Source: an uncultured Ruminococcus sp. (lineage in GTDB: Bacteria; Bacillota; Clostridia; Oscillospirales; Ruminococcaceae). From it: a DNA stretch of 64,000 nt. Position numbers and translations under genes: made by a program. The DNA lies in the NCBI GenBank assembly GCA_947627175.1, contig CANQVA010000003.1:62001-126000 (forward strand), read 5' to 3'. Positions 1 to 64,000 of the stretch are shown piece by piece. The notes under the pieces are model-generated. The model had not been told where the DNA came from and ran no database searches. It worked only from the letters and a program-made list of their open reading frames with translations. Each line of letters begins with the position of its first letter. Position 1 is the first letter of the stretch.

Positions 1-1241
1 TCAACATATTTTATATCTTTTATTCCGTCAATCATGACAAGTGTATTTGTATCAGACTGTTTAAGAAGATATTCCGCTTCATGGATTCTGTATTCACTGT
101 TCATTGTAACAAGAACAGCACCTATTTTTGTTGTTGCCCAGAAAGTAATATACCACTGCGGAACATTAGTAGCCCATATAGCAACATGGTCGCCCTTTTT
201 AACGCCCATAGCCATAAGTGAACGTGCAAAAGTGTCTACATCGTCCCTGAATTCAGAATACGTTCTTGTGTAGTCAAGTTCCGTATAGCGGAAAGCGTAT
301 TGATTCGGAAATTCTTCACATATACGGTCAAGAATGTCGGGAAATGTATAATTTATAATTCTCTCCTTAGGCCACGGATATTTTCCTGTACCCCTCATAT
401 TATCCTGAAGTAAATGCTTATGTTTTGTCTTGTATGGTTTCATATATTCGGCAAATTTCGGAATAACTATTCCTGCATCTGAAAGACTATATGCCCAGCG
501 TTTCACCCATTCAAGAGAAACATAGCCCGTATAATTTATTGAACGGAGTTGTTCAAGCATTTTCTTTACCGGAATATCGCCATTTCCTATAATGCGGTAT
601 TCAACTTTGCCGTCGCTGTTTATTATACTGTCCTTGACATGAACATATTTAATATATTCGCCGAGATTTGAAACAGTTGTTTTGGGTGACTCTCCCGCAA
701 AACGATAAGGGTGGTGCATATCCCAGAGAGCGGCGACTTTGCGGTTTTTAACTTTATTAAGAACATTTGCAAGACGTGCTGTATCACTGTAAACGCCGTT
801 AGTTTCGATAAGCAAAGTAACATTATATTCCTCTGCAATCGGAATAAGATTTATGAGTGCCTCTGCAACGCAGTCATCATCAACTTCATTTAAAGGGCTG
901 CATTCGTCATCTCCGAGCACTCTTATATATGGCGTATTGAGTTTATTTGCAAGTTTTGCATATGCAGTTATTTCAGCCTCAGCTTCAGCAAACTTATCCT
1001 TGTCCCTAAGACACGCACCGGAAGAAAGACACGGAATTTCCAGTCCGAGAGAAATGAGTTTATCAATAGTTTCGGGCAAACGTGAATCTGTAAACGGTTT
1101 AGCCTTTACGGAAAAAATTTCATTTCCGAGACCACGTATTTCAATTCCATTAAACTGAAAGTCCTTTGCAATTGAATAAATATCCGACCATGACCAATCA
1201 GGACAGGCAAGTGTTGAAAAACTTATTTTCAAATACATCAT
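1..1241 (-). CDS. TIM-barrel sugar isomerase-like domain fused to AMP-dependent acyl-CoA synthetase (3' end outside window)
   Basis: The reading frame is open from an ATG pair at 1241/1238 to the window edge (413 codons seen), so it is missing from the ORF track. Residues 1 to about 250 look like a xylose isomerase-like TIM barrel: FSTLACPDWSW at the start, LIETNG, ALWDMHHP, YVHVKD and YTGYVSLEW supply Glu, Asp, His and Glu residues at the usual metal-ligand places. From about residue 285 the protein becomes an AMP-binding (ANL superfamily) ligase N-terminus, with YPWPKERIINYTF, GVKKGDHVAIWATNVPQW and IGAVLVTMNSEYR. I translated across the joint and saw no stop, so this is one fused protein. 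The catalytic half of the ligase lies outside the window. Which acid and which sugar-like substrate are used cannot be told. An AAAGGA sits very close to the first ATG, so the exact start is uncertain. Confidence 0.8.
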   Translation of the reverse strand, partial: MMYLKISFSTLACPDWSWSDIYSIAKDFQFNGIEIRGLGNEIFSVKAKPFTDSRLPETIDKLISLGLEIPCLSSGACLRDKDKFAEAEAEITAYAKLANKLNTPYIRVLGDDECSPLNEVDDDCVAEALINLIPIAEEYNVTLLIETNGVYSDTARLANVLNKVKNRKVAALWDMHHPYRFAGESPKTTVSNLGEYIKYVHVKDSIINSDGKVEYRIIGNGDIPVKKMLEQLRSINYTGYVSLEWVKRWAYSLSDAGIVIPKFAEYMKPYKTKHKHLLQDNMRGTGKYPWPKERIINYTFPDILDRICEEFPNQYAFRYTELDYTRTYSEFRDDVDTFARSLMAMGVKKGDHVAIWATNVPQWYITFWATTKIGAVLVTMNSEYRIHEAEYLLKQSDTNTLVMIDGIKDIKYV

Positions 1242-1456
1242 TCCTTTACTTTATTATTCTATAATCAGACTAATTATGTTACGAAAAACATAAAAAATGT
1301 CTTTATCTATTATTTCAAATTGATTTTCATATCAACTCACAATTTTAATTGTATCATGTACTAATCATAATGTCAACATGAATTTTAATATTATTAACAT
1401 ATATTTTACACTAATGCAATACAAATAAAATATATTTTTTGATATTACTATGTAAC

Positions 1457-1696
1457 TTATTTTTTTATTTTAGTATCAATTAGTTTTTCTTTTATTGAAA
1501 CAATATCTGTAATATCCTTGTTGTTGTCATTAACTGAAACTAATACATACTCACCTGTTTTGAAATGTGAACTTCCTGCATAAGCCTTAGCCTGTTTTTC
1601 AGAATTGAAACGCCTTGCAAATTCAATGTTGCATACATCAAGACGCTTTGTACAGATATACATATTTTCGTTTACTTTTTTAACGACAAATTTCAT
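1457..1696 (-). CDS. small hypothetical protein, 79 aa
   Basis: I do not recognise this family. The product is basic and soluble, with no signal peptide or membrane segment, and its end is Lys-rich. The best Shine-Dalgarno match (GAAAGGAG) is almost 30 nt upstream of the ATG, and a stop codon (TAA) directly precedes that ATG, so the start cannot be moved upstream. Between the two lies a small inverted repeat, CGGC-N7-GCCG (1705-1719). If folded it would bring the ribosome site closer to the start codon. The gene follows the YdcF-type gene by about 60 nt on the same strand and could be its last cistron. It is probably real because its frame is long for such AT-rich DNA and it overlaps nothing. 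Confidence 0.55.
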   Translation of the reverse strand: MKFVVKKVNENMYICTKRLDVCNIEFARRFNSEKQAKAYAGSSHFKTGEYVLVSVNDNNKDITDIVSIKEKLIDTKIKK

Positions 1697-1757
1697 TTAA
1701 ATTTCGGCAGAATACGCCGTTTTTTCTCCTTTCAAAATTTATGTTATCCCCGTTATA

Positions 1758-2519
1758 TTACCCAAAAATATAATAATAGACTATTCCGAACCATTCCCTC
1801 ACCCAGTAAACAGGAATTATATACCATGAGGTATAACCTGAAATATTGTATGGTTCTATATCAAGTTTCTTTGCAATCATTTCCGCACGGCACTGATGAA
1901 AACCATCTGTAACAAGAGTTATTTTTTCAGGCAGATTTTCACGGTTAATAATATTTTTTGAAAATTCAAGATTTTCATAAGTATTTACGGATTTATCCTC
2001 CATGAAAATGCGTTCAGGGGAAATTCCCTTTTCAATCAGATAATTTTTCATACAAAGTGCCTCACTTATAACTTCGTCACTTCCCTGACCTCCCGAAACA
2101 ATAACATTAACGCTTTCATGTTCGGAAAGATATTTATATGCACAGTTAAGACGGCGTTTAAGCATAAGGCTCGGTCTGCCCTCTTTTACCTTACAGCCAA
2201 GCACAACAACAGTTGTATTTTCATCTTTCGGAGGGTCGTTTACAGCCTTTATCATAAAAATACTTATAATTACAGCAATTATGATACATATACTTACTAT
2301 TGTTGTTGAAATACAAAGAAATATTTTTCCTGCCGGCTTATTCCACATCTTTTTTACAAGTTCGGTAAAAGGTTTCCAGAATACAAAAATTCCCGTAAGA
2401 CTTCCCGAAACAAGTATACCGGCAACACTTCCAATATTGAAAATGCCCATGAACGACGGAGAAATAAATATCCCGAGAAGTATAGCAGATATAATTGCAG
2501 GTATAATTTTAACTTCCAT
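1758..2519 (-). CDS. YdcF/SanA family (DUF218) membrane protein
   Basis: The C-terminal 160 residues match the DUF218 family (YdcF, SanA, ElyC). TTVVVLGCKV opens the first strand, IVSGGQGSDEVISEA is the conserved glycine-rich turn with an acidic residue, and SVNTYENLEFS is the family's T-x-E-N motif. The N-terminal 95 residues hold about three hydrophobic segments, so the domain is membrane anchored. Members are linked to envelope metabolism, but their reaction is poorly defined, so no substrate is given. The track starts at a TTG (2528). I prefer the ATG nine bases later (MEVKII), although neither has a strong ribosome site. It follows the PHP gene by about 15 nt in the same direction and is likely co-transcribed with it. 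Confidence 0.8.
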   Translation of the reverse strand: MEVKIIPAIISAILLGIFISPSFMGIFNIGSVAGILVSGSLTGIFVFWKPFTELVKKMWNKPAGKIFLCISTTIVSICIIIAVIISIFMIKAVNDPPKDENTTVVVLGCKVKEGRPSLMLKRRLNCAYKYLSEHESVNVIVSGGQGSDEVISEALCMKNYLIEKGISPERIFMEDKSVNTYENLEFSKNIINRENLPEKITLVTDGFHQCRAEMIAKKLDIEPYNISGYTSWYIIPVYWVREWFGIVYYYIFG

Positions 2520-2534
2520 ATTATCCAATTCCCA

Positions 2535-3371
2535 TTACTTCATTTTTGAGGAAAGTTTTAAAATTCTGTCGAGATTTTCTTTTGTTGTAGTTTCACTGCC
2601 TAAATGAGTAGGCACGTTATTATATAATCCGTGAAAATCAGAACCGCCCGTTTCAATCAGTTCATATTTTGAAGCGATTGCAGAAAGTTCATGTCTGTAA
2701 TTTTCGTCAGCAGACCAATGGCCTGTTTCAACACCGTCAATTTTTCCGTTTTTAGCGAGTTCTTCAAGAAGTTCAATACTGTCATAATGTGCCGGGTGTG
2801 CCATTACGGCAACGCCCTTTGCGGTGTGAATAAGGTCGATAACAAAATTAACATCGGGATATTCACGTTCAACATAACATGAACCCGTCTGAGAATTGAA
2901 AAGTTCACGGTCAAGGTCGCCGTAAAATTCAAGTGCATAGCCGTATTCAATCAACGCACGCATTATATGCTGTTTGAAAATACTTTTTGAGGCAGTTGTA
3001 TGTTTCAGTATGCTTTCAAGAGTTATCGGAAACTTTGACATAACTTTGTCAATCATTTCTTTAGAACACGCTTTTCTTATTTCGCAAGATTTAAGGCATA
3101 AACCCTCAAGGCGGTCAGGCTTTCCGGGAGCGTAACAAAGAATGTGTACTTTTCTATTTCTTTTCTTGTCCCATGCAGAAAGTTCAACGCCTTTAAGAAT
3201 CTTTACTCCTGCACGTTCTCCAAGAATACCCGCACGTGAAAATGAAGCCATTGTGTCATGGTCGGTAATTGACAACCATTCTATACCCATGCGTGCAGAC
3301 TGGTCAATAATATCTTCAATCCCCATAGAACCGTCGGACAGTTTAGTATGACAATGTAAATCGCAAAGCAT
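2535..3371 (-). CDS. PHP domain metal-dependent phosphoesterase
   Basis: The protein opens with DLHCHTKLSDGSM and continues with WLSITDHDTM, the two histidine-rich motifs of the PHP (polymerase and histidinol phosphatase) fold. VAVMAHPAHY and GGSDFHG supply the later metal ligands. The overall length (278 aa) fits the YciV/RNase AM-like group that removes 3' phosphates from nucleotides such as pAp or trims short RNA. That role is inferred by family, and other phosphatase activities are possible. The track begins at a TTG (3392). The ATG at 3371 has GAAGGA four bases upstream and puts the motif at residue 4, as is usual, so I chose it. Confidence 0.85.
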   Translation of the reverse strand: MLCDLHCHTKLSDGSMGIEDIIDQSARMGIEWLSITDHDTMASFSRAGILGERAGVKILKGVELSAWDKKRNRKVHILCYAPGKPDRLEGLCLKSCEIRKACSKEMIDKVMSKFPITLESILKHTTASKSIFKQHIMRALIEYGYALEFYGDLDRELFNSQTGSCYVEREYPDVNFVIDLIHTAKGVAVMAHPAHYDSIELLEELAKNGKIDGVETGHWSADENYRHELSAIASKYELIETGGSDFHGLYNNVPTHLGSETTTKENLDRILKLSSKMK

Positions 3372-3498
3372 AAAATCCTTCTTTCTCAACAATTATTATG
3401 TAAAAAAGCCGTTTATTATTTAAACAAAACATTATGTATATTATATCATATCTCTATGCGGATTTCAAGTATTTTATGCACTTTTTTATATTACATTG

Positions 3499-4329
3499 TT
3501 ATTCGTTGCAGAAAGCGGAATATAATTCACTTTTTCTGTATCCCGATTCTTTCGCAACCGCCCTGCACGCATCTGTCGGTTTTTCGCCCATTTCAACGAG
3601 TTTTTTCACCTGTTCAATTGCCTGCTCAAGTGTAATTCTATCGTTTGTATTTCCGTTATTTCCCTCTAAAACAAGCACAAATTCGCCTTTTGGTTCATGT
3701 TCCGAATAATATTCAACAGCTTCACCTAAAGTCATACGCAATACTTCTTCATGAATTTTAGTAAGTTCACGGCAGATTGAAATTTTTCTTTCCGTTCCGA
3801 AAAATTCAGAAAATTCGGAAAGTGTGTTTTTCAACTTGTGGGGAGCCTCATAGAATACCATTAAAGCCGTTTCACTGCGGAGAAGTTCAAGACGTTCGGC
3901 ACGTTCTTTTTTATTTACAGGCAAAAAACCCTCAAATGTGAATCTTTTTGCACTTAGTCCCGAAACTGCAATCGCCGACACTACCGCACTCGCCCCCGGT
4001 ACTACTTTAACATCAATGTCGTTTTCTGCACACATTCTGACAAGCACTTCACCGGGGTCTGAAATGCAAGGCATACCTGCATCTGTGACAATACCGCAAT
4101 TTTCACCGTTAATAATGCGGTCAATTATTTTTTGTGCATCGGCTTTTGAACTATGTTCATGAAAACTTACAAGCTGTTTTTTTATTTCGTATCTGTTAAG
4201 AAGTTTAATAGTTACTCTTGTATCTTCCGCACATATGAAATCAACCTTATTCAGCATATCAAGCTGACGTATAGTTATATCATCAAGATTACCTATAGGC
4301 GTACCTATAACATAAAATATTCCTTTCAT
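3499..4329 (-). CDS. rsmI: 16S rRNA (cytidine(1402)-2'-O)-methyltransferase RsmI
   Basis: RsmI methylates the ribose of C1402 in the decoding centre of 16S rRNA using S-adenosylmethionine. The tetrapyrrole methylase fold is clear: VIGTPIGNLDDIT at residues 7-19, FICAEDTR, LVSFHEHS, GIVTDAGMPCISDPG and VVPGASAVVSAIAVSGL are all RsmI signatures. The length of 276 aa is normal. The ATG has AAAGGA six bases upstream. The start overlaps the stop of the upstream methyltransferase gene by 4 nt (ATGA), so the two are translationally coupled and form one block of RNA modification genes with mnmA. Confidence 0.95.
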   Translation of the reverse strand: MKGIFYVIGTPIGNLDDITIRQLDMLNKVDFICAEDTRVTIKLLNRYEIKKQLVSFHEHSSKADAQKIIDRIINGENCGIVTDAGMPCISDPGEVLVRMCAENDIDVKVVPGASAVVSAIAVSGLSAKRFTFEGFLPVNKKERAERLELLRSETALMVFYEAPHKLKNTLSEFSEFFGTERKISICRELTKIHEEVLRMTLGEAVEYYSEHEPKGEFVLVLEGNNGNTNDRITLEQAIEQVKKLVEMGEKPTDACRAVAKESGYRKSELYSAFCNE

Positions 4330-5051
4330 GGCTTTTCCTTTCCGATTTCATATATTTTTTTAAGTTCGTCAGTAAATCCGTTTCCACTTCTGATATATAA
4401 CTGTTGTTCAATCTTCATAAACGGCTTTGAGCCTTTTTTTCCCTCAATAAGAAAAAGCCACGGTGAAGATTCGGGATTTTTTGAAACAAAACGTATTCTT
4501 TTTGGTTCTATTCCGTTATTTCTCATGGCACATATAACGTCTGCAAGCCTTTCGGGACGGTTGCAGACACAAAGTCTTCCGCCGAATTTCAGCAGTTTTG
4601 AAGAACAACGGCATACATCATCAATATTGCACATTATCTCATGACGGGCGATTTTCTGGGAAGTTATAACACTCTCAATTCCTGCATTCACCGCCTTATA
4701 CGGGGGATTACATATAACAAGGTCAAGCTGTCCGAGAGGGGCATCTTCCCAAAGTTCTCTCATATCTGCACATATCGGTACTATACCCGAAACACCGCTT
4801 TTTTCTATGCTGAGCTTTAACTGTGCAACGGCATTTTCCTGAATGTCAACAGCATATATAATTTGAGGAGGCATTTTTTTCTGCATTATAAGGGGAATTA
4901 TTCCGCACCCTGTGCCGAGGTCACATACTTTGTCTTTTTGTCTGTACTGCGAAAAATCGGCAAGTAAAAAAGCATCTGTGCCGAAACGGTGTTCATTGCT
5001 TGCACATACATATATTTTATCGGTAAGTTTTTCATATTTATATTCCGTCAC
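4326..5051 (-). CDS. tRNA1(Val) (adenine(37)-N6)-methyltransferase family (TrmN6/YfiC-like)
   Basis: This is a class I SAM-dependent methyltransferase. CDLGTGCGIIPLIM (about residues 45-58) is the SAM-binding motif I. LVICNPPYKA carries the NPPY motif typical of N6-adenine and N5-glutamine methyltransferases. The N-terminus (FGTDAFLLADF) matches the YfiC/TrmN6 group, which modifies A37 of tRNA1(Val). The 241-aa size also fits. It overlaps rsmI by 4 nt on one side and mnmA by 4 nt on the other, which supports an RNA-modification role. The exact target nucleotide is an inference from the family. Confidence 0.85.
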   Translation of the reverse strand: MTEYKYEKLTDKIYVCASNEHRFGTDAFLLADFSQYRQKDKVCDLGTGCGIIPLIMQKKMPPQIIYAVDIQENAVAQLKLSIEKSGVSGIVPICADMRELWEDAPLGQLDLVICNPPYKAVNAGIESVITSQKIARHEIMCNIDDVCRCSSKLLKFGGRLCVCNRPERLADVICAMRNNGIEPKRIRFVSKNPESSPWLFLIEGKKGSKPFMKIEQQLYIRSGNGFTDELKKIYEIGKEKP

Positions 5052-6124
5052 TTTATAGTACCTCCGCCTACTACTATATCACCGTCATAGAAAACAACCG
5101 CCTGCCCGCTTGTGACTGCTCTCTGCGGTTCATCAAACTCAACCATATATTCACCGTTTCCGAGATACGAAACAACAGCAGACTGTTCATGTTGGCTGTA
5201 TCGTGTCTTTGCAGTAATTCTCATCGGTTCGGAAATTTCCTCAACGGATATTAAATTGACATCTGTTGCAATAAGACTTTTTGTGTAAAGGTCTTTTTCA
5301 TCGCCGATAGTAACAGTGTTTGTTAAAATATCTTTCTTAACTACATATGCAGGTTTGCCGAGAGAAATTCCGAGACCCTTACGCTGTCCGACTGTATAGT
5401 TTATAATTCCCTTGTGTTTTCCGAGGAATTTTCCGTCTGTACTGATAAAATCCCCCTCCGGGACTTCAGTGCCTGTAAATTTTTTTATAAAACTTACATA
5501 ATCACCGTCAGGCACAAAGCATATATCTTGACTATCGGGTTTATCAGAATTTACAAGACCTGCATTTTCAGCGATTTTCCTTACTTCTGTTTTTTCAAGA
5601 TTTCCGAGCGGAAAAAGCGTATGTGAAAGTTGTTTCTGAGTAAGTGAATATAAAACATATGTCTGGTCTTTACTTCTGTCTTTCGGACGTTTCAATAAAT
5701 ATCTTCCTGTTTTTTCATCGTATTCATTTACGGCATAATGTCCCGTGGCTATGTAGTCATATTCCAATTCAACAGCACGGCGGAGCATTTTGTCAAATTT
5801 AATGTGCCTGTTGCATTCAATGCACGGATTCGGTGTACGTCCGCCGAGATAACTTTCTGCAAAGTTTTTCATAACACATTCACGGAAATTATCCCTGAAA
5901 TTAAATACAAGATGTTCAAATCCGAGACGATATGCAACACTTCTTGCGTCCATAACGTCCGACAACGCACAGCAGGTTTTTCCGTCCTTTTCAGCCTCTA
6001 CTATATCTTCATCGGAAAAGAGTTTGAGAGTAACTCCCATTACTTCGTATCCCTGTTTTCTTAACAGAAGTGCTGAAACAGAACTGTCCACTCCTCCGCT
6101 CATTCCTACCATAACTTTTTTCAT
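5048..6124 (-). CDS. mnmA: tRNA-uridine 2-sulfurtransferase MnmA
   Basis: MnmA installs sulfur at position 2 of the wobble uridine 34 in Lys, Glu and Gln tRNAs. The PP-loop ATP-binding motif GMSGGVDSSVSALLL is at residues 8-22. The first catalytic Cys is in NPCIECN and the second in SQDICFVPDG. YIATGHYAV and the GQRKGLG stretch before the C-terminal beta barrel are also diagnostic. The length is 358 aa, as expected. The start has AAGGA ten bases upstream. It is the first gene of a coupled trio with the TrmN6-like gene and rsmI. No cysteine desulfurase gene is visible nearby. Confidence 0.95.
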   Translation of the reverse strand: MKKVMVGMSGGVDSSVSALLLRKQGYEVMGVTLKLFSDEDIVEAEKDGKTCCALSDVMDARSVAYRLGFEHLVFNFRDNFRECVMKNFAESYLGGRTPNPCIECNRHIKFDKMLRRAVELEYDYIATGHYAVNEYDEKTGRYLLKRPKDRSKDQTYVLYSLTQKQLSHTLFPLGNLEKTEVRKIAENAGLVNSDKPDSQDICFVPDGDYVSFIKKFTGTEVPEGDFISTDGKFLGKHKGIINYTVGQRKGLGISLGKPAYVVKKDILTNTVTIGDEKDLYTKSLIATDVNLISVEEISEPMRITAKTRYSQHEQSAVVSYLGNGEYMVEFDEPQRAVTSGQAVVFYDGDIVVGGGTIK

Positions 6125-6170
6125 AATTCAACATTCCTTTATGCAAAAATTCAGGCGAACCATGTTCGCC

Positions 6171-6818
6171 CTATAAAATACTTTCAATTTTGTCAAGTGA
6201 TTCAAAATAATAATCAGAAATTTTTTCTATAATATGACGTTCCGCAGATGAAACTTCATCATATATTCCGGCAGTCATAAAACCTGAATTAACAGCCGTT
6301 TCTATACAGTGCAACGAATCTTCAACAACAAGAACATTGTCAGGAGACAGCCCCATAATTTCAGCACCGCCCATATATATATCAGGGAAATTCTTTCCTT
6401 TAGGATATTCATATTCCGTAAGCAAAAAATTAAAACGTTCATATATGCCGAGACGTTTAAGAGCAGACTCCGCAAGGCTTTTATAAGTGGCAGTAGCAAT
6501 ACCATATGGAATATTTTTTCTGTCCAACATATCAAGCACTTCTTTTACATAAGGTTTAAGAGGAATATTTTCCTCATATTCAATTTTCACAAGTTCTTCT
6601 ATACGGTCAATGACATATTTCTTAGTGCATTTCAGACCGAAATTATTTATAAAATATTCTGCCGCACCGTCAATTGTAAGTTTTCTGACCCTGTCCGAAA
6701 TATCTTCAGGCGGATTGTCAATACTGTTTTCTTTAAGAAAAGCACGGTCTACACAGCACCATATATTCATTGAGTCTATAAGCGTACCGTCAAGGTCAAA
6801 AATTATCCCTTTAATCAT
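6171..6818 (-). CDS. HAD superfamily hydrolase (beta-phosphoglucomutase/phosphatase-like)
   Basis: Motif I is FDLDGTLIDS with both catalytic Asp residues, motif II is GIATATYKS, the conserved Lys is in YPKGKNFPD, and motif III/IV is VLVVEDSLHCIETA. The cap between motif I and II is helical, as in the beta-phosphoglucomutase and phosphoglycolate phosphatase group, so a small phosphorylated metabolite is the likely substrate. The track's 269-aa version begins with a Gln/Leu-rich run that is only the out-of-frame Thr-rich end of the upstream gene. The true start is the ATG at 6818 (MIKGIIFDLDG, 215 aa). It overlaps the end of the C39 gene by 8 nt, so translation is probably coupled. Confidence 0.88.
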   Translation of the reverse strand: MIKGIIFDLDGTLIDSMNIWCCVDRAFLKENSIDNPPEDISDRVRKLTIDGAAEYFINNFGLKCTKKYVIDRIEELVKIEYEENIPLKPYVKEVLDMLDRKNIPYGIATATYKSLAESALKRLGIYERFNFLLTEYEYPKGKNFPDIYMGGAEIMGLSPDNVLVVEDSLHCIETAVNSGFMTAGIYDEVSSAERHIIEKISDYYFESLDKIESIL

Positions 6819-7839
6819 TTGTAGTAACAGTTTCTGTAGTTTCCGTTTCAGTAGCTGATTCTGTACTTTCTTCTGTTGTCGTTGTTTCTGTTGTTGTAAC
6901 TGTTGTTTCAGTTGTTGTTTCGGGTTCAGACTTTGTAACGGGTTTTGGTTCAGCGTCAAGACCGTTTTCAGCATCACCACAAATAACTACAGCCTGTTTT
7001 CCGAGTATATCATAAATTTTTTCAAAACGTTCAATAGAATAAGTAGTATTTCCTACAAGGGGGTCAGCCGCATATACAACGCCCTGCTCATAATCATATC
7101 CATAAATAGTAAGACAATGCTGATACGTACAGAACCACATTTCTTCGCCGTTCTTTGCCGTATATACATATTCGGGCTTTGTATCAAGAAGATACATTGT
7201 AGTCCATACTATAACGGGACGACCTTGTTCAATTTGATAAAAAAGTTCCTGAAAGTCCGTTCCCGTAAGGTCAACCGGGTAACAGTCCGATTTTTCAACA
7301 CGGAAATAACGTCTTGCCGACTTGCATATTACGGGGGCACTACAGCCGAAACCTGTATGTGACTTCGGGTCGCCTATATAACATTGATTCATTGTATATT
7401 CGCCGTTAAAATCAGTATTCATGTATTTATCGCACATTGTGACTTTATCGACATCAAAACCGAGAAAATTAAGTGTCTGTGTTAGTGCGGTAATTTCACA
7501 ACCCGTTGGCAGTTCGGGATTTTGGAAAACTGTTTTAAAGTCGTCAATAACTGCTTTTTCGGGAAGTTCATAATCATTTTCATAAATATCAATAGTAGCA
7601 GGTTCTGTAGCGGGTTCTGTAGTAGGTTCTTCGGTTATTTCCTGTTTGATATATTTTTCAGGTTCGCTTGAATCCTGATTTTTATATTCTTCTCCTTCTA
7701 CATAGCTACCGCCTAATTCAATAGTATCGGCATCAGCTTCTGTTGAACTGTTCATGAGGTTTACTCTGTTACCGCATGAGGTAAATGTCAATAATGCGGC
7801 AGCCGACAAGGCTGCAATTTTCAGAAATTCAGATATCAT
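6811..7839 (-). CDS. C39-like cysteine peptidase, surface lipoprotein
   Basis: A signal peptide with a hydrophobic core ends in LTFTSCG. This is close to a lipobox but not perfect, so the mature protein is probably anchored on the outer face of the membrane. The catalytic region follows a short Thr/Glu linker: NPELPTGCEITAL holds the Cys, YQHCLTIYGYD holds the His and YAADPLVG follows, all typical of Peptidase_C39_2 proteins. The last 45 residues are nearly all Thr and Glu, a low-complexity tail. The start has GGAG six bases upstream, created by the end of tmcAL, from which it is separated by 3 nt. The substrate is unknown, and some members may be non-proteolytic amidases. Confidence 0.82.
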   Translation of the reverse strand: MISEFLKIAALSAAALLTFTSCGNRVNLMNSSTEADADTIELGGSYVEGEEYKNQDSSEPEKYIKQEITEEPTTEPATEPATIDIYENDYELPEKAVIDDFKTVFQNPELPTGCEITALTQTLNFLGFDVDKVTMCDKYMNTDFNGEYTMNQCYIGDPKSHTGFGCSAPVICKSARRYFRVEKSDCYPVDLTGTDFQELFYQIEQGRPVIVWTTMYLLDTKPEYVYTAKNGEEMWFCTYQHCLTIYGYDYEQGVVYAADPLVGNTTYSIERFEKIYDILGKQAVVICGDAENGLDAEPKPVTKSEPETTTETTVTTTETTTTEESTESATETETTETVTTND

Positions 7840-7842
7840 TTT

Positions 7843-9045
7843 TTACTCCATATCTATCATAATTTTTGCCCTGTAATCCTTCTGGGCGGAAGTCACCGTT
7901 TCAAGTGAAAGACCATACACGTCTGAGGCTCTTATTTCAATTTCGGCAAAACGTTTTGCCGTTTCGCTTAATTGAGAAAGTTTTGCAATAGATGATGCAT
8001 AGGGAATAGACGTAACCCCCTTTGCCTTTGCAAGTATTTCATGACCCCTTTCATTAAAAGCAAGTATTCTGCCAAAAGGCGGAAGATGTTTCATATCCTC
8101 CTTTGTTATTCCAAGCAGAATTGAAAGCATTATTCGTCTGATACGTGCCATTGTATATCTTTTTGTTTTGACGGTAAAGAAAAGTTCGTCAAGTGAACCT
8201 GCCATTCTTGCACTGTATATTCTATGTTCAAGACCCTGCCCCACGTCATTTATAAGGGAAATTTCCTGCGGTGACGAAGTACGGAGCTTGTACAGCATAA
8301 CTCTTTCAAGCCTGCTGAGAGAGGCAATTTCTCCTGTATTCATGGCTTTTGCAACAGCGTCCCACCATAACGGCGTTGTATATGGACGAATTGAGGAAAT
8401 ACCTTTTTCAGATACAAGCCTGCTCCTTATATCAGATGCACTTGTTATATTTCCCGATGTTACTGAATCGTCATGAGCCGTGCCTGTTCTTCTGACAGTA
8501 AACGGTTTCATTTTTGAAGAAAATTTAATCATTGCCCTTAAATACTCTATTGCAAGAAGATTATTAGGTTCTGCTATAACTGACGCTGTCTGCGAATCAA
8601 TGCCGTTTATAACGGAATTAAGTGCTTTAGGATAAGTATAACCCTTTTCCATGATATTTATTATTTCGTCATGACAAGAAAGAGCGACTTTCTGTATAGT
8701 TCCGAGAGCATTATATAATTTCTTTATATTTCCGCATTCACTGCCGAAAGATAATTCTTCAACTACTCCGAGAGAATTCAGAAGCCATACCGCCCCCGCC
8801 GCAAAATTTTCTGCCGAAGAAAGACAATACTGCACAGGTAGTTCAATAACAAGGTCTGCACCTGAACGAACAGCCAATTTTGCCCTTTCCAATTTATCCA
8901 TAATGGCAACGTCGCCCCTCTGGACAAAATTTCCGCTCATGACTGCAACAATATGTGTAGCACCGTTTTTTCTTGTTTCACGGATATGATAAAGATGTCC
9001 GTTATGAAACGGATTATACTCACAAATAATACCGCTAATCTTCAT
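7843..9045 (-). CDS. tmcAL: tRNA(Met) cytidine acetate ligase TmcAL
   Basis: TmcAL uses acetate and ATP to acetylate the wobble cytidine of elongator tRNA-Met. GIICEYNPFHNGHLYHI at the N-terminus is the nucleotidyltransferase HxGH motif, followed by VAVMSGNFVQRGDVA and DLVIELPVQY. The length of 400 aa agrees with the Bacillus enzyme (YlbM). The track starts at a TTG (9072); the ATG at 9045 has GAGGGAG four bases upstream and begins directly before the motif, so I use it. The gene stands divergent from ackA, whose product handles acetate and acetyl phosphate. Downstream come the C39 lipoprotein and HAD genes in one tight row. Confidence 0.92.
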   Translation of the reverse strand: MKISGIICEYNPFHNGHLYHIRETRKNGATHIVAVMSGNFVQRGDVAIMDKLERAKLAVRSGADLVIELPVQYCLSSAENFAAGAVWLLNSLGVVEELSFGSECGNIKKLYNALGTIQKVALSCHDEIINIMEKGYTYPKALNSVINGIDSQTASVIAEPNNLLAIEYLRAMIKFSSKMKPFTVRRTGTAHDDSVTSGNITSASDIRSRLVSEKGISSIRPYTTPLWWDAVAKAMNTGEIASLSRLERVMLYKLRTSSPQEISLINDVGQGLEHRIYSARMAGSLDELFFTVKTKRYTMARIRRIMLSILLGITKEDMKHLPPFGRILAFNERGHEILAKAKGVTSIPYASSIAKLSQLSETAKRFAEIEIRASDVYGLSLETVTSAQKDYRAKIMIDME

Positions 9046-9184
9046 TTTACTCCCTCTTTTCAAAAATTTCAATATTTAAAGAAAAAATTTCATTTATTAT
9101 ACATATTATTTCTGATTTTATTGAATCCTTTGTTTACTTTTTTCTTATTTTATAATTTTAATCTAATAAATTTCTGAAAAGGTC

Positions 9185-9212
9185 TTGCAATTTACAGAAA
9201 AAAGTATATAAT
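9185..9212 (+). promoter_or_regulatory. sigma-A type promoter of ackA
   Basis: TTGCAA and TATAAT are separated by 16 bp, about 40 nt before the ackA start. The next bases carry AAAGGA, some 12 nt before the ATG. Confidence 0.7.
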
Positions 9213-9253
9213 TATATATGCAATATATTACTTTGAAAGGATTGTGAAATTCA

Positions 9254-10453
9254 ATGATTATTTTAGTTGTTAATGCGGGAAGTTCTTCCCTCAAATATCA
9301 ACTTATCAACATGGACGATGAAAGCGTAATTGCAAAGGGTAATTGTGACAGAATCGGAATTGACGGTCACATTTCCCACAAAACAGGTGACGGAAGGTCT
9401 TTTGAGGCTGACTGTTCTTTCCCTACTCATACGGAAGCTTTCATGAAACTTGTTGAAGCTCTCACAACAGGCGATGCAAAAGTTATTGACAGCATGGACG
9501 AAATTTCCGCTGTCGGTCACAGAATAGTGCAAGGTGCTGATATTTTCGATAAGTCTGTACTTGTTACAGATGAAATCATTGACAAAATCGACGAACTCCG
9601 TGAACTTGCTCCCGTTCACAACCACGCTCACGCACTTGCTTTGAGAGCCTGCAAAAAAGTTATCCCTGAAAACGTTCCGCAGGTTGCTGTCTTTGATACG
9701 GCTTTCCACCAGACAATGCCACCAAAGGCTTATATGTTCGGATTGCCATATGATGATTATCAGAATCTTCATGTAAGAAAATACGGTTTCCACGGCACGT
9801 CACACAGATTTGTTTCTTCTGCTCTTGCTGAAGCTATGGGTAGAGATATAAAAGACCTTAAAATTGTTTCATGTCATCTCGGAAACGGTTCTTCAATCAC
9901 AGCTGTTGATGGCGGTAAATCTATTGATACATCAATGGGATTCACTCCTCTTGACGGCGTTGTAATGGGAACACGTACAGGTTCTGTTGACCCGTCGGCA
10001 GTTACATTTGTAGCATCAAAACACGGCTTTTCTCCTGAACAGATGAGCGAATATATGAACAAAAAGTCAGGTTTCCTCGGCGTTTCGGGCGTTGGCTCTG
10101 ATAATCGTGATATTACAGACGCTGCTGCACATGGAAACGACAGAGCACAGCTTGTTTCTGATATGCTCGTTTATGAAATAAAGAAATATATAGGTTCATA
10201 CGCTGCTGCTATGAATGGTCTTGATGCTGTTCTTTTCACAGGCGGTATAGGTGAAAATGCTTACGATGTAAGAGAAAAAGTATGTGAAAATATGGAATTT
10301 TTCGGCATAAAACTCAACAAGTCCGCAAATGACGGAATGAGAGGACAGTTAAAGAAAATTTCCGCTGATGACTCAAAAGTTGAAGTATGGGTAGTTCCTA
10401 CTAATGAAGAACTTCTCATTGCAAGAGATACACTCGCCCTTATATCAAAGTAA
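9254..10453 (+). CDS. ackA: acetate kinase
   Basis: AckA converts acetyl phosphate and ADP to acetate and ATP, the energy-yielding end of acetate fermentation. ILVVNAGSSSLKYQL at residues 3-17 is the N-terminal signature. KYGFHGTSHRFVS is the second signature, followed by VSCHLGNGSSITAV, DTSMGFTPLDGVVMGTRTG and LFTGGIGENA. The length of 399 aa is standard. It is monocistronic here: it has its own promoter and a strong hairpin terminator follows. Phosphotransacetylase is not beside it. It is transcribed away from tmcAL, whose enzyme also uses acetate. Confidence 0.97.
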   Translation: MIILVVNAGSSSLKYQLINMDDESVIAKGNCDRIGIDGHISHKTGDGRSFEADCSFPTHTEAFMKLVEALTTGDAKVIDSMDEISAVGHRIVQGADIFDKSVLVTDEIIDKIDELRELAPVHNHAHALALRACKKVIPENVPQVAVFDTAFHQTMPPKAYMFGLPYDDYQNLHVRKYGFHGTSHRFVSSALAEAMGRDIKDLKIVSCHLGNGSSITAVDGGKSIDTSMGFTPLDGVVMGTRTGSVDPSAVTFVASKHGFSPEQMSEYMNKKSGFLGVSGVGSDNRDITDAAAHGNDRAQLVSDMLVYEIKKYIGSYAAAMNGLDAVLFTGGIGENAYDVREKVCENMEFFGIKLNKSANDGMRGQLKKISADDSKVEVWVVPTNEELLIARDTLALISK

Positions 10454-10505
10454 TCAGTAATATTATTATACATTAACACGATGTAAAAATCAACACATTT
10501 TCATA

Positions 10506-10545
10506 AAATACGCTTTCCTTTTGATGAAGAAAGCGTATTTTTTAT
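10506..10545 (+). terminator. intrinsic terminator after ackA
   Basis: A 12-bp stem AAATACGCTTTC / GAAAGCGTATTT with an 11-nt loop runs into a T tract, 50 nt after the ackA stop. Confidence 0.85.
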
Positions 10546-10610
10546 ATTATATATTATAAAATTCGGCTATATCCGACAAAAAATATTTTCATAAATCTTG
10601 TATTTTACTA

Positions 10611-10639
10611 TTGACAAATATAAAAAACTGATATATAAT
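10611..10639 (+). promoter_or_regulatory. strong sigma-A promoter of the HMA protein gene
   Basis: A perfect TTGACA and a perfect TATAAT are spaced by 17 bp, 43 nt before the start codon. No clear metal-repressor palindrome is visible around it. Confidence 0.8.
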
Positions 10640-10682
10640 TTCTTATGGTTATCATATAAAATAAGTAAGGGAGTGTTTTTCT

Positions 10683-10931
10683 ATGATTAAAACTATTGTT
10701 AAAATTGAAGGCATGATGTGCGGAATGTGTGAAAGTCACGTCAACGACGCTATAAGAAATAAATTTACCGTTAAAAAGGTAAGTTCTTCACACAAAACAG
10801 GTGAAACAGAAATAATTTCAGAAACAGCACCCGATGAAATAACATTGCGTAAAGCAGTTGAAGAAACGGGGTATAAGGTCATTTCCGTACAGAGTGAACC
10901 ATACGAAAAGAAAAAATTCGGTTTATTCTGA
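10683..10931 (+). CDS. heavy-metal-associated (HMA) domain protein, CopZ-like
   Basis: This 82-aa soluble protein is a single ferredoxin-like HMA fold. The metal-binding loop is EGMMCGMCESHV with the CxxC pair, and the second half (ETAPDEITLRKAVEETGYKV) is the usual last helix and strand. Such proteins bind and hand over copper or a similar soft metal in the cytosol. The tail EKKKFGLF is a short extension. It sits alone between its own promoter and terminator. The P-type ATPase two genes downstream is not a copper pump by sequence, so that partner is not implied. GGAG precedes the ATG. Confidence 0.88.
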   Translation: MIKTIVKIEGMMCGMCESHVNDAIRNKFTVKKVSSSHKTGETEIISETAPDEITLRKAVEETGYKVISVQSEPYEKKKFGLF

Positions 10932-10941
10932 AAATTTTTTA

Positions 10942-10972
10942 TGCTGTATTTCACAAATACAGCAATTTTTTT
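10942..10972 (+). terminator. intrinsic terminator after HMA gene
   Basis: A perfect 10-bp stem TGCTGTATTT / AAATACAGCA with a 3-nt loop is followed by a T7 run, directly after the HMA stop codon. Confidence 0.85.
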
Positions 10973-10998
10973 ATCTTCATGAAAGGATTACATAAAAA

Positions 10999-12330
10999 AT
11001 GAACATTCAGATTTCAGAACATTTCACATTCAGCAAACTTATAAAATTTTGCCTACCGTCAATAATAATGATGGTATTTACATCAGTATATGGTGTTGTT
11101 GACGGGCTTTTCGTATCAAACTATGCAGGTGATACTGCTTTTTCAGCTGTAAACTTCATAATGCCTCTTCTTATGATATTCGGCGGTCTTGGTTTCATGT
11201 TCGGAACAGGAGGTAGTGCTATAGTTGCAAAGACTTTAGGAGAGGGAAAAAAAGACAGGGCAAACGAATATTTCACAATGATAATATGTGTTAATATAAT
11301 AGTCGGCGTTGTGCTTGCAATAACAGGATTTATTTTTCTGAAACCTGCTGCAATTCTCATGAAAGCATCAGAAAAAATGCTTGGTTACTGTATGCAGTAC
11401 GGAAAAATACTTATATGTTTTGTTCCGTTTTTCATGTTGCAGAATGTTTTTCAGAGTTTCTTTGTTGCTGCTGGAAAACCTGACATTGGTCTTAAAATAT
11501 CAATTTTATCAGGTGTAGTAAATATGCTTTTTGACTTTTTGTTTATAGGCGTGTTCAAATGGGGTGTACAAGGTGCGGCAACGGCAACAGCACTGTCACA
11601 AGCAGTAGGTGCAATAATACCCGTATTCTATTTTGCATCAGAAAACAACAGTATGCTTAAATTTGTAAAATTCAGATTCAACAAAAAAATTATATTGCGA
11701 ACCTGCACAAATGGTTCTTCCGAACTGATGACAAATATTTCAATGTCTGTTGTAAATATGCTTTATAACAGTCAGCTTATGAAATACGCCGGACAGGACG
11801 GTGTGGCAACTTACGGTGTAATAATGTATGTAAGTTTTATATTTGTGTCTATATTCATAGGATTTTCAATAGGCTCTGCACCTATTACAAGTTATAACTA
11901 TGGTGCAAACAATTCAGACGAACTGAAAGGCATTCTCCGGAAAAGTATTTCAGTAATTGCCTGCACGGCAGTTTCAATGACAGTTCTTTCGCAAATTATC
12001 GCTTATCCGCTTGCAAAAATATTTGTCGGCTATAAACCTGAACTTTTTGAACTCACTGTACACGCATTCCGTATATATGCAATATCATTTCTCATATCAG
12101 GATTTAATATATATGGCTCTTCATTCTTTACAGCACTGAACAACGGCTTTGTTTCGGCGGTCATATCGTTTCTGAGGACTCTTTTGTTTCAAATTGTAAT
12201 GGTACTTGTTATTCCGGCAATTTTCGGTCTTGACGGCATATGGGTATCAATTATTTTTGCTGAACTTCTTGCACTTATTGTAACGATGTATTTCTTTTTC
12301 CGCAACAAGTCAAGATACGGCTATATCTGA
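10999..12330 (+). CDS. MATE family multidrug/cation efflux protein
   Basis: The 443-aa product is almost entirely hydrophobic with about 12 membrane helices in two similar halves, as in MATE antiporters. FSKLIKFCLPSIIMMVFTSVYGVVDGLFVSNYAG is the typical first bundle, and GLGFMFGTGGSAIVAKTLGEG is the conserved loop after helix 2. MATE exporters move drugs or metabolites out in exchange for H+ or Na+; the substrate here is unknown. AAAGGA lies about 12 nt before the ATG. The gene starts just after the HMA terminator, so it may depend on read-through or on an unseen promoter. Confidence 0.9.
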   Translation: MNIQISEHFTFSKLIKFCLPSIIMMVFTSVYGVVDGLFVSNYAGDTAFSAVNFIMPLLMIFGGLGFMFGTGGSAIVAKTLGEGKKDRANEYFTMIICVNIIVGVVLAITGFIFLKPAAILMKASEKMLGYCMQYGKILICFVPFFMLQNVFQSFFVAAGKPDIGLKISILSGVVNMLFDFLFIGVFKWGVQGAATATALSQAVGAIIPVFYFASENNSMLKFVKFRFNKKIILRTCTNGSSELMTNISMSVVNMLYNSQLMKYAGQDGVATYGVIMYVSFIFVSIFIGFSIGSAPITSYNYGANNSDELKGILRKSISVIACTAVSMTVLSQIIAYPLAKIFVGYKPELFELTVHAFRIYAISFLISGFNIYGSSFFTALNNGFVSAVISFLRTLLFQIVMVLVIPAIFGLDGIWVSIIFAELLALIVTMYFFFRNKSRYGYI

Positions 12331-12359
12331 AAATTTCACTTGACTATCACACTTTCAGA

Positions 12360-12388
12360 TTGAAAACAGGAAATATATGTGATATAAT
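12360..12388 (+). promoter_or_regulatory. sigma-A promoter of the P-type ATPase gene
   Basis: TTGAAA, 17 bp, TATAAT. The -35 overlaps the ATG that the ORF track uses as the ATPase start, which argues that translation begins further downstream. Confidence 0.75.
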
Positions 12389-12422
12389 AATTACAAATCA
12401 CAGCAGGAAAGGTGTGTATATA

Positions 12423-14834
12423 TTGGTTAAAAAAACCGAAAAAATTATAAAACCCGCTCCCGTAAGAATAAATGCCTCTGTAGATTCAGGGCTTAATTCA
12501 GAACAAGTAAATAAAAGGCTTGCGGACGGTTTTGACAACAAACCCGTTGAATCTCCGTCAAAATCAGTCAAGGAAATTATAAGTGAAAATGTTTTTACTT
12601 ACTTCAATTTCATATTCTTCATTCTTGCTTGTCTGCTTGTTTTTGTAGGTTCTTACCGTGACATGACATTTATACCCATAATTGTCGCAAATACCCTTAT
12701 AGGAATTATTCAGGAACTCCGTTCAAAAAGAACACTCGACAAACTGACTATGCTTAACGCCCCTGTTACAACAGTTATACGTGACGGCAAAGAAATGACT
12801 GTGCAATCACAACACCTTGTACTTGATGATATAGCAGTTTTCAGAGCAGGAAATCAGATAAGTGCAGACGCTGTTATAATAGACGGAAATGTTTCTGTAA
12901 ATGAATCACTTCTTACAGGTGAATCAGATGAAATATCAAAGGGAAGCGGTGACACGCTTATGTCGGGAAGTTTTGTTGTTTCCGGGGCGTGCCGTGCAAG
13001 ACTTGAAAAAGTCGGCAGTGATTCTTATATATCACAACTCACATTACAGGCAAAACGCTCCAAAAAAGGCGAACAGTCCGAAATGATACGTTCCCTTAAC
13101 AGAATTGTAAAATTCGCAGGAATTATAATTATTCCTATCGGCATTTTTATGTTTTATCAGCAGTTCTTTATAAATGACATTCCTATGAAAGACAGTATTG
13201 AAGCTATGGTTGCCGCTGTTATAGGAATGGTTCCTGAAGGTCTTTTTCTTATAGCAAGTACTACACTTGCGATAAGTGCAATGCGTCTTGCATATGGAAA
13301 AGTACTCGTTCATGATATGAAATGTATTGAAACGCTTGCACGTGTCGACGTTCTTTGTGTGGATAAAACAGGAACTATAACTGAAAACGCAATGCGTGTT
13401 ACTGACGTTATCCCCGTAATAAACGATATGTCAACAGATGAACTACAGGGGCTTTTAAGTGATTTTACTGCCGCTCAAGCCTCTGACAATGAAACGATGA
13501 ACGCCCTTAAAAATCATTTCCGAAGTCCTGCCGGAAGAAAACCTATAGGCAGAACAGGTTTTTCCTCAAAGTATAAATATAGCAGCGTTACATTTGAAAA
13601 CGGTTCATATGTCGTAGGGGCTCCCGATTTTATCATACAGGAACAGAATGACAAGTTCAAACAGATTATTGAATCAAACAGCCGTAAGGGGCACAGAGTT
13701 CTTGCTTTCGGAAGATACGGCGGTATTCCCGACGGCAAGGAATTAAAAGACAATTTCATTCCGATATGTTTTATAATACTATCAAATCCCATACGTGAAA
13801 ATGCACCTGAAACGTTTAAATTCTTTGCGGAACAGGGCGTTGAAATAAAAGTAATATCGGGCGATAATCCCGTTACCGTTTCAGAAGTAGCAAAACAGGC
13901 AGGCATAGAAAATGCGAAAAATTATATAGATGCTTCAACTCTTACTACAGATAACGCTATTTATGATGCTGTTCAGAGATACACCGTTTTCGGACGTGTT
14001 ACCCCCGACCAGAAACGAAAATTTGTAAAGGCTCTGAAACTTCAGGGGAGAACTGTTGCAATGACAGGCGACGGCGTAAACGACGTTCTTGCACTGAAAG
14101 ATGCAGACTGTTCTGTTGCTATGGCTTCAGGAAGTGAGGCGGCGGCTCAGGTTTCACAGCTTGTACTTCTTGAATCAGACTTTTCAAAAATGCCTGACGT
14201 TGTTATGGAGGGCAGACGTGTTGTAAATAATCTTGAACGTTCCGGAAGTCTTTTCCTTGTAAAAAATATTTTTTCCCTTATCATGTCAATACTTTCGATA
14301 TGTTTCGGTATTACTTATCCGCTGAAGCCCTCGCAGATTTCACTTATAAGTCTGTTTACTATAGGTTTACCTGCATTATTCCTGTCACAAATGCCTAATC
14401 AGGACATTATAAAAGGAAAGTTCATGACAAATATTTTACTGAAAGCATTCCCGGCAGGTCTTACGGATACAATAATAGTTGCGGCAATGGTATTTTTCGG
14501 AAACGCTTACGCTGTTGACCAGTCAGACATAGCAACGGCTTCAACAATTTTATTATGTATTGTCGGTCTTATGATTCTTTTTGAAATAAGCAGACCTATG
14601 AATGTATACAAAATGACTTTGTGGATATTCTGTATATTCGGACTTTCTTTCTGTATGATTTTCATAAGCGACTTGTTCGGAATTTCAGGAATGTCAACAA
14701 GAGCAATTCTGTTATGTATCAACTTTTCTATAATCGCTGAACCGTTCATGCGTTATCTTACAATGCTTTTCAACAAAATAAAAGAACTCTTTACAAAAGG
14801 TGAACAGGCCGGCAAAAGAGAGATAGAATTATAA
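12423..14834 (+). CDS. P2-type cation-transporting ATPase, CtpE-like
   Basis: All P-type ATPase landmarks are present: LLTGESDE in the actuator domain (about residue 163), CVDKTGTITENAM with the phosphorylated Asp (about 313), KVISGDNPVTV and TGDGVNDVLALKDAD in the P domain (about 548). The membrane helix before the DKTGT carries MVPEGLFLIAST, the PEGL motif of P2 pumps and of the CtpE group, rather than the CPC of copper pumps. There is no N-terminal HMA domain. Ca2+ is the most likely ion, as for mycobacterial CtpE, but K+, Na+ or polyamine transport cannot be excluded. The start is taken as TTG at 12423, ten bases after AGGAAAGG; the track's ATG lies in the promoter. The length is then 803 aa. 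Confidence 0.85.
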   Translation: MVKKTEKIIKPAPVRINASVDSGLNSEQVNKRLADGFDNKPVESPSKSVKEIISENVFTYFNFIFFILACLLVFVGSYRDMTFIPIIVANTLIGIIQELRSKRTLDKLTMLNAPVTTVIRDGKEMTVQSQHLVLDDIAVFRAGNQISADAVIIDGNVSVNESLLTGESDEISKGSGDTLMSGSFVVSGACRARLEKVGSDSYISQLTLQAKRSKKGEQSEMIRSLNRIVKFAGIIIIPIGIFMFYQQFFINDIPMKDSIEAMVAAVIGMVPEGLFLIASTTLAISAMRLAYGKVLVHDMKCIETLARVDVLCVDKTGTITENAMRVTDVIPVINDMSTDELQGLLSDFTAAQASDNETMNALKNHFRSPAGRKPIGRTGFSSKYKYSSVTFENGSYVVGAPDFIIQEQNDKFKQIIESNSRKGHRVLAFGRYGGIPDGKELKDNFIPICFIILSNPIRENAPETFKFFAEQGVEIKVISGDNPVTVSEVAKQAGIENAKNYIDASTLTTDNAIYDAVQRYTVFGRVTPDQKRKFVKALKLQGRTVAMTGDGVNDVLALKDADCSVAMASGSEAAAQVSQLVLLESDFSKMPDVVMEGRRVVNNLERSGSLFLVKNIFSLIMSILSICFGITYPLKPSQISLISLFTIGLPALFLSQMPNQDIIKGKFMTNILLKAFPAGLTDTIIVAAMVFFGNAYAVDQSDIATASTILLCIVGLMILFEISRPMNVYKMTLWIFCIFGLSFCMIFISDLFGISGMSTRAILLCINFSIIAEPFMRYLTMLFNKIKELFTKGEQAGKREIEL

Positions 14835-14838
14835 ATCA

Positions 14839-14868
14839 AAAGGGACTTTTTGAAAGTCCCTTTTTGTT
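14839..14868. terminator. bidirectional intrinsic terminator between the ATPase gene and bioY
   Basis: The 11-bp stem AAAGGGACTTT / AAAGTCCCTTT has a 3-nt loop, with T runs on the plus side and a weaker T-rich run on the minus side. It lies between two converging genes. Confidence 0.8.
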
Positions 14869-15415
14869 ATACTTTAGCATACTTCTTTACTTTCAGCGAA
14901 ATACCAACCGCACAGACGAGTTTCAGCAGGTCAAACAATAAATAAGGTAATACACAGGCAGATAACCCATATAAGAAACTTGATTTTGTGACGTGCATAA
15001 ACCACAGTGTTCCGCAAAGATAACATACACTCATACCAATAATCAATGAAATAACTTGTATATAAAGTTTTTTTCCAAACAGCTTTTCAGCAATCCAGAA
15101 TACAAGTGCAAGAAAAAGAAATCCCCATATATAACCGCCCGAATAAGAAGTCAATGCACTTAATCCTGCATTGAATCCCGAAAAAACAGGCATTCCAACC
15201 GCACCGATAAGTATATATACAAGTATGGAAAAAAAGCCGTTTTTTCCGCCAAGAATACTTAATGCACAGAATACACCGAAAGTCTGTAAAGTAAACGGAA
15301 TAACAGTTGGTACGGAAATCCACGAACACACAGCTATAATTGCCGAAAACACGGCAATTAAAACAATCTCCCGTGTTTTGAAAGCCTTTGGACGTGATAC
15401 AATATTTTCTGACAT
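14867..15415 (-). CDS. bioY: biotin transporter BioY
   Basis: BioY is the substrate-binding membrane (S) component of the ECF-type biotin transporter. The 182-aa product has about six helices. Diagnostic stretches are SVPTVIPFTLQTFGVFCALSILGG, with the conserved PxTLQT motif, and SGGYIWGFLFLAL, with the G-Y-(I/L)-x-G-F motif. The ATG at 15415 has AGGAGG seven bases upstream; the track's longer start has none. No ECF energising genes are adjacent, so it probably shares a housekeeping EcfAA'T module. Upstream lies a promoter whose -35 is inside a BirA-like operator, so biotin-dependent repression is likely. Confidence 0.92.
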   Translation of the reverse strand: MSENIVSRPKAFKTREIVLIAVFSAIIAVCSWISVPTVIPFTLQTFGVFCALSILGGKNGFFSILVYILIGAVGMPVFSGFNAGLSALTSYSGGYIWGFLFLALVFWIAEKLFGKKLYIQVISLIIGMSVCYLCGTLWFMHVTKSSFLYGLSACVLPYLLFDLLKLVCAVGISLKVKKYAKV

Positions 15416-15445
15416 AAAAAGTCCTCCTTTAATTTTTTCAGACTT

Positions 15446-15474
15446 ATTATACCACAAAAAAACAGTATTGTCAA
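15446..15474 (-). promoter_or_regulatory. bioY promoter
   Basis: On the minus strand TTGACA (15474-15469) and TATAAT (15451-15446) are spaced by 17 bp, 30 nt before the bioY start. Confidence 0.8.
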
Positions 15475-15499
15475 CCTTATTTTAAAAATAAGTTGACAT
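15468..15499 (-). promoter_or_regulatory. BirA-like biotin operator overlapping the bioY -35 box
   Basis: TTGTCAACC-N14-AGTTGACAT is an inverted repeat with the half-sites and spacing of BirA operators (TTGTnAACC-N14/15-GGTTnACAA). One half-site contains the -35 box of bioY, so BirA-biotinyl-AMP binding would block the promoter. No bio gene lies on the other side; only the truncated MocR gene ends there. Confidence 0.75.
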
Positions 15500-15509
15500 T
15501 TTTTTTGTA

Positions 15510-16610
15510 TCAGTCATTCTTTGTGCTGTGTTGTTTATTTTTTCTGCGTCTTATTCTGTTTATATTACGCTCAAAATCTCCGCTATCAATCCATTCAGCA
15601 AGAAAATACTGCTCAAGCATAGGAACAGTGCAGGAGTAAAAACCTATCTTTTCACTATAAAGCGGTAAAAGACTTTCGGGAAGTATCATATATCCGGCAC
15701 GCATAGACGGTGCTATTGTTTTTGAAAAAGTATTTATATATATTACATTTTTGTCAGGACACATTGAAAAAAGCGTTTCCGGAGCAGTTCCTGTCATAAT
15801 AAATTCGGAATCATAGTCATCTTCAATAATAAATGCGTTTCTGCTTTCCGCCCACTTTATGTAATCGGCACGCCTTTCGGCAGATGCAGTTATATTACTT
15901 GGAAAACTGTGAAAAGGCGTTACATGAAGAACAGAAGCTGACGTTTTTTCAAGTTCTTCTGTGCGTATGCCCTCTGAATCCATTTCAAGCATTTCGCAGA
16001 CTGCACCGTTTGCCGTATATACTTCTTTTATTTTTTCATAAGACGGATTTTCAATGGCAATTATTCTGTCCCTGCCGAGCATCTGTATGCATAGTCCGTA
16101 AAGATATTCAGCCCCTGAACCAATTATTATCTGAGATAAATTCACTTCAATATTCCTGCTCCGCATAAGATAACGCCTTATAGCATCACGGAGTTCCTGA
16201 CAGCCGTTAGGGTGGGACTTCATAAGGATTCTTTCGCCGTAATCAGAAAGAACACGACGCATTCGCCCTGCAAATACCGAAAAAGGAATATCTGCCTGAA
16301 CAGATATATTTTCAGTTGATTTCATTCTGCTTTTCTCCGAAATATTTTCGCCCGACGGAAAACTCCTTTCAGGACTGTAAACAACATAATATCCACTTCT
16401 TTCCCGTGTTTCACAATAGTCCTCATCGCAAAGCATAGAATAAGCGTGTTCAACAGTAACTATACTCACTCCGCAATCAGCAGAAAGTGAACGTTTTGAC
16501 GGTAGCTTTGAACCATAGGAAAATGCTCCGGAAATAATTTTACTTCTGACAGCCTGATAAATTTGTATATATACAGGTGTACTGCTGTTAAAATCAATCT
16601 GAATATTCAT
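15510..16610 (-). CDS. MocR-type regulator (GntR HTH + aminotransferase-like), C-terminally truncated
   Basis: Residues 1-75 form a GntR-type winged helix (TPVYIQIYQAVRSKIISGAF, then KLPSKRSLSADCGVSIVTVEHAY). After a linker comes a fold-type I aminotransferase domain: IIGSGAEYLYGL, IIEDDYDSEF and INTFSKTIAPSMRAGYM, which keeps the PLP-binding Lys. MocR/PdxR proteins sense PLP and adducts to regulate vitamin B6 or amino-compound genes. Full members are about 450-490 aa; this one is 366 aa and stops in the helix that normally continues past FERNINRIRRR, so the small C-terminal subdomain is lost. Reading the other frames beyond the A-run there gave no matching continuation. It may be a pseudogene. 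The start is the ATG at 16610 with AAGGA upstream; the track's longer start is unlikely. Confidence 0.75.
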   Translation of the reverse strand: MNIQIDFNSSTPVYIQIYQAVRSKIISGAFSYGSKLPSKRSLSADCGVSIVTVEHAYSMLCDEDYCETRERSGYYVVYSPERSFPSGENISEKSRMKSTENISVQADIPFSVFAGRMRRVLSDYGERILMKSHPNGCQELRDAIRRYLMRSRNIEVNLSQIIIGSGAEYLYGLCIQMLGRDRIIAIENPSYEKIKEVYTANGAVCEMLEMDSEGIRTEELEKTSASVLHVTPFHSFPSNITASAERRADYIKWAESRNAFIIEDDYDSEFIMTGTAPETLFSMCPDKNVIYINTFSKTIAPSMRAGYMILPESLLPLYSEKIGFYSCTVPMLEQYFLAEWIDSGDFERNINRIRRRKNKQHSTKND

Positions 16611-16761
16611 ATTTACAACATCCTTCCCGCAAAATATCATGATAATTATATCACTACAAAAATAATATGTCAAATCATAAATCAAATCTCCCTGCAAAAT
16701 TCAGTTTTACAGGGAGATATATAAGGAGGTTGAGATAGTGGATTTCATTATAATATATGTT

Positions 16762-18042
16762 TTAATTTCCGTTATAGAAATACTTTATACTTCCATCTGT
16801 ATATTCAACAGCTAACGGAATATTTTCTAATGCAAGTACACTGTCAAGACCGTCAGGAACAATTAACTCTACATGGAGTATATTGCAAGTAGGGTCTTTC
16901 ACATGGAAAATAATTTCATAACCATTTTTTTCATATGTGAACGGAATTTTTGTACTTTCCATTGTTGTTACATCTTCCGGGAAAATTATATAATTTCCGT
17001 TTATGCCGTCTTCTGAAAACTCAATTTCTAAATTTTCAGAATAGTTGTTTTCATCAACCCAGTACCAGTCTGTACCGCTCAATGAGAAGAAAACCTTAAA
17101 ATCAGGTCTTTGTATATTGAAATTATATACTTCACCATCATCAAAATTTACAATAAAGTTGCCGATGTCATCTTTACTTACAATAGTTCCTGTTCTTTTG
17201 TAACCGTCAGGTGAAACATAAGAAAACTGATTTTCTACAATTTCATAAGTTGTTGTTACAATCGTATTATCCATTGCAACACCGTATTCGTCAAAAGTGT
17301 ATTTAGTGAGTGAACCGTCCGAGCCGAAATCAAAACCCATATATTCACCGGACAATTCAACATAATAAAGTAAATCAAGATAACTATTTTGTGATTCAGA
17401 TTGAACATTATCTGTAACAGGTTCTGTTACAGCAGTCGGTGCTTCTGTTACAGGAGGTGCAACAGGGGCTTGTGTTACAGGCTGGGCAGGAGGTGTATTA
17501 TTATTACTGTTATTATTTTCACTTTCTGAAACAGGTTCTTCAACAGTCGGCGGTGTCTGCGGAACTCCACCGACAATTATTCCGGAATATTCAGTGTCAT
17601 TTGCATAGTCATGACCGCCGGCGACATAGCCTCTGTCTTTTGTTGTTACGGTAGTTTCTTCTGTAGAAGTTTCATTTTCCGAACTGTAATTACTTACAGC
17701 AGGTGTTTCATCAATTTCAAAATCGTCATTTCCGTTAAGATTTTTATGAAGTATAACAACACTTGTAATTCCTACAACAGCTATAATAAAAGCCGCAACG
17801 GAAGAAGTATATTTATGCCATAAAATACGGTTATAGCGTTCAGTACCTGAAACAACAATTTCCCCTTCGTCGTCATATTCACTTTCAGCTTCAACAGAAA
17901 AACCGCTTTTTTCCATGCATTTATTTACAATGCGTTTCTTTGCGTTTTCATCAAGAGCAGGATATTTTTCTGCTATTTCCTCAACAGAAAAGTCGTCAAG
18001 ATTATTCATCTGATTCATAAAATCTTTTTCGTTTTCATTCAT
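16762..18042 (-). CDS. membrane-anchored partner (putative anti-sigma factor) of the upstream ECF sigma factor
   Basis: The gene overlaps the end of an ECF sigma gene by 8 nt, the usual position for its anti-sigma factor. The first 75 residues are cytoplasmic and acidic, with a helical stretch (VEEIAEKYPALDENAKKRIVNKC). One membrane helix follows (about residues 81-98), then a 100-residue Thr/Pro/Asn-rich linker and an extracellular C-terminal domain of about 190 residues with many Tyr, Phe and Asp residues. I do not recognise that domain; it looks mainly beta. The name anti-sigma rests on topology and position, not on a recognised zinc-binding ZAS motif. The start at 18042 (MNENEK) has GGTG six bases upstream. 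Confidence 0.7.
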   Translation of the reverse strand: MNENEKDFMNQMNNLDDFSVEEIAEKYPALDENAKKRIVNKCMEKSGFSVEAESEYDDEGEIVVSGTERYNRILWHKYTSSVAAFIIAVVGITSVVILHKNLNGNDDFEIDETPAVSNYSSENETSTEETTVTTKDRGYVAGGHDYANDTEYSGIIVGGVPQTPPTVEEPVSESENNNSNNNTPPAQPVTQAPVAPPVTEAPTAVTEPVTDNVQSESQNSYLDLLYYVELSGEYMGFDFGSDGSLTKYTFDEYGVAMDNTIVTTTYEIVENQFSYVSPDGYKRTGTIVSKDDIGNFIVNFDDGEVYNFNIQRPDFKVFFSLSGTDWYWVDENNYSENLEIEFSEDGINGNYIIFPEDVTTMESTKIPFTYEKNGYEIIFHVKDPTCNILHVELIVPDGLDSVLALENIPLAVEYTDGSIKYFYNGN

Positions 18043-18601
18043 AATAATCACCATCTTTAAGAATTGTGCCTATCTTTTTTCGGGCACGTATGCTTCTTTT
18101 CTGTACAGCATTTGATGTCATTTTTAATATCTTTGCTATTTCATTGACTTTGTAATTATAGAAATACTGATACACTATTATTGAACTGTCAGGTTCTCCG
18201 AGAGATTTTACAGTATTCCAGAGATTACTATTTAATATGCGTTTTTCTGTTTCCTCTTCAATATCGTATGAAGCAGGCGGAATAATAATATTTTCATCAT
18301 CTATATCCGAATGCATATTATTTTTTCCTGTAATCTGCCTGAAAGCGTCAATAGCTCTACGCTTTGCAATAGTGCTTATATATGATTTCAGACTTCCTAT
18401 TCCGGACGAAAATTTTCCGGCATTTTTTAAAAGTTCAACCATAATATCACTTACGCAGTCCTCAACATCTTCCTTTGAACCGCATTTTCCGATTTTGTTA
18501 AGAACTATGGCATATACAAGATTTCCATATTGTTCAATAAGTGTTTCATAAGCCTGTCTTGGAGAACTGTTCAGCAACTGTTCCCATTCCGAATCTGTCA
18601 T
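18035..18601 (-). CDS. ECF-type RNA polymerase sigma factor
   Basis: Sigma region 2 covers about residues 15-80 (AYETLIEQYGNLVYAIVL, EDVEDCVSDIMVELLKN, SYISTIAKRRAIDAFR). Sigma region 4 covers about residues 130-180 (YFYNYKVNEIAKILKMTSNAVQKRSIRARKKI), the HTH that reads the -35. No region 3 is present, so this is a group IV (ECF) sigma of 188 aa. The ATG at 18601 is preceded by GGGTGG; the track's longer version adds unlikely residues. The downstream membrane protein overlaps it and is the probable regulator. It faces a second ECF sigma gene across a 300-bp gap. Confidence 0.88.
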   Translation of the reverse strand: MTDSEWEQLLNSSPRQAYETLIEQYGNLVYAIVLNKIGKCGSKEDVEDCVSDIMVELLKNAGKFSSGIGSLKSYISTIAKRRAIDAFRQITGKNNMHSDIDDENIIIPPASYDIEEETEKRILNSNLWNTVKSLGEPDSSIIVYQYFYNYKVNEIAKILKMTSNAVQKRSIRARKKIGTILKDGDYYE

Positions 18602-18902
18602 CTTTCCACCCCCTACTAACTTAATAACAAACGAAATACATTCTTCATTATATACGTTCGCAATGTACAATAAAAAAGGACATATTTAATTATATTTTCT
18701 TTTTTTAACATGAAATATAATATGCCCTCATAACATTTTACCACGTTTCAAGTTATTACCGCAACCAATTAACAGGGAATTTACAAAAAGTTCATAATTC
18801 AAAGTTTAAAAAAATAAAAATATATTTTCTGAAAAAATATGTCACAATTCCGTTGTCAGATGTGTTATATTATATAGGACGTCCTAAAAAGAGGTGAATT
18901 TG
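18602..18902. other. divergent intergenic region between two ECF sigma genes
   Basis: These 301 bp separate two divergently read sigma genes. The sequence is AT-rich with several TATAAT-like strings on both strands and a perfect 12-bp palindrome near the plus-strand gene. No ORF with a ribosome site was seen. Confidence 0.5.
18875..18886. promoter_or_regulatory. 12-bp perfect palindrome upstream of the second ECF sigma gene
   Basis: TAGGACGTCCTA lies directly after a TTATATTATA stretch and five bases before the GAGGTG ribosome site. Its place near the likely transcription start suits an operator, but no known regulator is matched. Confidence 0.35.
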
Positions 18903-19451
18903 GTGACATATGAAGATTCTGAAAAACTAAAAAAGATTTATGATATTTATGAACAGCCTATGTATAGAATAGCTTTTGCTGTACTTAAAAATTCCGAATT
19001 GGCAGAAGATGCTGTTTCAGATGCTTTTATAAGAATAATCAGCCGTCTTAAAAAGATAACAGAACCGAACAGCCCGAAAACTAAGGCATATATAGTTAAG
19101 GTTATAAAAAGCACATCTATAAATATATACAGAAAAAATAAACGCTCTCTTGCCTGTGAAACACCGATAGACGATACTGTAATACAAATTCCCGACAGTT
19201 CACAGAACGTCGAAGAACACGTTGAAGAGGTAATTGACAGACAGAACAAAAGAAATTTATTAAATAAACTTAATGAAACTGACCGTAATATCATAAATCT
19301 AAGGTGCGGAGATGAACTTTCATGGAAAGAAGTTGCTGAAAGAACTGACCTCACTGAAAGCACTGCACGGAAACGTTTTGAACGTGCAAAAAAATATCTT
19401 ATAAAAAAGAAAGGAGATATGACTGATGAAGAATATCAGACTACCGAATAA
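18903..19451 (+). CDS. second ECF-type RNA polymerase sigma factor
   Basis: Region 2 is at residues 8-75 (KIYDIYEQPMYRIAFAVLKN, AEDAVSDAFIRIIS, TKAYIVKVIKSTSINIYRK). Region 4 is at about residues 120-170 (LNETDRNIINLRCGDELSWKEVAERTDLTESTARKRFERAKKYL). The length is 182 aa. The track starts at a GTG that is part of the ribosome site GAGGTG; the GTG at 18903, six bases after it, is a better start. The next gene overlaps its end by 26 nt and encodes a membrane protein that is its probable regulator. The protein is not a close copy of the neighbouring sigma factor. Confidence 0.87.
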   Translation: MTYEDSEKLKKIYDIYEQPMYRIAFAVLKNSELAEDAVSDAFIRIISRLKKITEPNSPKTKAYIVKVIKSTSINIYRKNKRSLACETPIDDTVIQIPDSSQNVEEHVEEVIDRQNKRNLLNKLNETDRNIINLRCGDELSWKEVAERTDLTESTARKRFERAKKYLIKKKGDMTDEEYQTTE

Positions 19452-20967
19452 TAATGAATGGAACAGTATAATTGATGATGCATTTTCATCAGATGAAATT
19501 CACACGTTCTCCGAAAATTACAATATGAAAAAGCAGTCAATGCGGAAAGGAATTGCTATGAAAAAAAATAATCTGATGCTGAATTTAACTGTTGCGGCAG
19601 CAGCTCTCGCAGTAGTTGCATTTCCGACAGGTATCTATTTCAGTACACATACAGCAGGAACTCAACCGTCTACTGAAATTCCGGCTGAAAACGACGAAAT
19701 TACAGTCAATGAGGAAACAACAGAAGAATTTGCACAACAAATTGCAGACACAGAAATTACTGTCAATGACGGAGTGGACGACGGAGAAGTCAACAAAGAT
19801 ACACACGTATTCACAGAAGAAGATGATGTAATCAACACTGACTTCAACATTGACTATGACACAATATATGATGTTGAATACGGCTGGTTGCCTGAAGGTC
19901 TTGAATATCAGGAACAAGACAGTCCATATGGAGGAAAATTCCATAATTGGGATACTGATGACGGCATGACCCCTATACTTACAAAAGTTCCAAAAGGTGC
20001 AACATATTGTGAAGATATAGGAAACCCTGAAATAGAAGCTGAAAAAACCGTATGGTCAAATGACGGTAAAACAGTTTCAATGTATTACAGAAGCACTTAT
20101 GGTTCTGATAATATCAGTCCTAATTTCGGGCGTATAGCATTTATATATTTTGACAATACGCCGTATGTCCTTCAATTATATGTAACCGACGGAATTTCAG
20201 AAGAAGATTTTTATAAAATTATTAAAAATGTAAAACTCGTACCCTCCGAAAAAGAAACAACTTCACTCTTTACGCAAGAAGAAGAAACAACAGATTCTTA
20301 CAATGATTCAGAAACAACAACAGTGCAAGTTTCAGAATCAGCAGTTTCAGAAACATCAACAGATATTCTTCCGACAGTAAAGGTCGGCGAAACGATTAAT
20401 GAAAAATATTATGATGTATGGGGAAAAGTTTCAGCTACAGTAACTAATGTAAGTTTCAATGACAATCTGGACGGTATTACAACAGACAATATAGGAAATA
20501 ACGCTGATTACAGCCAATATCTCAACACAGACGGTTCACTTATTGAGAATGTCCGCAAATGGTTCAAGTCTGAAGATAATACAGAATTTAAAACTGAAAC
20601 AGTACCTATAAGCATTATGACGGTAAATATTACCTATACAAATAACGGCACAGAACCTGTTGACGATTACTGCATATGTCCGACTTTGCAGACAAAAGAC
20701 GATGGATATTTTCTATGTCTGAGTGATTACAACAAAGTTATGTCAAAAGATGACGTTTATTATATTGATACTTTCAAAGAACTTATGCATGATGATATGT
20801 GCTTTTCATTCAGTTGCCCGAAACAGTCCGGAAAAAATAACATCTGCCTTGAACCGGGCGAATCTACAGAAGTAACACTTGCATTTGTAGTTGAGAACAA
20901 ATTCCGTGATAATCTCTATCTCTCAATGGATAAAAATGGTTTTGTTGACCTCTCAGACCATGAATAA
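19426..20967 (+). CDS. membrane-anchored partner (putative anti-sigma factor) with large extracellular region
   Basis: The gene overlaps the upstream sigma gene by 26 nt, so the two are coupled. Residues 1-50 are cytoplasmic, one membrane helix lies at about 51-72, and the rest is outside. The first extracellular domain (about 140-270) contains YGWLPEGLEYQEQ and a DGISEEDFYKIIKNVKL ending, a pattern like DUF4367-type domains seen on anti-sigma proteins; that match is tentative. A Thr/Ser/Glu linker follows, then a second domain (about 315-513) with VGETINEKYYDVWGKVSATVTNVSF and INITYTNNGTEP-like strands, probably an immunoglobulin-like or DUF4352-like fold. The two anti-sigma candidates in this window do not share their outer domains. 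Confidence 0.68.
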   Translation: MKNIRLPNNNEWNSIIDDAFSSDEIHTFSENYNMKKQSMRKGIAMKKNNLMLNLTVAAAALAVVAFPTGIYFSTHTAGTQPSTEIPAENDEITVNEETTEEFAQQIADTEITVNDGVDDGEVNKDTHVFTEEDDVINTDFNIDYDTIYDVEYGWLPEGLEYQEQDSPYGGKFHNWDTDDGMTPILTKVPKGATYCEDIGNPEIEAEKTVWSNDGKTVSMYYRSTYGSDNISPNFGRIAFIYFDNTPYVLQLYVTDGISEEDFYKIIKNVKLVPSEKETTSLFTQEEETTDSYNDSETTTVQVSESAVSETSTDILPTVKVGETINEKYYDVWGKVSATVTNVSFNDNLDGITTDNIGNNADYSQYLNTDGSLIENVRKWFKSEDNTEFKTETVPISIMTVNITYTNNGTEPVDDYCICPTLQTKDDGYFLCLSDYNKVMSKDDVYYIDTFKELMHDDMCFSFSCPKQSGKNNICLEPGESTEVTLAFVVENKFRDNLYLSMDKNGFVDLSDHE

Positions 20968-20983
20968 ACCTGTTATAAAAAAA

Positions 20984-21007
20984 CTCCCTGTATAGGGAGC
21001 TTTTTTT
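20984..21007. terminator. intrinsic terminator shared by converging genes
   Basis: The stem CTCCCT / AGGGAG has a 4-nt loop, is flanked by A and T runs on both sides, and lies between the sigma partner gene and the converging MATE gene. Confidence 0.75.
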
Positions 21008-22370
21008 ATGCACTTACTTGTATATTTTCACGTATGACATTTTTTGCAGATGCTTTTTTTATACATATAGCACATACTATGACACAATAAGTAGTCGCAA
21101 CAATCCATGCCGCCTGGTCTGTAAAACATATAGCCGTAAAGCCATATTCGGGAACAAACTTCTTACTTACAAATATTCTTGCGAACATCTCCAATACACC
21201 CGAAAATATAGCCATTCCTGAATAGCCTATGCCTTGTATGCTCATACGGCAGGTATTCAGAATGCCGAGTGACCAATAGAAAAAGCCGACACAAACCATA
21301 TATTTTGCAGAAGCGTCAAGTACAGCTGTTTCGGTACTTTTCACAAACATAAGCGAAAGCGGTCTTCCAAAGAAAATAAGAACAATTCCGATTATTATGC
21401 CGTAAATTGTATTTACAGCCGTACCTCTGATAATTCCCTGTTTCACTCTGTCCGTTTTTCCTGCTCCGAGGTTCTGACTGCTGAATACTGACACACCCGT
21501 TGCTATTGCATCAAATGGACACATTGCAAGCTGTTTCAATTTGGCAGACACCGCAAACGCCGATACGTAAACATCAGAAAGAGCATTGTTGGCGGACTGC
21601 ATAACCATACTGCCAATAGCTGTAATGGAATATTGTAATCCCATAGGTACGCCCATTATAAAAAGTTCCTTTACTGCATATGAATTGAATTTGCATATAT
21701 CTTTTGTAAGTTTAAGAAGAGGATATTTTTTCTGAATAACTACAAAACAAGCTATACCACTGCAAGCCTGTGCCATAATTGTTGCAAGTGCCGCACCAGC
21801 ACAGCCAAGCGGTATAATTACTATGAATGTAAGGTCAAGTATTATATTAAGTACTGCCGACACCGCAAGAAATATAAACGGTGTTTTGCTGTCACCTATA
21901 GCACGCAACATACCTGAAAGAAGATTATAGAAAAGTGAAAAGGGTATTCCGATGCATATGATGAATAAATACATATAAGCATCTTTTCTGATGTTTTCAG
22001 AAACTTTCATTATATCAAGAATATTGTTGCATAAAAGACACGTAAGAACAGTAAGAATAACAGCAAATATTCCCGTTAAAATATATGAATGAAAAACTGT
22101 ACTCCGCAGTCTGTCAGGCTGTTTTGCACCGAAATATTTAGCCATTGGTATTCCGAATCCTGCACATATACCTATGCAAAAACCAAGAACAAGAAACAAT
22201 ACACTGCTTGTCGCACTTACTGCCGCCAGTGCATCAACGCCCAGTATACGCCCGACTATTGCCGCATCAATCATATTATAAGCCTGCTGTAGAATATTTC
22301 CCAAAAGCAAAGGCAATGAAAAATTTATAATCAGCTTTATCGGACTGCCCTCTGTCATGCTTTTAGTCAT
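21006..22370 (-). CDS. MATE family efflux transporter
   Basis: This 454-aa protein has about 12 membrane helices. MTEGSPIKLIINFSLPLLLGNILQQAYNMIDAAIVGRILG is the classic MATE start, and ICAGFGIPMAKYFGAK and VYVSAFAVSAKLKQLAMCPFDAIATGVSVFSSQNLG are conserved loops. It belongs to the same broad group as the MATE at 10999 but is clearly divergent. The substrate is unknown. The start at 22370 has AAGGAG ten bases upstream and a good promoter before it; the track's 41-residue extension crosses that promoter and is rejected. Confidence 0.9.
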   Translation of the reverse strand: MTKSMTEGSPIKLIINFSLPLLLGNILQQAYNMIDAAIVGRILGVDALAAVSATSSVLFLVLGFCIGICAGFGIPMAKYFGAKQPDRLRSTVFHSYILTGIFAVILTVLTCLLCNNILDIMKVSENIRKDAYMYLFIICIGIPFSLFYNLLSGMLRAIGDSKTPFIFLAVSAVLNIILDLTFIVIIPLGCAGAALATIMAQACSGIACFVVIQKKYPLLKLTKDICKFNSYAVKELFIMGVPMGLQYSITAIGSMVMQSANNALSDVYVSAFAVSAKLKQLAMCPFDAIATGVSVFSSQNLGAGKTDRVKQGIIRGTAVNTIYGIIIGIVLIFFGRPLSLMFVKSTETAVLDASAKYMVCVGFFYWSLGILNTCRMSIQGIGYSGMAIFSGVLEMFARIFVSKKFVPEYGFTAICFTDQAAWIVATTYCVIVCAICIKKASAKNVIRENIQVSA

Positions 22371-22404
22371 GCCGAAATCACTCCTTTTTTGTACACTGAT
22401 TAGC

Positions 22405-22433
22405 ATTCTATCACTTTTTTTCGGCAATGTCAA
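22405..22433 (-). promoter_or_regulatory. promoter of the MATE gene at 21006
   Basis: On the minus strand TTGACA, 17 bp, TAGAAT, some 35 nt before the chosen start. Confidence 0.7.
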
Positions 22434-22457
22434 CCGGTGACATAAATTTTTTCTGAC

Positions 22458-22487
22458 AAAAAAAGGACTCCGAAAAGTCCTTTTTTT
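22458..22487 (-). terminator. intrinsic terminator after ldh
   Basis: The stem AAAGGACT / AGTCCTTT with a 6-nt loop is followed on the minus strand by a T8 run, 36 nt past the ldh stop. Confidence 0.8.
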
Positions 22488-22522
22488 ATACAATATTCTG
22501 TAATCAGATTATATGCATTTTA

Positions 22523-23476
22523 TCAGAGTTCAAGACCGTTGAAATTATCTTCAAGCACTTTTCTTGAATTTTGGAATCTTTCTTTTTCCTCATCTGTAAG
22601 TGAAAGTTCAACAATTTCCTTAACGCCGTTTCTGCCGATAATGCACGGCACACCTATAAATACATTTTTGCTGTCATATTCTCCGCACAACTTTGCTGAA
22701 ACTGTAAGAACACTGTTTTCATCGCCGAGAATAGCCTTTACAATACGTGCAATAGCCATACCTATGCCATAATATGTAGCTCTTTTAGCTTTGATAATTT
22801 TGTAAGCAGATGTGCGAACCTGTTCTTCAATAGAACGCATATCGTCCATATTGTAGTCATTGCGTTCATCTTCAAGAATTTCCGTAACAGATTTAGTTGC
22901 AAGCATAACCTGCGAAAGCGGTACAAATTCACTGTCACCATGTTCACCGATTACATAAGCGTGAATATTTTTCGGGTCAACCGTGAAATAGTCACCAAGA
23001 AGATAACGCAGTCTTGCTGTATCAAGTGAAGTACCCGTACCAATAACACGTGAAGCACCAAAACGTGAGAGTTCATATGTAACTCTTGTCATGATGTCAA
23101 CAGGATTTGTTGCAACAAGGAATATACCGTCAAAACCCGACTTTACAACAGGGTTTATAATAGAGCGGAAAACCTCTGTATTACGCTGTAAAAGGTCAAG
23201 ACGTGTTTCGCCCTCCTTTTGTGCGACACCTGCGGCTATAACAACAATATCAGCGTCTATGCAGTCCTTGTAATCACCTGCATAAATTCTCATATTTGAC
23301 TTTGCAAAAGCAAGTCCATGGTTCAAGTCCATAGCCTCACCGTTTGCACGTTCCTTATTTACATCAATAAGGACAAGTTCGTTGCATATACCGCCCTGAT
23401 TTACAAGGGCATATGCAAAACTCATGCCGACCATACCTGTACCAATCAGCACTACTTTTCTTTTATCAGTATTCAT
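22523..23476 (-). CDS. ldh: L-lactate dehydrogenase
   Basis: Ldh reduces pyruvate to L-lactate with NADH, regenerating NAD+ in fermentation. VVLIGTGMVGMSFAYALVN is the dinucleotide-binding loop, ELVLIDVNKERANGEAMDL the Asp-ended strand, GETRLDLLQRN the active-site loop with the Gln that distinguishes lactate from malate dehydrogenases, and VIGEHGDSEFVPLS carries the catalytic His. The length of 317 aa is standard. It stands alone between its own promoter and terminator. Confidence 0.95.
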   Translation of the reverse strand: MNTDKRKVVLIGTGMVGMSFAYALVNQGGICNELVLIDVNKERANGEAMDLNHGLAFAKSNMRIYAGDYKDCIDADIVVIAAGVAQKEGETRLDLLQRNTEVFRSIINPVVKSGFDGIFLVATNPVDIMTRVTYELSRFGASRVIGTGTSLDTARLRYLLGDYFTVDPKNIHAYVIGEHGDSEFVPLSQVMLATKSVTEILEDERNDYNMDDMRSIEEQVRTSAYKIIKAKRATYYGIGMAIARIVKAILGDENSVLTVSAKLCGEYDSKNVFIGVPCIIGRNGVKEIVELSLTDEEKERFQNSRKVLEDNFNGLEL

Positions 23477-23507
23477 ATACTAAACCTCCGATTGAAATTA
23501 TATATTG

Positions 23508-23536
23508 ATTATACACCATATTTATCAACAAGTCAA
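23508..23536 (-). promoter_or_regulatory. ldh promoter
   Basis: On the minus strand TTGACT, 17 bp, TATAAT, followed by GGAGG before the ldh ATG. Confidence 0.75.
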
Positions 23537-23564
23537 TAGTAATTTCATAAAAATAACAAAAAAT

Positions 23565-23600
23565 AAAAAAACAGACTGCGGAGAACAGTCTGTTTTTGTT
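23565..23600 (-). terminator. intrinsic terminator after the UDP-sugar pyrophosphorylase gene
   Basis: The stem ACAGACTG / CAGTCTGT with a 7-nt loop and a T7 run on the minus strand directly follows the stop codon. Confidence 0.8.
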
Positions 23601-23604
23601 ATAA

Positions 23605-24837
23605 TTATAATTTAATTCCGTTTTGTATGAGTAGTTTCCTTGCCGATTCAACAGAATCAACTCCCTCTGCGTTTTTTACAGGTGCAAATTCTTTACAGCG
23701 TTCTACTTCATAGGGCAAACAACTTTCCTGAAGGTGCACCATATCAAGAACAAGAGTTTCAAATTTATAGCCGTTATTTTCATCGGGAATAACGAAACTG
23801 CCGTTATTATCCATATAGGGAATTTTTTTCTCGACAACGTGTACAGGCATTTTTTCGGCAATAATATCTTCAAGCCGTTCAACCTTGAAAAGATAGTTGA
23901 GAATTACGCCGTATTTATAGGCAAGCTGACCGTTTTCTTTTGTAAGGGTACGCATTTCTTTTGTCATTTCGTAATATTCAACGATTGACGGTTTGCCGTC
24001 CTCAAGACATAATACGCCTACTCTTTCATCAGGTGAAACTTTGCTTACAACCTTGCTCCCCGACTGACTGCCTGAATTTATGACAGCCCCAATAAAGCAC
24101 GGGTCTGCAATCTGCTGTAATACGTTGTCAACCGCAAAAACATTTATCCATTCAATGCCCTTATTCTTTATATCTTTCAACAGTCCTGCCCTTACTATTG
24201 ACGAAAACCAACCGCCATTTCCATTAGGCGAAATTGAAATACATGACCTGCTTTCCATGTAGATTCTTCCGTTGAAATCGGAAGACGGTGCCATGTCCTG
24301 AATAAAGAACTTGACATATTTTTTGTCATAGCCGAAATAATTCTTTTCTTCAAAGAAATTTACGGTATCATCATGATTTTTTTCACTCGTCATAATATAC
24401 AGCGGAACATATACCCCTGTATCTTTTACTACTTTCATTAGATTATTCATAAGACATTCAAATATATACAGTTCTTTTGAAATGCCTATATTGAACATAC
24501 CTTTCGGTTTATCAAACCCAAGGCGTGTACCCTGACCGCCTGCAAGAAGAACAGCGGCAACTTTTCCCTCTTTTATTGCCTCTGAACCTGCTGAATAATA
24601 TGTTTCTCTGTTCTTTTCAATATCTTCAATAGTAACAGCATCAAGCGGTTCAAACTTTCCTCTTTTTGAAGAAATATTATTTTCATCCTTTAAATTTTCA
24701 AGAACAGAAAAATCAGTCATTTCAATCTGCGAAAGCAATTCAGCCTTTTCGGTGTTGTTAAGTTCGTCATAATAAGCAAGTATATGCTCCTGACCATATT
24801 TTTTTAATATATTTTCTGCTGTATCAAATTCAATCAC
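23605..24837 (-). CDS. UDP-sugar pyrophosphorylase, UDPGP family (UAP1-like)
   Basis: The 410-aa protein belongs to the eukaryote-like UDPGP family rather than the GalU family. AAVLLAGGQGTRLGFDKPKGMFNIG is the nucleotide-binding signature with the activating Lys, followed by YIMTSEKNHDDTVNFF, FIQDMAPS, PNGNGGWFSSIV and NVFAVDNVL, where the Asp binds Mg2+. Such enzymes make UDP-GlcNAc, UDP-glucose or related sugars from UTP and the sugar 1-phosphate; the N-terminal part (HILAYYDELNNTEKAELLSQI) resembles UAP1. The start is a GTG at 24837 with a strong AGGGGGG upstream. It has its own promoter and terminator. Confidence 0.88.
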   Translation of the reverse strand: MIEFDTAENILKKYGQEHILAYYDELNNTEKAELLSQIEMTDFSVLENLKDENNISSKRGKFEPLDAVTIEDIEKNRETYYSAGSEAIKEGKVAAVLLAGGQGTRLGFDKPKGMFNIGISKELYIFECLMNNLMKVVKDTGVYVPLYIMTSEKNHDDTVNFFEEKNYFGYDKKYVKFFIQDMAPSSDFNGRIYMESRSCISISPNGNGGWFSSIVRAGLLKDIKNKGIEWINVFAVDNVLQQIADPCFIGAVINSGSQSGSKVVSKVSPDERVGVLCLEDGKPSIVEYYEMTKEMRTLTKENGQLAYKYGVILNYLFKVERLEDIIAEKMPVHVVEKKIPYMDNNGSFVIPDENNGYKFETLVLDMVHLQESCLPYEVERCKEFAPVKNAEGVDSVESARKLLIQNGIKL

Positions 24838-24888
24838 TGATACAACCCCCCTCTATATTTTTTTAATCTATAATATTCTATTTTTACA

Positions 24889-24917
24889 ATTATATCATAT
24901 TGACTTATTACAGTCAA
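24889..24917 (-). promoter_or_regulatory. promoter of the UDP-sugar pyrophosphorylase gene
   Basis: On the minus strand TTGACT, 17 bp, TATAAT, about 50 nt before the GTG start. Confidence 0.75.
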
Positions 24918-25024
24918 GCATATAACAGGCAATTTATATAAATATATGTCAATCACCTGAAATAATACTGGCAGTTTTGTTACTTATTCACAAAAGTTAC
25001 TGTTAATAATTGTAAAAATGAATA

Positions 25025-26764
25025 TCATGTTGCGAACTGACTGTTATATAATTCCGCATAAAAGCCGTTTTTGTTCATAAGTTCGCTGTGGTTTCCCTTT
25101 TCAATTATATTTCCGTTTTTCATTACAAGAATTATATCAGAATTTTTTATAGTTGAAAGACGGTGTGCAATTATAAAACCTGTACGTCCTTCCATAAGTT
25201 TAGTAAATGCCTTTTGTATACGGTGTTCTGTTCTGAGGTCAATAGAACTTGTAGCTTCATCAAGAATAAGCATAGGCGGATTCATAAGCATTATTCTTGC
25301 TATACATATAAGCTGTTTCTGTCCCTGAGAAAGTCCGCTGTCCTCGCTTATAACAGTATCATAACCGTTTGCAAGTCTTTTTATAAAGCCGTGAGCATAG
25401 ACAGCTTTTGCGGCTTGTATAATCTGTTCACGTGTCGCACCGGGTACGCCGTAAGCAATATTTTCGGCAACAGTTCCCGTAAATATCCATGTTTCCTGCA
25501 AAACCATTCCGAATTGACTACGCAGACTGTCACGTGTGATGTCGTTTACATTTTTTCCGGAAATTGTTATATTTCCGCTGTTTACGTCATAGAACCTCAA
25601 CAGAAGATTTATAATTGTTGATTTTCCACAGCCTGTATGTCCTACTATGGCAATTTTCTGACCCGCTTTAACGTCAAGGCTGAAATTCTTAATAAGTTCC
25701 ACTTTCGGATTATATGAAAAATACACACTGTCAAAACTCAAATTTCCGTCACAATCTGTAATTGTTTCCTTGTCTGAATCGTCGGGCACTTCTTCCTCTT
25801 CAAGTACATCAAATACTCTCTGTGCAGATGCAACAGCATTCTGCAATTCAGCAAAAACGCCTGATATTTCATTGAATGGCTTTGTATACTGATTTGAAAA
25901 TGAAAGAAAACTTGTAAGTTTTCCGACGGTCATTTTTCCGAGAAAACTAACAGTGCCGGTTGCTCCCAATGCACCGAGAAGTCCCACTGCCGCATAAATC
26001 ATGCCGTTTACAAAACGTGTCACGGGATTTGTCATTGAACTGAAAAAAGTAGCTTTAACGCCGATTTTTCCATAATCTTTATTTATTTTGTCAAAACGTT
26101 CTTCAGCACGTCCGTCATAAACAAAAGCCTTGACTATTTTCTGATTTCCTGCCATTTCTTCGGCAAGTGCCACCATGTCGCCACGAAGTTTTGACTGTTT
26201 CATATATGAATCATGAGATGCTTTCGTAATTTTAGATGCGGCTATAAACGAAAGAGGTGTCATAAGAACAACTACAATTGCTATTCTGAAATTTATGAAC
26301 ATCATAAAAACAAGCGTTCCGAGAATAGTCATAATACTGCTGAAAAACTGCGTAAATCCCTGTAAAAGACCGTCTGAAATAATTTCAATATCATTTATTA
26401 CATGGCTTGTAAGTTCACCTTTTGTGTGACTGTCTATATATTTCAATGGTACTCTTTCGAGTTTATTAAAAATATCTGAACGCAAATCACGTATAGTAAG
26501 AAATGCAAGTTTATTTGTGCATAAACTCATAAGCCATTGAAAAATTCCGCTTGCTGTAACTATGACGGCAAGTTCAATGACAATTTTTTTAAGACCGTCA
26601 AAATTAACATTGCCTTTTTCTATACAGCAGTCAACAGCATCGCCTATAAATATAGGCACTAACAGCGATAAACCTACACCTGCCAACGCAAATATAACTG
26701 TACAGATTAAATATTTTATATAAGGTCGGGCGTATGAAATAACCCTTTTAAGAGTATCAAGCAT
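25025..26764 (-). CDS. ABC exporter half-transporter (ATPase-permease), canonical Walker B subunit
   Basis: An N-terminal six-helix membrane domain (about residues 1-310) is fused to an ATPase domain (about 335-579). Walker A is GHTGCGKST, Walker B is MLILDEATSSID with the catalytic Glu, and the H-loop is FIIAHRLSTIKNS. The signature is LSQGQKQ, where the usual second Gly is Gln. The gene overlaps the upstream half-transporter by 1 nt, so the two form a heterodimer of the BmrCD/TM287-288 kind. Because its signature is degenerate while its Walker B is intact, it supplies the catalytic Glu to the working site. The cargo is unknown; drugs, lipids or peptides are possible. Confidence 0.92.
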   Translation of the reverse strand: MLDTLKRVISYARPYIKYLICTVIFALAGVGLSLLVPIFIGDAVDCCIEKGNVNFDGLKKIVIELAVIVTASGIFQWLMSLCTNKLAFLTIRDLRSDIFNKLERVPLKYIDSHTKGELTSHVINDIEIISDGLLQGFTQFFSSIMTILGTLVFMMFINFRIAIVVVLMTPLSFIAASKITKASHDSYMKQSKLRGDMVALAEEMAGNQKIVKAFVYDGRAEERFDKINKDYGKIGVKATFFSSMTNPVTRFVNGMIYAAVGLLGALGATGTVSFLGKMTVGKLTSFLSFSNQYTKPFNEISGVFAELQNAVASAQRVFDVLEEEEVPDDSDKETITDCDGNLSFDSVYFSYNPKVELIKNFSLDVKAGQKIAIVGHTGCGKSTIINLLLRFYDVNSGNITISGKNVNDITRDSLRSQFGMVLQETWIFTGTVAENIAYGVPGATREQIIQAAKAVYAHGFIKRLANGYDTVISEDSGLSQGQKQLICIARIMLMNPPMLILDEATSSIDLRTEHRIQKAFTKLMEGRTGFIIAHRLSTIKNSDIILVMKNGNIIEKGNHSELMNKNGFYAELYNSQFAT

Positions 26765-28494
26765 CAGTCGCCCTCCTTTTCATTCATCTGAGATTTATAT
26801 ATTTCTCTGTATACTTCACAATTTTCAATAAGTTCTTCATGTGTACCGATTCCGACTGTTTCGCCGTCGTCCATAACTATAATTTTATCAGCCTCTTTAA
26901 TAGAAGTAGTGCGTTGTGAAATCATTATAACAGTAGTATCGGGCATATCGTTTTTAAGAGATTTGCGGAGTGCAAGGTCTGTTGCATAGTCTAAAGCACT
27001 TGTTGAGTCGTCAAGAATAATAATATCAGGATTTCCCACTAACGCACGGGCAATAGATATTCTTTGTTTCTGTCCGCCTGAAAGATTTTTACCGCCTTGT
27101 GAAATTTTAGTGTCAAGACCATCGGGCATTTTGCTTACAAATTCCCATGCCTGAGCAGTTTTAAGAGCTGATATTATTTCATCGTCTGAAATATCTGCAT
27201 TTTTCCAACGCATATTATCCCTGACTGTACCCGTAAACAATACAGCTTTCTGCGGAACAATTCCTATAGATTTTCTGAGAGCATTGAAATTGTAATTATC
27301 CGATTTTACACCGGAAATAAAAATCTCTCCTTCTGTCTGCCTGTAAAAGCAAGGTATAAGATTTGCAAGAGTAGTTTTTCCACTTCCCGTACCGCCTATA
27401 ATACCGAGCATTTCCCCTCTTTTAAGCGTAAATGAAACGTTTTTTACAGAACATTCTCCTGCCGTTTCATATGAAAATGAAACATTTTTAAATTCAAGTA
27501 TATTTTCACTGTCTTTGTGTTCGGACGGCTTTTCATTTCCGTCAGATTTTTCAGGTTCAATGTCAAACACTTCACTTATTCTGTTTGCAGATGCAAAGGC
27601 TTTAGTGAACGTTACAATAAGATTTGCAAGCACTATAAGAGCAAGTAATATTTGTGTCATATAGTTTACTAATTTTGTGAGTTCACCTTGTGTAAGATTA
27701 CCTGTGTCAATTCTTATACCACTGAACCACAATATCGCAACTATACCTAAATTCATAACCATGAATGAAAACGGATTCAAAACAGATGATATTCTGCCGA
27801 CTGCTATTGAACTTACTGCTATATCATCAACAGACTTTTTGAAATTTTCAATTTCATCTTTCTGTCTTGAAAATGCCCTGATAACCCTTGTACCCTCTAA
27901 ATTTTCACGTGTAAGCAATGACGCTCTGTCAAGGTTTTTTTGAGTTGTCTTGTACATAGGTACAGTCTTATGCATTACAGAAACTATAACTATTGTCGTA
28001 ATAACAGCTACAATCAGAAATATCAACGAAAGTTTAAGGTCTGTACGCATAGCCATTACCATTGCACCTATTACAAGAAACGGGGAACGTGTTCCAAGTC
28101 TTATAAACATATTAACACCGTTCTGAACCGTGTTTGAATCGTTCGTAAGACGGTTTACAAGTGAGGCAGTACCGACTTTATCAATACTGCTATATGAAAG
28201 TGAATTGATATGTTTGTATAAAGCTGTACGCAGTTCCGTTCCGAAACCGTATGCACATTTTGCGGCAAAAATCTGACAAGTAAGGGCAAAAGCAAGCCCG
28301 CAAAAACCGAGAATTACTATAATTCCCGACATACGCAGTATATAACCCGTATCGTTGTTTGATATTCCGTTATCAATAATTTTCTGCATTACAAACGGGA
28401 CTATAAGTTCAAATATCGCCTCAAGCAGTTTAAAAAAAGGCCCCAACACAAGTTCTTTCTTATAATTTTTCAGATATTTCAGCAGTTTTTTCAT
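26764..28494 (-). CDS. ABC exporter half-transporter (ATPase-permease), degenerate Walker B subunit
   Basis: This 576-aa protein has the same layout as its neighbour: six membrane helices, then an ATPase domain. Walker A is GGTGSGKTTLANL and the signature LSGGQKQRISIARAL is canonical. Walker B is IIILDDSTSALD, where the catalytic Glu is replaced by Asp, and the H-loop is ISQRTTS, where Gln replaces His. These changes mark the subunit with a non-catalytic site in heterodimeric exporters, and they complement the degenerate signature in the partner. It lies 32 nt after a lipoprotein gene on the same strand and may share its transcript. Confidence 0.92.
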   Translation of the reverse strand: MKKLLKYLKNYKKELVLGPFFKLLEAIFELIVPFVMQKIIDNGISNNDTGYILRMSGIIVILGFCGLAFALTCQIFAAKCAYGFGTELRTALYKHINSLSYSSIDKVGTASLVNRLTNDSNTVQNGVNMFIRLGTRSPFLVIGAMVMAMRTDLKLSLIFLIVAVITTIVIVSVMHKTVPMYKTTQKNLDRASLLTRENLEGTRVIRAFSRQKDEIENFKKSVDDIAVSSIAVGRISSVLNPFSFMVMNLGIVAILWFSGIRIDTGNLTQGELTKLVNYMTQILLALIVLANLIVTFTKAFASANRISEVFDIEPEKSDGNEKPSEHKDSENILEFKNVSFSYETAGECSVKNVSFTLKRGEMLGIIGGTGSGKTTLANLIPCFYRQTEGEIFISGVKSDNYNFNALRKSIGIVPQKAVLFTGTVRDNMRWKNADISDDEIISALKTAQAWEFVSKMPDGLDTKISQGGKNLSGGQKQRISIARALVGNPDIIILDDSTSALDYATDLALRKSLKNDMPDTTVIMISQRTTSIKEADKIIVMDDGETVGIGTHEELIENCEVYREIYKSQMNEKEGD

Positions 28495-28526
28495 AATCTT
28501 CCTTATAATAAATAATTTATAATATC

Positions 28527-29276
28527 TTAAAATTCAATGTCCATAAAATCAATAAGCCTGTCAAATGCTGCACTGTAACTTATATACCATTTGCCGTCAA
28601 TCATAAGAACAGAAGCAGGTTCAGCAACAAATACTTCATCATTGACATTATTCTTATAAAACGGAATTTCACATATATAACCGTCTGTCACATTTATTCC
28701 GAGTTTTGAATTGATTTCTGCAATTTCATCTTCTGAATAATGTTCAATAGTATTTTCATCAATATTTATTGACCATGTATCATCAGGAGATTCACCATAA
28801 CTGTCCATAATTTCATGAATATTTTTTACGGACTTATCTATAGATTCAAGAACACTCTGTTTTGTAAAAATCTTTTCAAGTGTTTCATCATCCTCACCGA
28901 GTTCTGTTTTAAGATAGTTTTTCATATAAGCATCAAAAGCAGTTATTTCAGCCGGACAGAAAAGTGCATATACAGCGTTTGCGTCATCAGCAAGATAAGC
29001 ATTATGATAAGAATTAAGAACTGTTTTATATTCGCCGTTATTGCTTTGCGGTACAGCATCTGTATTTGTTTCTGTAACTTGTTCTGTAGAAATATCTGTT
29101 GTTATTTCTTCCGCAACGCTTGTTGTCACTTCTTCTGCAACGGCTGTTGTCTGTGGTGTTTCTGTTGTAGCCACAATAATATTATCGGAAGTATCTGTTT
29201 TTCCCTCACAACCCGTAACCGCTGTAAATATCATACAAGCAAGCATAACCACTGTATATTTTATAGACTTTTTCAT
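28527..29276 (-). CDS. lipoprotein of unknown function
   Basis: The ATG at 29276 has GGAGG six bases upstream; the longer track start has none. The signal peptide ends in the lipobox VTGC, then comes a Thr/Glu/Val-rich linker of about 60 residues. The folded part (about 90-249) begins NGEYKTVLNSYHNAYLADDANAVYALF, like the helix-rich start of NTF2-like or DUF4878-type domains, and ends in a strand-rich region (ASVLMIDGKWYIS). Such domains are common on Clostridia lipoproteins and bind small ligands or partner proteins, but no function is claimed. It precedes the ABC exporter genes closely, so it may be an accessory to them. Confidence 0.72.
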   Translation of the reverse strand: MKKSIKYTVVMLACMIFTAVTGCEGKTDTSDNIIVATTETPQTTAVAEEVTTSVAEEITTDISTEQVTETNTDAVPQSNNGEYKTVLNSYHNAYLADDANAVYALFCPAEITAFDAYMKNYLKTELGEDDETLEKIFTKQSVLESIDKSVKNIHEIMDSYGESPDDTWSINIDENTIEHYSEDEIAEINSKLGINVTDGYICEIPFYKNNVNDEVFVAEPASVLMIDGKWYISYSAAFDRLIDFMDIEF

Positions 29277-29395
29277 ATTTTTCCTCCACTGATAATTTAT
29301 TTTATAATATACCAAGTATGCTATAAAAAGCATTAAAAATCTGAAAACATATTCAAATTTTTATTAAAAAAGCTTTTCTTTATTGTTCAACAGGC

Positions 29396-29650
29396 TTATG
29401 CCATGCTTACTACAATTGGATGTAGCACACACCCTCTATCCCATTTGATTGGGAATGCTTTCTTCAGTATTTGATATGCCCCATTCAAATCTGCATTGAT
29501 TTGTACACCTTGATTAGTAACAAACAATCCTCTGTATACTCGTCTTGCTTTATTATAATTTTCTTTTACAGGTTCTTCATTATCGACGAAACTTGTACCG
29601 CTCGTATAGCTTTCTTCGGTCAAAATGACTGCTATACCATATTTATTATA
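29396..29650 (-). pseudogene. 3' remnant of an IS200/IS605-family tnpB (OrfB)
   Basis: About 80 codons match only the C-terminal end of TnpB: TEESYTSGTSF, then RVYRGLF, then INADLNGAYQIL with the last RuvC Asp, and DRGCVLHPIVV. TnpB proteins are about 370-430 aa, so the N-terminal four fifths, with the other catalytic residues, are gone. In frame, a TAG lies just upstream of the remaining part, and no tnpA is nearby. The fragment sits between a lipoprotein gene and the carB terminator and is evidence of a past insertion that has decayed. Confidence 0.82.
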
Positions 29651-29741
29651 CTATTATATTTTATTTCAGTCAATCACATTTTGATGTAAAATCAGAAAAA
29701 TTCAATTTTTTGTGTACATTTTACAGTTTTTAATAAAAGTA

Positions 29742-29765
29742 CTGCCGGACAAATATATCCGGCAG
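29742..29765 (-). terminator. hairpin terminator after carB
   Basis: The 8-bp GC-rich stem CTGCCGGA / TCCGGCAG has an 8-nt loop, 7 nt past the carB stop. On the minus strand it is followed by a broken T-rich stretch, so termination may be moderate. Confidence 0.6.
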
Positions 29766-29771
29766 TTATAA

Positions 29772-32700
29772 TTATATTTTTGTTATGTCAACAAGTTCAA
29801 CGTCATTTATAGTACGTCCCGATTCAAGAACTTTTGCAAGCGATTTTGCCGTATCAACAGCAGTGAGACTGCATATTGAACGCTCTATTGACTTACGACG
29901 CATTTTAACACTGTCACGCTCCGGAAGTCTGCCTTTTGCAGAAGTCGATATTACATAATTTATTTTTCCGCTTTCAAGAAGTGTGACAACATTCGGCTCA
30001 CCGTCGGAAATTTTTCTTACAAGATTAGCGGCAATCATATTTCTGCTGAGTACACTCTGTGTTCCTGAAGTTGCATACAATTCAAATCCCATGCGTTCAA
30101 ATTTGTCAGCAATAGGCAAAATTTCCTGTTTGTCGGTATCACGCACAGAAATAAGCACACCACCCTTGCGTTTCAGGTCAAAACCTGCCGCAATAAGTCC
30201 TTTGAGAAGTGCATCTTCAAGATTTCTACCTATTCCGAGGCATTCACCGGTTGATTTCATTTCAGGGCCAAGCATTGTATCAACGTCTGTCAGCTTTTCA
30301 AAGCTGAATACGGGAACTTTTACTGCAACATAATCACCAGCCGGATAAAGTCCACTTTCATATCCCATATCTTTTAATTTAGCACCGAACATTATCTTTG
30401 TCGCAATGTCAACCATAGGTATTCCTGTTACCTTGCTGATGTATGGAACAGTTCTTGAAGAACGTGGATTTACCTCAATAACATAGACTTCATGATTATA
30501 AACAACATACTGTATATTTACAAGTCCTATTACATGAAGTTCCTTTGCAAGTTTTCTTGTATACTCAACTATAATTTTCTTGATTCTTTCGGAGAGATGC
30601 TGTGCAGGATATATTGAAATAGAATCGCCCGAATGTACGCCGGCACGTTCTATATGCTCCATAATACCCGGTATTAAAAAGTCTTCTCCATCACATATAG
30701 CATCAACTTCAACTTCAGTACCCATCATATATTTATCAATGAGTACGGGATTTTCAATCATATGACTTGTGATAATTCCCATATATTCAACAACATCTGC
30801 CCTTGAATGTGCTATAATCATATTCTGACCGCCAAGAACATATGACGGTCTGAGAAGTACAGGATAGCCTAAATCTTCAGCAGCATTTACAGCTTCTTCT
30901 GTTGTCATTACGGTATGTCCCTGCGGACGTGGTATACCGCACTTTTCAAGAACTTCGTCAAAACGTTCCCTATCCTCCGCCGCATCAATCATATCTGCCG
31001 ATGTACCGAGAATTTTAACGCCCATGTCTGACAAATGACGTGTGAGTTTTATCGCTGTCTGTCCGCCAAACTGAACTACTACACCATAAGGTTTTTCCGT
31101 TTCTATAATAGATTCAACATCTTCATTTGTGAGAGGGTCAAAATACAATCTGTCGCCCGTGTCGAAATCCGTCGAAACGGTTTCAGGGTTATTGTTACAT
31201 ATTACCGCTTCATAGCCGAGTTCTTTAAGTGTCCATACACAATGAACGGAGCAATAGTCAAATTCAATTCCCTGACCAATTCTTATAGGCCCTGAACCAA
31301 ATACTATTACTTTTTTCTTTCCTGTATTCTGATGTTCAATAAATTCAGCGGCTTCGTTTTCGTCGTCAAAAGTTGAATAAAAATAAGGTGTTTCAGCCTT
31401 GAATTCTCCTGCACACGTATCAACCATTTTAAATACAGCACGTCTGCGGAGAGGGCATTTCTGACCTGAAATTCTTTCAATAGTGCTGTCAAGATAACCA
31501 TATTGTTTCGCCGTATTATACTTTTCCTCTGTAAGTTCACCTTCAGCAAGCCATTTTTCCAGTTCAACAAGATTAAGCAGTTTATAAAGAAACCAGTTGT
31601 CAATCATGGTTATTTCATGTATTTCTTCGGGAGTTATACCACGTTTGAGAGCCTCAAACACCGTAAAAGAACGTTCATCATCAATGACATGAAGTCTTTC
31701 ACGTATTTCTTCTGTAGAATACTTTTCAAGTTTTTTCAGATTCATTGTGTCAAGTCCGAGTTCAATTGAACGTACAGCTTTCATCATAGCTTGTTCAAAA
31801 CTTGTACCAATAGCCATTACTTCGCCTGTAGCTTTCATTTGAGTACCGAGTGTTCTTTTAGCATATACAAATTTATCAAACGCCCATTTCGGGAATTTAA
31901 CGACTACATAGTCAAGTGCAGGTTCAAAACAAGCATACGTTTTTCCCGTAACCTGATTTATAATTTCGTCAAGAGTATAACCAACAGCAATTTTTGCGGC
32001 TGTCTTTGCAATCGGATAACCTGTAGCTTTTGAAGCGAGTGCTGAAGAACGTGATACACGGGGATTTACTTCAATAACTGCATATTCAAAACTTGTGGGG
32101 TGAAGTGCAAACTGACAATTACAACCGCCTTCAACTTTAAGTTCCTTTATGATATTTATTGCAGCAGTACGGAGCATCTGATATTCACGGTCTGTAAGTG
32201 TAACAGCAGGTGCAATAACTATACTGTCACCTGTATGAACGCCTACGGGGTCAAAGTTTTCCATAGAACATACAGTTATAACATTGCCTTTTGCATCACG
32301 TATTACTTCAAATTCTATTTCTTTCCAACCGCTTATACACTTTTCGATAAGTACTTGTGTAATAGGTGAAAGCCTTAAACCATTTTTTGAAATATCACGG
32401 AGTTCTTCCTCATTCTGTGCAATTCCTCCGCCCGTTCCGCCGAGAGTGAAAGCAGGACGCACAATAACAGGATAGCCGATTACTTTCGCAAATTCAACGG
32501 CATCATCTATTGTTTCAACCACTTTTGACGGAATACACGGTTCACCGATTTTTTCCATAGTGTCCTTGAAAGCCTGTCTGTCCTCTGCTTTATGAATTGT
32601 TTCAGGGTCTGCACCTAAAAGTTTAACATTGTGCGATTCAAGAAAACCTTCCTCCGCCAACTGCATTGAAAGAGTAAGACCTGTCTGTCCGCCAAGAGTT

Positions 32701-32963
32701 GAAAGAACACTGTCAGGCTTTTCAATTTCTATGATTCTCTTTACAACATCAAGTGTAAGCGGTTCAATATATACTTTGTCTGCCATAGCTTTGTCAGTCA
32801 TTATGGTAGCAGGATTTGAATTTATAAGAATTACTTCAAGCCCCTCTTGTTTCAATGCACGGCAAGCCTGTGTACCTGCATAGTCAAATTCGGCAGCCTG
32901 TCCTATTACAATAGGCCCTGAACCGATTACAAGAACTCTTTTTATATCTTTTCTAAGCGGCAT
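29772..32963 (-). CDS. carB: carbamoyl-phosphate synthase large subunit
   Basis: CarB makes carbamoyl phosphate from bicarbonate, ammonia and two ATP for pyrimidine and arginine synthesis. Two ATP-grasp halves are clear: VLVIGSGPIVIGQAAEFDYAG and VIVFGSGPIRIGQGIEFDYCS start each one, with STLGGQTGL and VQFGGQTAI, and EVNPRVSRSSALASK and EVNPRSSRTVPYIS. The last 130 residues form the MGS-like allosteric domain. The product is 1063 aa, normal. The start ATG at 32963 lies 1 nt after the carA stop; the track's 35-residue extension lies inside carA and is rejected. Confidence 0.97.
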   Translation of the reverse strand: MPLRKDIKRVLVIGSGPIVIGQAAEFDYAGTQACRALKQEGLEVILINSNPATIMTDKAMADKVYIEPLTLDVVKRIIEIEKPDSVLSTLGGQTGLTLSMQLAEEGFLESHNVKLLGADPETIHKAEDRQAFKDTMEKIGEPCIPSKVVETIDDAVEFAKVIGYPVIVRPAFTLGGTGGGIAQNEEELRDISKNGLRLSPITQVLIEKCISGWKEIEFEVIRDAKGNVITVCSMENFDPVGVHTGDSIVIAPAVTLTDREYQMLRTAAINIIKELKVEGGCNCQFALHPTSFEYAVIEVNPRVSRSSALASKATGYPIAKTAAKIAVGYTLDEIINQVTGKTYACFEPALDYVVVKFPKWAFDKFVYAKRTLGTQMKATGEVMAIGTSFEQAMMKAVRSIELGLDTMNLKKLEKYSTEEIRERLHVIDDERSFTVFEALKRGITPEEIHEITMIDNWFLYKLLNLVELEKWLAEGELTEEKYNTAKQYGYLDSTIERISGQKCPLRRRAVFKMVDTCAGEFKAETPYFYSTFDDENEAAEFIEHQNTGKKKVIVFGSGPIRIGQGIEFDYCSVHCVWTLKELGYEAVICNNNPETVSTDFDTGDRLYFDPLTNEDVESIIETEKPYGVVVQFGGQTAIKLTRHLSDMGVKILGTSADMIDAAEDRERFDEVLEKCGIPRPQGHTVMTTEEAVNAAEDLGYPVLLRPSYVLGGQNMIIAHSRADVVEYMGIITSHMIENPVLIDKYMMGTEVEVDAICDGEDFLIPGIMEHIERAGVHSGDSISIYPAQHLSERIKKIIVEYTRKLAKELHVIGLVNIQYVVYNHEVYVIEVNPRSSRTVPYISKVTGIPMVDIATKIMFGAKLKDMGYESGLYPAGDYVAVKVPVFSFEKLTDVDTMLGPEMKSTGECLGIGRNLEDALLKGLIAAGFDLKRKGGVLISVRDTDKQEILPIADKFERMGFELYATSGTQSVLSRNMIAANLVRKISDGEPNVVTLLESGKINYVISTSAKGRLPERDSVKMRRKSIERSICSLTAVDTAKSLAKVLESGRTINDVELVDITKI

Positions 32964-32964
32964 A

Positions 32965-34071
32965 TTACTTTCCCTCTCTTTCCATAGTCTTAATAAATTC
33001 ATCAAAAAGATATGCTGTATCAAGAGGGCCTCCATGTGCTTCGGGGTGGAATTGAACCGTAAAAGCATTGATGGCAGTATATCTTATTCCCTCACAAGTT
33101 TTGTCGTTGGCGTTTATATGTGAAACGTGTCCGACTTCCGCCGGAATGCTTTCACCAACAACTGCATATCCGTGATTTTGACTTGTAACATAAGTAAGAC
33201 CGCTTTCAAGGTCAATAACAGGCTGATTTGCTCCTCTGTGACCGTACTTTAACTTTTCAGTTTTACCGCCGTTTGCAAGTGCCATAAGCTGATGACCTAA
33301 ACATATACCGAAAATCGGAATGTCAAGTTTCTGAATTTCTCTGATGTTTTCGATAATTTCAACATTTTCGGCAGGATTTCCGGGGCCGTTTGAAAACATT
33401 ATTCCGTCCGGGTTAAGTTCCTTTACCTTTTCAGCCGTTGTATTTGCAGGAACTACTATTACTTCACAGCCACGTTTTACAAGCTCCTGTCTTATATTTC
33501 TTTTATATCCGAAATCAAAAAGCACAACTTTGTATTTCGGATTTTCTTCTGTATAAGTGAGAATTTCATTATTCGTGACATTCTTTACAGCATCTTTTAC
33601 TTCAAATTCATGTACTTTTTCAAGCAGTTCATCTTTATTTGAATAAATGTCCTCTGTAGTTATAACACCATTCATAACACCTGTTTCACGGATAATTCTT
33701 GTAAGTTTTCTTGTATCAATATTGCAGATACCGACTATATTATTTTCTGAAAGGAAATCTCTGATATTGCCCTCACAACGGAAATTTGAAGGCACATCGC
33801 ACCCTTCCCTAACAATATAACCGCTTACATAAGACTTTGCAGACTCATTGTCCTCATGATTAACACCGTAATTTCCGATAAGCGGAAAAGTTTGCGTTAC
33901 AATCTGACCGTAATAACTGGGGTCTGTAAGCGTTTCCTGATACCCTGTAAGACAAGTTGTAAATACAACTTCACCGATAACGGTACCCTCAGCACCAAGA
34001 CTTTTCCCTTCAAACACCTGACCGTTTTCAAGCATAAGGTAAGCCTTTTTACTCTGGTTGAATAATGACAA
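32965..34071 (-). CDS. carA: carbamoyl-phosphate synthase small (glutaminase) subunit
   Basis: CarA releases ammonia from glutamine and channels it to CarB. The N-terminal domain begins KKAYLMLENGQVFEGKSLGAEG and has LTGYQETLTDPSY. The glutaminase domain carries the catalytic Cys in FGICLGHQLMALA and the His/Glu pair in VQFHPEAHGG. The length of 368 aa is typical. The start appears to be a TTG at 34071, ten bases after AAAGGA, as no ATG lies near that site in frame. The gene is tightly followed by carB. A gap of about 105 nt separates it from pyrF; I saw no clear attenuator in it. Confidence 0.95.
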   Translation of the reverse strand: MSLFNQSKKAYLMLENGQVFEGKSLGAEGTVIGEVVFTTCLTGYQETLTDPSYYGQIVTQTFPLIGNYGVNHEDNESAKSYVSGYIVREGCDVPSNFRCEGNIRDFLSENNIVGICNIDTRKLTRIIRETGVMNGVITTEDIYSNKDELLEKVHEFEVKDAVKNVTNNEILTYTEENPKYKVVLFDFGYKRNIRQELVKRGCEVIVVPANTTAEKVKELNPDGIMFSNGPGNPAENVEIIENIREIQKLDIPIFGICLGHQLMALANGGKTEKLKYGHRGANQPVIDLESGLTYVTSQNHGYAVVGESIPAEVGHVSHINANDKTCEGIRYTAINAFTVQFHPEAHGGPLDTAYLFDEFIKTMEREGK

Positions 34072-34178
34072 TTTTTATCATTCCTTTCATATCTTTGGAT
34101 ATATTCATAGCAGTATTACGCCATTGTAAAACCGCCGTTAAAGCGTTTGTAAAATTACATATTTAACCATTCAAAACT

Positions 34179-35105
34179 TTATTTAATATTGATATATGAA
34201 CATATATCATCTCTCATTCTGATAGCCTCACGGCGTGCAGCCTTTGCAAAATCTCTGACATCGCAGCCCTCTTTCTTATATGCACACATTACGGCACGTG
34301 AAGAATTTACTATTGCACCGAGACCGTTTTCATCAAAACCGCCTTTTAAACCCTCTGCACCGCCACCCTGTGCCCCATACCCGGGAACAAGAAACATTGT
34401 GTGGGGGAGTCTTTTTCTTAATTCTGTAAGCTGTTCGGGATATGTAGCACCGACTACTGCACCAACTGCTGAATATCCGTATTTACCTATTGTATCAGCT
34501 CCCCATTTTTCGCACATATCGCCCATAAGTGCATAAATAGGTGTACCGTCATCAAGTTTTCTGTCCTGAATCTCTCCGCTTGACTTGTTTGAAGTCTTTA
34601 CAAGTACATATATTCCTTTATCTTTCTCACGGCATACTTTAAGCAATGGTTCAATGCCGTCTGTACCGAGATAACCGTTGACTGTCAGTGCATCAGCCGC
34701 AAAAGGTTCTATTTCGTTTTCACATACTTTTACAGTGCCGAGGTGTGCATCTGTGTATGCTTCCATAGTCGCACCTATGTCATTTCTTTTTCCGTCTGTA
34801 ATTACAAACATTCCGTTAAGTTTAGCATAACGAATAGTTTTTTCAAGTGTCTTTATACCGTAATGTCCGTACATCTCATAATATGCGGCTTGCGGTTTGA
34901 TAGCGGGAACTATGTCATGAATTTCATCTATAATTGCCTGATTGAAAGCAAAAATAGCTTTTGCCGCTGCTTTAAGTGTTCCGCCGTCGTCCTCCATATA
35001 TCTCCTCTGAATGTAATCAGGCACATACTCAAGTCTGGGGTCAAGTCCGACAACAGTCGGATTCTTCATTTCAATAATTTTTTCAATAAGTCTGTCAAAT
35101 GACAT
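34179..35105 (-). CDS. pyrF: orotidine 5'-phosphate decarboxylase (long, type 2 form)
   Basis: PyrF converts OMP to UMP, the last step of UMP synthesis. VVGLDPRLEYVPDYI, AFNQAIIDEIHDIVPAIKPQAAYYE and the catalytic VITDGKRNDIGATMEAY place it in the longer (about 300 aa) subfamily found in Clostridia and actinobacteria. FLVPGYGAQGGGAEG binds the phosphate. It follows pyrC by about 20 nt and precedes carA in the same direction, forming part of a pyrimidine operon. Confidence 0.95.
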   Translation of the reverse strand: MSFDRLIEKIIEMKNPTVVGLDPRLEYVPDYIQRRYMEDDGGTLKAAAKAIFAFNQAIIDEIHDIVPAIKPQAAYYEMYGHYGIKTLEKTIRYAKLNGMFVITDGKRNDIGATMEAYTDAHLGTVKVCENEIEPFAADALTVNGYLGTDGIEPLLKVCREKDKGIYVLVKTSNKSSGEIQDRKLDDGTPIYALMGDMCEKWGADTIGKYGYSAVGAVVGATYPEQLTELRKRLPHTMFLVPGYGAQGGGAEGLKGGFDENGLGAIVNSSRAVMCAYKKEGCDVRDFAKAARREAIRMRDDICSYINIK

Positions 35106-35124
35106 TATAAATCTTTCCTTTCTG

Positions 35125-36396
35125 TTATAAATTTTCGTATCTTATTATGCCTTTTGAAATTGTCATAATATTTCTGCCGGTCATTGTCATACCCTTGAAT
35201 ACGGTATTATGTGACTTTGAATGTAGTTTGTCGGGGTCAACAGTCCACTTTCTGTTAATGTCCGCAATAATAAGGTCTGCTGTTTTTCCTGCTGAAATTT
35301 CAGGAATTTCCAGCCCGAGTATTTTTCTTGGATTTATGCACATTATTTCAACAACTTTCTGCAAAGTTATTTCGCCTGTGTGATAAAGTGCGGTAAGAGT
35401 TGCCGAAAGTGATGTTTCCAGTCCTACAACGCCGTTAGGTGCTTTTTCAAAATCAGCTTTTTCTTCGGCAGAATGCGGTGCATGGTCGGTAATGATACAA
35501 TCAATAGTACCATCTTTAATACCCTCAATAATTGCCCTGACATCTTTCGTAGTTCTTAACGGCGGATTCATTCTGTAATCTGCATCACGCTTTTCAAGAA
35601 AATCATCTGTAAGCATGAAATAGTGTGGTGCAGTTTCGCAGGTAACTTTAATTCCCCTTGATTTAGCAAATCTTATAATTGCCGTGCTTCCCTCCGTGCT
35701 TACGTGGCATATGTGAATCCTTGCATTTACGGACGATGCAAGAATAATTTCCCTTGCGGTAATATAATCTTCAGACGCTCTGTCCATGCCCTTTACGCCG
35801 AGTTTTTCCGACATTTTCCCCTTATTCATAATACCGCCGTTTATTATGTTCAAGTCCTCACAGTGAGATGCAACAAGCAAGCCGTTTTTATTTGAAAGTT
35901 CAAGTGCCTGACGCATATATTCAGCATTTTCAACGGGTCTGCCGTCGTCCGATATGCATATACAGCCTGCATTTTTAAGTGCATCATAGTCACATAAACC
36001 ACTGCCATTCATGCCGTTAGTGATACAGCCGACGGGGTAGACTTCAACGCCTGTATCCTTTGCCTTGTCAATAATATAGCGGATTATCTCGGGATTATCA
36101 CACGGCGGTTTAGTGTTGGGCATTGCAAGAACACCTGTAACACCTCCTGCAAGTGCGGAATTACAGCCTGTAATAATATCTTCCTTGTGAGTGAATCCCG
36201 GGTCACGGAAATGAACATGCATATCAAATAATGACGGCATAAGCACAAGGTCTGTGCCGTCTATAATGCGGTCTGCCTGAATGTCAAGATTTTCACCGAC
36301 AGCGGAAATTTTCCCGTCATTTATAAAAACGTCTGTAACTGTGTCATTTTTCATATCAACAGCACGTATATTTCTTATAAGTATTGAATCCGTCAT
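35125..36396 (-). CDS. pyrC: dihydroorotase
   Basis: PyrC closes carbamoyl aspartate to dihydroorotate. The type I amidohydrolase pattern is present: MPSLFDMHVHFRDPGFTHKEDI with the HxH metal ligands, SHCEDL, HICHVSTEGS and IITDHAPHSAEEK with the catalytic Asp. The length of 423 aa is usual. pyrB and the dihydroorotate dehydrogenase genes are not in this cluster, so they must lie elsewhere. The gene is preceded by a 67-codon gene 9 nt away and by trmB, and followed by pyrF. Confidence 0.95.
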   Translation of the reverse strand: MTDSILIRNIRAVDMKNDTVTDVFINDGKISAVGENLDIQADRIIDGTDLVLMPSLFDMHVHFRDPGFTHKEDIITGCNSALAGGVTGVLAMPNTKPPCDNPEIIRYIIDKAKDTGVEVYPVGCITNGMNGSGLCDYDALKNAGCICISDDGRPVENAEYMRQALELSNKNGLLVASHCEDLNIINGGIMNKGKMSEKLGVKGMDRASEDYITAREIILASSVNARIHICHVSTEGSTAIIRFAKSRGIKVTCETAPHYFMLTDDFLEKRDADYRMNPPLRTTKDVRAIIEGIKDGTIDCIITDHAPHSAEEKADFEKAPNGVVGLETSLSATLTALYHTGEITLQKVVEIMCINPRKILGLEIPEISAGKTADLIIADINRKWTVDPDKLHSKSHNTVFKGMTMTGRNIMTISKGIIRYENL

Positions 36397-36405
36397 TTTA
36401 CCCTC

Positions 36406-36609
36406 CTATCTCTTATTTATAAGTTTCATGAATTTTACTGTTATTTCAGCACTTTTTGTTGCATTTTTTGCTTTTCTGAAATTTTTAAGAATCTTGCTTT
36501 CATATAAATCGTCAGGGGCTTTTTTCATATCGGAAAGATTTCCCATACCTACCGTATCAGCAGTACCAAAACCAAATGAAAATTTTTTCCCTTTTTTCTC
36601 AAATTCCAT
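36406..36609 (-). CDS. small basic protein of unknown function, 67 aa
   Basis: The ATG has a strong AAGGAG eight bases upstream, formed just after the trmB stop 5 nt away, and the gene ends 9 nt before pyrC. Spacing and ribosome site make it a real cistron of the trmB-pyr operon. The product is Lys-rich with no membrane segment: a Gly/Phe-rich start (KFSFGFGTADTVGMGNL) and a basic helical end. I do not recognise the family and propose no function. Confidence 0.65.
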   Translation of the reverse strand: MEFEKKGKKFSFGFGTADTVGMGNLSDMKKAPDDLYESKILKNFRKAKNATKSAEITVKFMKLINKR

Positions 36610-36614
36610 AATAT

Positions 36615-37274
36615 TTACTCCTTAATCGGTTCTGCAATTAAAAACTTTATTTTCTTTCCCTCGTCAGTAAACATTTTTTCATGTTCCGTCACAAAATTTT
36701 CAATTCCGCTTTCACTGTGCAAGTCATAAGTTTTAAACTTAACATTAAAACCTGTTTCATTAAAATATTCAAGCGACTCTTTAAAAAGTTCGTCATCATC
36801 TGTTTTGAACCATATTTCACCTTTAAGAAATTTTTTATAGTTCATAAGTTGGCGTGTATGTGTAAGACGGCGTTTCTTGTGTTTTTTCTTAGGCCACGGA
36901 TTGCAGAAATTTATATAAATTCTGTCCGCACGGTCATTTTCGTCCCACGCTGTATCAAGTCTTTCAATATTCTGAATTGCTATGCGGACGTTGTCGGGAG
37001 ATTTGTTTTCATTTCTATATGCTTCTTCCAGCTTTCTTTTAGCAAGAACAAGCATTTCATTTTTTATGTCCATTGCAATAAAATTTATTTCAGGGTGTGC
37101 AGGTGCTGCCTGTGAAATAAAACCTCCCTTTCCACAACCAAGCTCAATATAAAGCGGTTTTTCGGGTTCGCTGAAAACTTCACTCCATCTTCCTTTATTT
37201 TCCTGCGGATTCATTATATAAAAGGGACAAGCCTCAAGTTCAGGTTTCGCCCACGGTTTATGACGTATTCGCAT
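36615..37274 (-). CDS. trmB: tRNA (guanine-N7-)-methyltransferase
   Basis: TrmB makes m7G46 in the variable loop of tRNAs. [17 protein letters not shown] is SAM motif [20 protein letters not shown] is the acidic second strand, and [22 protein letters not shown] contains the family's NFPDPWPKKRH-like catalytic stretch, with Cys-Asn in place of Pro-Asp. The 219-aa length is standard. GGAGG lies before the ATG, and a TTGGAA-17-TATAAT promoter about 30 nt upstream makes it the first gene of the operon that continues into pyrC. Confidence 0.93.
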
Positions 37275-37302
37275 AAAATTCCTCCAAAATCATATTTATT
37301 CT

Positions 37303-37331
37303 ATTATAACACAAAACAAGAAATATTCCAA
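37303..37331 (-). promoter_or_regulatory. promoter of the trmB-pyr operon
   Basis: On the minus strand TTGGAA, 17 bp, TATAAT, just upstream of trmB. Confidence 0.6.
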
Positions 37332-37355
37332 TACTTCTTTTAAAAAAATCCGTAA

Positions 37356-37385
37356 AAAACTCTCCGCTTTGAAACGGAGAGTTTT
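37356..37385 (-). terminator. intrinsic terminator after the deaminase-like gene
   Basis: The stem AAAACTCTCCG / CGGAGAGTTTT is followed on the minus strand by more T, directly after the stop codon at 37389. It insulates trmB from the upstream gene. Confidence 0.8.
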
Positions 37386-37388
37386 ATA

Positions 37389-38693
37389 TCAATATCCGAG
37401 GTCTTTCATACGCTTTTTAAAATCGGCATTAACTTTTGCCATTTTTTTCTTGTCACGTGCTTGCTTTTTGATATCACTAACAGAAACACTTGTGCTTTCT
37501 TCTTTTGCAACGGGAGTAACAGGCATATCATCGTTCATGAATTTATTCAGACGCTGTCTGAATCTTGACTTTCCCTCACCTGAAAGCGGTACAGAATTAA
37601 GAGGCTGTGAAACAGTTGCACTGTTCTGATAATGACTTGAAACAGGTGAAACAGGCTGATGCGGGTATACATTCTGAAGAGGTTGACTGTTTAACGGCTG
37701 TTGATAATATGGGTTTGAATTTGTGGGAAAACTTCCCTGATTTACAGACTGATTATATCCCTGCATATTATTCGGATACTGTCCGGGCTGTACAAACTGG
37801 GGATTCATATTGTTCTGCTGAGGATATCCCTGCGGATAACCCTGCTGAGGATATGGATATCCCTGCGGCTGCTGCGAATAGTCCTGCTGCTGTGGATAAC
37901 CCGGCTGTTGCGGATATCCTTGATTATTCTGTTGGGGATAACCCGATTGCTGAGGATATCCTTGATTATTCTGTTGAGGATAACCCGGTTGCGGATAGCC
38001 TTGTTGCTGTGGATAACCCTGCTGAGGATACGGCTGAACAAACTGTCCGTTCATATTCTGCTGTACGCCGTTGAACTGCATAGAATTATTCTGTTCATTC
38101 ATATTTTCAACCGGCGGTTCGTTCTGGTCGGCAAGAGTCGGCACGGGTGCAGCCGGCGTGTCGTCAAAATCAAACCCGAATTTTTCTTCAAAACTCAAAT
38201 TTTCGCTTACAGGTTCAGGTGAAAAAGCAGGAACTGATTCCGAAACAGAGCTTTCCTGAATTTCATCGGAAACTTCTGTATTATTGGAAACTTCCGTATT
38301 ATCGGAAACTGTTTCTATTTCGCAAGCCTTTACTGAACTTTCAGTTGAAATGGCAACTTCACACTGAGAATTTTTTTCGTCTGCCTTACAAAGTACATCA
38401 ATGCATTCTTTACAAGGACGGCATACACTTCCATCTGCAAAAGAAACTGTCATCATCTGCTTTACATCAATATGACCGTCAATAAACATTGACATAAAAG
38501 CATTGTATTCCGAACAAGCCTTTTCAACTTTATCATTTGTGATTCTTATTCCCGTTACACCTGCATAAACTTCATCATTGCCGTTTACTACAACGCAAAG
38601 TGAAGCGTTCACGTCGTCAGCAATATGAGGACTGAACTTTTTGACTTCTTCAACAAGCATTACCGCCTTGTTATATAATTCAATCAATTCCAC
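37389..38693 (-). CDS. cytidine deaminase-like zinc domain with a PQQGY-rich disordered tail
   Basis: Residues 1-120 resemble the cytidine deaminase fold. SLCVVVNGNDEVYAGVTGIRI matches the strands before the active site, KACSEYNAFMSMFIDG matches the CAERTALFKAV motif (Cys zinc ligand and catalytic Glu), and VCRPCKECIDVL supplies the PCxxC ligands. The spacing from the first Cys to the PC Cys is 34, close to the 33 of Bacillus Cdd. So all zinc and proton-shuttle residues are present. After an acidic Ser/Glu/Val linker (about 125-200) comes about 130 residues of repeated GYPQQ-like units, then a basic C-terminal helix (RFRQRLNKFM, KKQARDKKKMAKVNADFKKRM). The domain call is mine from motif reading; the substrate could be a nucleoside, a base in RNA, or nothing if the fold is structural. 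It has its own promoter. Confidence 0.62.
   Translation of the reverse strand: MELIELYNKAVMLVEEVKKFSPHIADDVNASLCVVVNGNDEVYAGVTGIRITNDKVEKACSEYNAFMSMFIDGHIDVKQMMTVSFADGSVCRPCKECIDVLCKADEKNSQCEVAISTESSVKACEIETVSDNTEVSNNTEVSDEIQESSVSESVPAFSPEPVSENLSFEEKFGFDFDDTPAAPVPTLADQNEPPVENMNEQNNSMQFNGVQQNMNGQFVQPYPQQGYPQQQGYPQPGYPQQNNQGYPQQSGYPQQNNQGYPQQPGYPQQQDYSQQPQGYPYPQQGYPQGYPQQNNMNPQFVQPGQYPNNMQGYNQSVNQGSFPTNSNPYYQQPLNSQPLQNVYPHQPVSPVSSHYQNSATVSQPLNSVPLSGEGKSRFRQRLNKFMNDDMPVTPVAKEESTSVSVSDIKKQARDKKKMAKVNADFKKRMKDLGY
37800..38045 (-). repeat. imperfect tandem repeats coding for GYPQQ units
   Basis: Short units such as GGATATCCTCAGCAG-like strings recur with variation and encode QQGYPQ, PGYPQQNNQGYPQQ and related runs. 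It is coding low-complexity sequence and expected to be unfolded. Confidence 0.85.
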
Positions 38694-38777
38694 GTAAAAT
38701 CAATATCCTTTCATTATTTATTAGAGCTTAATTCAACGCCCCGAATAAGTAAATAATAGCACTCCTATATATGTATA

Positions 38778-38806
38778 ATTATAATACATATCAAGTAATT
38801 TGTCAA
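38778..38806 (-). promoter_or_regulatory. promoter of the deaminase-like gene
   Basis: On the minus strand a perfect TTGACA, 17 bp, perfect TATAAT. It separates this gene from the TerY-P operon upstream. Confidence 0.8.
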
Positions 38807-38824
38807 CAAAAAAATAGAATTATA

Positions 38825-38862
38825 GAGAAAAAAATTTCACGTTCCGTAAAGAAACGTGAAAT
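38825..38862 (-). terminator. intrinsic terminator of the TerY-P operon
   Basis: The 10-bp stem ATTTCACGTT / AACGTGAAAT with a T7 run on the minus strand lies 68 nt after the PP2C stop. Confidence 0.8.
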
Positions 38863-38929
38863 AACAAAATCAGAATTATTTATATAATATAACTATATAT
38901 AATCATACAGCCGACAAACATATTATTTA

Positions 38930-39895
38930 TCATGTTTCATACTCTTCTGATTCATAAAGTGCGTTGTTCATTGAATTTTTCAGTTTTTGTTTTTGCATTC
39001 TTGCCTTTTGTTCAGCCTTACGCATAGAGGCATGAATTTTATTTACTTCAACTTGTTCTTTAAGTTCTTCCTGTTTTTCAGGCAGATAATCTTTATCAAA
39101 CACACAAGCAAGCGAAGTATCGTCCTGTGTTCCACATTTAGCCCTTTTTGAAAGATTTTTCCTTATAGACGGACTGAACGCTTCTATATTTATAAGCTGA
39201 CTGGCAAGTATACTGTGATAGTCAAGAAAATCTTCATCACTTTTAAACGATGTATAAAGACCATCAGTTGAAACAAAAACAGCTATCGGCTTTTCGTCAA
39301 GCGTATAGAAACTGTTGAAGTATTTTATAGCCTGACTATTGCACATAGATGCAGTAAGATTTGCGGGAGCTGATTCTTCATAGGCAATAGGCATTTCGGC
39401 GGCTGCGTCCTCACATATAAGTACAAGACTGCCATCGCCTATCTGTGTGCCGAAAGTAAATTTTCTTCCCATAACTGCAACTATAAGAGTAGTGCCGTAA
39501 ACAGTTTCAACTTTAAGCCGTTTAAATTCCTTTTCGGTAAAAGGTTCTTTTTCTTTGTCGGTATATGGATTATGGGTATAATGATGTATTACAAGTCTGT
39601 TCCAGCGTGAAATAATATTCTTCTCCATTTTTTTTATCAGACTTTCGGGGTCATTCAGAAAACTTTCCTCAAAGGCATCAGGGTCTTTGTAAAATTCCTC
39701 AACCGTATCGAGTGCTGCCATTACAGCCATTTCAGAGCCTTTGTCACTTCTGAAATGATTCTTGCTTCCATGACCGTCCGCAACAACGGCAATTCCGTAA
39801 TTGTCATACGCTTTGAAAACTGATGAATCCTGACATACCGTTCCGCTTGTTATATGACTTGCCCCGATAACCGTATGGCAAAAACCATTTAACAT
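38930..39895 (-). CDS. PP2C-type protein phosphatase (TerY-P triad)
   Basis: This is a metal-dependent Ser/Thr phosphatase. VVADGHGS at residues 38-45 is motif 2 with the metal-binding Asp, the N-terminal CQDSS supplies an earlier acidic residue, VSTDGLYTSF is the motif 8 Asp, and GTQDDTSLACVFD the last metal Asp. A charged, probably coiled-coil tail follows (EQKARMQKQKLKN). It is the last gene of a four-gene operon with a VWA protein and a kinase, so it most likely reverses that kinase's phosphorylation. The operon terminator lies downstream. Confidence 0.9.
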   Translation of the reverse strand: MLNGFCHTVIGASHITSGTVCQDSSVFKAYDNYGIAVVADGHGSKNHFRSDKGSEMAVMAALDTVEEFYKDPDAFEESFLNDPESLIKKMEKNIISRWNRLVIHHYTHNPYTDKEKEPFTEKEFKRLKVETVYGTTLIVAVMGRKFTFGTQIGDGSLVLICEDAAAEMPIAYEESAPANLTASMCNSQAIKYFNSFYTLDEKPIAVFVSTDGLYTSFKSDEDFLDYHSILASQLINIEAFSPSIRKNLSKRAKCGTQDDTSLACVFDKDYLPEKQEELKEQVEVNKIHASMRKAEQKARMQKQKLKNSMNNALYESEEYET

Positions 39896-39929
39896 TTATA
39901 AGCACCCCTTTCGGTAATAAATAGTCAGA

Positions 39930-40763
39930 TTACCAGCCTGTATCGAAAGGAACAGTATCCGAATAATCCTGTGATTTGACGAGTTCCTGAATTTGCTGAC
40001 CGAGCATTTTCTGTTTAGCGGCGTAAACGTCTTTAGAACTGAGTTCATGGTTTGTATCGTCTGAAAGCGTCATACTCTTACTACCGATTTGTGAAGAAGT
40101 AACAGCGATAATTTTAATCATCTGTGCAAGTTGTCCGCCCGAATAAGCATGAACAACAGTATCCTTTGTTCCGGTAAATTCAGCAAGCATATCATCGTTT
40201 GCTTCTTTACCGATACCGAGTGCAGCTTTAAGACCGAATTTATACCAGCTGTTTTTCTGAAGTACTTCAAGTCCTGCCTTGTAATCGTCTGAAGGGTATC
40301 CGTCTGTCATAAGGAAAATAACAGGTGCAAATGACAGTGACGGAGAACTGAGGAAACTATTTCTTGACATTCTTATTGAAAGTTCCCTGAAAGCCTCTCC
40401 CATACTTGTAACGCCGTCTGCCCTTAGACGTGTCCATTCAAATTCCTCAATTGAAACAGGTTCGGAATACATCCACATTACACTGTTAGCAAAAGTAAGA
40501 ACAGCAACTTTAACGTCAGTATCGGCTTCACCTACACGGCGAATTTCAGGAATAAGTTCTTCCATAACGGTATTAAGTTCGCCCATTTTAGTTCCCTTCA
40601 TACTTCCTGATGTATCTATGAGGAAAAATATTACAAGGCTTTTTTTCGACACGCTTGTTGCACTAAGCGGGTCATCGTCGTCAAAGTCAAGCAAATTGTC
40701 GAAATCTTCGTCCATATTGCCTGCTGTTTTTAATTCATCGTTATTATTCATGTCTTTGCTCAT
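39930..40763 (-). CDS. VWA domain protein, TerY-like
   Basis: The von Willebrand A domain has a complete MIDAS: FFLIDTSGSMKG, the Thr in RADGVTSMGEAFREL, and LMTDGYPSDD. About 45 acidic residues precede it and a 60-residue tail follows. The fold and size fit TerY, the VWA protein of tellurite-type stress systems, which is often encoded with a PP2C phosphatase and a kinase (the TerY-P triad). It probably forms the platform or substrate of the pair. The start at 40763 (MSKDMNNN) is ten bases after GGGAG; the track start is earlier and unsupported. Confidence 0.87.
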   Translation of the reverse strand: MSKDMNNNDELKTAGNMDEDFDNLLDFDDDDPLSATSVSKKSLVIFFLIDTSGSMKGTKMGELNTVMEELIPEIRRVGEADTDVKVAVLTFANSVMWMYSEPVSIEEFEWTRLRADGVTSMGEAFRELSIRMSRNSFLSSPSLSFAPVIFLMTDGYPSDDYKAGLEVLQKNSWYKFGLKAALGIGKEANDDMLAEFTGTKDTVVHAYSGGQLAQMIKIIAVTSSQIGSKSMTLSDDTNHELSSKDVYAAKQKMLGQQIQELVKSQDYSDTVPFDTGW

Positions 40764-40829
40764 AATTTGCATACTCCCTTTCATATTGATTGACACCTGA
40801 AATTATATAGCGTCAACATCGTTTACGGC

Positions 40830-42173
40830 TTAAACGTGTGCATTTACTCCTCCGAAGTCTATTTCAAGACCTTTCCAAAGAGGGAATCCCTTTCCGGGAG
40901 CTATATCATAGAAAATACCATCGGGCATTTTTACACGCCATACTTTTTCTGAACTGTTCTTTATTCCGAGCATACCCGGCTTTAGTTTGTTTTCAACAAG
41001 TTCGCCTGCAACTTTTCGGAAATCATCTGACTTAGGGTCTATTTCACATTCATAAAATCTGCTTCCCACATAAAGCGGTATACGATAATCACGGTTACTG
41101 AAAGCAAGACTTGCATATTCCGCACCGCATTTCGGGCATCTGTATGAAGTTTCATTTACTTTTTCAAACATTGATGTAAAATTCGTTCTTCCGCACGTAC
41201 AAACAATAATTTCAGAACGCAGTCTTATAAAGAGTTTCTGCCATTCGTTTTCGATAATACGCTTGTTAGGTTCTCTTATACCCGTTGTGAAAGAACGTAT
41301 AAATGCCTCACGTACATATGATGGATATATTCTCCAGAATTTTATTACATTATCATGAATACCCCTTACAGGACGATTTGAAGTGTCGTCAGGGTCATAA
41401 ACGAAAACTGCCTGCTGTCCGTAATGTTTAAGTTCAGATGTTTCTGTAAGACATACATCTTTTACAACTTTTTCGCCCTCCATAGGGTCTCCTCTGAAAA
41501 GGAGTTTGAAAAGAACGACTGCAAGTGAATATTTATCTGTCTGAACGTTTGGTTTTGCAATACCTCTTACGACTTCAGGAGCCATATATCCCGGTTTACC
41601 GCCTATTCCGAAATTGCTTCCGTCAGGAGCGATATTATCACAGTCACAAACGAGAATATCACCCGTATTTACATTGATAAAGAAACCGCCGTCATTCAAA
41701 TCCTGATAACTCTTTCCTGCTCTGTGGAGCTGTCTGAAAGCGTTTACAATATTTATTACAGCTGTAACCATTGCATAAAGGCTTGAAAACTGAACTGAAA
41801 CTTTTGTTGCACGTCCTGTAAGGTCGTCAATATCAAGTCTATATGTATTGAGAATGTCAACAAAAGAATCATAACCCTGCGGTCTCAAATCCATTATGTA
41901 ACCGAAAGTTCCCGCACTGTTTTCCTTTGTGAGATACTTAGGCCAAAGAAATTTTTCACTTGGTGCACCGTCTTTTATATTGTTTGCAATATTCTTACGG
42001 AAAGCCTTTGCGTTTTTTATCTTGTCAATATCATACCATTTCAAAGCATAATCTATACCGTTAAAATCAACGAGATAAACAATACCCTGTCCGCCGCTGC
42101 CGAGTATTTTCTTTACAGTTGCAGAACCGCCGTATTCCATTTCAATCTGTTCGCCGATTTTAAGTTCTACCAT
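40830..42173 (-). CDS. Ser/Thr protein kinase with C-terminal zinc ribbon (TerY-P triad)
   Basis: The kinase domain spans about residues 10-310. ILGSGGQGIVYLV is the Gly-rich loop, YALKWYD holds the ATP-binding Lys, SYQDLNDGGFFIN stands for the HRDLKPxN catalytic loop with Asp and Asn kept, LVCDCDNI replaces DFG with the metal Asp kept, and GYMAPEV is the P+1 region. A zinc ribbon follows (CTCGRTNFTSMF, YRCPKCGAEY), then about 80 residues of beta-rich sequence. This kinase plus zinc ribbon layout is that of the kinases in TerY-P triads. No membrane segment is present, so it is cytosolic. The nearby phosphatase and VWA genes support the call. Confidence 0.87.
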   Translation of the reverse strand: MVELKIGEQIEMEYGGSATVKKILGSGGQGIVYLVDFNGIDYALKWYDIDKIKNAKAFRKNIANNIKDGAPSEKFLWPKYLTKENSAGTFGYIMDLRPQGYDSFVDILNTYRLDIDDLTGRATKVSVQFSSLYAMVTAVINIVNAFRQLHRAGKSYQDLNDGGFFINVNTGDILVCDCDNIAPDGSNFGIGGKPGYMAPEVVRGIAKPNVQTDKYSLAVVLFKLLFRGDPMEGEKVVKDVCLTETSELKHYGQQAVFVYDPDDTSNRPVRGIHDNVIKFWRIYPSYVREAFIRSFTTGIREPNKRIIENEWQKLFIRLRSEIIVCTCGRTNFTSMFEKVNETSYRCPKCGAEYASLAFSNRDYRIPLYVGSRFYECEIDPKSDDFRKVAGELVENKLKPGMLGIKNSSEKVWRVKMPDGIFYDIAPGKGFPLWKGLEIDFGGVNAHV

Positions 42174-42219
42174 TTAATATCATTCCCTTCTGAATTTAAT
42201 TTTATTTGATTTTTATTTA

Positions 42220-43287
42220 TTATTTGCCAAAAGGAGTTCCCTTGGCAACCGTTTCAACTTCAATGCCGTTGTCAAGACAATAGCGGTGAACATATGAATT
42301 TTCATAACAATGTACTGTAAGAGAAGTACAATATGAAAATGCACCCTCTTCTATAAACTTTACATTTTCTGAAAGATTTAATTTGCGTAGCTTTTCACAG
42401 CCTGAAAACGCTCCCGCACCTATACTGCTTACAGTTGACGGAACGTCTATTATTTCAAGGCTATGACAGAATGAAAAAGTATTATCTTCAATTTGAAGTA
42501 CACCTTCCGGAATTTTTACCATAGTCAGCTTTCCACACTGGCTGAATGCACCTTGTTTAAGTATTTTCAGAGATTCAGGCAATTCAATGCCTTTAAGTCT
42601 TTTACATTCAGAAAAAGCATATTCACCTATTGTAACAAGAGTTGAAGGCAATTCAATTGTTTTCATAAAACCGAAACCGTCAAAAGCAAAACTGTCAAGT
42701 TTTGTATATCCCTCCGGAATTTTAACAGCACCTTTAAGTCTGTATTTTGCTGCGTCCGCAGGTCTGAAAACTTTCATATTCAGTTCAAACGGCACAGGCG
42801 GTTTTCCTTTATTTTTTTCGGCTGAATCCGCATTTGATGTTTTTTCCGTTTCCGCATCTGTTTTCTTAACTTCTGTCAGTTTTGAAACGTACTCCCAGCC
42901 AAGCATATATGTAAAACAAACTATTACAAATTCAGCCGCATTTTCTGAAAGAAACATTTCTGAAACCATAAATTCCTTTGCTTTCATAATTGCTATTTTC
43001 TGCTGTTCACTTTCTCTGAGCATATTTGAAAGTACTCCGGCTTGAAGCATATTTTTAAGAAGTCGGCGTTCTTTTTCGTACTCGGGAATAAAGTCATTGA
43101 GCAATGAAATAAACTTATTTGTATCCTGCTTAATGTCATCTCCATATTGTTCCATCATTGATTTCAAGGCACGTTTTATTTCAATAGTATTTTCAAATCC
43201 GGCAACATTACGTTGAACAGGAGTTCCGCATTTCAGGCACACTTCTGCGGTAGGGCTAAGTTCGTTTCGGCATCTCTCACATAGCAT
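42220..43287 (-). CDS. zinc ribbon plus BspA-type leucine-rich repeat protein
   Basis: The protein begins MLCERCRNELSPTAEVCLKCG, a compact four-Cys zinc ribbon right at the N-terminus. A helical region of about 130 residues follows, then a Lys/Glu linker, then five to six BspA-like LRR_5 units from about 190 to 335 (KIPEGYTKLDSFAFDG, ELPSTLVTIGEYAFSECKRL, PESLKILKQGAFSQCGKL and so on). BspA repeats are usually on surface proteins, but this one has no signal peptide and so stays in the cytosol. It is the first gene of the TerY-P operon, 46 nt ahead of the kinase, and may be the sensor or a scaffold. The start is fixed by the zinc ribbon, though its ribosome site is weak. Confidence 0.82.
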   Translation of the reverse strand: MLCERCRNELSPTAEVCLKCGTPVQRNVAGFENTIEIKRALKSMMEQYGDDIKQDTNKFISLLNDFIPEYEKERRLLKNMLQAGVLSNMLRESEQQKIAIMKAKEFMVSEMFLSENAAEFVIVCFTYMLGWEYVSKLTEVKKTDAETEKTSNADSAEKNKGKPPVPFELNMKVFRPADAAKYRLKGAVKIPEGYTKLDSFAFDGFGFMKTIELPSTLVTIGEYAFSECKRLKGIELPESLKILKQGAFSQCGKLTMVKIPEGVLQIEDNTFSFCHSLEIIDVPSTVSSIGAGAFSGCEKLRKLNLSENVKFIEEGAFSYCTSLTVHCYENSYVHRYCLDNGIEVETVAKGTPFGK

Positions 43288-43344
43288 AGTAAATTCTGCT
43301 ACTCAAAATATGGACTAATATTATATATCCATATGAGAAAATTC

Positions 43345-43394
43345 CCGTACAGCCTACGGTATATTTACAGATACATTTTATATATACTGTAAAT
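43345..43394 (-). other. two inverted repeats in the leader of the TerY-P operon
   Basis: CCGTA-N5-TACGG (43345-43359) and ATTTACAG-N16-CTGTAAAT (43363-43394) lie between the likely promoter and the first gene. Together they could fold the 5' leader. I could not match them to a known riboswitch. Confidence 0.4.
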
Positions 43395-43418
43395 TTCTCA
43401 GGTAGCTTTCTCCTTTCG

Positions 43419-43447
43419 TTTATAATTATATTTTAATTTTTTGTCAA
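43419..43447 (-). promoter_or_regulatory. probable promoter of the TerY-P operon
   Basis: On the minus strand TTGACA, 17 bp, TATAAA, about 130 nt before the first gene. Confidence 0.6.
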
Positions 43448-43846
43448 TTACCATTGGCAAAATGGTTTTATTCAACTGTCGAAATATATGTTTTATAATT
43501 CGGACAATCTGTTAATATTTTTATCTGTATTTATTTTTATTCAATAATTTAATCTTATAATATATCTTTAATTTAATATAAACCCACAATAAACTCATTC
43601 TATATTACAATATCGTCCATTATTGAAGTATATCATGTATTTATAAAAAAGTCAAGAGATAATATAAATTTTACTCATTTTTTTTATATTTCTCACAAAA
43701 AAAATGCCTGAAGTCTATGCACTTCATAGAGAAGAAGTAAATATTTTAGTATTTCCAACAAATGTTGATATATTATCAATGTCTTACAAAAATCAAAAAT
43801 TATACAGATGTTACAATTATTTATTAAAAATTCAGCAATTTTCGCC
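43448..43846. other. AT-rich intergenic stretch without visible genes
   Basis: Nothing but AT-rich sequence was seen between the two divergent promoters, apart from a short inverted repeat CTATG-N5-CATAG near 43713. No ORF has a convincing ribosome site. Confidence 0.5.
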
Positions 43847-43875
43847 TTGAAATTTAAATATATATGTGTTATAAT
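43847..43875 (+). promoter_or_regulatory. promoter of the sugar-binding lipoprotein/GGDEF operon
   Basis: TTGAAA, 17 bp, TATAAT, some 70 nt before the first ATG, which has AGGAGG 12 nt upstream. Confidence 0.75.
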
Positions 43876-43946
43876 TAAAGCGGTGAATAGTGCCGTGAAA
43901 TATTTTTTTGTAAAATGAAAAACAATAAAGGAGGTTTATACCTATA

Positions 43947-44981
43947 ATGAAAAAAAATACACGGAAAATTCTGAGTGCTATAACACTCGGAGCATTAACA
44001 ATGTCATTTGCTTTTACAGGAGGCTGTGGAAAAAAAGATGATGAAACATATGTTGCAGTAATCGTCAAAAGCCAAAGCCAATACTGGGCAACTGCAAAAA
44101 AAGGCGTTGAAGATGCAGGAAATGAAATGGACATCAAGGTAACATATGACGCAGGAGAAAAAGAAGATGTTGCAGTACAGCTTGATTATGTAAACAATGC
44201 AATTAAAAATAATGCAGATGCCATTGTTATCGCCCCCGTAGAAGATACGGACGAACTTGCTAAAGCTCTTGAAAATGCACGTCTTAACAACATTCCTGTT
44301 ATTACGATTGATACGGAAATGAGAGAAGAAGCTCGTGATTCATGCATAAGTACAAACAATTCATATGCAGGAGCTATTGCGGCACGTAAAGCCTATGAAA
44401 TGCTCGGCGGTAAAGGAAATGTCGGAATAATAACACAACAGCCAAATTCTCCGCTTGCTATACAAAGAGGAGGCGGTTTTGAAGAACAAGTTCAGGAATA
44501 TCAGAACGCTTCAGGAGCAGATGCAGCAGATGACGGCGAAAACACATCATCAGAATTTAATATAGTTGCAAAGGAAAGCGGTGAAGGCGACCTTCAACTT
44601 ACAATGGAAGCAACAGAAAAACTTTTAGACGAACACCCCGAAGTTAATTTTATTTTTACGACAAGTCAGACAGCAACAAGAGGTGTATGCCGTGTTATAG
44701 ATGAAAAAGGTTTAGCTGATTCAGTTGATATTATCGGTTTTGACAACTTCGACGCAAAAGACGATTGCAAGAGTTCAGACGAATATATGGAAAGCGGTGT
44801 ACTTGACGGATTTATTTTACAGAATCCTTATGCTATGGCTTATCTCAGTGTAAGATATGCAAGAAATCTTGTAGATGGTGAAAGCATAGCTTCCGCAATT
44901 GATACCGGTGCTACTCTTGTTACAAAGGACAATATAAATGACAGCGATATACAGCTTATCATGTACCCGGACAAATATTAA
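43947..44981 (+). CDS. sugar-type substrate-binding lipoprotein (Peripla_BP_4 family)
   Basis: After a signal peptide ending in FTGGCGKKD, with Cys for lipid anchoring, the protein shows the two-lobed sugar-binding fold related to ribose- and galactose-binding proteins: TYVAVIVKSQSQYWATAKKGVEDAGNEM, NADAIVIAPVEDTDEL, NIPVITIDTEM, NVGIITQQPNSPLAIQRGGGFEEQ and DIIGFDNFD. No ABC permease or ATPase gene follows. Instead a membrane GGDEF protein gene begins 14 nt downstream, so this protein may act as a ligand sensor on the cell surface rather than in transport. The ligand is unknown; a sugar or sugar-like molecule is likely by family. Confidence 0.85.
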   Translation: MKKNTRKILSAITLGALTMSFAFTGGCGKKDDETYVAVIVKSQSQYWATAKKGVEDAGNEMDIKVTYDAGEKEDVAVQLDYVNNAIKNNADAIVIAPVEDTDELAKALENARLNNIPVITIDTEMREEARDSCISTNNSYAGAIAARKAYEMLGGKGNVGIITQQPNSPLAIQRGGGFEEQVQEYQNASGADAADDGENTSSEFNIVAKESGEGDLQLTMEATEKLLDEHPEVNFIFTTSQTATRGVCRVIDEKGLADSVDIIGFDNFDAKDDCKSSDEYMESGVLDGFILQNPYAMAYLSVRYARNLVDGESIASAIDTGATLVTKDNINDSDIQLIMYPDKY

Positions 44982-44995
44982 CGGAGGACTAAAAA

Positions 44996-46192
44996 ATGAC
45001 TACTAATAACAATTATTCAAGAAGTAAAAGAAATTTTACAATAACTGCAATAATGCTGTTCGTGATTATGGCTATAAATATGGCGAACAGTACTATCGTA
45101 TTTCTTAACGGTCGAAGAATATATGACCAAAATATGGACTCATTCCAACGAATGTCAACAATATCCGAGCAGGTTCTCAGTGTAAACAGAGAAGTTCTCA
45201 TGATTGTATCAGGTGCAGGAAATCCTATGTCAAATGTAGGTAATATTCACAACTCTTTCGATATTATCAGGGCTAATATGGCGGAATACGAAAAAATTGA
45301 CCATTCAGACATGGAAAAAAGAAGATATAATCACGCTAAAACCCTTGTTGAATCGTATGACAACAAACTGCTTTCTCTTGAAAATTCTTTCTCAAGTCTT
45401 AACAGTGAACAAATGAAAGATATTTATCTTCAGGAAATTCACCCAACACAGACAGCCGCCGTTGAAATGCTTATGGCTACACTTGAAATAGGAAAAAACG
45501 ACGCTGAAAAAAGAACAAGTTCAAGTTCAGTTCTTTTCGGTGCAGGATTTATTTTCCTTGTAGTTGTACTTATATTAGGTGAAATAATCATTGCATCACT
45601 TGCAAAGTCAACAAAGAGAAGAATGTTACAGCTTGAAATGCAGGAACGTCAGATTGCAGCAGCAGGACGTAAACTTGAAAGTTCAAACAAGAAGATGTAC
45701 GATATAGCACTTACAAACATTCTTACAGGAATGAAAAACCGTTACGCACTTGAAAATGACCTTGCCGACAGACTTGAAACAGACCAATTTAATATAGGCG
45801 TTTTTGATGTTGACAATTTCCGTCTGATTAACGATACATACGGTTATGAGTTCGGCGACGAATTTCTTGCCGCTCTCGGTGAAACACTCCTTGAAGAATT
45901 TAAAGATGTTGCTACTATCTACAATATAACAAGTAATGAATTTTGCTTTGTATTCAACGATGATGTGCCCGACAGTCAGATACAGAGAATTGCCGACAGA
46001 ATACGTGCGGCAATGTCAAGCCCTGTTACAATTGAGAGTATAATGGTTCAGTGTACGGCATCAGGAAGTATTTATCACTATTTGCCAAATGACAGTCTGA
46101 ATGTAAGTTCACTGCTTATCAAAATGGACACAGTTATGCACAATGTAAAGAGAAACGGCGGAAATGCCGTTTACGTCGTAAACAGTCTTTAA
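44996..46192 (+). CDS. membrane sensor with degenerate GGDEF domain
   Basis: Two membrane helices (about residues 14-36 and 177-200) flank a 140-residue helical extracellular domain resembling four-helix-bundle sensors. A short coiled coil then leads to a GGDEF domain (about 235-398): LTNILTGMKNRYALENDL, VFDVDNFRLINDTYGYEFGDEFL and the C-terminal half are all recognisable. The signature RxGGDEF is replaced by NITSNEFCFVF, so both glycines and the Asp are lost. The domain is therefore probably not a cyclase but may bind GTP or a partner. The gene lies 14 nt after the sugar-binding lipoprotein, which likely supplies the ligand signal. GGAGG precedes the ATG. Confidence 0.85.
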   Translation: MTTNNNYSRSKRNFTITAIMLFVIMAINMANSTIVFLNGRRIYDQNMDSFQRMSTISEQVLSVNREVLMIVSGAGNPMSNVGNIHNSFDIIRANMAEYEKIDHSDMEKRRYNHAKTLVESYDNKLLSLENSFSSLNSEQMKDIYLQEIHPTQTAAVEMLMATLEIGKNDAEKRTSSSSVLFGAGFIFLVVVLILGEIIIASLAKSTKRRMLQLEMQERQIAAAGRKLESSNKKMYDIALTNILTGMKNRYALENDLADRLETDQFNIGVFDVDNFRLINDTYGYEFGDEFLAALGETLLEEFKDVATIYNITSNEFCFVFNDDVPDSQIQRIADRIRAAMSSPVTIESIMVQCTASGSIYHYLPNDSLNVSSLLIKMDTVMHNVKRNGGNAVYVVNSL

Positions 46193-46200
46193 AAATAATT

Positions 46201-46236
46201 CGGGTATGCCTTTATAATCGGCATACCCGTATTTTT
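46201..46236. terminator. intrinsic terminator between converging genes
   Basis: The 10-bp stem CGGGTATGCC / GGCATACCCG is followed by ATTTTTT on the plus strand. It ends the GGDEF operon and abuts the stop of the CMP-kinase-like gene. Confidence 0.85.
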
Positions 46237-46829
46237 TATTTCTGTGTTCTTGCTCTTATATATGATTCAAGATAATCAACAGTTTTTTCAATGCCAAGAC
46301 GACTGCTGTTTATACAGAGGTCATAAAGCCTTGAATCACCCCAATGACCTGAACAGTGATAATTATGATAGCGTTTTCTTTTTTTGTCCTTTTTGTTTAT
46401 AAAGTCCTTTGCATCTTCTTCCGAAAGTTCATATATTTCCATGACACGCTTTATTTTTGCGTCCATATCGGCAAGAATAAACAGTGAAACAAGTGCGGGA
46501 TTGTTTTTCAACTTTGTTTCGGAACATCTTCCCACCACAACAAAAGACTCTCCGCTTTCTGATTTTTCTTTCAGGAAATCAAACTGCATTTCGGCAATAT
46601 TGTCCTCTATTGAATTGCTGTACCCTCTTACACGCCTTGAAATAATTCTTTTTTTCGGATTTTCATTATACTTTTCAATTTCTTCAGGAGTAAGACCTGT
46701 TTTATCTGCAATTTCTGTAATAAGATGTCTGTCATAAATCGGTATGCCGAATCTTTCCGCAAGAGTTTCCGCTATTACACGCCCACCGCTTCCAAATTCA
46801 CGTCCGACTGAAATAATAAGCTGTTCCAT
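46236..46829 (-). CDS. cytidylate kinase-like family protein
   Basis: LIISVGREFGSGGRVIAETLAERFGIPIYDRHLI at residues 4-37 is the P-loop region (GREFGSGG in place of GxxGSGKS) of the CMP-kinase-like family common in Clostridia. The middle carries DFLKEKSESGESFVVVGRCSE, and the lid has Arg/Lys-rich KKDKKRKRYHNYHC. The length of 197 aa fits. Family members are related to cytidylate kinase, but many probably act on other nucleotides or small molecules, so the substrate is left open. GGAGG lies before the ATG. It follows the SLC13 permease gene by about 20 nt upstream on the same strand. Confidence 0.85.
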   Translation of the reverse strand: MEQLIISVGREFGSGGRVIAETLAERFGIPIYDRHLITEIADKTGLTPEEIEKYNENPKKRIISRRVRGYSNSIEDNIAEMQFDFLKEKSESGESFVVVGRCSETKLKNNPALVSLFILADMDAKIKRVMEIYELSEEDAKDFINKKDKKRKRYHNYHCSGHWGDSRLYDLCINSSRLGIEKTVDYLESYIRARTQK

Positions 46830-46848
46830 TGTTTTTTCCTCCCGATTA

Positions 46849-48201
46849 TTATAAGTATCTCATGAAAATATACGCCGTTGAAATTGCAAGCACTATAAGC
46901 GTTGCCGGAGCAAGCTTTTTACAATACTTTCCCCAGCCTATGGGATAACCATTTTTTGCCGCAACAGATGTGCCTACAACATTAGCAGATGCACCTATAG
47001 GTGTAGCACTTCCGCCTATATCAGTACCGATTGAAAGAGTCCATGCAAGAGTAGGCAATGCTACTCCCGATGCTTCTGCAAGGCTCTGTATAACGGGAAC
47101 CATTGTAGCCGCAAACGGTATATTATCAACAAATGCACTTGCAAGTGCCGACACCCAGAGAATAATAGCTATCATAAGCATAGCATTTCCTCCGCTGATA
47201 TTTTCAATGAATTTAGCAATAAGTTCAAGTATGCCTGTTTCTTCAAGTCCGCCTACAACAATAAACAGACCTATAAAGAAAAGAAGTGTTTTATAGTCAA
47301 CTTTTTTAAGAAGTTCAAGTGCATCCTTTGCAAAAGCTATGAGTGTAACTATTGCAATGAAAAGCCCTATTGTTGCTACTGTAAAGTGAGTAGTTGAATG
47401 AGTAATAAGCAGTACAACCGCACAGCCGAAAATCACACTGCTTACTATAAAGTCACGCTTGCTTGTTATAGCCTCATCAGGCTTAGGGAATTTTGACATA
47501 TCAATTTTTTCACTGCTGTCAGAAACAAGTTCCTTTCTGAAAACAATGTAAAAGAAAATTACTGAAACAACAAGCGAAATACCTGCCACAAGTCCCGTAT
47601 TTGTAAGAAAATCACTGAAAGAATAGCCGAGCGATGTACCTACAATAATATTCGGCGGGTCTCCGCACATAGTAGCTGAACCGCCTAAATTCGCACAAAA
47701 AATCTCTGAAAGAATCATCGGAACGGGATTGAATTTAAGAAGTTGTGATAATTCGATAGTTACCGCCGCAAGGAACATAATAACTGTTATACTATCAATA
47801 AACATTGAAAGTACTGCTGACATAATCATAAATGTAATGAAAACGGGAATTGTCCTGCACTTTACAAGAAAAGCTATTTTCATACAAAGCCATCGGAAAA
47901 AACCTGCTTTAGCCATTCCCTCTACCATTACCATCATACCGGCAATAAAAATAATTGTTGCCCAGTTGATACCCTTGCTTTCGCTTTCCGTAACCTGATA
48001 CCAAAATTCTTTAGTAGCAAAACCCTTAATTGCAAGAGTATTCCATATTGCTTTACCGCTTTTCAGACATATTCCGAATACTACAATAAGTGTAAGTATT
48101 CCGCTTCCAAGCGTTACATAGTGCCGTTCTATCTTGTCCATGACGATTAGTACAAACATAGCTACAAAGATAATAACGGCAAAAATTTGTGCTGCTGCCA
48201 T
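46849..48201 (-). CDS. SLC13/ArsB-NhaD superfamily ion permease
   Basis: The 450-aa integral membrane protein has about 11-12 helices. WATIIFIAGMMVMVEGMAKAGFFRWL, SMFIDSITVIMFLAAVTIEL, NLGGSATMCGDPPNIIVGTSLGYSF and TDIGGSATPIGASANVVGTSVA are typical of the ion transporter superfamily that includes arsenite, Na+/H+ and dicarboxylate carriers. The two GGSATxxGxxxN hairpins are inverted repeats that build the substrate site. The substrate (citrate, a dicarboxylate, Na+/H+ or arsenite) cannot be fixed from sequence; no ars genes are nearby. AGGAGG precedes the ATG. It is followed by the CMP-kinase-like gene. Confidence 0.88.
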   Translation of the reverse strand: MAAAQIFAVIIFVAMFVLIVMDKIERHYVTLGSGILTLIVVFGICLKSGKAIWNTLAIKGFATKEFWYQVTESESKGINWATIIFIAGMMVMVEGMAKAGFFRWLCMKIAFLVKCRTIPVFITFMIMSAVLSMFIDSITVIMFLAAVTIELSQLLKFNPVPMILSEIFCANLGGSATMCGDPPNIIVGTSLGYSFSDFLTNTGLVAGISLVVSVIFFYIVFRKELVSDSSEKIDMSKFPKPDEAITSKRDFIVSSVIFGCAVVLLITHSTTHFTVATIGLFIAIVTLIAFAKDALELLKKVDYKTLLFFIGLFIVVGGLEETGILELIAKFIENISGGNAMLMIAIILWVSALASAFVDNIPFAATMVPVIQSLAEASGVALPTLAWTLSIGTDIGGSATPIGASANVVGTSVAAKNGYPIGWGKYCKKLAPATLIVLAISTAYIFMRYL

Positions 48202-48324
48202 AATCTGCCTCCTATATTATAATAATAATCTATTTGAAATTATAGCATATCACACAAATTTTTTCAATAAAATTTTCCTTTTTCTGCATTTTGGAGATTT
48301 TTTTTATCATTTTCAGAATGTTTA

Positions 48325-48357
48325 TAGTAAAAAATGCACGGTATAAGCCGTACATTT
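48325..48357 (-). terminator. intrinsic terminator after the rtcB operon
   Basis: On the minus strand AAATGTACGG / CCGTGCATTT (one G-U pair) with a 6-nt loop and a T6 run ends the rtcB/53-aa transcript. Confidence 0.75.
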
Positions 48358-48374
48358 TCTTAATTATTTAATTA

Positions 48375-48536
48375 TTAAAATATATATTTTTCGGGGTGCT
48401 TTTCTTTTCGGGAGTATTTTTTATTTTTCTCTGCAACTCTTGTTACAGGATTAAGTCCCGACCAGTCACGGCGTTTCTTGGCATCAATTTTTTTCTTTTC
48501 TTTTTTGCTCATCTTTTCATAGGGTACAAAATTCAT
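48375..48536 (-). CDS. small basic protein, 53 aa, coupled to rtcB
   Basis: This gene is too short for the ORF track. The ATG at 48536 lies 1 nt after the rtcB stop, and the end of rtcB forms the ribosome site (GAGGAATA-ATG arrangement), so it is translationally coupled. The product is very basic: MNFVPYEKMSKKEKKKIDA, then KRRDWSGLNPVTRV and a Lys-rich end, with no membrane segment. Its charge suggests nucleic acid or ribosome binding. I do not recognise a named family. A strong terminator follows it, which supports it as the last cistron. Confidence 0.72.
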   Translation of the reverse strand: MNFVPYEKMSKKEKKKIDAKKRRDWSGLNPVTRVAEKNKKYSRKEKHPEKYIF

Positions 48537-48537
48537 A

Positions 48538-49743
48538 TTATTCCTCACCTGCCTTGAAGTTATAAACAGGTTTTATAATTTCGCTGACATCTGCTGTATC
48601 ACCTATATTATCAATAATATCATTCATGGATTTATAAACCATAGGGCATTCGTCAAGCGTGCCTGAATTGACAGAAGTCGTATAAATACCTTGCATTTGT
48701 TTTTTGTACTCTGAAACAGTAAAACTCTGTTTAGCCTGAGAACGTGACATTATTCTGCCTGCTCCGTGGGGTGCTGAATAATTCCAGTCGGGATTACCCT
48801 TTCCGATACATAACAAACTGCCGTCTCTCATATTGATAGGAATAAGGAGTTTTTCGCCTTTCTTTGCAGAAACTGCACCTTTACGCAAAATCATACTTTC
48901 AGTATCTATATAATTGTGAATTGTCGTGAACTGTTCATTTACATGAAGTCCCATACCCTTAATAATTTCGTCCATCATGGCAAGACGGTTAAGACGTGCA
49001 AATTCCTGCACTATCTTCATATCATGGATATATCTTTCAAAAAGTTCTCCTTCAGTATAAGCGAGTTGTTTGGGAATATCAGTTGTCTTTGTGTTTTTAA
49101 GTTTTTTTATTTCGGACTCAATCTGTTTTGTTTTCCCTTCTGCTTTAAGACGTGCAACAAGTTCGTCAACTTCTTTCTTTGAACTGCGGTTAAGCTGTCT
49201 GTATGCTTCTTCTTGATAATATTTAGCCGTTTCAACTCCCAGATGCCTTGAACCTGAATGAATAACTATATAAATACTTCCGTCACTTCCTTTGTCAGCC
49301 TCAATAAAATGATTTCCTCCGCCAAGAGTTCCCATGCTTAATTCTGCACGGTCAACGTTTATGTGTTCAATACAGTAAAGTTCAGCAAGATTTATCTTGT
49401 TTATATAGCGGTGTGGTTTTTTCCTTATCGAAAAACCCGACGGTATTGTGCGGTAAATAAGTTTGTCAAGCTGTTGAAGTTCAATATGCCTTTCTTTAAG
49501 TCTGACCGTTTCCATACCGCAACCTATATCAACACCAACAAGATTCGGTATAGCTTTGTCTGTAACTGTCATTGTAGTTCCGATTGTACAACCTGCCCCT
49601 GCGTGAACATCGGGCATAATGCGTATTTCTGCCCCCTTGCTTACAGGCTGATTGCAGAGGGTGATAATTTGTGAAATTGCGTTTTCGTCAATTACATCAG
49701 TAAAAACTTTTGCGGAATTGTATTTGCCGTTTAAAATAATCAT
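48538..49743 (-). CDS. rtcB: RtcB family RNA ligase
   Basis: RtcB joins RNA 3'-phosphate or 2',3'-cyclic phosphate ends to 5'-OH ends using GTP and Mn2+, healing cleaved RNA. Metal and catalytic motifs are all present: NLVGVDIGCGMETV with the Asp and Cys ligands, GGGNHFIE, IHSGSRHLG and YSAPHGAGRIMSRSQAK, which has the guanylylated His. The length is 401 aa, the shorter bacterial form. AAAGGA is nine bases before the ATG. Upstream lie a promoter, a 30-codon ORF and an intrinsic terminator, so expression may be controlled by attenuation. No archease or RtcR gene is next to it. Confidence 0.93.
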   Translation of the reverse strand: MIILNGKYNSAKVFTDVIDENAISQIITLCNQPVSKGAEIRIMPDVHAGAGCTIGTTMTVTDKAIPNLVGVDIGCGMETVRLKERHIELQQLDKLIYRTIPSGFSIRKKPHRYINKINLAELYCIEHINVDRAELSMGTLGGGNHFIEADKGSDGSIYIVIHSGSRHLGVETAKYYQEEAYRQLNRSSKKEVDELVARLKAEGKTKQIESEIKKLKNTKTTDIPKQLAYTEGELFERYIHDMKIVQEFARLNRLAMMDEIIKGMGLHVNEQFTTIHNYIDTESMILRKGAVSAKKGEKLLIPINMRDGSLLCIGKGNPDWNYSAPHGAGRIMSRSQAKQSFTVSEYKKQMQGIYTTSVNSGTLDECPMVYKSMNDIIDNIGDTADVSEIIKPVYNFKAGEE

Positions 49744-49774
49744 ATTGTGCCTTTTCCTTTCCAGTCTGTCTGCA

Positions 49775-49804
49775 ACAAAAAAAGCACCCCTGCAACGGAG
49801 TGCT
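49775..49804 (-). terminator. intrinsic terminator in the rtcB leader (possible attenuator)
   Basis: On the minus strand AGCACTCC-GTTGCA-GGGGTGCT and a T7 run lie between the small leader ORF and rtcB, 32 nt before the rtcB ATG. Its loop and 3' arm (TTGCAGG) are complementary to CCTGCAA within the leader ORF. Confidence 0.8.
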
Positions 49805-49836
49805 TCTGATATTATAAATTATAAAAATTTACAAAA

Positions 49837-49929
49837 TCAGCGTATAATAATTGCAGGCAAACTCCACGATGATTTAATTGATGATTCAATATTAAATTGT
49901 GACAAAACGAAACTCATATACATTTTCAT
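49837..49929 (-). CDS. putative leader peptide upstream of rtcB, 30 aa
   Basis: The ATG at 49929 has an excellent ribosome site, GGAAGGTG with six bases spacing, and lies about 30 nt after a perfect promoter. The peptide starts MKMYMSFVLSQFNIESS and ends in PAIIIR before TGA. It is too short for the ORF track. No protein family is recognised. The position before a terminator and then rtcB is that of a regulatory leader peptide, but a free-standing microprotein is also possible. Confidence 0.6.
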   Translation of the reverse strand: MKMYMSFVLSQFNIESSIKSSWSLPAIIIR

Positions 49930-49963
49930 GGTGTTCACCTTCCTTTCTTAATAATATGAAATC

Positions 49964-49992
49964 ATTATACATTCAAATGTTTTATTTGTCAA
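49964..49992 (-). promoter_or_regulatory. promoter of the rtcB leader and operon
   Basis: On the minus strand a perfect TTGACA, 17 bp, perfect TATAAT, about 35 nt before the leader ORF. Confidence 0.85.
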
Positions 49993-50022
49993 GCCTGAAT
50001 GAAAATTTTAACCGTATTGTAA

Positions 50023-51933
50023 TTATTTTCCGCAGGCTGTCCTTGAATTTTTACGCTGTTTCTTTACTTCATACATTTTTTCGTCAGCCTGTTGTATTAT
50101 ACTATAAAGAGTAGTACTATCTTTTGCGACAGCAACAACACTGCCTATACTTGCCGAAAGAGTATAGGGCTTTTTTATTATTGCATTCATGCTTTCTATT
50201 TTTGCATTAAACCTGCGTTTGAATGTTTCGACTTCATTTTCCGTAACGTCAAAATTGAAAACTACAAATTCATCTCCGCCGAATCTTGCACATATGCCGT
50301 TTATGCAACATTCCTGAATAACGCTTGCAAGCCTTTGTATGGCAAAGTCACCCTCATTATGACCGTAATTGTCATTGATGAATTTCAGACCGTCCATGTC
50401 AATAAAAGTAAGCATTACTTTTTTATTTTCTTCTGCACATTCTCTGAATTTTGCATCTGCAAGATTTATAAAGCCGTTTCTGTTGTAGATATTGCAGAGA
50501 GGGTCAATAACATAAAGGCGGTTAAGTTCGTCCATTGTCCTGTTAATATGAACAAGTTTACGGACGTTTTCAAGGGAATTGCTCAAATTCATAGTAAGAT
50601 TATGACACAACAGACTGTAAACGGGAAAATCACTGTTTGTGATGATATAATATCCAAGACATCTTTCACGGAAATGAAGAGGGAGAAAATAATTTATATT
50701 TCCGCTTGTTTCAACGGGTTCGGGGAACATTTTACGGCTCGGAAAATATTTACAAGTACGTCTTTCCCCTTTTTCCCATATAATGGGGGAAGTCATATAT
50801 CTTTCATAATTGCATTCCGCCTCGGGAAGAGAAGCATCAACTGTGAATGAGTCCTGCCAGTCCTCCGTGAGACAAAGACAGAATTTATCACATTCAAGCT
50901 CTTCTATAAATTTATTCATAACGTCCATCATTTCCGAAATTTCTTCGGTTTCAGCAAGACCTGCTGTAAAGCGATTAAGCATACGAATACCTGAATTTAT
51001 ATTTTCAAGCAAGTTATAAGTGCGTTTCTTGTATTCTCTGTAATCATTTTCACTTTCCGTTTTACAGCCACAACTTTCGGAAAATACGGATGACGAATCA
51101 AGTTGTATATTCTTAGGCGGATTTTTACCGTCTATTATATCCATGATTATTTCAGCGGACTTATAACCCATATCATAAAGCGGTCTTTTTACGGAAGTAA
51201 GTGCAGGAGAAAAATTTCTTGCGTTGTATATGTAGTCAAAACCTGTTACAATAACATCATCGGGGACTTTATAACCGGCTTTTTCAAGAGCTGAAATAGC
51301 AGTAAGTGCCATAGCATCATTTGCACATATGAAAGCATCAGGCAATGACATTCCCGACTCAATAAATTCTTCTATTGCCTGCCGTCCGTCCTGACTTCTG
51401 AATTCACCGAAAAATATACGTTTATTGTCAACGGGAATATTATGCTTTTCCATTACATCAAGAAAAGCATTATATCTGTCAGTCGCCTCGGGATTTGAAA
51501 GAGGGCCTGAAATAAAGTTTATTACTTTCGCTCCGTGTTTTTCAATAACATGATTTACTATATCACTCATTGCAGAAACGTTGTCTATGCCTATATTGTA
51601 AAGCTGAGGATAGTCACCGCAGTCAAAAACTACTGCCGGTATTCCCGACTTTTCAACACGTTTTATTATACGCTCCTTTATTTCGGGGTCACATATAGTA
51701 TTTGTCATCAGTATTGTACCGTCAAATTCATTGAAGTTTACAAGATTATAGATACTATATTCCCCTATATCAAATCTTTTGCTTTTAAGCATACCACCGT
51801 ATGCAGCAAAATAAGAAACGTTAATATTATGCTTGTATGCATAGCTGTTGATACCGCCTATTATATTATTCTGATATTCCTCATCAATACCGGCAGCAAC
51901 AACAGCGATGTGTATTATCTTTTTTTCACTCAT
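50023..51933 (-). CDS. cytosolic sugar-binding-like (LacI-type PBP1) sensor fused to diguanylate cyclase
   Basis: Residues 1-280 match the ligand-binding domain of LacI-type regulators (IHIAVVAAGIDEEYQNNIIGGI, FDGTILMTNTI, GIPAVVFDCGDY, FICANDAMALTAISALEKAGYKVPDD, VTGFDYIYNARNF) but there is no DNA-binding HTH and no signal peptide or membrane helix. A Cys pair (SCGC), a helical linker and a GAF-like middle (about 330-460) follow. The C-terminal GGDEF domain is intact: DPLCNIYNRNGFIN, FIDMDGLKFINDNYGHNEGD and ICARFGGDEFVVFNF. It should therefore make cyclic di-GMP in response to an internal ligand. It is divergent from a large solute-binding lipoprotein gene. The start is at 51933 with GGTG six bases upstream. 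Confidence 0.87.
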   Translation of the reverse strand: MSEKKIIHIAVVAAGIDEEYQNNIIGGINSYAYKHNINVSYFAAYGGMLKSKRFDIGEYSIYNLVNFNEFDGTILMTNTICDPEIKERIIKRVEKSGIPAVVFDCGDYPQLYNIGIDNVSAMSDIVNHVIEKHGAKVINFISGPLSNPEATDRYNAFLDVMEKHNIPVDNKRIFFGEFRSQDGRQAIEEFIESGMSLPDAFICANDAMALTAISALEKAGYKVPDDVIVTGFDYIYNARNFSPALTSVKRPLYDMGYKSAEIIMDIIDGKNPPKNIQLDSSSVFSESCGCKTESENDYREYKKRTYNLLENINSGIRMLNRFTAGLAETEEISEMMDVMNKFIEELECDKFCLCLTEDWQDSFTVDASLPEAECNYERYMTSPIIWEKGERRTCKYFPSRKMFPEPVETSGNINYFLPLHFRERCLGYYIITNSDFPVYSLLCHNLTMNLSNSLENVRKLVHINRTMDELNRLYVIDPLCNIYNRNGFINLADAKFRECAEENKKVMLTFIDMDGLKFINDNYGHNEGDFAIQRLASVIQECCINGICARFGGDEFVVFNFDVTENEVETFKRRFNAKIESMNAIIKKPYTLSASIGSVVAVAKDSTTLYSIIQQADEKMYEVKKQRKNSRTACGK

Positions 51934-52158
51934 TTTCTTCACCATTTTCCATACTTATTTATTAGGATTTAGTAATCTAATTGTATCACTGTTTTGTAGA
52001 AATTTAAAGAGGAAAGCACAAAAATCGTCGGTTTATACAATATGTTATATGTAAATTTGTGCAATATGCCGAATTTATTGAAAAAATCGTCTTTTTTACC
52101 CCTTGAAATCACTTATATTAAACGGGAAAAATGCCTTATGTAAAAGGAGGATTAAAAA

Positions 52159-54519
52159 ATGAAAAAGAATATTATTTTAATTATGGCTTTTCTTCTCTGT
52201 ATGGGAACTGTTTCATGCAGTGAACAAAAAGAAAAACCACAGAATAACACAGACAACACAAAGTCATACACCGTCGGAAAATTAAGTGATATTGCATACA
52301 AAAAAGAAAATGTAAAACTACCCGACAAACTGAATCAGATTTATTATTGCAGTCCATTCAATGATGGAAAAAATTATCTCATTCTCGGAGCAGGGGAAAC
52401 TGTTCCGGAGTTCTGGAAAACTGACAAAGATTTTCAGAGTTATGAAAAAATTGAAATTCCCGATTTTGATATAGGCATATCTTATAATATTGATGTTGCC
52501 GACAATGGCAATATTATCGAATTTTTCGTTGATGCTGATTATGGGGATTTGCCCGACCCCAACCCTATGGCTGAAGATTACAATGAAGCAAAATATGATG
52601 CTGTCGCTGAATATTGTTTCAAAATAAATGTGTATTCCCCAAACGGCGAACTGCTTAATTCTGTACCTGTAGGAGAATTTCCTGAAACACCCGATAAATC
52701 ATTTATAATAGGCTATACTGTTTCTGACGGTAATAATATTATTACAAATATAAATGGTACATATTATGTCTTTAAAACAGACGGTTCATATATTGGTGAA
52801 CTTTCCACAGACGATGACACAACTATTGAATCAATCGGTCATAATAAAGACGGTACACTTGTATGTGCCGTAAGTACGGATAATGACAAAATGCAGATAC
52901 GTCAGATAAACAGCGACGGCACACTTGAAAAGTCTTATGTAACTTACGACTTCAACGAAAGTATTCAGGACGTTATAACTGTCGGAACAGGTGATTATTC
53001 AATGTTTATCCGTTCAAGAAGTACTATTTACGGCATACGTTCTGACAATTCGGCTATTGAACCGCTTTTCAGTATAAATTATTCGGGTCTTTCTTCTGAC
53101 AATATAAAGGGGTTCAGAATGTGCGATGACGGGAGATTTTCAGTAATTGAAAACAAATATGACGATTTCATCGTTAAAATGAGAACGTATACACAATGCA
53201 GTCGTGAAGAATATGAAAGTATTCCGCATATAACGGTAGGTGCAAAATATGAAGACCATATACTAAAAGATTATATCGGAACATTTAATGATACACATGA
53301 TGATATGCAAGTTGATTTGAAAATTTATGATAATGATGATAATAATAACAATGATGATGCTTTTGCTGAAGATATGCTTGACGGTAATATGCCCGATGTT
53401 CTTTTAATGGACGATACAAGCGGTAATTTTGGTTCTGTTAATCTCTACAAAAAAGACGCTTTATGCGATTTGTACAATTTTATCGACAATGACGAAAATC
53501 TTTCACGTGACAGCTTCGTTGAAAATGCTGTAAAAGCCTGTGAAATTGACAGCGGACTTTATGTCATGCCGAACGCTTTTTCAATACAGCTGCGTAATAC
53601 CGCAAAGGAAAAATTTGTAAAAGACATTGAAACATGGGACTTTGATTCATATATGAATATTATTGAAAATCTCCCCGACAATATGGGCATAAGATATTGG
53701 GACGCATCAGCCGGCAATACTAATGATACAAAATATGTAAGACGTAGCTGTTATGACTGGACAAACTGGGCGGATTTTGAAAACAATACCTGCGATTTCA
53801 ACAATGATGATTTTATCCGTTATCTTAATTATTGCAACGGTGCAGATGTTATTGACATTGTATCCGAAAAACCGGCTGACGGAAATTTAGATTATTTATA
53901 CAATATGCAAGAATCTCAATACCGTAATGACCTTGCACTATTCGATGATGCATATATAACGACTTATTATGCATATCTTGACCTTACACAAGGAACTTTC
54001 GGCGGTGAACCTATTATTACTCTTGGTGAAATAGGCAATAAGAATACTCCGATAACTTTTGATTTCGGCGGAATAAACGGTTACGCAATAACGACAACTT
54101 CCGATAAGCAGGATTTAGCATGGAACTTTTTAAGCAGTATGGTCAGTGATGAATACTACTCGGAAAATAATTATTTCAGTTTTCCTATAACAAAGAGCGG
54201 TCTTGAATTACTCGCAGAATATCAGAAACTCCCACAAGATAACAAAAGTTACAAGGGATTTGAAGATTATACGGGTTATTTATACTGGTGCGACAGCGAA
54301 CCTATAAAATTAGGCTATGTTGATGACAAAATTATTTCAGCAGTCAATGAACTTATCGAAAAAGCCGTACCTGAAAAAAACGGCATATATCCAAAAAATG
54401 ATTTCTATAATATAGCATATGAAGAATTTGACCGTTTTTTCAATGGGGAAACTACTGCACAACAATGTGCGGAAAATATGCAGAGCAGGCTTTCTATATA
54501 TCTTTCAGAAAACAGTTGA
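52159..54519 (+). CDS. large lipoprotein with extracellular solute-binding domain
   Basis: A signal peptide ends in the lipobox TVSC, so the protein is anchored outside the membrane. Residues about 50-370 look like a beta-rich, possibly propeller-like region with repeated DGxxxV-type strands (NIDVADNGNIIEFFV, SPNGELLNSVPVG, NKDGTLVCAVSTDND). From about 375 a family 1 solute-binding protein fold begins (HILKDYIGTFNDTHDDMQVDL, MLDGNMPDVLLMDD, NGYAITTTSDKQDLAWNFL). No ABC permease genes are adjacent. The protein is acidic and very rich in Asn and Asp. Its last six codons and the following hairpin are repeated 1.84 kb downstream. GGAGG precedes the ATG. Confidence 0.78.
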   Translation: MKKNIILIMAFLLCMGTVSCSEQKEKPQNNTDNTKSYTVGKLSDIAYKKENVKLPDKLNQIYYCSPFNDGKNYLILGAGETVPEFWKTDKDFQSYEKIEIPDFDIGISYNIDVADNGNIIEFFVDADYGDLPDPNPMAEDYNEAKYDAVAEYCFKINVYSPNGELLNSVPVGEFPETPDKSFIIGYTVSDGNNIITNINGTYYVFKTDGSYIGELSTDDDTTIESIGHNKDGTLVCAVSTDNDKMQIRQINSDGTLEKSYVTYDFNESIQDVITVGTGDYSMFIRSRSTIYGIRSDNSAIEPLFSINYSGLSSDNIKGFRMCDDGRFSVIENKYDDFIVKMRTYTQCSREEYESIPHITVGAKYEDHILKDYIGTFNDTHDDMQVDLKIYDNDDNNNNDDAFAEDMLDGNMPDVLLMDDTSGNFGSVNLYKKDALCDLYNFIDNDENLSRDSFVENAVKACEIDSGLYVMPNAFSIQLRNTAKEKFVKDIETWDFDSYMNIIENLPDNMGIRYWDASAGNTNDTKYVRRSCYDWTNWADFENNTCDFNNDDFIRYLNYCNGADVIDIVSEKPADGNLDYLYNMQESQYRNDLALFDDAYITTYYAYLDLTQGTFGGEPIITLGEIGNKNTPITFDFGGINGYAITTTSDKQDLAWNFLSSMVSDEYYSENNYFSFPITKSGLELLAEYQKLPQDNKSYKGFEDYTGYLYWCDSEPIKLGYVDDKIISAVNELIEKAVPEKNGIYPKNDFYNIAYEEFDRFFNGETTAQQCAENMQSRLSIYLSENS

Positions 54520-54548
54520 CAAAAAAAGGGGCGTTTTGCACGTCCCTG
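54498..54548. repeat. 51-bp direct repeat, copy 1 (end of lipoprotein gene plus hairpin)
   Basis: This copy matches 56340-56390 at 49 of 51 positions. It contains the last six codons and stop of the upstream gene, then a hairpin (GGGGCG-N7-CGTCCC with one G-U pair). On the minus strand the hairpin is followed by T7 and would terminate the lipoprotein gene at 54576. Confidence 0.85.
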
Positions 54549-54575
54549 AATTTATATACTTACGTTTTTTGATAC

Positions 54576-55751
54576 TTATTCTTGTACAGTATTTTCATAA
54601 TTATAGTTTTCAATCTGTGATGTAACGCAAGCATTGAACATACTGTCAAGGTCGCTGTAGCCCGTGAATCGGTAGTGTACAAACTCTCCCCAACTAAGAT
54701 AGCCCGCCTTGCTATCTATTGAATTGTTGGGCATTGAACCGGAACTTAAATCAAATGAACAAGTGCCATCTTCAAGAAGTACTATATTGTTGTATTTGTA
54801 ATATGTGTAGTAAGTCTCCGGGCAAGCTTTCTTCTCGGCATTTTCCACTCTTGCCTCTTCCTCATTAGCAAAAGCCGTAAGTTCGGCTGTCTCCTTGAAT
54901 ACGCAATAGAGCTGATTTCCTGAATCAGTTGAAAAGCCCTCCTTTGGCGTTAGGAAGTAGTAACCAATAAGTTCACTGTTTTTAAGGCTGTTGCCCTCAG
55001 CCCACGAAGCAGCAGAACTCTTAAAAGAGTCTTCCGCCTGACTTATCATCTTGTTTATTGAATCCTCGGGTATCTCTTCAATTTTCTGTGCATAGCTTGC
55101 CAATCCCTCAACAGTAAATTTCTTTTCGGTTGCTGTAGGAGTTTTGCCGTTGCTCATACAGTATTCTTCAACGTCTGTACCGCTTGATGAAGATATGCTG
55201 ACAGTTACTTCATCACCATTTTTCAGTCCTGAAGACTTATCAAGAGTATAGTTTAATGATATGTCAATATTAGAATCAGATGTATTTACACTTGCTGTGC
55301 CGTTCGGAGACATACCGCTAAAGTTTACAGCCACATTCTCAAACGGGTCAAAGGCTTCTATTTCGTCAAGTCCGCTGACTGTGATTTTCTTTTCACCGCC
55401 TGCCAGCTTGAAATCATAGCTTTCAAGAACCGAATTGTCAACATCTATTTTAAGTACAACTTCATCACCGTTAGAAAGGTTTTCAGAAGGTGATATGCTG
55501 TATTCTACAGCATCATATAAATCTTCTTCAAGTTCCGCAAGTTCCGACAAGGACATTTCCTTGCCATATTTTTCTTCTGTGTCTGTGAGCCAGTCTCCCT
55601 GTGTAAACGTGGCAATTCCCTGACCGTCATATCCGCTGACAACAATATCCGCATCAGCTGAAATGTCAACAGTTTCCTTGCCACAGCCTGTAAGACCTGC
55701 ACATACGCATATTAGCGTAAAACATAAAATTGCCTTTGATTTTCTTTTCAT
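54576..55751 (-). CDS. lipoprotein with repeated beta domains, in the XRE cassette
   Basis: The signal peptide ends in the lipobox LTGC. Two tandem beta domains of about 90 residues follow (GYDGQGIATF ... NGDEVVLKIDV ... KKITVSGL, then GMSPNGTASV ... NGDEVTVSISS ... KKFTVEGL); each ends in a similar K-K-(I/F)-T-V motif, so they are an internal duplication. The C-terminal 170 residues begin with a helical DSINKMISQAEDSFKSSAASW and contain YYFLTPKEGF, LYCVFKETAE and a Tyr-rich stretch. This layout is seen on Firmicutes surface lipoproteins beside XRE regulators, but no function is known to me. The gene is divergent from a XRE gene and lies between two direct repeats. Confidence 0.78.
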   Translation of the reverse strand: MKRKSKAILCFTLICVCAGLTGCGKETVDISADADIVVSGYDGQGIATFTQGDWLTDTEEKYGKEMSLSELAELEEDLYDAVEYSISPSENLSNGDEVVLKIDVDNSVLESYDFKLAGGEKKITVSGLDEIEAFDPFENVAVNFSGMSPNGTASVNTSDSNIDISLNYTLDKSSGLKNGDEVTVSISSSSGTDVEEYCMSNGKTPTATEKKFTVEGLASYAQKIEEIPEDSINKMISQAEDSFKSSAASWAEGNSLKNSELIGYYFLTPKEGFSTDSGNQLYCVFKETAELTAFANEEEARVENAEKKACPETYYTYYKYNNIVLLEDGTCSFDLSSGSMPNNSIDSKAGYLSWGEFVHYRFTGYSDLDSMFNACVTSQIENYNYENTVQE

Positions 55752-55962
55752 ATAAAAACCTCTTTCTTTTTGTCCCCTTTTCTGACAGGGGACTTTTTTA
55801 ATATTATTAACGGAATATTATTTCAACAAAATGTTACAAAAATTCCGTATAACAAACTAATTATAACATATAATATTTCCGAAAGTCAATGTTTATTGTA
55901 CCAAAATTCCAAATATAATCTTACTTATTTATGTTAAAATTTGTAAGACAGGGGGTGAATTT

Positions 55963-56292
55963 ATGGAAACAATGAGTGACTTCGGGAAAAAACTTAAAGA
56001 ACTCCGTAAAGAAGCAGGACTTACACAGAAACAGCTTGCAGACAGATTATGGCTTAAAAAGTCCACCGTAAGCTACTATGAACAATCTGTGCATTATCCC
56101 TCACCTGAGATAATAGTGAAACTTTCCAATATATTTCATGTCACTACTGATTATCTGCTTGGAATTGAAGAAAAAAAGCAGACCATTGATGTAACTGATT
56201 TGACAGATGAGGATATTGAGTTTCTTGAAAATGCTGTAAAACTTCTCAGGAGAAAAAACCTTCCCGACCGATATTCCCACAACTCGAAATAA
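55963..56292 (+). CDS. XRE-family transcriptional regulator
   Basis: Residues 5-68 form a Cro/C1-type HTH: FGKKLKELRKEAGLTQKQLADRLWLKKSTVSYYEQ and KLSNIFHVTTDYLLGIEE. The last 40 residues (DLTDEDIEFLENAVKLLRRKN) are helical and may dimerise. GGGGGTG lies before the ATG. It is divergent from the lipoprotein gene, so it may control that gene and itself from the 210-bp gap. Together they form a two-gene unit flanked by direct repeats. Confidence 0.9.
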   Translation: METMSDFGKKLKELRKEAGLTQKQLADRLWLKKSTVSYYEQSVHYPSPEIIVKLSNIFHVTTDYLLGIEEKKQTIDVTDLTDEDIEFLENAVKLLRRKNLPDRYSHNSK

Positions 56293-56339
56293 AAATATAT
56301 GTGCGTTTTTGCAAAAAGAAATTCAGTAATTATATCATA

Positions 56340-56390
56340 ATATCTTTCAGAAAACAGTTGACAAAAAAAGGGACGCTTTGCACGTCCCTG
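56340..56390. repeat. 51-bp direct repeat, copy 2
   Basis: The sequence has two mismatches to copy 1. It includes the end codons of the gene at 52159 out of context (CTTTCAGAAAACAGTTGA) and the hairpin GGGACG-N7-CGTCCC. On the minus strand a T7 run follows, so it also terminates the lysine operon. Confidence 0.85.
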
Positions 56391-56406
56391 TAATTTATTT
56401 ATTTAT

Positions 56407-56799
56407 TTATTTATGGAATCCGACAATCTTCACCGCCGCAACAGGTGTACCTATATCATCAGTAACACTTACATTATAACAGCAAGTTGAACGCCCGTTT
56501 TTAATAAGATGCGTTTCGGCAATAATTCTGTCACTTTTCGGTACTCCGATAAATGATATATCAGATGTTATTGAAACTGTCCCGGCTTTCTGCCAGTTTG
56601 ACGCTACTGCAAACGCAAAGTCAGCAAGCGTGAAATAAACTCCGCCCATTATTCCGCCTACGGCATTTTTATGATGTTCGTTAATGATAAGGCTTACTTT
56701 TGCATAATTGTCGCCTATTTCATCTATAACCGCACCCATTTCTGTTGCGTAACGGTCATTGCGGAACATCTCCCTTACTCTTTCAAGTTCTTCCATCAT
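56407..56799 (-). CDS. PaaI-type hotdog thioesterase
   Basis: The 130-aa protein is a single hotdog fold. HHKNAVGGIMGGVYFTLADFAFAVASN is the PaaI-family active-site stretch, with the HxN then GG(x)xxxLAD(x) pattern, and the paired strand SITSDISFIGVPKSDRIIAE follows. Such enzymes hydrolyse acyl-CoA thioesters, and the acyl group is unknown. Its start overlaps the dapB stop by 4 nt. It is the last gene of the lysine operon, although it has no known place in lysine synthesis. Confidence 0.88.
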   Translation of the reverse strand: MMEELERVREMFRNDRYATEMGAVIDEIGDNYAKVSLIINEHHKNAVGGIMGGVYFTLADFAFAVASNWQKAGTVSITSDISFIGVPKSDRIIAETHLIKNGRSTCCYNVSVTDDIGTPVAAVKIVGFHK

Positions 56800-57545
56800 A
56801 TCAGCATACTCATGTCATAAAGTCCGGCAGGCTGGTCTTTAAGGAAAATGGCGGCATTTACCGAACCTTCTGCAAAAACTGTCTTTGATGCGGCAGAATG
56901 GGAAAGAGTTATAACTTCGTCATGACCTGCGAATATAACGTCATGTTCACCAACTATTGTACCGCCTCTTATAGCGTGCATACCGATTTCTGACTTTTCA
57001 CGTTTCTGTCTGCGTGAATGACGGTCATAAACATAATGTTTAGAATTGTCAAGAGTTTCGTTTATAGCGTTTGCAAGCATAATTGCCGTACCGCTCGGTG
57101 CGTCGATTTTCTGATTATGATGCTTTTCAACTATTTCAACATCAAACTGATTTCCAAGTACACTCGCCGCTTTCTTTGCAAGTTCAACAAGTAAATTTAT
57201 TCCCAGTGACATATTGAATGTGAAAAATACCGGAATTTGTTCAGATGCAGATTTTATTTTTGTAATCTGTTCATCGCTGTAACCTGTTGATGCTACTACA
57301 ATAGGCGTACCTGTTGTAAGACAATAGCTAAGAAGTCCGTCAAGTGATGCCGGATTTGAAAAATCAATGATAACATCCGGTTTGACTTCAAGTTCAGAGG
57401 GTTTTGAAACTATCGGAAAATCGGCATACTTTTCTGTGAAGAGGTCAATTCCTGCAACGACTTTACAGTCGTCACGCTCTTTTATGCAATTGTAAACAGT
57501 TTTGCCCATTTTGCCATTTGCACCGCATATAGCTATATTTGTCAT
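56796..57545 (-). CDS. dapB: 4-hydroxy-tetrahydrodipicolinate reductase
   Basis: DapB reduces the DapA product with NAD(P)H in the lysine and diaminopimelate pathway. NIAICGANGKMGKTVYNCI is the dinucleotide-binding loop, IDFSNPAS and VVASTGYSDEQ are conserved, and EKHHNQKIDAPSGTA is the catalytic signature with the His pair and Lys. The length of 249 aa is standard. It overlaps the zinc-ribbon gene upstream and the hotdog gene downstream by 4 nt each. Confidence 0.96.
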   Translation of the reverse strand: MTNIAICGANGKMGKTVYNCIKERDDCKVVAGIDLFTEKYADFPIVSKPSELEVKPDVIIDFSNPASLDGLLSYCLTTGTPIVVASTGYSDEQITKIKSASEQIPVFFTFNMSLGINLLVELAKKAASVLGNQFDVEIVEKHHNQKIDAPSGTAIMLANAINETLDNSKHYVYDRHSRRQKREKSEIGMHAIRGGTIVGEHDVIFAGHDEVITLSHSAASKTVFAEGSVNAAIFLKDQPAGLYDMSMLI

Positions 57546-57895
57546 TTTTTCATCTCCTGTTTTTTATTTTTGATTTTTTGATTTTGCTTGTCAATTTTTG
57601 CCGTTATTGCCGAAATTGTAAGTAATATGCACGGAACAGCACACATAAATACATCTCTTTCATCAACAAAAAGTAATATTGCTAACGGCATAAGAATAAG
57701 TGAAGAAGTAAGAAATTCGTATTTCCAATCACTGTTGAAAATAATGGTAATAATCGGAACAATAACAGCTATCACTGCAATAATTTTTGATATTGTCATC
57801 AGCCTTGTTTTTTTCAGCCCGTCAGGGTCATTTCCGCAGTGTCCGCAAATTTTCATTCCACGGCTGACATAATAACCGCAAAATCTGCAATTCAT
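57542..57895 (-). CDS. zinc-ribbon membrane protein
   Basis: MNCRFCGYYVSRGMKICGHCG is an N-terminal four-Cys zinc ribbon. Two to three hydrophobic helices follow (ISKIIAVIAVIVPIITIIF, FLTSSLILMPLAILLF, VPCILLTISAI), then a basic Lys-rich end. This 117-aa layout is a common Firmicutes small protein type without known function. It overlaps dapA by 1 nt and dapB by 4 nt, so it is firmly embedded in the lysine operon. Confidence 0.8.
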   Translation of the reverse strand: MNCRFCGYYVSRGMKICGHCGNDPDGLKKTRLMTISKIIAVIAVIVPIITIIFNSDWKYEFLTSSLILMPLAILLFVDERDVFMCAVPCILLTISAITAKIDKQNQKIKNKKQEMKK

Positions 57896-58785
57896 TATTC
57901 AATAAGTCCGTGCTTTTCAAGAACAGATTTCAAAACGGCTTTATGTTCATCGGACATATCACACAAAGGCATACGGCATGAACCTACATTAACGCCCATC
58001 ATGTTTACAGCTTCCTTTACGGGAATAGGGTTTACTTCAATAAACAGAGCGTTTATAAGGTCGAGATATTCAAGCTGTAGTTTTGTTGCCTCTGCAAAAT
58101 TATTGTCAAGACAATACTGCACCATATCGTGCATTTGTTTTGGAATAATATGTGATGCTACGGAAATAACACCTTTTGCACCAAGTGACATAAGAGGTAC
58201 TACCATATCGTCATTACCGCTGTAAACGTCGATAACATCACCGCATTCTGCAAGAAGTTTTGCACCATAACTTATATTTCCGCTTGCTTCCTTGACTGCA
58301 ACAATATTCTTATGCTTTGCAAGTTCCTTTATAGTGCTTACATCAAAACCCATGCCTGTTCTTCCCGGAATATTATAAAGAATTATCGGAATATTAACAG
58401 CATCGGCAACGGCATTGAAATGCATTACAAGACCTTTTTGTGTAGTCTTGTTGTAGTAAGGAGTAACAAGAAGAAGTGCATCTGCTCCTGCTGTTTCTGC
58501 TTCTTTTGAAAGTTCAACGGCATACTTTGTGTCATTACTTCCAGTACCTGCAATTACAGGCACTCTTTCTGCTGTCTTTTTAACGGCATATTTTATACAT
58601 TCAAGATGTTCCTCATCGGTCATTGTTGAGGATTCCCCCGTAGTACCGCATATAATAATTGCGTCTGTATGGTTTTCAATCTGATAATCAATCATTTCGC
58701 CAAGACGTTCATAATTAACAGAACCGTCTTTATTGAAAGGTGTGATAATAGCAATACCGGCACCTGTAAAAATCGTGTTTTTCAT
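57895..58785 (-). CDS. dapA: 4-hydroxy-tetrahydrodipicolinate synthase
   Basis: DapA condenses pyruvate with aspartate semialdehyde. TGAGIAIITPFNKDGSVNYERL, IICGTTGESSTMTDEEH, LLVTPYYNKTTQKGL, ILYNIPGRTGMGFDV with the catalytic Tyr and VAVKEASGNISYG with the Schiff-base Lys are all present. The length is 296 aa from the ATG at 58785, which has AAAGGAG eight bases upstream; the six-residue longer track start is not needed. It lies 14 nt after the GNAT gene and shares the lysine-controlled transcript. Confidence 0.96.
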   Translation of the reverse strand: MKNTIFTGAGIAIITPFNKDGSVNYERLGEMIDYQIENHTDAIIICGTTGESSTMTDEEHLECIKYAVKKTAERVPVIAGTGSNDTKYAVELSKEAETAGADALLLVTPYYNKTTQKGLVMHFNAVADAVNIPIILYNIPGRTGMGFDVSTIKELAKHKNIVAVKEASGNISYGAKLLAECGDVIDVYSGNDDMVVPLMSLGAKGVISVASHIIPKQMHDMVQYCLDNNFAEATKLQLEYLDLINALFIEVNPIPVKEAVNMMGVNVGSCRMPLCDMSDEHKAVLKSVLEKHGLIE

Positions 58786-58799
58786 TATAAAAACTCCTT

Positions 58800-59255
58800 T
58801 CAAAAAGATGATTTATTCAAAACGTAAACTTCCCATTCATTTTCACGACTCATTCCGTGAGATTTATAGAACCCTGCGGAACTGCTGTTCCATACAGCAC
58901 ACTTCAATTCTATCTGTTCACAATCGTTTTCAACGGCAATTTTCCTTGCCTTTTCAAGAAGTTTTCCGCCTGTTCCGCAACCCCTGTACTTTTCACGGAC
59001 ATACAAGTCCTCTATGTAAAGAATCTTTCTGCCCGAAAAAGTAGTATACTTATAGAAGATATTCATAATGCCAATCGGTTCGCTGTCTGTGTATGCAATG
59101 AAACTAATCAATGCCCCTGTTGCGACAAGTTCCCTGAAACGTTGTTGTGTCATTGTAAATATATCAAGTGCATTATGATATTCCATAAATTCCTTTGTAA
59201 GGTCAAACGCTTTATCAGTTTCATCAGGGGAAACGGATTTTATATCAATGTTCAT
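58800..59255 (-). CDS. GNAT family N-acetyltransferase
   Basis: The 151-aa protein shows the GNAT pattern: LYIEDLYVREKYRGCGTGGKLLEKARKIA holds the beta-4 strand and the acetyl-CoA loop (R-x-x-G-x-G), and KCAVWNSSSAGFYKSHGM is motif B with the conserved Asn and Tyr. The substrate is unknown. The start overlaps the asd stop by 1 nt and the stop lies 14 nt before dapA. Its position within the lysine operon suggests it may acetylate an amino compound, but that is only inference. Confidence 0.88.
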   Translation of the reverse strand: MNIDIKSVSPDETDKAFDLTKEFMEYHNALDIFTMTQQRFRELVATGALISFIAYTDSEPIGIMNIFYKYTTFSGRKILYIEDLYVREKYRGCGTGGKLLEKARKIAVENDCEQIELKCAVWNSSSAGFYKSHGMSRENEWEVYVLNKSSF

Positions 59256-60334
59256 CAGTCAAAATAACCCTTTGCGGCAAGAAGTTCAGCAAGAAGTACA
59301 CCGCCACCTGCTGCACCTCTTAATGTATTGTGCGAAAGACAAACGAATTTATAATCATACTGTGTATCTTCACGCAAACGACCTGTTGAAACTGCCATAC
59401 CGTTTTCAAGATTTCTGTCAAGTTTAGCCTGTGGTCTGTTGTCGTCCTCAAAATAATGAATAAACTGCTTAGGTGCTGACGGTAATTGAAGTTCCTGCGG
59501 TACTCCCTTAAAGTCTGCCCACAACTGCAAAATTTCCTCTTTAGTCGGTTTCTTTTCAAAGCTGACAAATACAGCCGCTGTATGACCATCTGAAACGGGT
59601 ACACGGAGGCATTGTGTTGTTATTGACGGTGATGAAGCCTTTACAATTTTATCGCCCTCAATATTTCCCCATACTTTAAGCGGTTCTTGTTCAGATTTTT
59701 CTTCTTCTCCACCAATGTAGGGAATAAGATTGTCAACCATTTCAGGCCATGTTTCAAAAGTCTTTCCTGCTCCTGAAATTGCCTGATAAGTACAAGCAAG
59801 TACATTTTTAAGACCAAACTTTTTCAGCGGATGAAGTGCGGGAACGTAACTTTGTATAGAGCAGTTTGACTTTACTGCAATAAAGCCCCTCTTAGTGCCG
59901 AGGCGTTTTCTTTGTGCTTCAATTATTTCAATGTGGTCGGGGTTTATTTCCGGCACTACCATAGGAACGTCGGGAGTAAATCTGTTTGCGGAATTGTTGG
60001 AAACTATCGGACATTCAGCCTTTGCATAGGCTTCTTCAAGAGCCTTTATTTCGTCTTTCTTCATGTCAACCGCACAGAAACAGAAATCAACCATTCCTGC
60101 AATTTTTTCAATATCTGACGTTGCGTCAAGCAGTACCATATTTTTCATGGATTCAGGCATGGGAACAGCCATTTTCCAGCGGTTTCCTGCTGCCTCCTCA
60201 TAAGTCATTCCTGCACTTCTCGGTGATGCGGCAAGAACTTTTACATTGAACCACGGGTGATTTTCAAGCAGAGTGGCAAATCTCTGTCCCACCATGCCCG
60301 TAGCACCTATGATGCCTACATTGTACTGTTTCAT
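59255..60334 (-). CDS. asd: aspartate-semialdehyde dehydrogenase
   Basis: Asd reduces aspartyl phosphate to the semialdehyde, the branch point to lysine, threonine and methionine. VGIIGATGMVGQRFATLL is the NADP-binding loop, VKSNCSIQSYVPAL holds the catalytic Cys, YQAISGAGKTFETWPEM and RVPVSDGHTAAVFVSF are conserved. The 359-aa form with this Cys context resembles the archaeal/fungal-type ASADH rather than the usual enteric type. The ATG at 60334 has AAGGAG nine bases upstream. It is the first gene after a lysine riboswitch and its terminator. Confidence 0.94.
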   Translation of the reverse strand: MKQYNVGIIGATGMVGQRFATLLENHPWFNVKVLAASPRSAGMTYEEAAGNRWKMAVPMPESMKNMVLLDATSDIEKIAGMVDFCFCAVDMKKDEIKALEEAYAKAECPIVSNNSANRFTPDVPMVVPEINPDHIEIIEAQRKRLGTKRGFIAVKSNCSIQSYVPALHPLKKFGLKNVLACTYQAISGAGKTFETWPEMVDNLIPYIGGEEEKSEQEPLKVWGNIEGDKIVKASSPSITTQCLRVPVSDGHTAAVFVSFEKKPTKEEILQLWADFKGVPQELQLPSAPKQFIHYFEDDNRPQAKLDRNLENGMAVSTGRLREDTQYDYKFVCLSHNTLRGAAGGGVLLAELLAAKGYFD

Positions 60335-60369
60335 AAAAAACATCTCCTTGTAATTTTTTACAAAAATAA

Positions 60370-60610
60370 TAAAAACCTGTTGCAAACAGGTTCACCATAC
60401 GTTATAATAGAAATATTGGCATACAGAAATTTTATATGCCGATAGCCCTCCATCACTGTATGATGACAGTCAAAAACCTGTTAAGTCAGTGACCAGAACT
60501 GAATTTACCGGAAACAGTTCTTCGGCGGTATCACCTTTCGCTGAATATCATAGGATTGGTTATCCGATATTCAGGTACTATTTTTTACCGCACCTCTACC
60601 TTGTCTATAA
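60370..60610 (-). promoter_or_regulatory. lysine riboswitch (L box) with terminator, controlling asd-dap operon
   Basis: On the minus strand the leader holds the L-box core: GGTAGAGGTGCGG, GCGAAAGGTGATACCGCC with GCCGAAG, GGTCACTGACT, and GGAGGGCTATC, in the same order as in Bacillus lysC. It ends in an intrinsic terminator (AACCTGTT-GCA-like loop-AACAGGTT and T-rich tail, 60374-60392). AACAGGTT inside the aptamer (60475-60482) is complementary to the terminator's 5' arm and can act as the antiterminator. High lysine should thus turn off asd, dapA and dapB. Confidence 0.92.
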
Positions 60611-60638
60611 TAATATCACTTTAGTTTTGTTATGTCAA
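60610..60638 (-). promoter_or_regulatory. promoter of the lysine riboswitch and operon
   Basis: On the minus strand TTGACA, 17 bp, TATTAT, directly before the aptamer. Confidence 0.75.
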
Positions 60639-60671
60639 GATGTTTTTGAAATTTTTTTAAGGAGTCATAAA

Positions 60672-61802
60672 ATGTTTAAATTACTTAAAACTGAAAACAA
60701 AGCACGGCGTGGAACGTTTGAAACCGTTCACGGAACTTTTCAGACACCGTGTTTCATGAATGTCGGTACTTCCGCCGCTATAAAAGGCGGTATATCGTCT
60801 GTTGACCTGAAAGAACTGAAAACGCAGGTTGAACTCTGTAATACATATCATCTGCATTTACGTCCGACAGATAAAGTAATAAAAGAAATGGGCGGACTGC
60901 ATAAATTCATGAATTGGGATAAACCTATTCTTACCGATTCAGGCGGATTTCAAGTATTTTCACTTGCCAAACTCCGTAAGATAAAAGAAGAAGGCGTTTA
61001 TTTTGCGTCACATATAGACGGTCATAGAATTTTCATGGGGCCTGAAGAAAGTATGCAGATACAGTCAAATTTAGGTTCTACTATTGCTATGGCTTTTGAT
61101 GAGTGTATTGAAAATCCCTCACCATATAAATATGTTCTTAATTCCGTTGAACGTACTACTCGTTGGCTTTACCGCTGTAAAGAGGAAATGACACGCCTGA
61201 ACAGTCTACATGATACAATAAATAAAAATCAGATGCTTTTCGGCATAAATCAGGGTTCGACGTTTGACGACTTACGAATAAAACATATGAAAGATATTGC
61301 TGAACTTGACCTTGACGGTTATGCTATAGGCGGACTTGCCGTCGGTGAGGAAACTTCCGAAATGTACCGAATTATAGAAGTTGTAGAACCTTATATGCCT
61401 GTAAACAAGCCCCGTTATCTTATGGGAGTTGGTACACCATCAAATATTATTGAAGGCGTTGCACGTGGTGTTGATATGTTTGATTGTGTTATGCCGAGCA
61501 GAAACGCACGCCATGCCACTGTTTTTACATGGAGTGGTATAATGCATCTGGGAAACAAGTGCTATGAAACAGACCCCCTTTCCATTGATGAACAATGCGA
61601 CTGCCCGACTTGCCGTAATTTTTCAAGGGCATATATACGACACCTTTTCAAAGCAAATGAACAGCTTGCAGGAAGACTTGCTGTACAGCATAATCTTTAT
61701 TTCTACAATACACTTGCGGAAAAAATCCGTGAGGCAATTGACAATGACGAATTTGAACAGTTCAGAAAAAAATATTCAGAACTGCTTGCGACGAGAATTT
61801 AA
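60672..61802 (+). CDS. tgt: tRNA-guanine transglycosylase (queuine/preQ1)
   Basis: Tgt swaps guanine 34 for preQ1 in GUN-anticodon tRNAs. ETVHGTFQTPCFMNVGTSAAIKG, LTDSGGFQVFSLAKLRKIKEEGV with the catalytic Asp, LDGYAIGGLAVGEE, YLMGVGTPSNIIEGVARGVDMFDCVMPSRNARH with the second catalytic Asp, and a late C-D-C-x-x-C zinc motif (QCDCPTC) are all present. The ATG at 60672 has AAGGAG seven bases upstream and gives 376 aa, the usual length. The track's 61-residue longer start crosses the riboswitch region of the other strand and is rejected. queA follows two genes later. Confidence 0.96.
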   Translation: MFKLLKTENKARRGTFETVHGTFQTPCFMNVGTSAAIKGGISSVDLKELKTQVELCNTYHLHLRPTDKVIKEMGGLHKFMNWDKPILTDSGGFQVFSLAKLRKIKEEGVYFASHIDGHRIFMGPEESMQIQSNLGSTIAMAFDECIENPSPYKYVLNSVERTTRWLYRCKEEMTRLNSLHDTINKNQMLFGINQGSTFDDLRIKHMKDIAELDLDGYAIGGLAVGEETSEMYRIIEVVEPYMPVNKPRYLMGVGTPSNIIEGVARGVDMFDCVMPSRNARHATVFTWSGIMHLGNKCYETDPLSIDEQCDCPTCRNFSRAYIRHLFKANEQLAGRLAVQHNLYFYNTLAEKIREAIDNDEFEQFRKKYSELLATRI

Positions 61803-61835
61803 AAAAATAAATGAAAATTTAAGGAGGAAATTTTT

Positions 61836-62210
61836 ATGGAACTTTCAGTTTTTTTCAAAAGTGTTATAGATACAGACGATATGCCTGTTGTTATATGCGA
61901 CACGGATAATATTATTATATACATGAATCCGTCAGCCGTTGAAAACTACGCTAAAAGAGGCGGTGCTTCACTTATCGGTCATTCTATACTTGCCTGTCAT
62001 AATGAAGAATCAAACAGCGTTATAAAAATGGCTGTTTCATGGTTCAAAGAAAGCACAAAAAATGACAAAGTCTTTACACTCCATAAGGACAAAGAAAACA
62101 AAGATATATATATTGTTGCCCTGCGTGACGGTGACGGCAAATTTATCGGATATTACGAAAAGCATGAATGCCGTAATCCCGAAACTTCACCACGCTATGA
62201 TATGGATTGA
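61836..62210 (+). CDS. small PAS-domain protein
   Basis: The 124-aa protein is nearly all one PAS domain: [60 protein letters not shown], then strands [21 protein letters not shown] and [11 protein letters not shown]. The C-H-N-x-x-S motif after the helix is typical of the short PAS proteins of Clostridia. It may bind a small ligand or a cofactor. It stands between tgt and queA with an AGGAGG before the ATG, so it is in the queuosine transcript. There is no output domain. Confidence 0.85.
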
Positions 62211-62232
62211 TTTTTTAAGGAGATACTTTTTT

Positions 62233-63264
62233 ATGGAACTGCTTAAATCTGATTTTTATTATGATTTGCCGGAAGAACTTATTGCACAAACTCCTGTAGA
62301 GCCACGAAACGCTTCAAGAATGATGTGTGTAAACCGTCAGACCGGTTCGGTTGAACACGACCATTTCTATAACTTATGCAGTCACCTTAAAAAAGGTGAT
62401 TTACTGGTGATGAACGATTCAAGAGTTATTCCGGCAAGGCTTTACGGCGAAAAAATCGAAAACGGAACTTTTATTGAATTTCTTCTTCTTGAACAAAAAG
62501 GCGATAAACTTTGGGAAATTATATGCCGTCCTGCAAAAAAAGCTAAAAAAGGCGTGAAATTTTCTTTCGGCAATGGTCGGCTTATTGCAGAAGTAATTGA
62601 AGTTAAAGACGACGGAAACAGAATTGTCAGATTTGAATGTGGGGGAAATTTTTTCACTGCCCTTGAAGATATAGGACAAATGCCGTTACCACCATACATT
62701 ACAAAAAAACTTGAAAACAATGAACGCTATCAGACAGTATATTCACGTGAACTCGGTTCAGCCGCCGCACCTACTGCCGGACTTCATTTCACCTCCGAAA
62801 TGATTGACGAACTTCACGCAAAAGGCATTAAAACGGCTTTTGTAACACTTCATGTAGGACTTGGAACTTTCCGCCCCGTAAAAGAAGATAATGTCCTCAA
62901 TCACAAAATGCACAGTGAACACTATTTTCTGCCAAAGGAAACAGCCGACTTAATAAACGAAACAAAAGCCGACGGCGGACGTGTTATAGCTGTAGGCACT
63001 ACAGCTTGCCGCACCCTTGAAAGCGTTGCGACTTTCTATAACGAAATTTCCGCACATGAGGGTTATACGGATATTTTTATTTATCCCTCGTATAAATTCA
63101 AGTGCATTGACGGTCTTATTACTAATTTCCACTTGCCCGAAAGTACGTTGATTATGCTTGTATCTGCTTTTATGGGCTATGAAAATACTATGAATGCGTA
63201 TAAAATCGCCGTTGACGAAAAATACAGATTTTTCAGTTTCGGTGACTGTATGTGTATTCTGTAA
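62233..63264 (+). CDS. queA: S-adenosylmethionine:tRNA ribosyltransferase-isomerase
   Basis: QueA builds epoxyqueuosine on preQ1-tRNA using the ribosyl part of [30 protein letters not shown] is the family start, [16 protein letters not shown] and [15 protein letters not shown] are its two signatures, and [11 protein letters not shown] follows. The length is 343 aa from the ATG at 62233, with AAGGAG ten bases upstream; the 57-residue track extension lies in the PAS gene. It follows that gene by 22 nt and precedes a HAD phosphatase gene. The whole row is a queuosine operon. Confidence 0.96.
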
Positions 63265-63279
63265 AAAGGAGAAATAATT

Positions 63280-63921
63280 ATGATAACCGCTATTTTTGAC
63301 CTTGACGGCACTCTTGCCGATACCTTGTATGACCTTGCCGACGCTACAAATTTCGCCCTTGAAAAACTCGGCTATCCGACTCACCCTTACGAAAAATATA
63401 ATAAATTCGTCGGAAACGGCGTTCAGAAACTCTGTTACCGTGCATTGCCCGATGACAAAAAAGACGATACAGAAAAACTTATTGAAATCTTCAGCGACTA
63501 CTACGGAAAGCATTTTCTTGACAAAACAAGCCTGTATGACGGCATGAAAAATTGTCTTGACATTCTCAGTGAAAATAATGTAATTCTTGCCGTTGCAACA
63601 AACAAACCGCAGAATTTCGCACAACAGATTGTATCTGAACTTCTGCCTGAATACAATTTTATAAAAGTTCTCGGCGGTTGCAGTGAACGTCCGAAAAAAC
63701 CCGATACCGCAATTATATCAGAAATAATTTCGGAACTTCCCGAAGATAATCATATATTTATGATTGGTGACAGCAATGTTGATATTCAGACCGCCAAAAA
63801 TGCAGAAATATCTTCAATTGGCTGTGTGTGGGGATTCAGAGGACGTGAGGAACTTGAAAATGCGGGTGCGGACTTCATAGCAGAAACACCGTCCGATATA
63901 GCAGAATTTATACTTAAATGA
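63280..63921 (+). CDS. HAD hydrolase, phosphoglycolate phosphatase-like
   Basis: IFDLDGTLADTLYDLADATNFAL is motif I, LAVATNKPQ is motif II, the conserved Lys is in RPKKPD and MIGDSNVDIQTAKNAEI is motif III/IV. The helical cap contains the GNGVQKLCYRAL stretch, close to Gph-type phosphatases with G-x-G-x-x-x-L. So it probably acts on 2-phosphoglycolate or a related small phosphate. The length is 213 aa. It lies 15 nt after queA, and its stop overlaps the next gene start by 4 nt (ATGA). Confidence 0.9.
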   Translation: MITAIFDLDGTLADTLYDLADATNFALEKLGYPTHPYEKYNKFVGNGVQKLCYRALPDDKKDDTEKLIEIFSDYYGKHFLDKTSLYDGMKNCLDILSENNVILAVATNKPQNFAQQIVSELLPEYNFIKVLGGCSERPKKPDTAIISEIISELPEDNHIFMIGDSNVDIQTAKNAEISSIGCVWGFRGREELENAGADFIAETPSDIAEFILK

Positions 63922-64000
63922 AAATACTTGTAATTGCCGACGAGGAAAGCCGTTCACTATGGGACTACTGGGACAAATCCAAAACCGACGGTATAGACCT
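63918..64000 (+). CDS. metallophosphoesterase-like protein (5' end only)
   Basis: The ATG overlaps the HAD stop by 4 nt and the frame is open to the window edge. The 27 complete residues begin MKILVIADEESRSLWDYWD and end TDGIDL. This resembles a group of Clostridia metallophosphoesterases that begin KILVIADEES and then continue to a GD metal motif, which is beyond the window. The assignment is therefore tentative and rests on the start only. Confidence 0.5.
   Translation, partial: MKILVIADEESRSLWDYWDKSKTDGID

Follow-up and report, generated by a model that had tools for sequence, protein, structure and literature searches.

The four-gene operon described here, which encodes an LRR protein, a kinase, a VWA protein and a PP2C phosphatase, is read at about even odds (a probability of roughly 0.5) as a chromosomal switch of rumen Ruminococcus that acts by Ser/Thr phosphorylation and stands alone, a member of a ter-independent, TerY-P-like branch in which a helical adaptor plugs exchangeable recognition modules into a core of kinase, VWA protein and PP2C. 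TerY-P triads have so far been placed with tellurite/metal stress or phage defence, and to our knowledge neither an input nor a target has been established for them. Here the triad is retained in genomes that have neither TerD nor TerC, and its LRR adaptor shows how such a triad may couple to new inputs. The gene order, the domains, the independence of TerD and TerC, the recurrence of the helical domain and the altered kinase loop are computed, and we infer every interaction, substrate and signal in the working of the adaptor that is proposed below.

The window, by which is meant the whole stretch of 64,000 nucleotides that was analysed, belongs to a Ruminococcus genome of 2.6 Mb (G000:C3), and its named relatives include R. 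flavefaciens and R. albus. The first-pass annotation had placed a four-gene operon without ter genes at 38930-43287, and all of its ORFs and their order were confirmed, the domains being borne out by Pfam (Table 1): the genes lie closely spaced on the minus strand in the order LRR protein, kinase, VWA, PP2C, and ter genes are absent from the operon itself. The operon promoter is located about 340 nt 5' of the LRR gene and is kept in the alignment of close relatives. For the VWA gene an ATG at 40763 (277 aa) is likelier than the GTG at 40796 and is probably the true start, because in relatives stop codons close the frame shortly before the gene. An Rfam search of the locus gave chance-level matches only, with no riboswitch or other RNA family, the c-di-GMP riboswitch included.

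Table 1. Features of the operon and of its conserved neighbours, with positions in the window.
Feature	Position	Strand	Basis
Deaminase-like gene	37389..38693	-	PF00383 in 16/20 family members, best 9.4e-9
Intrinsic terminator, 12-pair stem + T run	38834..38862	-	directly 3' of PP2C
PP2C phosphatase	38930..39895	-	ORF, 321 aa; Pfam PP2C_2 1.5e-31
VWA protein	39930..40796	-	ORF; Pfam VWA 9.4e-9
Kinase	40830..42173	-	ORF, 447 aa; Pfam Pkinase 1.8e-10
LRR protein	42220..43287	-	ORF, 355 aa; Pfam LRR_5 6.2e-36
Operon promoter TTGACT-17-TATACT, extended -10	43627..43655	-	consensus scan; conservation in aligned relatives
RbsB-type solute-binding lipoprotein, divergent	43947..44981	+	Peripla_BP_4 2.1e-47
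Membrane protein, 4HB_MCP-like sensor + degenerate GGDEF (SNEF/GNEF), divergent	44996..46192	+	GGDEF 4.2e-21

The kinase is composed of a kinase domain (aa 17-235), a zinc ribbon (325-349) and a C-terminal all-beta domain (364-446), and its AlphaFold2 model has a mean pLDDT of 91.9 and a pTM of 0.91. A PDB fold search with the whole model gave kinases only among its matches, and the C-terminal domain has no sequence match in PDB or Pfam, its all-beta fold being an AlphaFold2 prediction. Within the window group of 79 sequences the four ribbon cysteines (325, 327, 346 and 349) are invariant, as are the ATP-binding Lys45, the HRD-equivalent Asp158 and the DFG-equivalent Asp177. The catalytic-loop Asn, a Mg-binding residue, is replaced by glycine (Gly163) in all 79, and phosphotransfer by the window kinase may, given this loss, be weak or absent. 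Most related kinases outside the window group keep the Asn, for instance those of loci L051, L052, L054, L057 and L058; L145 also has Gly. Among the paralogues the HRD Asp is lost in L009, and the HRD and DFG Asp are both lost in L147, L148 and L150, all four of which adjoin a PP2C gene and three of which have a VWA gene too. This series suggests a stepwise loss of catalysis during which the complex was retained.

The other two members of the core have conserved metal sites. The VWA protein is stand-alone with an intact MIDAS (DTSGS in 68/69, T in 69/69 and D in 69/69), and at its N-terminus there is a conserved acidic motif, DFDDDDPLxAT. In PP2C the metal-ligand motifs DGH, GDG, DG and DD are invariant in 70/70 sequences. 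Taken together, the intact MIDAS and PP2C sites and a kinase that bears an ATP site fit a phosphorylation switch. The name TerY-P triad, which had been applied to the set, holds for the stand-alone kinase, VWA and PP2C; it sits less well with the altered kinase active site and with TerY_C (PF15616), for which the home genome gives no match. Related triads in L051 and on a Prevotella plasmid do have a TerY_C protein beside them, encoded separately, and so, by similarity, do those of L144 and L145.

The LRR protein carries a zinc ribbon (aa 1-25), a helical domain (34-129), a disordered linker (141-169) and BspA-type LRRs (about 176-350). Its AlphaFold2 model has a mean pLDDT of 84.9, with the helices of 34-129 at about 90. 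The assignment of the repeats to the BspA type is supported by LRR_5 repeats (Pfam 6.2e-36) and by the fold search, in which the structural matches of the LRR part are TpLRR, the best, and BspA-type structures. That search, run with the model of the LRR protein, returned LRR proteins and nothing that resembles the helical domain in structure; no Pfam or NCBIfam model covers this domain either. The N-terminal ribbon is sub-threshold in Pfam (Zn_Ribbon_1, 8.7e-4); its four cysteines are present in 69 of 78 relatives, the remaining nine having gaps at the site.

What is it, then, that ties such a protein to the triad? The first-pass annotation had argued that the zinc ribbons shared by the kinase and the LRR protein suggest a common partner. 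A helical-domain profile built from the LRR proteins picks up homologues at related triads. Several of these proteins have no zinc ribbon, and the helical domain is what they have in common; the shared-ribbon argument is rejected for this reason. On these comparisons the zinc ribbon is an optional feature, and the helical domain the constant part of the partner proteins. Outside Ruminococcus, one or more helical-domain genes are found in the triad's gene run at all six loci found by kinase similarity (G370, G368, G431, G694, a Prevotella plasmid and a Methylomonas plasmid), other Clostridia being among them, and the loci with a helical-domain protein beside the triad (L144, L145, L161, L162, L168 and L169) were retrieved with the kinase sequence alone. 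The run on the Methylomonas plasmid has five helical-domain genes, and the Prevotella match is the weakest in the profile search (1.3e-5). Kinase matches also occur on enterobacterial plasmids. The fusion partners of the helical domain are Sel1, FGE-sulfatase, Tim44-like, Clp_N, the ClpX zinc finger and DUF4190, and within Ruminococcus they are LRR, Sel1 or MORN.

The same search of the phylum also gave three true ter operons (L170-L172), and the helical domain is absent from all of them, such that the adaptor rule at present stands at six of six ter-less triads against none of three ter operons. In a sister Ruminococcus species (L051) a ribbon-helical-LRR protein ends an operon of Ca-ATPase, two TerD, kinase, VWA and PP2C, and the helical-domain branch is therefore not strictly ter-free. 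Neither is the pairing of kinase and helical domain universal, since no helical-domain match lies near the Ruminococcus paralogue loci L054, L057, L058 and L153.

The conservation of gene order was counted at 80 named Ruminococcus loci, which were retrieved by the kinase alone, with only contigs long enough for each test being included. The LRR gene lies upstream of the kinase in 77/77 testable loci, the VWA gene follows the kinase in 75/75, and PP2C is downstream in 71/74, so that the LRR gene, named as the first gene of the operon in the initial annotation, is indeed conserved with the triad. Across a genus set of 72 genomes an orthologous kinase is present in 57, and the LRR gene is immediately upstream at 56 of 60 kinase loci (among the species with the operon are R. 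albus and R. flavefaciens, both of them cultured); the four exceptions without an adjoining LRR gene involve three genomes with a second kinase locus or with the LRR gene on another contig. The kinase is missing from about 15 of the 72, several of them nearly complete, and the operon is therefore dispensable. Beyond the genus the VWA protein was found in no other sampled genome of the order, and the kinase profile gives only two further genomes among 291 of the class; in the phylum, with 399 genomes, two of its matches are full-length and three are partial.

Pairwise distances of the four operon proteins correlate at 0.61-0.89, a level reached by none of 500 permutations; the four proteins evolve together, in a grouping that is not due to chance. 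Across the genus, the identities of the kinase run parallel to those of dihydroorotase (PyrC), for example at 94/91, 94/88, 92/87, 91/85 and 82/84% (kinase/PyrC), which points to an operon that is vertically inherited and about as conserved as this housekeeping protein.

Conserved neighbours, which the initial annotation had left out, flank the operon on both sides. The deaminase-like gene is downstream in 59/60 loci, and in this genome has a consensus promoter of its own (38806-38778, 12/12 match) behind the PP2C terminator. Its product consists of a degenerate cytidine-deaminase-like domain (about aa 1-125), a disordered tail rich in Q, P, G and Y, and a basic C-terminus. Species differ in whether they retain or have lost the deaminase residues, and as the domain has one weak cytidine deaminase match in PDB (E 0.48), the assignment rests on Pfam PF00383. 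Many relatives encode a GGDEF protein between PP2C and the deaminase-like gene, and its signature is often intact. On the other side of the operon, the divergent pair of solute-binding lipoprotein and degenerate-GGDEF protein is found at 44/58 loci and is absent from R. albus-type loci; the signature of the membrane protein is of the degenerate NEF type in 39 of 42 relatives. What these neighbours suggest is a setting linked to nutrients or to c-di-GMP.

In the proposed working of the switch, the LRR would be the recognition module of this particular operon and would bind an intracellular protein, a role in target or signal recognition that the LRR adaptor fits. The helical domain, aided by the zinc ribbon, would dock the LRR onto the complex of kinase and VWA protein. 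Kinase and PP2C would then determine how far the VWA protein is phosphorylated, perhaps at its conserved Thr/Ser with acidic flanks, or else how far the protein recognised by the LRR is, and the output would perhaps reach the adjacent deaminase-like protein with its disordered tail. An extracytoplasmic input, a sugar or another nutrient, is suggested by the divergent solute-binding protein and the degenerate GGDEF sensor.

Several other explanations have to be set against this switch, and the most obvious of them concerns the ter genes. Six TerD genes lie elsewhere in the home genome, spread over three loci that were out of view of the first-pass annotation, with three on C28 together with TelA and a YceG-domain protein, two on C6 with a Ca-ATPase and one on C1, the last of these near a second kinase-PP2C pair that is 56% and 50% identical to that of the window. 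The operon could thus provide the phosphorylation within the Ter stress response, acting in trans on TerD encoded elsewhere, as may be suggested by this paralogous pair, by the related triad and ribbon-helical-LRR protein within the Ca-ATPase-TerD-TerD operon of the sister species, and by TerD being somewhat commoner in carriers of the operon (24/57) than in non-carriers (2/15), a weak association (Fisher p = 0.07). This explanation is nevertheless largely refuted and is held to be very improbable, for 33 of the 57 carriers are without any TerD, 12 of these being at least 97% complete, and TerC is found in no genome of the Ruminococcus sample. The operon is therefore independent of TerD and TerC, and the dependence on ter genes located elsewhere, which the initial annotation had considered as its refutation, is not borne out. 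Anti-phage defence, in the manner of the TerY-P system of Gao et al. 2020, is an improbable role as well. A kinase fused to an OB-fold is one of the marks of that system; the window kinase ends in a predicted beta domain that matches no fold by sequence. TerY-P-like triads are reported to serve as defence systems in their own right and also as components of CoCoNuT systems (PMC7699616, PMC11090510), and relatives on the Prevotella plasmid are found near ADP-ribosylglycohydrolase, exonuclease and FtsK genes. PADLOC, however, has no match for the VWA protein or PP2C and only generic ones for the kinase, no relative is found in viral contigs, only weak kinases occur in two phage records, and the presence of the kinase throughout most of the genus, inherited vertically and conserved like PyrC, is unlike an arms-race gene and makes a defence role unlikely. 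Vertical inheritance favours stand-alone signalling over phage defence; of the stand-alone stress or defence signalling unit proposed at first, the stand-alone character survives and the defence is disfavoured, the operon being genus-wide, vertical and without a defence-model match for VWA or PP2C.

A different objection is that the kinase may not be a working enzyme. As a pseudokinase it would make the operon a nucleotide- or metal-gated scaffold, in which PP2C acts on the phosphoproteins of another kinase and the LRR adaptor picks the client. The glycine that occupies the loop position throughout the window group, where five related loci keep Asn, argues for this possibility, as do the paralogues that have lost one or both catalytic Asp and still stand beside PP2C; the invariant Lys45, Asp158 and Asp177 and the intact PP2C, which fits a working kinase/phosphatase pair, argue against it, and on balance it is regarded as doubtful. 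Still less probable, though well short of negligible, is a nutrient or surface-attachment circuit in which the true input would come through the lipoprotein and GGDEF proteins, and adhesion or the breakdown of fibre would be controlled by the kinase unit by way of the deaminase-like protein. The frequency of the divergent pair, the second GGDEF protein that many relatives encode between PP2C and the deaminase-like gene, and the correlation of the distances of these neighbour genes with those of the kinase (r 0.66-0.90) are consistent with it, but the divergent pair is missing from loci of the R. albus type, the search of the locus for RNA families, c-di-GMP riboswitches included, found none, and co-location alone is no proof of function.

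A broader and more tentative proposal is that the helical domain is the mark of a TerY-P branch not described before, for the most part independent of ter genes and extending over several phyla, in which adaptors join exchangeable LRR, Sel1, MORN, FGE, Clp_N or ClpX-finger modules to one core of kinase, VWA protein and PP2C, and that in Ruminococcus this branch has become a near-core housekeeping switch with a non-canonical kinase site, its output being the degenerate deaminase with its disordered tail. The helical domain would then be the likely docking part that lets one core take many inputs. Because this domain is small and recurrent, the question of what a TerY-P core recognises becomes testable, and the helical adaptor rule is the part of the finding that is most worth testing.

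A literature search, which did not extend to the survey of Anantharaman et al. 2012, found no paper joining Ruminococcus, TerY and the further terms of the search. The operon can be placed by comparison with known systems. The TerY-P triad comprises a TerY-like VWA protein, PP2C and a Ser/Thr kinase with a C-terminal zinc ribbon (Anantharaman et al. 2012, as summarised in PMC11090510), and as far as that summary describes it the same three proteins are encoded here in one operon, with a zinc-ribbon kinase, a stand-alone VWA protein with intact MIDAS and an intact PP2C. Unlike that triad, the Ruminococcus operon has no TerY_C in its genome, does not need TerD and has lost the loop Asn, and it is equipped with a ribbon-helical-LRR partner and a conserved deaminase-like neighbour. 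The ter operons of Bacillota (Ca-ATPase, TerD, kinase, PP2C, VWA, TelA and YceG; L170-L172) place the same enzyme classes side by side, but their kinases, of about 470-495 aa, share only 27-29% identity, and that along part of their length, TerD is present and the helical partner is absent. In actinobacteria a kinase with a zinc ribbon and a beta-rich domain, a PP2C and a stand-alone vWA are linked to GAP1-N2 GTPase systems (PMC7159879); compared by description, these sets share the kinase architecture and the three genes with the Ruminococcus operon, which is without a GTPase-centred system and has the LRR adaptor instead. Finally, although the helical-domain proteins match no Pfam model for effector-associated domains (EADs) and no homotypic copies are seen on the core proteins, they resemble the EADs of bacterial conflict systems (PMC7159879) in their construction, in which a small helical domain is fused to exchangeable modules, FGE among them.

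The kinase-VWA-PP2C-LRR module has been gained or lost as a block at one site, as is seen from the arrangement of its flanking genes in two Ruminococcus species. In the sister species FeoB and TerD flank the module, whereas in the home genome FeoB immediately adjoins TerD-TerD-Ca-ATPase; the same neighbours are therefore contiguous in one species and split by the whole module in the other.

Coordinates of the features discussed
Feature	Location	Strand	Remark
FeoB / TerD-TerD-Ca-ATPase site	G000:C6 (L008 9448-13451)		home genome
FeoB / module / TerD site	L051 4805-14416		sister species
Divergent neighbour gene	window 44996-46192	+	
LRR gene leader	window 43290-43620	-	compared with close relatives
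Five tandem helical-domain genes	L162 10882-15418		Methylomonas plasmid, downstream of TerY-P triad
Tandem array of three genes encoding ribbon-helical MORN-repeat proteins	L056 306-5368		Ruminococcus genome

Within one subclade (L091, L092, L106, L152) the PP2C is no longer in the LRR-kinase-VWA operon, the VWA protein of these operons has diverged (about 64%), and a second locus encodes a pseudokinase, a VWA protein and a PP2C (L147, L148), an apparent exchange of partners. The paralogous kinases of L147, L148, L150 and L009 lack the HRD Asp, with the DFG Asp also missing from three of the four; each is adjoined by a PP2C gene and, in L147, L148 and L150, accompanied by a VWA gene as well. 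These loci thus appear to be pseudokinase versions of the kinase-PP2C(-VWA) unit.

Beside the window operon, the divergent gene and its relatives encode a membrane GGDEF-type protein with a conserved but degenerate signature (GNEF/SNEF), which is likely a receptor or scaffold rather than a cyclase. The LRR gene leader carries around 200 nt more than in close relatives, and its Shine-Dalgarno reads AGCAGA, as opposed to AGGAGG in relatives. Because pieces of the extra sequence recur on contigs C12, C25 and C18 of the home genome, it may represent a small repeat that reduces LRR translation in this strain.

Elsewhere, no kinase gene was seen near the MORN-type ribbon-helical genes within the 8 kb fetched. 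On the Methylomonas plasmid the helical domains are joined to Sel1, Tim44-like, Clp_N and ClpX-type zinc finger parts, and a link to Clp proteolysis is possible for these genes.
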